Source: an uncultured Clostridia bacterium | GTDB lineage: Bacteria > Bacillota > Clostridia > Saccharofermentanales > Saccharofermentanaceae | Direction of reading: 5' to 3' | Assembly: GCA_946405115.1 (NCBI GenBank) | Contig: CAMJGB010000011.1 | Coordinates: 1-18,229 of the forward strand | Length of the DNA stretch: 18,229 bases | Shown here: in pieces, positions 1-18,229 of the stretch | Numbering within the stretch: the first letter of the stretch is position 1 | Layout of the letters: every line of letters starts with the position of its first letter | Notes under the pieces: model-generated | The model's database searches: none | Told to the model about the DNA's origin: nothing | What the model saw: the letters and a program-made list of their open reading frames with translations, nothing else | Program-made: the position numbers and the translations under genes

Positions 1-1
1 C

Positions 2-559
2 CTGTTTGTGTTATCTGTTATCACGGTCATCGACATCATCGTCACGATTACGGCTATCGTCGGCTTCAACAAGAAGGTAAGGTTCTTAAACAGCGTCTCC
101 GGCGTTTTCCGCATGCCTTCGGACAAGATCGGTTCTTCCATCTACGGCACAGTTGATACGATCGTGACCAAGACTGCACCTGCAGTTCAGCTCACACAGA
201 ATGACTACGCCGAGTTCCGTGAGACTTTCACGGCACATCGAAAAGCTGAGCGCGAGCTTGCAAAGAAGAACCGCGCCGAGGAAAGAGCGCTTCTTGCGAA
301 GTATGCTTCCGAGGGGAAGCAGGGCATAGTAAACACATCAAAGGCAGCATCCAAGGCTGCGGTTAATAAGTCTAAGGCAGCCGTAAGCAAGGTAAGAAAC
401 CTTTTGCCTGAGGCTAAGCTTTCATTAAGAATCAGACTTAACAGAAACGACGACAATGCGGAGACGATCAGAGTACTCCAGCAGCATTATGCTGAGATGC
501 TCGGTTCGGATTCCGACGAAGAGCTTTTCGAAGAGTTAGAAGAGCAAATAGGAGCATAA
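2..559 (+). CDS. C-terminal part of a membrane protein, 5' end outside the window
   Basis: The frame is open to the left edge of the window, so the gene is almost certainly cut at its 5' end; the GTG at position 8 lies inside a hydrophobic helix and is not a convincing start. What remains is the end of a transmembrane segment (leucine, isoleucine and valine rich, about the first 20 residues), a short basic stretch (FNKKVRFLN), and about 150 soluble residues. The middle is alanine and lysine rich (repeated SKAA/KAAV units), likely helical; the end is acidic (DSDEELFEELEEQ). The pattern of a final helix followed by a conserved SDKIGSSIY segment reminds me of the tail of clostridial putative ABC transporter permeases of the CmpB type (PF06541), but this is only a suggestion. 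It lies 13 bases before the Mrp gene and is probably cotranscribed with it. Confidence 0.7.
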   Translation: MFVLSVITVIDIIVTITAIVGFNKKVRFLNSVSGVFRMPSDKIGSSIYGTVDTIVTKTAPAVQLTQNDYAEFRETFTAHRKAERELAKKNRAEERALLAKYASEGKQGIVNTSKAASKAAVNKSKAAVSKVRNLLPEAKLSLRIRLNRNDDNAETIRVLQQHYAEMLGSDSDEELFEELEEQIGA

Positions 560-572
560 AAGGAGAGAAAGT

Positions 573-1418
573 ATGTCATCAGCATGTGATAGTTGCGCGC
601 AGAAAGACGGCTGTACTAGCCAGGCAACCTGCGGCAAGAAAAACGGTATTGAGAAGATTCCCGCTAACGCGAAGTCCGAGATCAAGTGTGTCATCGGTGT
701 AGCCAGCGGCAAGGGCGGCGTAGGAAAGTCCTTTGTTACTTCCACGCTTGCGAAGAAGCTTGCTTCAAAGGGACTTAAGGTCGGTATCATGGATGCCGAT
801 ATCACAGGACCTTCCATCCCGAGAGCATTCGGTCTTAAGGGAATACTCGAGGCTACGGCAGAGGACAACATCGTTCCTGCAGTAACGGAAGGCGGAATCA
901 AGGCAGTAAGCCTTAACCTTCTTATCGACGACGAGAATTCTCCCGTTATCTGGAGAGGTCCCGTTCTTTCAGGTCTCGTAAGACAGTTCTGGAGTGACGT
1001 TGAGTGGGGAATGCTCGACGTGCTTCTCATCGATATGCCTCCGGGCACAGGTGACATCCCTCTTACTTTGTTCCAATCGCTTCCCATCGACGGTCTTGTC
1101 CTCGTATCAACACCTCAGGAGCTCGTTTCCATGATCGTTGCCAAGGCAGGAAACATGGCTTCCATGATGAACGTTAAGGTATTGGGTCTCGTTGAGAACA
1201 TGGCATATGTGGTATGCCCTGACTGCGGCAAGACAATGAACCTGTTCGGAAGCGATGAAGTTCTTCTTAAGGAGACATCCGAGGCAGGAATCCCGCTTCT
1301 TGATAAGATTCCTCTTAATCCTGAAGTGACCGCTCTCGTAGATTCCGGTAAGACGGAACAGGTTAATACGGACGACATGCTTAATAAGACCGCGGAGGCC
1401 ATCGAGGCACTGTTATGA
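573..1418 (+). CDS. mrp: Mrp/NBP35-family iron-sulfur carrier ATPase
   Basis: A 281-residue P-loop NTPase of the Mrp/NBP35/ApbC group, which in other organisms binds a 4Fe-4S cluster at a dimer interface and passes it to target proteins in the cytoplasm. The deviant Walker A motif GKGGVGKS is at residues 46-53, followed by the MDADITGPSIPR switch region and the IDMPPGTGD motif typical of the family. The cluster-binding CPDC pair is C215 and C218. The first 20 residues carry four extra cysteines (C5, C8, C14, C20; spacing C-x2-C-x5-C-x5-C), similar in idea but not in spacing to the N-terminal ferredoxin-like motif of eukaryotic Nbp35. Start ATG573 is preceded by AGGAGAG. Its stop overlaps the next gene in an ATGA. 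Confidence 0.93.
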   Translation: MSSACDSCAQKDGCTSQATCGKKNGIEKIPANAKSEIKCVIGVASGKGGVGKSFVTSTLAKKLASKGLKVGIMDADITGPSIPRAFGLKGILEATAEDNIVPAVTEGGIKAVSLNLLIDDENSPVIWRGPVLSGLVRQFWSDVEWGMLDVLLIDMPPGTGDIPLTLFQSLPIDGLVLVSTPQELVSMIVAKAGNMASMMNVKVLGLVENMAYVVCPDCGKTMNLFGSDEVLLKETSEAGIPLLDKIPLNPEVTALVDSGKTEQVNTDDMLNKTAEAIEALL

Positions 1419-1999
1419 GAATAAAGACAGCGGCGACATTGCTTGCTATAAGCGTTTTTGCTACAGCCTTTATGGGCTGCAGTAATGATGCTCCTGAAGC
1501 TTCAGGGGCCGCCGAACAGACTGCTGTTTATGACACGGCTTCTTCCGATTACTATCAGTACTTGGGTAACATCGATTATTCTACTGATGCCGCAGCTTTG
1601 GTGTGGGAGCAGGTAGACGGTGAAGATTCCGGAGTTTACGGTATACAGTATCGTGAGATCCTTGACTTCAACGGCATCACTTCCCAGCATGAGATCCCCG
1701 TATGTCTTTTCTTCTATTCATCTTCTGCAAGAGGTTCTCAGAACCTTGCAGCAGGTGTGGAGGATCTTGCACAGACACTTGCAGGAAGGGTTCTGTTCAT
1801 CGCAATAGACGGTGTCGAAGCTGATGCCATCAGTACCGCTTACGAGGTTGGTGCCTACCCTGAGTTCATCCTTATAAACGAGGGGGCGAGGATATCCACT
1901 TTCTCAGGATTCGATTTAGAGGAATGGAGCATCGACGACGTGTCTTCTTGGATGACGGATAATGGTTATGAACCCGACTTAAGCATGCTTATGAGGTGA
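1415..1999 (+). CDS. Thioredoxin-fold lipoprotein lacking the CxxC active site
   Basis: A 194-residue lipoprotein. The N-terminus is a type II signal: basic MRIK, a hydrophobic core, and a lipobox FMGC with C22 as the predicted lipidated residue, so the protein should sit on the outer face of the membrane. After a Ser/Ala-rich linker, residues about 92-190 read like a thioredoxin domain: a central strand (IPVCLFFYSSSARG), then FIAIDGVE, then VGAYPEFILIN, where P149 matches the conserved cis-proline, then a terminal helix. The position of the redox WCxxC is occupied by YSSSARG, so there is no dithiol and it cannot be an ordinary disulfide reductase. A binding or structural role is possible. 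Its start overlaps the Mrp stop (ATGA), implying translational coupling. The fold call is by motif only. Confidence 0.7.
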   Translation: MRIKTAATLLAISVFATAFMGCSNDAPEASGAAEQTAVYDTASSDYYQYLGNIDYSTDAAALVWEQVDGEDSGVYGIQYREILDFNGITSQHEIPVCLFFYSSSARGSQNLAAGVEDLAQTLAGRVLFIAIDGVEADAISTAYEVGAYPEFILINEGARISTFSGFDLEEWSIDDVSSWMTDNGYEPDLSMLMR

Positions 2000-2002
2000 C
2001 AT

Positions 2003-2506
2003 ATGGAATACGCTTACATATCAACAATCGGTCAGGACAGTCACAGATTCGTGGAGGAGATATTCGATCCTTCAGTGAACGGATTGATGCTCGGAGGATA
2101 CAAAGTTCCTTTCGACAGACAGTTCCAGGCAAATTCTGACGGAGACGTAATTCTCCATGCGATTACAAATGCTATCTCCGGACTTACCGGTGTGAATATC
2201 TTAGGCGGCGCGGCTGACAAGATCTGCCTTGAGCAGGGTATCAAGGATTCGCGCGTATATCTTGAGGAGGCAATTAAGTATCTTGGTGATGCTTCCATCA
2301 CTCACGTCTCCATGACCATCGAGTGCCTCCGTCCGAAGCTTAAGGAACACATTCCTTCGATCAAGGAGTCGGTTGCTTCCTTGCTCGGCATAAGTGCTTC
2401 TCATGTCGGCATTACGGCTACTACCGGTGAGGGACTTACAGGATTTGGAAGAGGCGAGGGAATACAGGTCTTCGTCATCATGACATTCAAGGTTCCCGAG
2501 GTTTAA
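2003..2506 (+). CDS. ispF: Divergent IspF, 2-C-methyl-D-erythritol 2,4-cyclodiphosphate synthase
   Basis: A 167-residue IspF-family protein, the usual length. IspF closes the cyclodiphosphate ring in the MEP route to isoprenoids, as a trimer with metal at the active site. The metal ligands are present: D12 and H14 in GQDSHRF, and H52 in SDGDVILHAI. LGGYKVP, RPKLKEHIP and the closing FGRGEGIQ segment also match the family. It departs from E. coli IspF at several substrate-contact regions: N44 stands where the histidine of AHSDGD is expected, the GDIGKxFPDTD loop is replaced by NILGGAADKICLEQ (residues 65-78), and ATTTEKLGFTGRG becomes ATTGEGLTGFGRG. I believe many clostridia and some other phyla carry this branch, so it is probably still an IspF, but activity is not assured. 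The gene is 3 bases after the lipoprotein stop and 3 before the DUF2142 gene. ispD is elsewhere, at 5766. Confidence 0.85.
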   Translation: MEYAYISTIGQDSHRFVEEIFDPSVNGLMLGGYKVPFDRQFQANSDGDVILHAITNAISGLTGVNILGGAADKICLEQGIKDSRVYLEEAIKYLGDASITHVSMTIECLRPKLKEHIPSIKESVASLLGISASHVGITATTGEGLTGFGRGEGIQVFVIMTFKVPEV

Positions 2507-2509
2507 AAC

Positions 2510-5026
2510 ATGAAACTTAACACCGTCGACAAGAACAAGACCATCAAGATAATCGCAGCTGCAATTATAGGCGTGCTTATCATCGTGATGCTCTTCTGGC
2601 AGTCGAAGGCTGTTTATACTGATTCGAATTACTACTATCCGACGGAGACTTTCGTGCAGCTTGAAAGTGGCAAGCCCGTGTCACAGGAGCTTCCTGCACC
2701 GGGTTCCAATCCCGTGCTTAAGTCAGTTGCTGTAACCTTTGCCACCAATGCAAGAGTTAACGAAGGTGACGTTACGGTTGAGCTTTTGTCAGGCGATGAA
2801 GTTATCACAAGCTGGAACATCAAAGCTTCCGAGCTTCTCGATAATGCGATCCGCGAGTTTGATGCCCCGGACGGCATCCGTCTTAACTCTGACAGCACTT
2901 ATACTGTCCGCATTACCGAGACGTTCGAGGGGGAGGAGAATAATATCGCGGTAGGTTCCGCATCTACGGGCAACCTCTCATGCTACATAAAGACATATGA
3001 TTCCGGAATGTGCCTTAAGTGGTTCGCCGTCATGACGGTTGTGTTTATCGTAGGCTATGTTCTTCTCGTCATTAAGGGCGGACTTCTCGAGAAGTCTCTT
3101 CCCAAGATGATCGTCATAGGTCTTGTTTCTTTGCTTGTTATCTTCATCTTCGAGTTCGATCTGTTCCCGAGGATTACGACGCGTCTTCACTCGGCTCCCG
3201 TACCTTCATCTACTGATGTCGGGGATACGATTAATCCCGGTGAAGCAAAGGAGTATTCATTCTCTTATTACGGCGATAAGTTCGAGGAACTCGAGATCTT
3301 TACATCCGGCGATAATGCATCCGATTATGCAGTATCTCTGACCAATGTAACAACAGGTAAGACATACTTTGAAGACTGCCCTGTATCGCCTGACTGGCGT
3401 GTATCAACAGGCAGACTTTGCATGATGTTAAGCACTAAGTATTCACCCCTCGGTGAAAGATACTTTGACTTAGGCGATTACACTATGCGCATAGTTAACT
3501 TAAGCGGTGAGCAGGTGCTTAACGTAGAGATCGCATCTCCTGTTGAAGAGGGTGCAACACCCGTGATTACATATGCAGGCATAAGGCATTCCGACCTTGG
3601 CATCAAGATTGCTTCGTTCGCGATAGCAATGCTCTTCCTGTATGTCGTTACACTTAGCATCTTAAGAAAGTACAACAAGCTTTCCGTCGAGGTTTTCTTC
3701 CTTGTTACGGTAATTCCGCTTTCGATTTTGTACCTGATCTTCTTCCAGCCTTGGACCGTTCCTGATGCAGGTGCACATTTCCCTGCAGCATACAGAATCT
3801 CCAATCTTCTTATGGGCATTAACGGCAGGCTTGAGTGGTTTGGCAGAACATGCGACGGTACCTTCTATAACAGCATCAACTGGTGGAGCGAGAGAAAGCC
3901 TGATCTTGAGGGAATCTCCTACATGCTTCACGGTCTGCGCGAAAATGCGGGCAGCAGGGGCTTGGTTGATGTCCTTCCTCATGAGGACAAGATGAAGTAC
4001 TACTCATTCATAAACTGGTTCCCTCAGGCCTTCGGCATGAGTCTCGCAAGACTCGCGGGCCTTGGTCCGTCGATGATGATTCTCACAGGACGTCTGTTTA
4101 TCCTTGCTTTGTATATCATCTCGGGCTATTGTGCGATTAAGAACACACCTGTTGGTAAATCGATCTTCGCAGGTCTTGCACTTCTTCCCATATCTTTAAT
4201 GATGAGCAGCTCGTTCTCATACGATGCCATGGTCATCATCGCGTCACTAAGCTTCGCGGCGATAATACTTAAGCTTCGTTATGAATACAGCAGGATGGCA
4301 TTTATTGAGGCAATCGTCTGGGCTATTGTCTTAGGTGCGGTAAAGGGCGGAGGACTGCTTTTGATCCTGCCTATGGTTTTGCTTCTTATCAAGAAGGACA
4401 AGAAGTCGGTTATCACAGTTTGTTCCATCATGGGAGCAGCTCTTCTTACGGTTCTTTTCTTCGACAAGGTTATGCCTTCGGATGAACTGTTCCAGTTCGG
4501 CGAAGAGAACAGCGGCAAGATGATGACAGCCTTTGCCTATCAGCATCCCGCCCAGTATTTAAGGATGCTCGTATCAACATTCCTGTACTTCGGAGATTCA
4601 TACTTGGTTCAGGCTCTAGGTAAGGATTTAAGTTATATTGAAGCTACATTAAGTGAAGTTACAATCATCGGTGCATTCCTTGCAATTCTTGTTTATGCAA
4701 CACTTGAGAAGGATAAGCTTGAACTTAAGAAGATCGACCGCATCGTCTTTGCTGTTATAGCTCTTCTCTCGTTTGTTCTTACTCCTGCGATGCTTCTTTC
4801 ATATACGCCTAACGGTTTCGGAATGATCTACGGTGTACAGGGAAGATACTTTTTCCCGATTATGGTGCCCCTGCTTCTTGCCGTAACCAAGTTCGGCCTT
4901 AAGAAGACACGTGAGAATGCGTCTGAAGAAGTTAAGACATCTGCCATGGATACATGTCTTAATGTTTATGTTGTATTAACTCTCATCATGATGTATATGA
5001 TGATGAAATTATATTTGTCGAGGTAA
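2510..5026 (+). CDS. DUF2142-family polytopic membrane protein, probable surface-glycan enzyme
   Basis: An 838-residue membrane protein. One helix (about residues 14-31) is followed by an extracytoplasmic beta-rich domain (about 35-170), two helices, a second such domain (about 220-360), and then a long multi-helix part. The C-terminal half has the two DUF2142 signatures: VPDAGAHFPAAYRIS with D419 and H423, corresponding to the family's PDExxHF motif just outside a helix, and GVQGRYFFP (775-783) near the last helices. DUF2142 proteins resemble GT-C glycosyltransferases that use polyprenyl-linked sugars and often sit with teichoic acid or O-antigen genes; the acidic residue in the first signature fits a catalytic site outside the membrane. 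The duplicated N-terminal beta domains are unusual. The downstream GtrA gene supports a role in glycan export or decoration. Sugar and acceptor are unknown. Confidence 0.8.
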   Translation: MKLNTVDKNKTIKIIAAAIIGVLIIVMLFWQSKAVYTDSNYYYPTETFVQLESGKPVSQELPAPGSNPVLKSVAVTFATNARVNEGDVTVELLSGDEVITSWNIKASELLDNAIREFDAPDGIRLNSDSTYTVRITETFEGEENNIAVGSASTGNLSCYIKTYDSGMCLKWFAVMTVVFIVGYVLLVIKGGLLEKSLPKMIVIGLVSLLVIFIFEFDLFPRITTRLHSAPVPSSTDVGDTINPGEAKEYSFSYYGDKFEELEIFTSGDNASDYAVSLTNVTTGKTYFEDCPVSPDWRVSTGRLCMMLSTKYSPLGERYFDLGDYTMRIVNLSGEQVLNVEIASPVEEGATPVITYAGIRHSDLGIKIASFAIAMLFLYVVTLSILRKYNKLSVEVFFLVTVIPLSILYLIFFQPWTVPDAGAHFPAAYRISNLLMGINGRLEWFGRTCDGTFYNSINWWSERKPDLEGISYMLHGLRENAGSRGLVDVLPHEDKMKYYSFINWFPQAFGMSLARLAGLGPSMMILTGRLFILALYIISGYCAIKNTPVGKSIFAGLALLPISLMMSSSFSYDAMVIIASLSFAAIILKLRYEYSRMAFIEAIVWAIVLGAVKGGGLLLILPMVLLLIKKDKKSVITVCSIMGAALLTVLFFDKVMPSDELFQFGEENSGKMMTAFAYQHPAQYLRMLVSTFLYFGDSYLVQALGKDLSYIEATLSEVTIIGAFLAILVYATLEKDKLELKKIDRIVFAVIALLSFVLTPAMLLSYTPNGFGMIYGVQGRYFFPIMVPLLLAVTKFGLKKTRENASEEVKTSAMDTCLNVYVVLTLIMMYMMMKLYLSR

Positions 5027-5035
5027 TTAATCCTG

Positions 5036-5452
5036 ATGATAGAGAAGATCAAGTCGTTGATCATAAAGTATAAGGACATAATCCTTTACGGAATATTCGG
5101 TGTATTAACAACGGTAATTAATATCGCTGCTTATGCCGTTTGCTATAAGGTTCTCGGAATTGCTAATATCCCGAGTGACATCATCGCATGGATAATCGCC
5201 GTTCTGTTCGCATTCATTACGAACAAGCTTTATGTATTTAACAGTAAGGATATGACGATGAAGACGTTCATGCCTGAACTTATTAAGTTCATGGCAGCTC
5301 GTCTTGCTACACTTGGAGTTGATCTTATCATCATGTATATAGGTGTAGATGTAATGCACGGACCGGAGATTATTTTTAAGGTCGCAGCTAATGTTATAGT
5401 TATTATCCTTAACTACGTATTAAGTAAGCTCGTAGTCTTTAAGAAGAAATAA
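5036..5452 (+). CDS. GtrA-family small membrane protein
   Basis: A 138-residue protein with four predicted transmembrane helices, the typical size and shape of the GtrA family (PF04138). Recognisable parts are YGIFGVLTTVINIAAY in the first helix, the FAFITNKLYVFNSK segment between helices two and three, and the closing NYVLSKLVVFKKK, which mirrors the earlier NKLYVF as in most GtrA proteins. Members are thought to move polyprenyl-phosphate-linked sugars across the membrane, or to be subunits that assist glycosyltransferases. It starts 9 bases after the DUF2142 stop, so the two are surely in one transcript and probably one pathway, with GtrA presenting a lipid-linked sugar to the DUF2142 protein outside. 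That link is inferred from position. Confidence 0.9.
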   Translation: MIEKIKSLIIKYKDIILYGIFGVLTTVINIAAYAVCYKVLGIANIPSDIIAWIIAVLFAFITNKLYVFNSKDMTMKTFMPELIKFMAARLATLGVDLIIMYIGVDVMHGPEIIFKVAANVIVIILNYVLSKLVVFKKK

Positions 5453-5508
5453 TCGACACACCGGACTCTTTTTGATGCTTAACAGACATTTCCGCTGAAG
5501 ATTGATTA

Positions 5509-5537
5509 TTGGTTCATTTACTTGTCTTTGGGACAAT
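5509..5537 (+). promoter_or_regulatory. Possible weak promoter with inverted repeat upstream of the peptide gene
   Basis: TTGGTT (5509-5514) and GACAAT (5532-5537) are separated by 17 bases and would start transcription about 35 bases before the peptide start. Each box is only a partial match. A perfect inverted repeat, TTGTC-TTTGG-GACAA (5522-5536), overlaps the -10 box, and TTTGG recurs at 5537-5541-level spacing just after it. This could be an operator, or chance. I see no terminator between the GtrA stop and this point, so read-through from the upstream operon is an alternative source of transcript. Confidence 0.25.
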
Positions 5538-5578
5538 TTGGTCAGTAAACAAAAACACCCAATGAGGAGGAAATGAAA

Positions 5579-5737
5579 ATGAAGGAATTAAAAGAGATTA
5601 AGATCGAGAACCTTGAGAAGGTAAGCGGCGGCCTTAATAGTCCGTCAGATACACGAGTCCCGGATCGTCACACCAACGGCAGAAGGAGGAGTGATAGAAA
5701 ACCTTCACCGGTCGTCGGAATCTATACAAACTGGTAA
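5579..5737 (+). CDS. Small secreted peptide precursor with double-glycine leader (bacteriocin or RiPP-like)
   Basis: A 52-codon gene. The leader MKELKEIKIENLEKVSGG has the features of double-glycine leaders: a short amphipathic helix, acidic and hydrophobic residues alternating (ELKEI, IENLEKV), and SGG at 16-18. Such leaders are cut after the second glycine by C39-peptidase ABC exporters (PCAT). The predicted core, residues 19-52, is LNSPSDTRVPDRH, a basic centre with RRR at 35-37 and RK at 40-41, then PSPVVGIYTNW at the end. It has no cysteine, four prolines, a net charge near +4 and an aromatic C-terminus. AGGAGG at 5565-5570 lies 8 bases from ATG5579, an ideal spacing; ATG5573 in the same frame is only 2 bases away and less likely. 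The core uses CGA, CGT, AGG, CCG and GTC, codons less common in the neighbours. A terminator follows. No exporter or modifying enzyme is in the window. I recognise the leader class, not the core. Confidence 0.8.
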   Translation: MKELKEIKIENLEKVSGGLNSPSDTRVPDRHTNGRRRSDRKPSPVVGIYTNW

Positions 5738-5741
5738 CTTG

Positions 5742-5770
5742 AAGAGCCCCTTGTCAGGGGTTCTTTTATT
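5742..5770 (+). terminator. Rho-independent terminator of the peptide gene
   Basis: AAGAGCCCC (5742-5750) and GGGGTTCTT (5757-5765) pair with one G-U wobble around the loop TTGTCA, followed by TTATT. It begins 4 bases after the peptide stop codon. On the other strand the hairpin has no T tract after it, so it mainly serves the + strand transcript, although it overlaps the ispD stop codon and may also protect that mRNA end. Confidence 0.8.
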
Positions 5771-6509
5771 GCATGTTTCTTAAAAGAGCTTCAGCGATCG
5801 CGATGTCTTCGGGCGTCGTGATCTTTATGTTTGAATAAGAGCCTTCTACGATCCTAACCTTATATCCATAGTGTTCTGCAAGAGCTGTATCATCTGTAGC
5901 TTCATATCCGTCTTCCTTAGCTCTCCTGTAGCATTCTTCAAGAATGCTGTACTTAAAGCACTGCGGGGTCTGAACTTCATAAAGAAGATTCCTATTAGGT
6001 GTGGATTCAACCATTACACCTTGAGATATGTCTTCCTTTACCATCTTGATCGTATTCTTAGTCTTAACACCGGATACGCATACATTGGTCTCATCTTCAT
6101 TGATTGCTTCGAAGCATCTTGATATGGAGTCCTTATCAATGAGGCATCTTGCTGCATCGTGAATGAATACTGCATCATCATTCGCAGGATTAAAAGCTTT
6201 AAGAGCTGATACTCCGTTTCCGACTGACTTTGTTCTTGTGTCTCCGCCTTCAACTATGGAAGAGATCATCGATGCATAATCCTTATCCTTAACGTAAGAA
6301 TCCCACTCATCAGTTTTGCCGGGAGATACTACCAGAACGCATGATAGATCTATTCCTGATTCATCGGAATATTGCTTGAAAGCTTCAATGGTTCTGTCGA
6401 TTACTGTTACTCCGTTAACTTCCATCAGAAGTTTATTCTTATCTGACTTCATTCTTGTACCCGAACCTGCTGCGGGAAATATAACATAAAGCTTACGAGA
6501 AAAGGACAT
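5766..6509 (-). CDS. ispD: 2-C-methyl-D-erythritol 4-phosphate cytidylyltransferase
   Basis: A 247-residue IspD, which transfers CMP from CTP to MEP in the third step of the MEP isoprenoid pathway, in the cytoplasm. The nucleotide-binding start FPAAGSGTRMKSDKNK carries the glycine-rich loop, arginine and lysine of the active site. GGDTRTKSVGNG, IHDAARCLI, and EVQTPQCF are in the expected order, and the NIKITTPEDIAIAEALL tail is typical. I chose ATG at 6509 because GGAGG (6516-6520) is 6 bases upstream; an earlier in-frame ATG at 6533 lacks this and would add MIMYRRQQ. The start overlaps the end of radA by 17 bases, so the two are translated from one mRNA. Its pathway partner ispF is in the opposite-strand operon at 2003. 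Confidence 0.95.
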   Translation of the reverse strand: MSFSRKLYVIFPAAGSGTRMKSDKNKLLMEVNGVTVIDRTIEAFKQYSDESGIDLSCVLVVSPGKTDEWDSYVKDKDYASMISSIVEGGDTRTKSVGNGVSALKAFNPANDDAVFIHDAARCLIDKDSISRCFEAINEDETNVCVSGVKTKNTIKMVKEDISQGVMVESTPNRNLLYEVQTPQCFKYSILEECYRRAKEDGYEATDDTALAEHYGYKVRIVEGSYSNIKITTPEDIAIAEALLRNMQ

Positions 6510-7893
6510 CTGTTGCCTCCGATACATTATCAAGGAAGAAGAATTCCGTCTTGCCGTTATCCTTCACTGCATTCTTGCAGCTTGAGGGGAGAACGACGTG
6601 CTTGATCCCGAGTCTTACCGCCTCGTCCAGACGAAGATTAAGCGAGGATACGGGACGAAGTTCACCTGTAAGTCCGACCTCGCCCAAGACCATCGTGTCA
6701 GGCTTGAGAGGGATGCCTCTTGCAGATGATACTACTGCTGCTATGAGTGCGAGGTCACATGCGGGATCGGTGATTCGAAGTCCGCCTATGACGTTGATGA
6801 ATACATCCTTAGTATTAAGGTTAAGCTTGAACTGCTGCTCGGCAACTGCGAGGAGCATTGCCGTTCTTGAACGGTCAGGTCCTGATGTCATTCTCTGGGG
6901 AGTACCGTAGCAGGTATCTGCAGCAAGTGCCTGGATCTCGATGGTAAGCGCACGAGCACCCTCCATCGCAGATGTAATTGCTGAACCCGGTGCCTCAAGA
7001 GGACGGCCTGTGATCATGAGAGCACTGCTGCTGTCAACGGGTCTTAATCCCTGCTGAGTCATCTCGAAGAATGCAAGCTCTCCAGATCTTCCGAATCTGT
7101 TCTTAACCGATCTTAGGATTCTGTATGCACCTGTGCTGTCACCTTCGAAGTAAAGAACGGTATCTACCATGTGCTCGAGAGTCTTCGGACCTGCGATCGC
7201 ACCGTCCTTCGTGACATGTCCTACGAGTATGATGGGAAGTCCGTTGCTCTTCGCAATCCTGATAAGTCCTGCCGTAACTTCACGTGCCTGGGAAACACTT
7301 CCGGGAGTGCCGTTAACTGACTCTGAATAAAGTGTCTGTATGGAATCTATGATGCAAAGTGCGGGCTTCGTCTTGGACAGTTCTTCTGCTATGAGTTCGA
7401 AGCATGTCTGTGCGCATATGATGATGCGGTCGCCGCTGACTGAGAGTCGGTCCGCTCTCATCTTGATCTGTGCGGGTGATTCCTCACCTGATACATAGAG
7501 GATATCGCCTTCGCACTTGAATGAATTCGCAAGCTGAAGGAGGATGGTGGATTTACCGATACCGGGTTCTCCTCCGAGGAGTGTTACGGAACCGTCAGTG
7601 ATTCCGCCTCCGAAGAGTGTATCGAGCTGATCGATGCCGGTGGAAAGTCTGATGTAATCTTCCTTGCCTGCTTCAGTGAGCCTTACGGTCTCACGTCTGT
7701 CTGTCCATGAATAAGATGATGCCTTGAATGCGGGGGAGTCGCTCTTCGAATTGGAAGAGGACTTACCGGAGCCTGTTACGGTAGTGGATTCAACGAGCGT
7801 ATTAAAGCTGCCGCATCCGGGGCACTTGCCCATCCATCCGGTAGTCTCATATCCGCATTCCTTGCAGAAAAATGTAACGTTCTTTTTTGCCAT
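6493..7893 (-). CDS. radA: DNA repair protein RadA
   Basis: A 466-residue RadA (Sms), the usual length. RadA is a RecA-like hexameric motor that helps branch migration in recombinational repair. The C4 zinc finger is C10, C13, C24 and C27 (CKECGYETTGWMGKCPGC). Walker A GGEPGIGKST is at 107-116, the Walker B segment ALCIIDSIQTL at about 178-188, and the RadA-specific KNRFG motif at 264-268. The C-terminal Lon-like domain includes the QALAADTCYGTPQRMTSG region and GEVGLTGELRPV. The start fits the family (MAKK...) but there is no Shine-Dalgarno sequence before it; a promoter -10 box ends 6 bases upstream. It precedes ispD with a 17-base overlap and follows dapL after an 87-base gap. Confidence 0.97.
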   Translation of the reverse strand: MAKKNVTFFCKECGYETTGWMGKCPGCGSFNTLVESTTVTGSGKSSSNSKSDSPAFKASSYSWTDRRETVRLTEAGKEDYIRLSTGIDQLDTLFGGGITDGSVTLLGGEPGIGKSTILLQLANSFKCEGDILYVSGEESPAQIKMRADRLSVSGDRIIICAQTCFELIAEELSKTKPALCIIDSIQTLYSESVNGTPGSVSQAREVTAGLIRIAKSNGLPIILVGHVTKDGAIAGPKTLEHMVDTVLYFEGDSTGAYRILRSVKNRFGRSGELAFFEMTQQGLRPVDSSSALMITGRPLEAPGSAITSAMEGARALTIEIQALAADTCYGTPQRMTSGPDRSRTAMLLAVAEQQFKLNLNTKDVFINVIGGLRITDPACDLALIAAVVSSARGIPLKPDTMVLGEVGLTGELRPVSSLNLRLDEAVRLGIKHVVLPSSCKNAVKDNGKTEFFFLDNVSEATDVLFS

Positions 7894-7899
7894 ACAGAA

Positions 7900-7908
7900 A
7901 GTATAACA
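7900..7908 (-). promoter_or_regulatory. Extended -10 promoter of radA, leaderless layout
   Basis: Read on the - strand, TGTTATACT is a TGn-extended -10 box (TATACT at 7905-7900). Only 6 bases separate it from the radA ATG at 7893, so transcription starting the usual 6-8 bases after the box would begin at or next to the start codon. No clear -35 hexamer is seen and the bases before the ATG (CTTTCTGT) contain no ribosome binding site. Confidence 0.6.
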
Positions 7909-7980
7909 CCAAGACGCGATTTCTTATGGGTGATTAATGTCCCTCTTAAGCGGGAATTTTCGAGTGGTCAGCCCGATTTT

Positions 7981-9174
7981 TCACAGGATTTTTCTGAATC
8001 TCTCTACAGCTTCGATAGTCTTCTCTCTTGAGCTGAATGCAGTGAGTCTGAAATATCCGTCTCCGCCTGCACCGAAGCCTTCTCCCGGAGTTCCTACGAC
8101 CTGTACTTCGTTAAGAAGCTTGTCGAAGAAAGTCCAGCTGTCGCATCCTTCGGGACACTTGAGCCATACGTAAGGTGAGTTCTTGCCGCCTGTGTAGAAG
8201 ATGCCCTTCTCGTCGAGAAGATCTGTGATGAGCTTGGCGTTCTGCTTGTAGTATTCGATGTTTGCCTGGCATGCCTTAATTCCTTCATCGGAAAGTGCAG
8301 CTTCGGCAGCTCTCTGAACAGGGTAGGATACGCCGTTGAACTTTGTTGCCTGACGTCTCTTCCAAAGTGCTGCGACAGATACGCTTCCTGCCTTAAGCTG
8401 CTCGGGAACTACAGTCCAGCCGCATCGAACTCCCGTGAAACCTGCGAACTTTGAGAAAGAGCAGATCTCGATGGCGCACTCGTATGCACCGGGGATCTCA
8501 TATATTGTGTGAGGGATGTTGTCTTCGCTTATGAATGCTTCGTAAGCCGAATCGTAGATGATGAGGCTTCCTGTCTTGTTTGCAAAATCTACCCAGTTTG
8601 TGAGGCCTTCCTTGTCGTAAACGGCACCTGTAGGATTATTAGGGGAGCAAAGATAGATTACGGAACCTTCATTCTCGGACTCGTTAAGTGAATCGGGAAG
8701 AGGGAGGAAGCCGTTCTCTCTTGTGCCGTTGATGAATGTGATTTTGTTGCCGCTCATCGTGTTGGAATCAACATAGACGGGGTAAACGGGATCAGGGATT
8801 ATAATTGGGTTCTCTCCTAAGATATCGACGATGTTTCCGAGGTCGCTCTTGGCTCCGTCAGAGACGAATACATAATTAGGATCTACCGTAACACCGAGGT
8901 TAGCGTAATGGATAGCAATCTTATCGCGAAGGAAACCGTAGCCGTACTCCGGCGGGTATCCTCTGAATGTCTCCTGGCTGCCCATCTCTTCGCTTGCCTT
9001 AACCATTGCCTTAACAACAACTTCGGGAAGGGGCAAAGTAACGTCGCCTATGCCCATGCGGATGATCTTCGCATCGGGGTTAGCTGCCTCGTAAGCTCTT
9101 ACGCGGGATCCTATCTCAGAGAAAAGGTATGTCTCCTTAATGTTCGAAAAGTTTGTGTTCGTCTTAATGTTCAT
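7981..9174 (-). CDS. dapL: LL-diaminopimelate aminotransferase
   Basis: A 397-residue fold-type I PLP aminotransferase that converts tetrahydrodipicolinate directly to LL-diaminopimelate, a short cut in lysine and peptidoglycan precursor synthesis found in some clostridia, chlamydiae and plants. Family marks are MGIGDVTLPLP (40-50), TFRGYPPEYGYGFLR (69-83), the FVSDGAKSDLGNI segment, YLCSPNNPTGAV (174-185), and CSFSKFAGFTGVRCGW (238-253), where K242 is the PLP lysine. The end FGAGGDGYFRLTAFSSREKT is typical too. I chose ATG9174 because AAGGTGG lies 5 bases upstream and the family begins with a short MxxKxNxNF-like segment; the frame is open to an ATG at 9216 without a good ribosome binding site. 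It has its own promoter at 9265-9293 and may be read through into radA and ispD. Confidence 0.94.
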   Translation of the reverse strand: MNIKTNTNFSNIKETYLFSEIGSRVRAYEAANPDAKIIRMGIGDVTLPLPEVVVKAMVKASEEMGSQETFRGYPPEYGYGFLRDKIAIHYANLGVTVDPNYVFVSDGAKSDLGNIVDILGENPIIIPDPVYPVYVDSNTMSGNKITFINGTRENGFLPLPDSLNESENEGSVIYLCSPNNPTGAVYDKEGLTNWVDFANKTGSLIIYDSAYEAFISEDNIPHTIYEIPGAYECAIEICSFSKFAGFTGVRCGWTVVPEQLKAGSVSVAALWKRRQATKFNGVSYPVQRAAEAALSDEGIKACQANIEYYKQNAKLITDLLDEKGIFYTGGKNSPYVWLKCPEGCDSWTFFDKLLNEVQVVGTPGEGFGAGGDGYFRLTAFSSREKTIEAVERFRKIL

Positions 9175-9264
9175 ATAAACCACCTTAGCAATAGCAATAA
9201 AAAAGCGCTCACCCATAAACTGCCCTAAGGCCCGTTACCGGATGAACGCCATTGTTCCGACAAA

Positions 9265-9293
9265 AATCTATCACGCACGTAGGCGAATGTCAA
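9265..9293 (-). promoter_or_regulatory. Sigma-A promoter of dapL
   Basis: On the - strand a perfect TTGACA (9293-9288) is followed after exactly 17 bases by TAGATT (9270-9265). Transcription would start near 9258, leaving a 5' leader of about 84 bases before ATG9174. I found no lysine riboswitch or T-box signature in that leader. Confidence 0.75.
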
Positions 9294-9322
9294 CTTTAAT
9301 ATAATATTCTTACAATCAAGCA

Positions 9323-9352
9323 TTATCAAAATCCGGTGAACGGCTGTATAAT
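9323..9352 (+). promoter_or_regulatory. Sigma-A promoter of the ligase-lipoprotein unit
   Basis: A consensus TATAAT (9347-9352) stands 18 bases after TTATCA (9323-9328, four of six matches). The expected start near 9359 leaves about 40 bases before the TTG start at 9401. It is divergent from the dapL promoter, with 29 bases between the two -35 boxes. Confidence 0.65.
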
Positions 9353-9400
9353 TACAATGACTCATTATGTGGTGAACACTAGAAAGGGATAGTCGTAAAT

Positions 9401-11170
9401 TTGGAAACAAAGTGGAGCAGATATTACGGTGACGATGTTTTTGTACCGGATATCAAAGAAGGACAATCTGCATACGAAGCTTTTCGAGATACAGCGCAGA
9501 AATACCCGGAGAGAGTTGCAGTAGAGTACGGTAAGAGGAAGTTCACTTACAAGGAGCTTCTTGCTGAGGTAGACAGATATGCTTCCATCTTCTCTGTTCA
9601 GGGCATCACGGCTCAGGACAGGGTTATGATCTCGTGCAGAAGAATGCCGCACCACATCATCGCATTCTACGCGCTTAACAAGATCGGTGCAGGTGTAGTC
9701 TTCGTTATGCGTAATGCAAGACCTGAGACCTTCGCGAAAGTAGGAGGACAGCTTCGTGCTTCGTACATGATCATAACGGCTGAGGTATTCCCCAAGTACC
9801 GCATGATGCTCATCCACACACCGATTAAGAAGATCATTCTCACAAGAAGCACGGATTATGCTTCTTCCACGGAATTTTTTAATCCCAATATCCTCGAGCA
9901 GAGAAGACACGAGTATTACGATACTGAGCAGGACAAGGGGCGGCCCGGTCCCGAGATACTGTTCTGGACGGATCTTTGGCAGGGCGATCTTCCCGAGGTT
10001 AATACCCAGGTAAGTCCTGACGACACGGCTCTTTGCTTTACGAGCGGAGTTGCTGCAGGTGATGTTAATCTCACCAAGTTAAGTTCCCGTGCATTGAATG
10101 CGCAGGCCAAATTAAGCGCCTTCCTTCTCGGTAAGGAACAAAGCAGGGTTTTCTCGTTCATAAGACTCGACTTCTCGTTCGGTGTCTGCTTCGCGCTTCA
10201 TACGACTTTGCTGTCGGGTCACACTTATCTTGTTAATACCCAGAAGGACCTCGAGTTCTCCGGACACGATATCAATATCTATAAGCCGGACATCCTGATA
10301 GGATATCCTCAGATGATAACGTCGTTTATCGACAGCAAGAAGATAAGCACCAAAGCGCTTAGCAAGGTTAAGACTATCTACTCATGCGGCAATCTTATGT
10401 CCGGCGCCGATTATCACAGAACGAGAGACTTCTTTGCAAAGAAGCATCTGAAGCCAAAGGTAATAAGACTTTACGGCATTACCGAGACAGGTTCTGTCTG
10501 CATGTACATTCCTGAGCTTGAGTTCAGACCTTCCGTTCTTGGAATCCCGATCCCCGGAGTTCGTATGAAGATCATGAACCCCGAGACTAACGGTGAGCAG
10601 ATGTACGGCGAGACCGGTGTCATCGCAATCAACACACCTTCGCACATGTCAGGTTATGTCAATGCGGTCGACGATACGAATACGGTAATGAGAACCCTTC
10701 CTGACGGAAGTACATGGATCCTGTCAGGTGACTTGGGTACTGAAGATGAAGACGGAGTGTTCCACTATGTCGGAACAAGACGAAGGATCTTTGATAGAGG
10801 CGGAATGCATATTTATCCGCAGATGATCGAGGATTCGATAAGAGCCGTTTACGGAGTTGAGGAGTGCTGTGCAGTTCCTCTCGAGCGTGACGGACAGACA
10901 ATCATCAAGGTCGCAGTAAGACCTGTGTCCGACTTCCTGTTTAACAACGACAGACTCAACGATCTTAAGGATCAGATTGAGAAGCTTTGTGAGATGGAAA
11001 TGCCGGGCCCCATGCGCCCTGATGAGTATGAATTTGTGGCTTATCTGCCTACTGAGAAATATGGAAGGGTAGATTACGAGAGTATTATCAAGTTGTTCAA
11101 GGAGGAAGAAAATGAGCAAGAAGATCACGAGAACATTGGCAGTGATACTTCTTCTGTCGATGGCGTTTAG
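9401..11170 (+). CDS. AMP-forming ligase family protein with altered catalytic motifs
   Basis: A 589-residue member of the acyl-CoA synthetase/NRPS adenylation superfamily (ANL). Fold marks are AYEAFRDTAQKYPERVAVEYGKRKFTYKEL at the N-terminus (split here into its usual two parts), YGITETG (358-364, motif A5), LSGDLGTEDEDG (441-452, A7), and RRRIFDRGGMHIYP (A8 hinge region). Two catalytic spots are changed. The A3 phosphate loop, normally TSGTTGxPKG, reads TSGVAAGDVN (214-223) and has lost the glycine-lysine part. The A10 lysine, in PxxxxGKxxR, is R556 in TEKYGRVDY, with K553 three residues earlier. Substrate is unknown and activity uncertain. The start is TTG9401, with AAGGGA 11-16 bases upstream; no ATG fits in-frame. 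The last 59 bases overlap the downstream lipoprotein gene; the tail ENEQEDHENIGSD looks non-conserved. Confidence 0.82.
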   Translation: METKWSRYYGDDVFVPDIKEGQSAYEAFRDTAQKYPERVAVEYGKRKFTYKELLAEVDRYASIFSVQGITAQDRVMISCRRMPHHIIAFYALNKIGAGVVFVMRNARPETFAKVGGQLRASYMIITAEVFPKYRMMLIHTPIKKIILTRSTDYASSTEFFNPNILEQRRHEYYDTEQDKGRPGPEILFWTDLWQGDLPEVNTQVSPDDTALCFTSGVAAGDVNLTKLSSRALNAQAKLSAFLLGKEQSRVFSFIRLDFSFGVCFALHTTLLSGHTYLVNTQKDLEFSGHDINIYKPDILIGYPQMITSFIDSKKISTKALSKVKTIYSCGNLMSGADYHRTRDFFAKKHLKPKVIRLYGITETGSVCMYIPELEFRPSVLGIPIPGVRMKIMNPETNGEQMYGETGVIAINTPSHMSGYVNAVDDTNTVMRTLPDGSTWILSGDLGTEDEDGVFHYVGTRRRIFDRGGMHIYPQMIEDSIRAVYGVEECCAVPLERDGQTIIKVAVRPVSDFLFNNDRLNDLKDQIEKLCEMEMPGPMRPDEYEFVAYLPTEKYGRVDYESIIKLFKEEENEQEDHENIGSDTSSVDGV

Positions 11171-13220
11171 TATTGCCGGCTGCTCAAAGATCGAAGAGTT
11201 CTTTGATCTTGGTGACAGCCACAGCAGACGCGAGAGAAGAAGACGTGACGATGACGATGACCCCGATGAAACGGAAGAGACTGAGGAGACAGAAGAGACT
11301 GAACCCGGTGAGACTACACCTGTTCCCACAATAGCTCCTGTTACCAACGATCTTACTTATCCGGATCACATCCCTACATACGAAGAGATCCATCCCGTAC
11401 ATGCAAACGGAACCGTTTCCGGTGCGGAAGCTGTCGAGATCCTCAATGACATTGAGGATGAGATCCTTACGGATTCCTTCGAGGGCAGTTATGTTTATGC
11501 TTCCATCTATTTTGATGATCTGGAGAGCATGGGCATTGAGTTCGATAGTATCGGCTGGGGTGATGTTGAATTCGAGACTACCCAGGAAGATATCGATGAT
11601 GTTCAGGATGTTCTTGACAGACTCTATTCGATCGACAGAGACAGTCTTGATACAGATGACAGAATCTTCTATGACAAAGTTCTCTACGATACAGAGCTTA
11701 CGGCTTATGCCATTCAGTACTCCGCATTTAATTACTACGAGAGTGCATTAAAGCCCCTCACAGGTCCTCAGTCCGAGGTTCTCTTCATCCTTGAAGTTTT
11801 GGATTTTGAGACAGTTGAGGATGCCGAGAATTACATTCTTGTATTAAGAGACACAGACAGATACTACGATGCTCTTTGTGAGTTCGAGGAGACAAGAGCG
11901 TCTTACGGTTATGTAAATTCCGACAGCGTTTATGAGGAAGTTGCAGAGAGCTTCGAGAACCTCGTTGCCCAGTCTGAAGACTGCTTCCTTTACGATTCAT
12001 TCCGTGATCGTCTTGACAACATTCAGGGTCTTTCAAATGCCGATAGAGATGCGCTTATCGAAGAGCATGATCAGGTTATGCATGACATCGTATTCCCTGA
12101 GTTCCAGGAGTGCGCTGACCGCATGAGAGCTCTTGAGTGCGGCGCCCCTGAGGTCGGTGTATCCGATTATCCGGGCGGAGATGCTTACTATGCATACATC
12201 TTTGCAACACAGACCAACTCCGGCAGAACGATCGATGAATCGATCGAACAGCTCGAGGCTTACACAGATTCCGTAATGGATACTATGATGAGCGTTGCAG
12301 CAAGCGGCGATTCTTCATGGATGGATGAGTATCTTTCACATGATTATTCAATGGGTGATACACAGGAGAATCTCGATTATCTCTATGATATCGTTCAGGA
12401 AGATTTCCCTCCAATCCCTGATCATGACTACAGACTCATGACAGTTCCCGAAGTGTTCGAGGATGATTTCTCACCCGCAGCATTCCTGGGTTACCACTTG
12501 GACAGATTCGATCACAACATCGTTATCACTAACGAGTCTTCCATCGGTTCTACATTCGGTATTACATGTGCTCACGAGGGTTATCCCGGACACATGTACG
12601 AGTCTTTGTACCACAGAGCCGCTACATCTCATCCTTATATGTACATTGCTGATTCCATCGGCTATGCAGAAGGCTGGGCTACTTATGTTGAGAATTACGC
12701 ATTTAAGTATTTCAGCACAAGTACAGCAAGTACGCTCGTAAGAGTTGAGGATCAGATCAACAGCATCCTCTTCGCAAGATTCGACCTCGGCATTAATTAC
12801 GAGGGATGGTCTTTGCAGGATTGTGCTGACTGGTATAACGATATTACCGGTTCATCAATCAATGCGACAGCATTCCAGGATGCATATAATCTCCTCCTGT
12901 CAGATCCCGGATACGGAATCAAGTACGGTCTCGGATTTATCAACACAGGTATGGTTATCGCACAGCTTCAGGAAGAATTCCCTGACGCAAGCGACCTCGA
13001 GATTCATACTGCTTACCTTAATTCTTTGTCAGGAACATTCGAGCAGATCCTTGAGAATGCAAGATACTTCCTTGAGAATGATGAGCTCACAACTCCCGTT
13101 GATGAGTGGGGCGATGAATACGAAGGCGTTACTGTTGTTACAGGCGGAAACAGCGGTGATGCAGGTGACGACGATGACAGCGGCTCCGGAAGCGGCGGCG
13201 GTGGACTTATCGGCCACTGA
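11112..13220 (+). CDS. DUF885-family lipoprotein, putative zinc metallopeptidase
   Basis: A 702-residue lipoprotein. The signal MSKKITRTLAVILLLSMA ends in a lipobox IAGC, with the cysteine at residue 24. Next is an extreme charge-block linker: an arginine run (RRERRRR), an aspartate run, and ETEETEETEE repeats, a spacer between the membrane and the folded part. The remainder matches DUF885 proteins. The key motif is HEGYPGH (488-494), the family's HExxPGH, followed by EGWATY with E520, which together give two histidines and a glutamate suited to zinc. DUF885 members are poorly characterised, presumed peptidases. The tail is a Gly/Ser/Asp low-complexity stretch ending GGGGLIGH. The ATG is 6 bases after AAGGAGG and lies inside the upstream ligase gene. 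It should act outside the membrane, perhaps on peptides. Confidence 0.85.
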   Translation: MSKKITRTLAVILLLSMAFSIAGCSKIEEFFDLGDSHSRRERRRRDDDDDPDETEETEETEETEPGETTPVPTIAPVTNDLTYPDHIPTYEEIHPVHANGTVSGAEAVEILNDIEDEILTDSFEGSYVYASIYFDDLESMGIEFDSIGWGDVEFETTQEDIDDVQDVLDRLYSIDRDSLDTDDRIFYDKVLYDTELTAYAIQYSAFNYYESALKPLTGPQSEVLFILEVLDFETVEDAENYILVLRDTDRYYDALCEFEETRASYGYVNSDSVYEEVAESFENLVAQSEDCFLYDSFRDRLDNIQGLSNADRDALIEEHDQVMHDIVFPEFQECADRMRALECGAPEVGVSDYPGGDAYYAYIFATQTNSGRTIDESIEQLEAYTDSVMDTMMSVAASGDSSWMDEYLSHDYSMGDTQENLDYLYDIVQEDFPPIPDHDYRLMTVPEVFEDDFSPAAFLGYHLDRFDHNIVITNESSIGSTFGITCAHEGYPGHMYESLYHRAATSHPYMYIADSIGYAEGWATYVENYAFKYFSTSTASTLVRVEDQINSILFARFDLGINYEGWSLQDCADWYNDITGSSINATAFQDAYNLLLSDPGYGIKYGLGFINTGMVIAQLQEEFPDASDLEIHTAYLNSLSGTFEQILENARYFLENDELTTPVDEWGDEYEGVTVVTGGNSGDAGDDDDSGSGSGGGGLIGH

Positions 13221-13240
13221 TAAATAGCTAATTAACTAAG

Positions 13241-13269
13241 AAGTTCCCGGGTGATTCCGGGAACTTTTT
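13241..13269 (+). terminator. Rho-independent terminator after the DUF885 gene
   Basis: A perfect 10-base stem, AAGTTCCCGG (13241-13250) with CCGGGAACTT (13257-13266), loop GTGATT, followed by TTT and A/T-rich sequence. It closes the 9401-13220 unit. Three in-frame or near stop codons (TGA TAA ATAG) precede it. Confidence 0.92.
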
Positions 13270-13319
13270 ATGTGCGAAAGGGTTTTTGAGGATTTTTTGC
13301 ATTAATCTGTTAATTGTTA

Positions 13320-13346
13320 TTTACATTTTATCTACTGTGTTATAAT
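13320..13346 (+). promoter_or_regulatory. Extended -10 promoter of the pseudo-PP2C gene
   Basis: TGTTATAAT (13338-13346) is a consensus TATAAT with a TGn extension. TTTACA (13320-13325) lies 15 bases before the -10 box, a short spacing that is tolerable with an extended -10. Start of transcription near 13353; a GGAGG ribosome site lies 6 bases before ATG13376. Confidence 0.7.
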
Positions 13347-13375
13347 TGATTTGAATTATTAGATGGAGGTCGAAC

Positions 13376-16300
13376 ATGGCGGTTTTAACGAATCTGGCGA
13401 GCACGCTTACGGCCAGATATTTCCCTTCCAAGACTTTAACAGATGCTTTTTATCTTGACGGAAGACTTTTTGGTAAAAGAGAAGCACGTCAAGCAGATAT
13501 AACAATAGAGAAGAATGAGAGAGGTTATTTCCTTTCAGTATTTGCACATCCGAAGCTTGCTAACTATGAACCCGGCATGATGCCGCCATACGAGCCGGAA
13601 CTTCGTGGTACATGTAATGAAGTAAAGTTCGGATACAAAGAGATCGACGAGATGATCGAGGGCTTCCTCACAACTGCAGTCGACGTTACAGGAAAGTCCA
13701 GAATCGCAGAAGCTGACGACAGGACACCTTATTTCTCAGGCATTATCATCAGAGATTCAGAGGCTTTCGCCGTTACTATCGGTACAGGTCTCGCATTCCT
13801 TTACAGAGACGATACACTCTATCCTTTGACAGATGCAGGCATCCCCATGGAGCCTATCGATGCCAAGGGCAACAGAGTTGCAGACTTCCTTTACTATTGC
13901 TCATCCAAGACAGCTAACGCGCTCTGGTCCAATTTCTTCACATTGTCCCAGGACGACTGCATCATCCTTTGCAACAAGGAAGTATACGATGCATTGGGTC
14001 AGCGCGAGATCTTGAGAATCCTCGATGAGGCAGATGACCAGTGCGATGCCGCAGGCGTCATCATCACTCAGGCTTCCGCGAGAATGCCTGACGTTCCGAT
14101 GCAGTTTGCAATCTCATTCGTTGAGGACGTCGTATCCGATGAGAAGAAGGGTCTGTTCGGCTTCAGAAAGAAGGCTAAGGAAGAAGATACTTCCGACATG
14201 AGCATTCAGTCTACATTCGACGGAGGTCTCGTAGGTGCCGCTGCCAACGCAGCTGCAGCTTCAGGATTTGCCGGAAGCATGACTATCGATGAGTATCAGC
14301 CACAGGAAGGCAATTCCTTCGTCATGTTCGGTGACAACGGCGGTAACATGGCTCCTCCCGCATCCAACCAGGTTGCTACTGGCAATCAGGGCATCGTGGT
14401 AGACGGGGCAGCTAAGAGCAAGGACGGCGATTTTGTCCAGTTCCTTGATCCTTCAGTAAACAAGGACGTATCCGAGGTTTCAGCCGAGGATGTCATGAAG
14501 ACTTTGTTCCAAGATTCCGTTAAGGCTACCGCAGCAGCTGCCGCAGGCGCTGCAACTGTCGGTGCAGCCGCAGCAGCAGGAACGGCAGTGGCCGGTGCTG
14601 CAACAGGAGCCGCCGAGGCAACCGCAGGTGCTGCAGCAGTTTCCGGCGCGGCCGCAGCTTCAGCAGGTGCCAAGGAGGCTGCAGAATCAATCTTCGTAAG
14701 CGAAGCAGTTAATCCTTTCGCTGACATGAAGGCAGATTCTTCTGCTCCCATGAAGACGGTATCTACGACAGAGTTCGCTATTAACAGCGATACAGATGCA
14801 GATAAGACCAAGCCTGTTGAGAGACTTGATGCCGCATTTATGGCTAAGCTCGTTCAGGAGAGCGAGGAGATCGCAGCCAAGGAAGCTGCTAAGGAGGCTA
14901 TGGAAGAGACACCTTTCGTTGCCGTTATGCCTGAGAAAGCTCCTGAGGTTGCTCCCGCACCCGCAGAGCCTGTTGCAACATCGCCTTTCGTTGCGGAAGC
15001 TTATGCAGCTCCCAAGGCATCGGTTGAGCCTGCACCGGTTCCCGAGCAGCCTTCAGAAGGCACATTCGTTTTCTCGCAGAGTTCAGATGAGACGGTGGTT
15101 CCCGATGTTACACCTGCAGATGCAGGCAGTGACTTCGATCCATATAGTGTAGGTAACGGCGAGGAGATGCAGAATGCCGAGCCTCTCGTATTCGGTGAGA
15201 CGGGCATATTGACAGCTCCTACAGACGAGGAGATCAAGGAGGCAACTGAGGGTATTCCGGTACCTGAGTTCGACATTAAGAGCGAAGCTCCTACGATCAC
15301 TGAGTCAGACAAGTTAGGAGTGGAGTTCCCCGTGAGCAAAGACTACGACAAGCCGGCTGAACAGCCCGAAGAGAACGTTGCATCCGAGTCCGCTAACGAC
15401 TTCAGCCTTCCTTTCGAGAACGGCGCAGAGACAGTTAACGACATTCCCGAGCCGGTAGCTGAGCCTATCCCCGAGATGCCTATCTACGGTGCGAATGAGT
15501 ATCAGACTCCTACGGCGGCAACCAATGCTGATGTACCCGTAGATGCACCCGATCAGGGAGTTTATTCCTACGGTCAGATGGTTAATAACGAGAACATGGC
15601 TGAGACGCCTGTTCCCGAAGCAGAAGTTGATTACAGTTATAGCGCTCCCGCACAGGCTCCTGTCGATCCGTTTATGGGTCAGGAGGAACAGCCCGTTCCT
15701 CAGGCAGACCAGTCTGAGTATGAGTCCCTGAGCCCTACGGCTTACGGTCCTTACGACGAGCAGCCTTACACCGAAGGTAAGTACGGATATACACCCGGAC
15801 AGTATCAGGAAGGATACGATAACCCCGCAGGTGCACCCGGTGCCGTACCCCCGAGTTCTGATGATGACTGGATTAATTCTATTCTTGGAATCGATGACAG
15901 TGCATTCGATGCAGCAGGCGCAGGTGCAGCAGCAACTGCAGCCGCAGCAGAGGGCATGGACGCAGGAGGTGCAACAATGGCAGACAACGGTGGTTACGGA
16001 TATAACCGACAGCCCGCTAATCCGGCTGTTCCCCCGATGCAGAGAAGACCCGGTGCTGCTTCAAGGCCCAGAACTTCTGCTTCACAGGGCAGCGGTAACG
16101 GCGGCGGAAAGCGTAAGGTACCCCGTCTTAACAGAAACGGTTACATGTTCCTGGCATTTGTCATCGTATGTATCGTATGTCTCATTATCCTCATCAGTGC
16201 GATCGTAAGATCCTGCGGTAAGGAAGATGCAGAAGCTACCGAGACAGATGTAAATGAGGTATCAGTAGAGACAACAGTAGTACTCGAGACAGAACCTGCT

Positions 16301-16678
16301 GTAACGACTACACAGGATCCTTCGTATCCTATCGGAAGATTCGAGTTCTCTGAGTACATCGGCTACAGAACATGGTGGGATCTCTTCAATAACGTTTACG
16401 GTATTGATGATATTGCTAACACATCCGATGCAAGAATCCAGATCATTCTTGACTATAACGGACTTGATGCAAGCTACACACCGAGCGCAGGCGATCAGCT
16501 CCTTCTCCCTCCTGTAGGCGTACTCGACGGTACTATCCCCGTTACGTTCCAGGTGGGCGGAGGCTCAACCACAAGCGCAGTAAGCGGTGAGGTTCAGACA
16601 GTGGACGGCGCATCTGAGACAGAGGCTGCTGCACCCGACGGAGAGGCTGCTGTTGAGACAGAGGCACCTGCCGCTTAA
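13376..16678 (+). CDS. Transmembrane PP2C-like pseudophosphatase with outside LysM-like region
   Basis: An 1100-residue protein in five parts. (a) Residues 1-250 follow the PP2C (PPM) fold strand by strand, but every metal-binding acid I can align is gone: SVFAHPKL (54-61) stands for VFDGMGG, IGTGLAFLYRDDTLYPLT (135-152) for VGDSRxYLYRxGxLxxLT, CIILCNKEV for LLCSDGL, and RMPDVPMQFAISFV for GGxDNITVIVV. (b) A basic FRKKAKEED, then an alanine run (384-432, about 30 of 49 Ala). (c) A long Pro/Glu/Ala disordered stretch to about 900, with a hydrophobic DDDWINSILGIDD island (829-841). (d) KRKVPRLNRNG, then one membrane helix, 924-944, so by the positive-inside rule the PP2C part is cytoplasmic. 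(e) An outside tail with residues 984-1050 resembling LysM (WWDLFNNVYGID ... ILDYNGLD ... AGDQLLLPP). Monocistronic. Likely a wall-to-cytoplasm link or sensor; no catalysis expected. Confidence 0.75.
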   Translation: MAVLTNLASTLTARYFPSKTLTDAFYLDGRLFGKREARQADITIEKNERGYFLSVFAHPKLANYEPGMMPPYEPELRGTCNEVKFGYKEIDEMIEGFLTTAVDVTGKSRIAEADDRTPYFSGIIIRDSEAFAVTIGTGLAFLYRDDTLYPLTDAGIPMEPIDAKGNRVADFLYYCSSKTANALWSNFFTLSQDDCIILCNKEVYDALGQREILRILDEADDQCDAAGVIITQASARMPDVPMQFAISFVEDVVSDEKKGLFGFRKKAKEEDTSDMSIQSTFDGGLVGAAANAAAASGFAGSMTIDEYQPQEGNSFVMFGDNGGNMAPPASNQVATGNQGIVVDGAAKSKDGDFVQFLDPSVNKDVSEVSAEDVMKTLFQDSVKATAAAAAGAATVGAAAAAGTAVAGAATGAAEATAGAAAVSGAAAASAGAKEAAESIFVSEAVNPFADMKADSSAPMKTVSTTEFAINSDTDADKTKPVERLDAAFMAKLVQESEEIAAKEAAKEAMEETPFVAVMPEKAPEVAPAPAEPVATSPFVAEAYAAPKASVEPAPVPEQPSEGTFVFSQSSDETVVPDVTPADAGSDFDPYSVGNGEEMQNAEPLVFGETGILTAPTDEEIKEATEGIPVPEFDIKSEAPTITESDKLGVEFPVSKDYDKPAEQPEENVASESANDFSLPFENGAETVNDIPEPVAEPIPEMPIYGANEYQTPTAATNADVPVDAPDQGVYSYGQMVNNENMAETPVPEAEVDYSYSAPAQAPVDPFMGQEEQPVPQADQSEYESLSPTAYGPYDEQPYTEGKYGYTPGQYQEGYDNPAGAPGAVPPSSDDDWINSILGIDDSAFDAAGAGAAATAAAAEGMDAGGATMADNGGYGYNRQPANPAVPPMQRRPGAASRPRTSASQGSGNGGGKRKVPRLNRNGYMFLAFVIVCIVCLIILISAIVRSCGKEDAEATETDVNEVSVETTVVLETEPAVTTTQDPSYPIGRFEFSEYIGYRTWWDLFNNVYGIDDIANTSDARIQIILDYNGLDASYTPSAGDQLLLPPVGVLDGTIPVTFQVGGGSTTSAVSGEVQTVDGASETEAAAPDGEAAVETEAPAA

Positions 16679-16705
16679 GCCAAACTGAAAATTATATCGA
16701 TTAAG

Positions 16706-16737
16706 AAGCCGACAATTTACAAGTTGTCGGCTTTTAA
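16706..16737 (+). terminator. Rho-independent terminator after the pseudo-PP2C gene
   Basis: A perfect 10-base stem AAGCCGACAA (16706-16715) with TTGTCGGCTT (16724-16733), loop TTTACAAG, then TTAATAT. It begins 27 bases after the stop codon. The A-rich 5' side gives a short T tract on the other strand, but no gene there needs it. Confidence 0.9.
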
Positions 16738-16794
16738 TATGGACTTTTGTAATATTTCAATGCATTTAATATATAACCTATAAATGCGGCCGTG

Positions 16795-16803
16795 TGCTAT
16801 AAT
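16795..16803 (+). promoter_or_regulatory. Extended -10 promoter of the aminotransferase-serA operon
   Basis: TGCTATAAT (16795-16803) is a consensus TATAAT with a TGn extension. No good -35 hexamer is visible at 16-18 bases upstream, though the stretch is A/T rich. Expected start near 16810, about 36 bases before the ATG. The ribosome site AAGGAAGGAT is 9-10 bases from the start. Confidence 0.65.
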
Positions 16804-16845
16804 CACTAAGTTGTTTTTATTGTATGAAGGAAGGATATCTAAGCT

Positions 16846-17919
16846 ATGCACAAGAAATTATTCATACCTGGCCCTGTTGAGGTAAATCCTGCAGTTCTTG
16901 AGAAGATGGCTACGCCTCTTATCGGGCACCGTACAAAGGATGCAACTGCTTTGCAGCAGGGTATCTCTGAGAAGATGCAGAAGGTTATGGCAACCAAGAA
17001 CACAATCGTTCTTTCCACATCTTCAGGAAGCGGACTTATGGAAGGTGCTGTACGTTGTTTCACAAAGAAGCGCGCTGCAGTATTCTCAATCGGAGCTTTC
17101 GGTAAGAGATGGTACAAGATGTGTACAGCTAACGGTATCCCTGCAGATATCTTCGAGAGTGAGCTCGGACAGATTACAACTCCCGAGATGATCGAGGAGG
17201 CACTTTCCACAGGTAAGTACGACCTCATCACAATCACACAGAACGAGACTTCCACAGGTATCCATAATCCTATGGCAAGACTTGCTGAAGTTTACAAGAA
17301 GTATCCTGACGTTATCGTCTGCGTTGATACAGTTTCATCTATGGCAGGTGACTTCGTACCTGTAGATGAGCTCGGAATCGACGTTTGCATCACTTCCACA
17401 CAGAAGTGCCTCGGTGTTCCTCCGGGAATGGCAATCGCTGCCGTATCCGACAGAGCAATCGAGAAGGCTAAGACAATTGAGAACAGAGGTCTCTACTTCG
17501 ACTATGTAGAGCTTGTTAAGTTCGTTAAGGAGAAGCCTTATCAGTATCCTTCAACACCTTCACTCTCACACATGTTCGCTCTGGACTACCAGCTCGACAG
17601 AATCCTCGAGGAAGGTCTTGAGAACAGATATGCTAGACATAAGAGACTTGCAGCTAAGGTTCAGGAGTGGGCTAAGACACACGGCGGTCTTTACTCCGAT
17701 CCTGAGAACCTCTCTGTAACGGTTACATGCATCAACAACACAACAGGACATCCTTTCTCCGATATCAACAAGGCTATGGGAGAGAAGGGCTGGCTCATCA
17801 GCAACGGTTACGGCGATCTTAAGGATAAGACATTCAGAGTCGCTCACATGGCTGATACAACAGACGAGGAGATGGATGCACTTCTCAAGGACCTCGACGA
17901 AGTCCTCGCATCTCTCTGA
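16846..17919 (+). CDS. Class V aminotransferase, probable phosphoserine aminotransferase
   Basis: A 357-residue PLP enzyme of the alanine-glyoxylate/serine-pyruvate aminotransferase branch of class V. The start LFIPGPVEV and LIGHRTKDA are typical, followed by STSSGSGLMEGAVR (57-70, PLP phosphate contact), CVDTVSSMAGD with D161 against the pyridine nitrogen, and CITSTQKCLGVPPGMA with K187 as the PLP lysine. The C-terminal FRVAHMADTT is also typical. It is not the classic SerC sequence type. Because it is followed at 35 bases by serA, I infer that it does the SerC step, turning 3-phosphohydroxypyruvate into phosphoserine, as is thought for the same gene pair in other clostridia and methanogens. 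The codons are strongly biased to a small set (AAG, ACA, CTC), suggesting high expression. Confidence 0.88.
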   Translation: MHKKLFIPGPVEVNPAVLEKMATPLIGHRTKDATALQQGISEKMQKVMATKNTIVLSTSSGSGLMEGAVRCFTKKRAAVFSIGAFGKRWYKMCTANGIPADIFESELGQITTPEMIEEALSTGKYDLITITQNETSTGIHNPMARLAEVYKKYPDVIVCVDTVSSMAGDFVPVDELGIDVCITSTQKCLGVPPGMAIAAVSDRAIEKAKTIENRGLYFDYVELVKFVKEKPYQYPSTPSLSHMFALDYQLDRILEEGLENRYARHKRLAAKVQEWAKTHGGLYSDPENLSVTVTCINNTTGHPFSDINKAMGEKGWLISNGYGDLKDKTFRVAHMADTTDEEMDALLKDLDEVLASL

Positions 17920-17954
17920 TCACTACGTTAAATAAAGATTAAGGAGTATACATT

Positions 17955-18229
17955 ATGAAGGTATTAATTACTGAGAGCATTGCAGAGCAGTCAGTTCAGT
18001 ACTTGAAGGACCAGGGATACGAGGTTGAAGAGTATCTCGGTCATTCACAGGAAGAGATCAACGAGCACATCAAGGGCTTCCACGCTCTTATCGTAAGATC
18101 TGCTACTAAGGTTGGACCTGAACTCCTCGCTAACGCTGATTGCCTCAAGGCAGTCGGACGTGCAGGTACAGGTATCGACAACATCGACGTTCCTGCTTGT
18201 ACAGAGCACGGCGTTATCGCTCTTAACAC
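17955..18229 (+). CDS. serA: D-3-phosphoglycerate dehydrogenase, N-terminal part only
   Basis: The first 91 codons of a gene that runs past the right edge. The protein begins MKVLITESIAEQSVQYLKDQ, then ALIVRSATKV and LKAVGRAGTGIDNIDV, motifs of the substrate domain of SerA in the D-isomer-specific 2-hydroxyacid dehydrogenase family. SerA oxidises 3-phosphoglycerate with NAD to start serine synthesis. AAGGAG (17941-17946) lies 8 bases before ATG17955. It is the second gene of an operon with the upstream aminotransferase; the NAD-binding domain and any regulatory ACT domain are not visible. Confidence 0.93.
   Translation, partial: MKVLITESIAEQSVQYLKDQGYEVEEYLGHSQEEINEHIKGFHALIVRSATKVGPELLANADCLKAVGRAGTGIDNIDVPACTEHGVIALN

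Follow-up and report, generated by a model that had tools for sequence, protein, structure and literature searches.

In pneumococcus, BriC, VP1 and CSP are double-glycine peptides of peptidase-containing ABC transporters (PMC7595303, PMC7018657). The first of these papers adds that several such peptides are encoded apart from two-component systems, that their receptors are unknown and that their alleles are thought to be pherotypes (PMC7595303). A second described system, the NHLP/N11P export system (TIGR03794, TIGR03796 and TIGR03797), has substrates with a Gly-Gly cleavage motif at the end of the leader (PMC2887384). Here we describe a double-glycine peptide gene in a window of 18,229 nucleotides, the whole stretch of DNA analysed, which is contig C11 of an uncultured Clostridia bacterium (genome G000; 1,850,551 bases in 243 contigs, 84.55% complete).

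Like the pneumococcal peptides, the window precursor is short, ends its leader in GG with hydrophobic residues at -4, -7, -12 and -15, and occurs in multiple alleles. It differs from them in that no sequence relation between the cores was found, in that its family has the C-terminal seven residues fixed and the middle variable, and in that no exporter was found in its own assembly. The NHLP/N11P system is represented in the genus, which encodes TIGR03796 and TIGR03797, but unlike the propeptides of that system (TIGR03793, TIGR03798) the window peptide has an 18-residue leader that is neither nitrile-hydratase nor Nif11. With class II bacteriocins (PF10439) the family shares a double-glycine leader and a weak match in 7 of its 15 aligned members (best E 8e-4), whereas the window sequence is unmatched, lacks the class motifs and has no adjacent immunity gene. 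The ComC/BlpC pheromone model (PF03047) matched 3 of the 15 members (best E 0.014) but not the window sequence, and no histidine kinase or response regulator was recognised by Pfam among the 13 larger window proteins. Unlike lanthipeptides, the window core has no cysteine. The small unnamed family is new, while double-glycine peptides as a kind are already known; what sets this otherwise ordinary family apart is how unusually fixed its tail is.

The peptide gene and its signals

The gene occupies positions 5579 to 5737 of the forward strand and encodes 52 residues. A Shine-Dalgarno site, GAGGAGG (5564 to 5570, same strand), precedes the ATG at 5579 by 8 nt, and an in-frame ATG at 5573 could also serve as the start. 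Residues 1 to 18 (5579 to 5632, forward) form the leader, which ends in LEKVSGG and places V15, L12, I7 and L4 at positions -4, -7, -12 and -15 of the scissile bond. Cleavage after Gly18 would release the predicted mature peptide, residues 19 to 52 (5633 to 5734, forward), a basic core of 34 residues that begins at L19, contains an RRR cluster, four prolines and no cysteine, and ends VVGIYTNW. Exact translation bears out the initial annotation on the frame, the ribosome site, the leader and this core, as well as on the absence of YGNGV, GxxxG and cysteine. An AlphaFold model has a mean pLDDT of 57, and its sole helix covers residues 9 to 16.

The gene's own terminator, also proposed at the outset, holds up as a hairpin at 5741 to 5766 (forward strand) with an 11-bp stem, a folding energy of -16.3 kcal/mol (z -3.4) and UUUUAUU behind the loop side; an equally good fold arose in 1 of 200 shuffles. 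Upstream lies a promoter-like element, TTGGTT-17-GACAAT (5509 to 5537, forward), which has a counterpart, TTGGTT-17-GATAAT, in a second gene-bearing genome, G012. Alignment of 126 bp upstream of the window gene with 124 bp of G012 gave 89 identical positions and a score of 117, against 70.5 or less in 500 shuffles. This conservation contrasts with a synonymous difference of 0.78 between the two gtrA genes. The element was absent from the output of a simple consensus promoter scan, so that we treat it as a conserved element and not as a proven promoter.

The reading frame is under constraint. Over 44 codons compared with the copy in a third genome, G030, dN/dS is 0.39 in the coding frame (dS 0.45, dN 0.17) and 1.1 and 1.8 in the other two frames. 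Together with 14 homologous protein clusters, this agrees with the expectation that relatives would keep the frame. The gene is real; a chance open reading frame is ruled out by homologs, synteny and frame-specific constraint. Its best explanation is a stand-alone transcription unit that is probably expressed. The list of open reading frames has no other of at least 40 amino acids starting in the gap between gtrA and ispD, and hence no adjacent immunity gene. The suggestion that the gene was too short for gene calling and had probably been missed does not stand, because the protein database already contains predicted relatives, 51 to 88 residues long, among them P0002, which is 98% identical to the window peptide.

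A small family with a fixed tail

The window peptide matched no Pfam and no NCBIfam family at E up to 10. A single-sequence search found two relatives, and a profile of five sequences recovered 14 related protein clusters with 95 member sequences (cluster sources labelled ena, lgn or ncbi). A profile of fifteen returned the same 14 clusters plus one match at E 3, among 7997 candidates sharing most words. M1, K2, S16, R26, R35, V46, I48, Y49, T50, N51 and W52 are invariant in the 15-sequence alignment, so that IYTNW closes 15 of 15 sequences; in the window this conserved end, VGIYTNW, is encoded at 5714 to 5734 (forward). Two groups can be told apart. The window peptide and P0002 to P0010 (group A) combine GG with VGIYTNW; P0011 to P0015 (group B) end in VRIYTNW, with GG in P0014 and P0015, GS in P0013 and SV in P0011 and P0012. 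Altogether the leader ends in GG in 12 of 15 sequences, in GS once and in SV twice. Leader and tail are conserved and the middle varies: averaged over positions, the commonest residue has a share of 0.90 in the leader, 0.75 at residues 19 to 26, 0.69 at 27 to 45 and 1.00 in the last seven (nine group A rows, without the near-duplicate P0002).

When the DNA pattern for VxIYTNW followed by a stop was sought in species genomes, it occurred at 23 loci, two of which encode relatives: L116, which is the G030 gene, and L125 in RUG029 (presumably a rumen genome), whose peptide is identical to that of G012. The other 21 loci were unrelated frames. In the literature searched, the motif IYTNW appeared in no paper, and neither did double-glycine peptides together with Saccharofermentans, or double-glycine together with NHLM and nitrile hydratase.

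Locus and distribution in the genus

Among 85 genomes of the genus the gene is present in three, the window genome, G030 and G012, each time between gtrA and ispD. The left anchor in the window is gtrA (5036 to 5452, forward; PF04138, E 2.4e-24), and the right anchor is the convergent ispD (5766 to 6533, reverse; TIGR00453, 205 bits against a cut-off of 181). From stop to stop the gap measures 313 bp in G000, 420 bp in G030 and 317 bp in G012; in G104, G089, G073, G065 and G071 it measures 6, 39, -26, -4 and 5 bp, respectively. No ispD was seen in the fetched stretches of G014 and G067. In G030 the gtrA stop is followed at once by a frame that begins part-way through the leader, with no upstream element, no ribosome site and no ATG, GTG or TTG before the GG. 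The G012 copy has SV instead of GG and keeps the upstream element.

Among the other window proteins, Pfam scans recognised two aminotransferases, an AMP-binding enzyme, a ParA/NUBPL NTPase, a thioredoxin-like protein, a KaiC/Lon-type ATPase (which we take to be RadA), YgbB (IspF), DUF2142 and DUF885, and left two proteins unmatched. The neighbours named by Pfam include no receptor or regulator gene.

A viral origin was considered and rejected, as none of 35 pattern-matched stretches in viral contigs was confirmed at E up to 1e-3. A phage or plasmid origin was likewise set aside, with no match in either at E up to 1 in collections from which records near the window's own genome may have been excluded. 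At synonymous sites the peptide gene differs from its G030 copy by 0.34, less than any of 347 stretches of 44 codons from gtrA and ispD (minimum 0.47, mean 0.73). We do not claim recent horizontal transfer, because of the shortness of the gene and because a similarly low value (0.13) occurs in the last 12 ispD codons of G065, a genome without the peptide gene. An eight-taxon tree of gtrA and ispD, with supports of 25 to 91, is too weak for placing gains and losses.

Leader type and a possible exporter in trans

Positions -4, -7, -12 and -15 are those recognised by peptidase-containing ABC transporters (PMC7018657), and the window leader, hydrophobic at all four, fits them at the level of sequence. 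An exporter of this kind exists in the genus. TIGR03796 was found (E up to 1e-150) in 31 of 85 genomes, in 24 of them above the curated cut-off; in G030, a TIGR03796 protein of 725 residues and a TIGR03797 protein both score above cut-off. On an exporter contig of G030 (L038) we also observed a 146-residue HlyD-like partner of the NHLP exporter (6292 to 6732), which aligns with positions 1 to 52 of the 421 of TIGR03794 below cut-off, and two short double-glycine genes (251 to 421 and 442 to 594); the product of the former has a 34-residue core that ends GIWVR and is comparable in size to the window core.

The family profile also matches leaders of other cargoes, with hits in 35 of 85 genomes at E up to 1. 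By hand reading, 29 of these 35 carry a leader-to-GG match outside the peptide family, and some of the genes concerned read with ribosome sites. Counted without G000, 22 of 31 genomes with the exporter and 7 of 53 others have such hand-picked leader-like genes (Fisher p 1.1e-7). The same holds among the 46 better genomes, those with a completeness of 90% or more and a contamination of 5% or less (11 of 17 with the exporter, 3 of 29 without; p 2e-4); since the genomes are related, both p values are optimistic. In G102, a double-glycine leader precedes a LysM domain (L041, 5132 to 5383; PF01476, 44 bits, above cut-off), which suggests that wall-binding proteins, too, leave the cell by way of such leaders. 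A cysteine-rich, zinc-ribbon-like small protein follows such a leader in G027 (L013, 1489 to 1719; Pfam below cut-off), and in G015 two consecutive genes (L097, 1501 to 1894) have a near-identical 14-residue leader (KELNKVSGG) before different cores.

As the initial annotation had it, no exporter lies among the neighbours: Pfam and NCBIfam scans found none in the window proteins. The word orphan was too strong, given the many genes of the genus with this leader type and at least one more in the window's own genome. That gene, L075 (contig C68, 1371 to 1550, minus strand), encodes 59 residues with a double-glycine leader and a cysteine-rich, weakly zinc-ribbon-like protein (Pfam below cut-off). 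Of the two things for which the rest of the genome had been thought worth searching, another leader gene was found, but a C39 exporter was not. Searches of the assembly, 84.55% complete, gave neither a C39 match (PF03412) nor TIGR03796 at E up to 1e-150, and the best TIGR03797 score, 258.5 bits, fell short of the cut-off of 709.4. The G012 genome, 99% complete, gave no exporter in C39, TIGR03796 or TIGR03797 searches. With no exporter found in these two and the G030 gene deprived of its 5' end, intact gene and exporter were seen together in none of the three genomes that carry the gene. Among nine relatives with gtrA identity of at least 69%, seven have exporter genes, namely G104, G089, G030, G073, G065 and G071 (TIGR03796) and G014 (by C39, with TIGR03797 just under cut-off); none was found in G012 or in G067, which is 84% complete. 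For the window genome it is about equally likely that the exporter was missed in the assembly and that it is absent. The presence of L075 argues mildly for an exporter in the genome, and we consider it probably encoded elsewhere.

Discussion

The gene, the family, its conserved ends, the leader type and the exporter family in the genus can be regarded as established on sequence grounds. The explanation that we favour, and think rather probable, is a double-glycine peptide exported in trans, with a fixed C-terminal tail through which it would act extracellularly. The stand-alone unit would make the 52-residue precursor, whose 18-residue leader would be bound by an NHLP-type peptidase-containing ABC transporter encoded elsewhere (in the genus, TIGR03796 with its partner TIGR03797) and cut after Gly18. 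The exported product would be an unmodified, linear, basic and probably unstructured peptide of 34 residues, with VxIYTNW as its receptor- or target-binding end and a variable middle that may set specificity. We count in its support the homologs, the invariant tail, the frame constraint, the upstream element and terminator, the leader positions, the exporter of the genus and its co-occurrence with such leaders, L075 and the lack of an adjacent immunity gene. Counted against it are the missing exporter in its own assembly, the failure of intact gene and exporter to occur together, the loss of GG in G012, P0011 and P0012, the lack of a receptor or regulator neighbour, and the patchy distribution of the gene. 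A role as cell-to-cell signal is weakly favoured over killing, because the cassette is a single gene without an adjacent immunity gene and its fixed tail stands behind a variable hydrophilic middle.

A killing peptide is less likely: the product might be a narrow-spectrum, unmodified, class II-like bacteriocin, exported in the same way, with a tail that binds a target on competitors. The basic core would suit this, as would the patchy presence and the variable middle, both common in bacteriocins; the weak PF10439 matches of family members, presumably due to the leader, also speak for it. It is made less probable by the window sequence, which matches no Pfam or NCBIfam model and carries neither class motif, and by the lack of an adjacent immunity gene in the gap. 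We find it doubtful that the gene is instead a decaying remnant in an exporter-less lineage, in which leader and core no longer work together. Decay would account for the missing exporter in G000 and G012, for the altered GG of G012, P0011 and P0012, and for the truncated 5' end in G030, but the window copy is intact, from its upstream element and ribosome site through GG to the terminator, and across the family GG or, in a thirteenth sequence, GS is retained with an invariant tail. Least likely, in our estimate distinctly improbable, is a peptide that acts without C39 export, whether it works intracellularly, leaves by a different exporter or has its tail modified at Tyr, Trp or Asn. P0011, P0012 and G012 do keep the tail without GG, and G012 also keeps the upstream element; these forms are, however, little different from the GG forms P0014 and P0015, so that the loss of GG looks recent. 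The modified-RiPP option of the initial annotation gained no positive support, as Pfam recognised no RiPP maturase among the 13 larger window proteins.

Returning to export in trans, one could further imagine a pherotyped pheromone family, a picture that we offer tentatively and consider on balance unlikely. The one-gene cassette would come and go as a whole between gtrA and ispD, its leader and VxIYTNW tail fixed while the middle diversifies; an NHLP-type exporter would be shared by many unlinked double-glycine cargoes, and where it is lost the Gly-Gly would decay.

The locus adds a peptide family whose window sequence no Pfam or NCBIfam model recognises, and its fixed tail lends itself directly to testing with synthetic peptides. 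The locus further points to a broader pattern in the genus, in which many small proteins, LysM and zinc-ribbon-like ones included, carry one leader type. These small leader-bearing proteins probably share an exporter that is encoded away from them.
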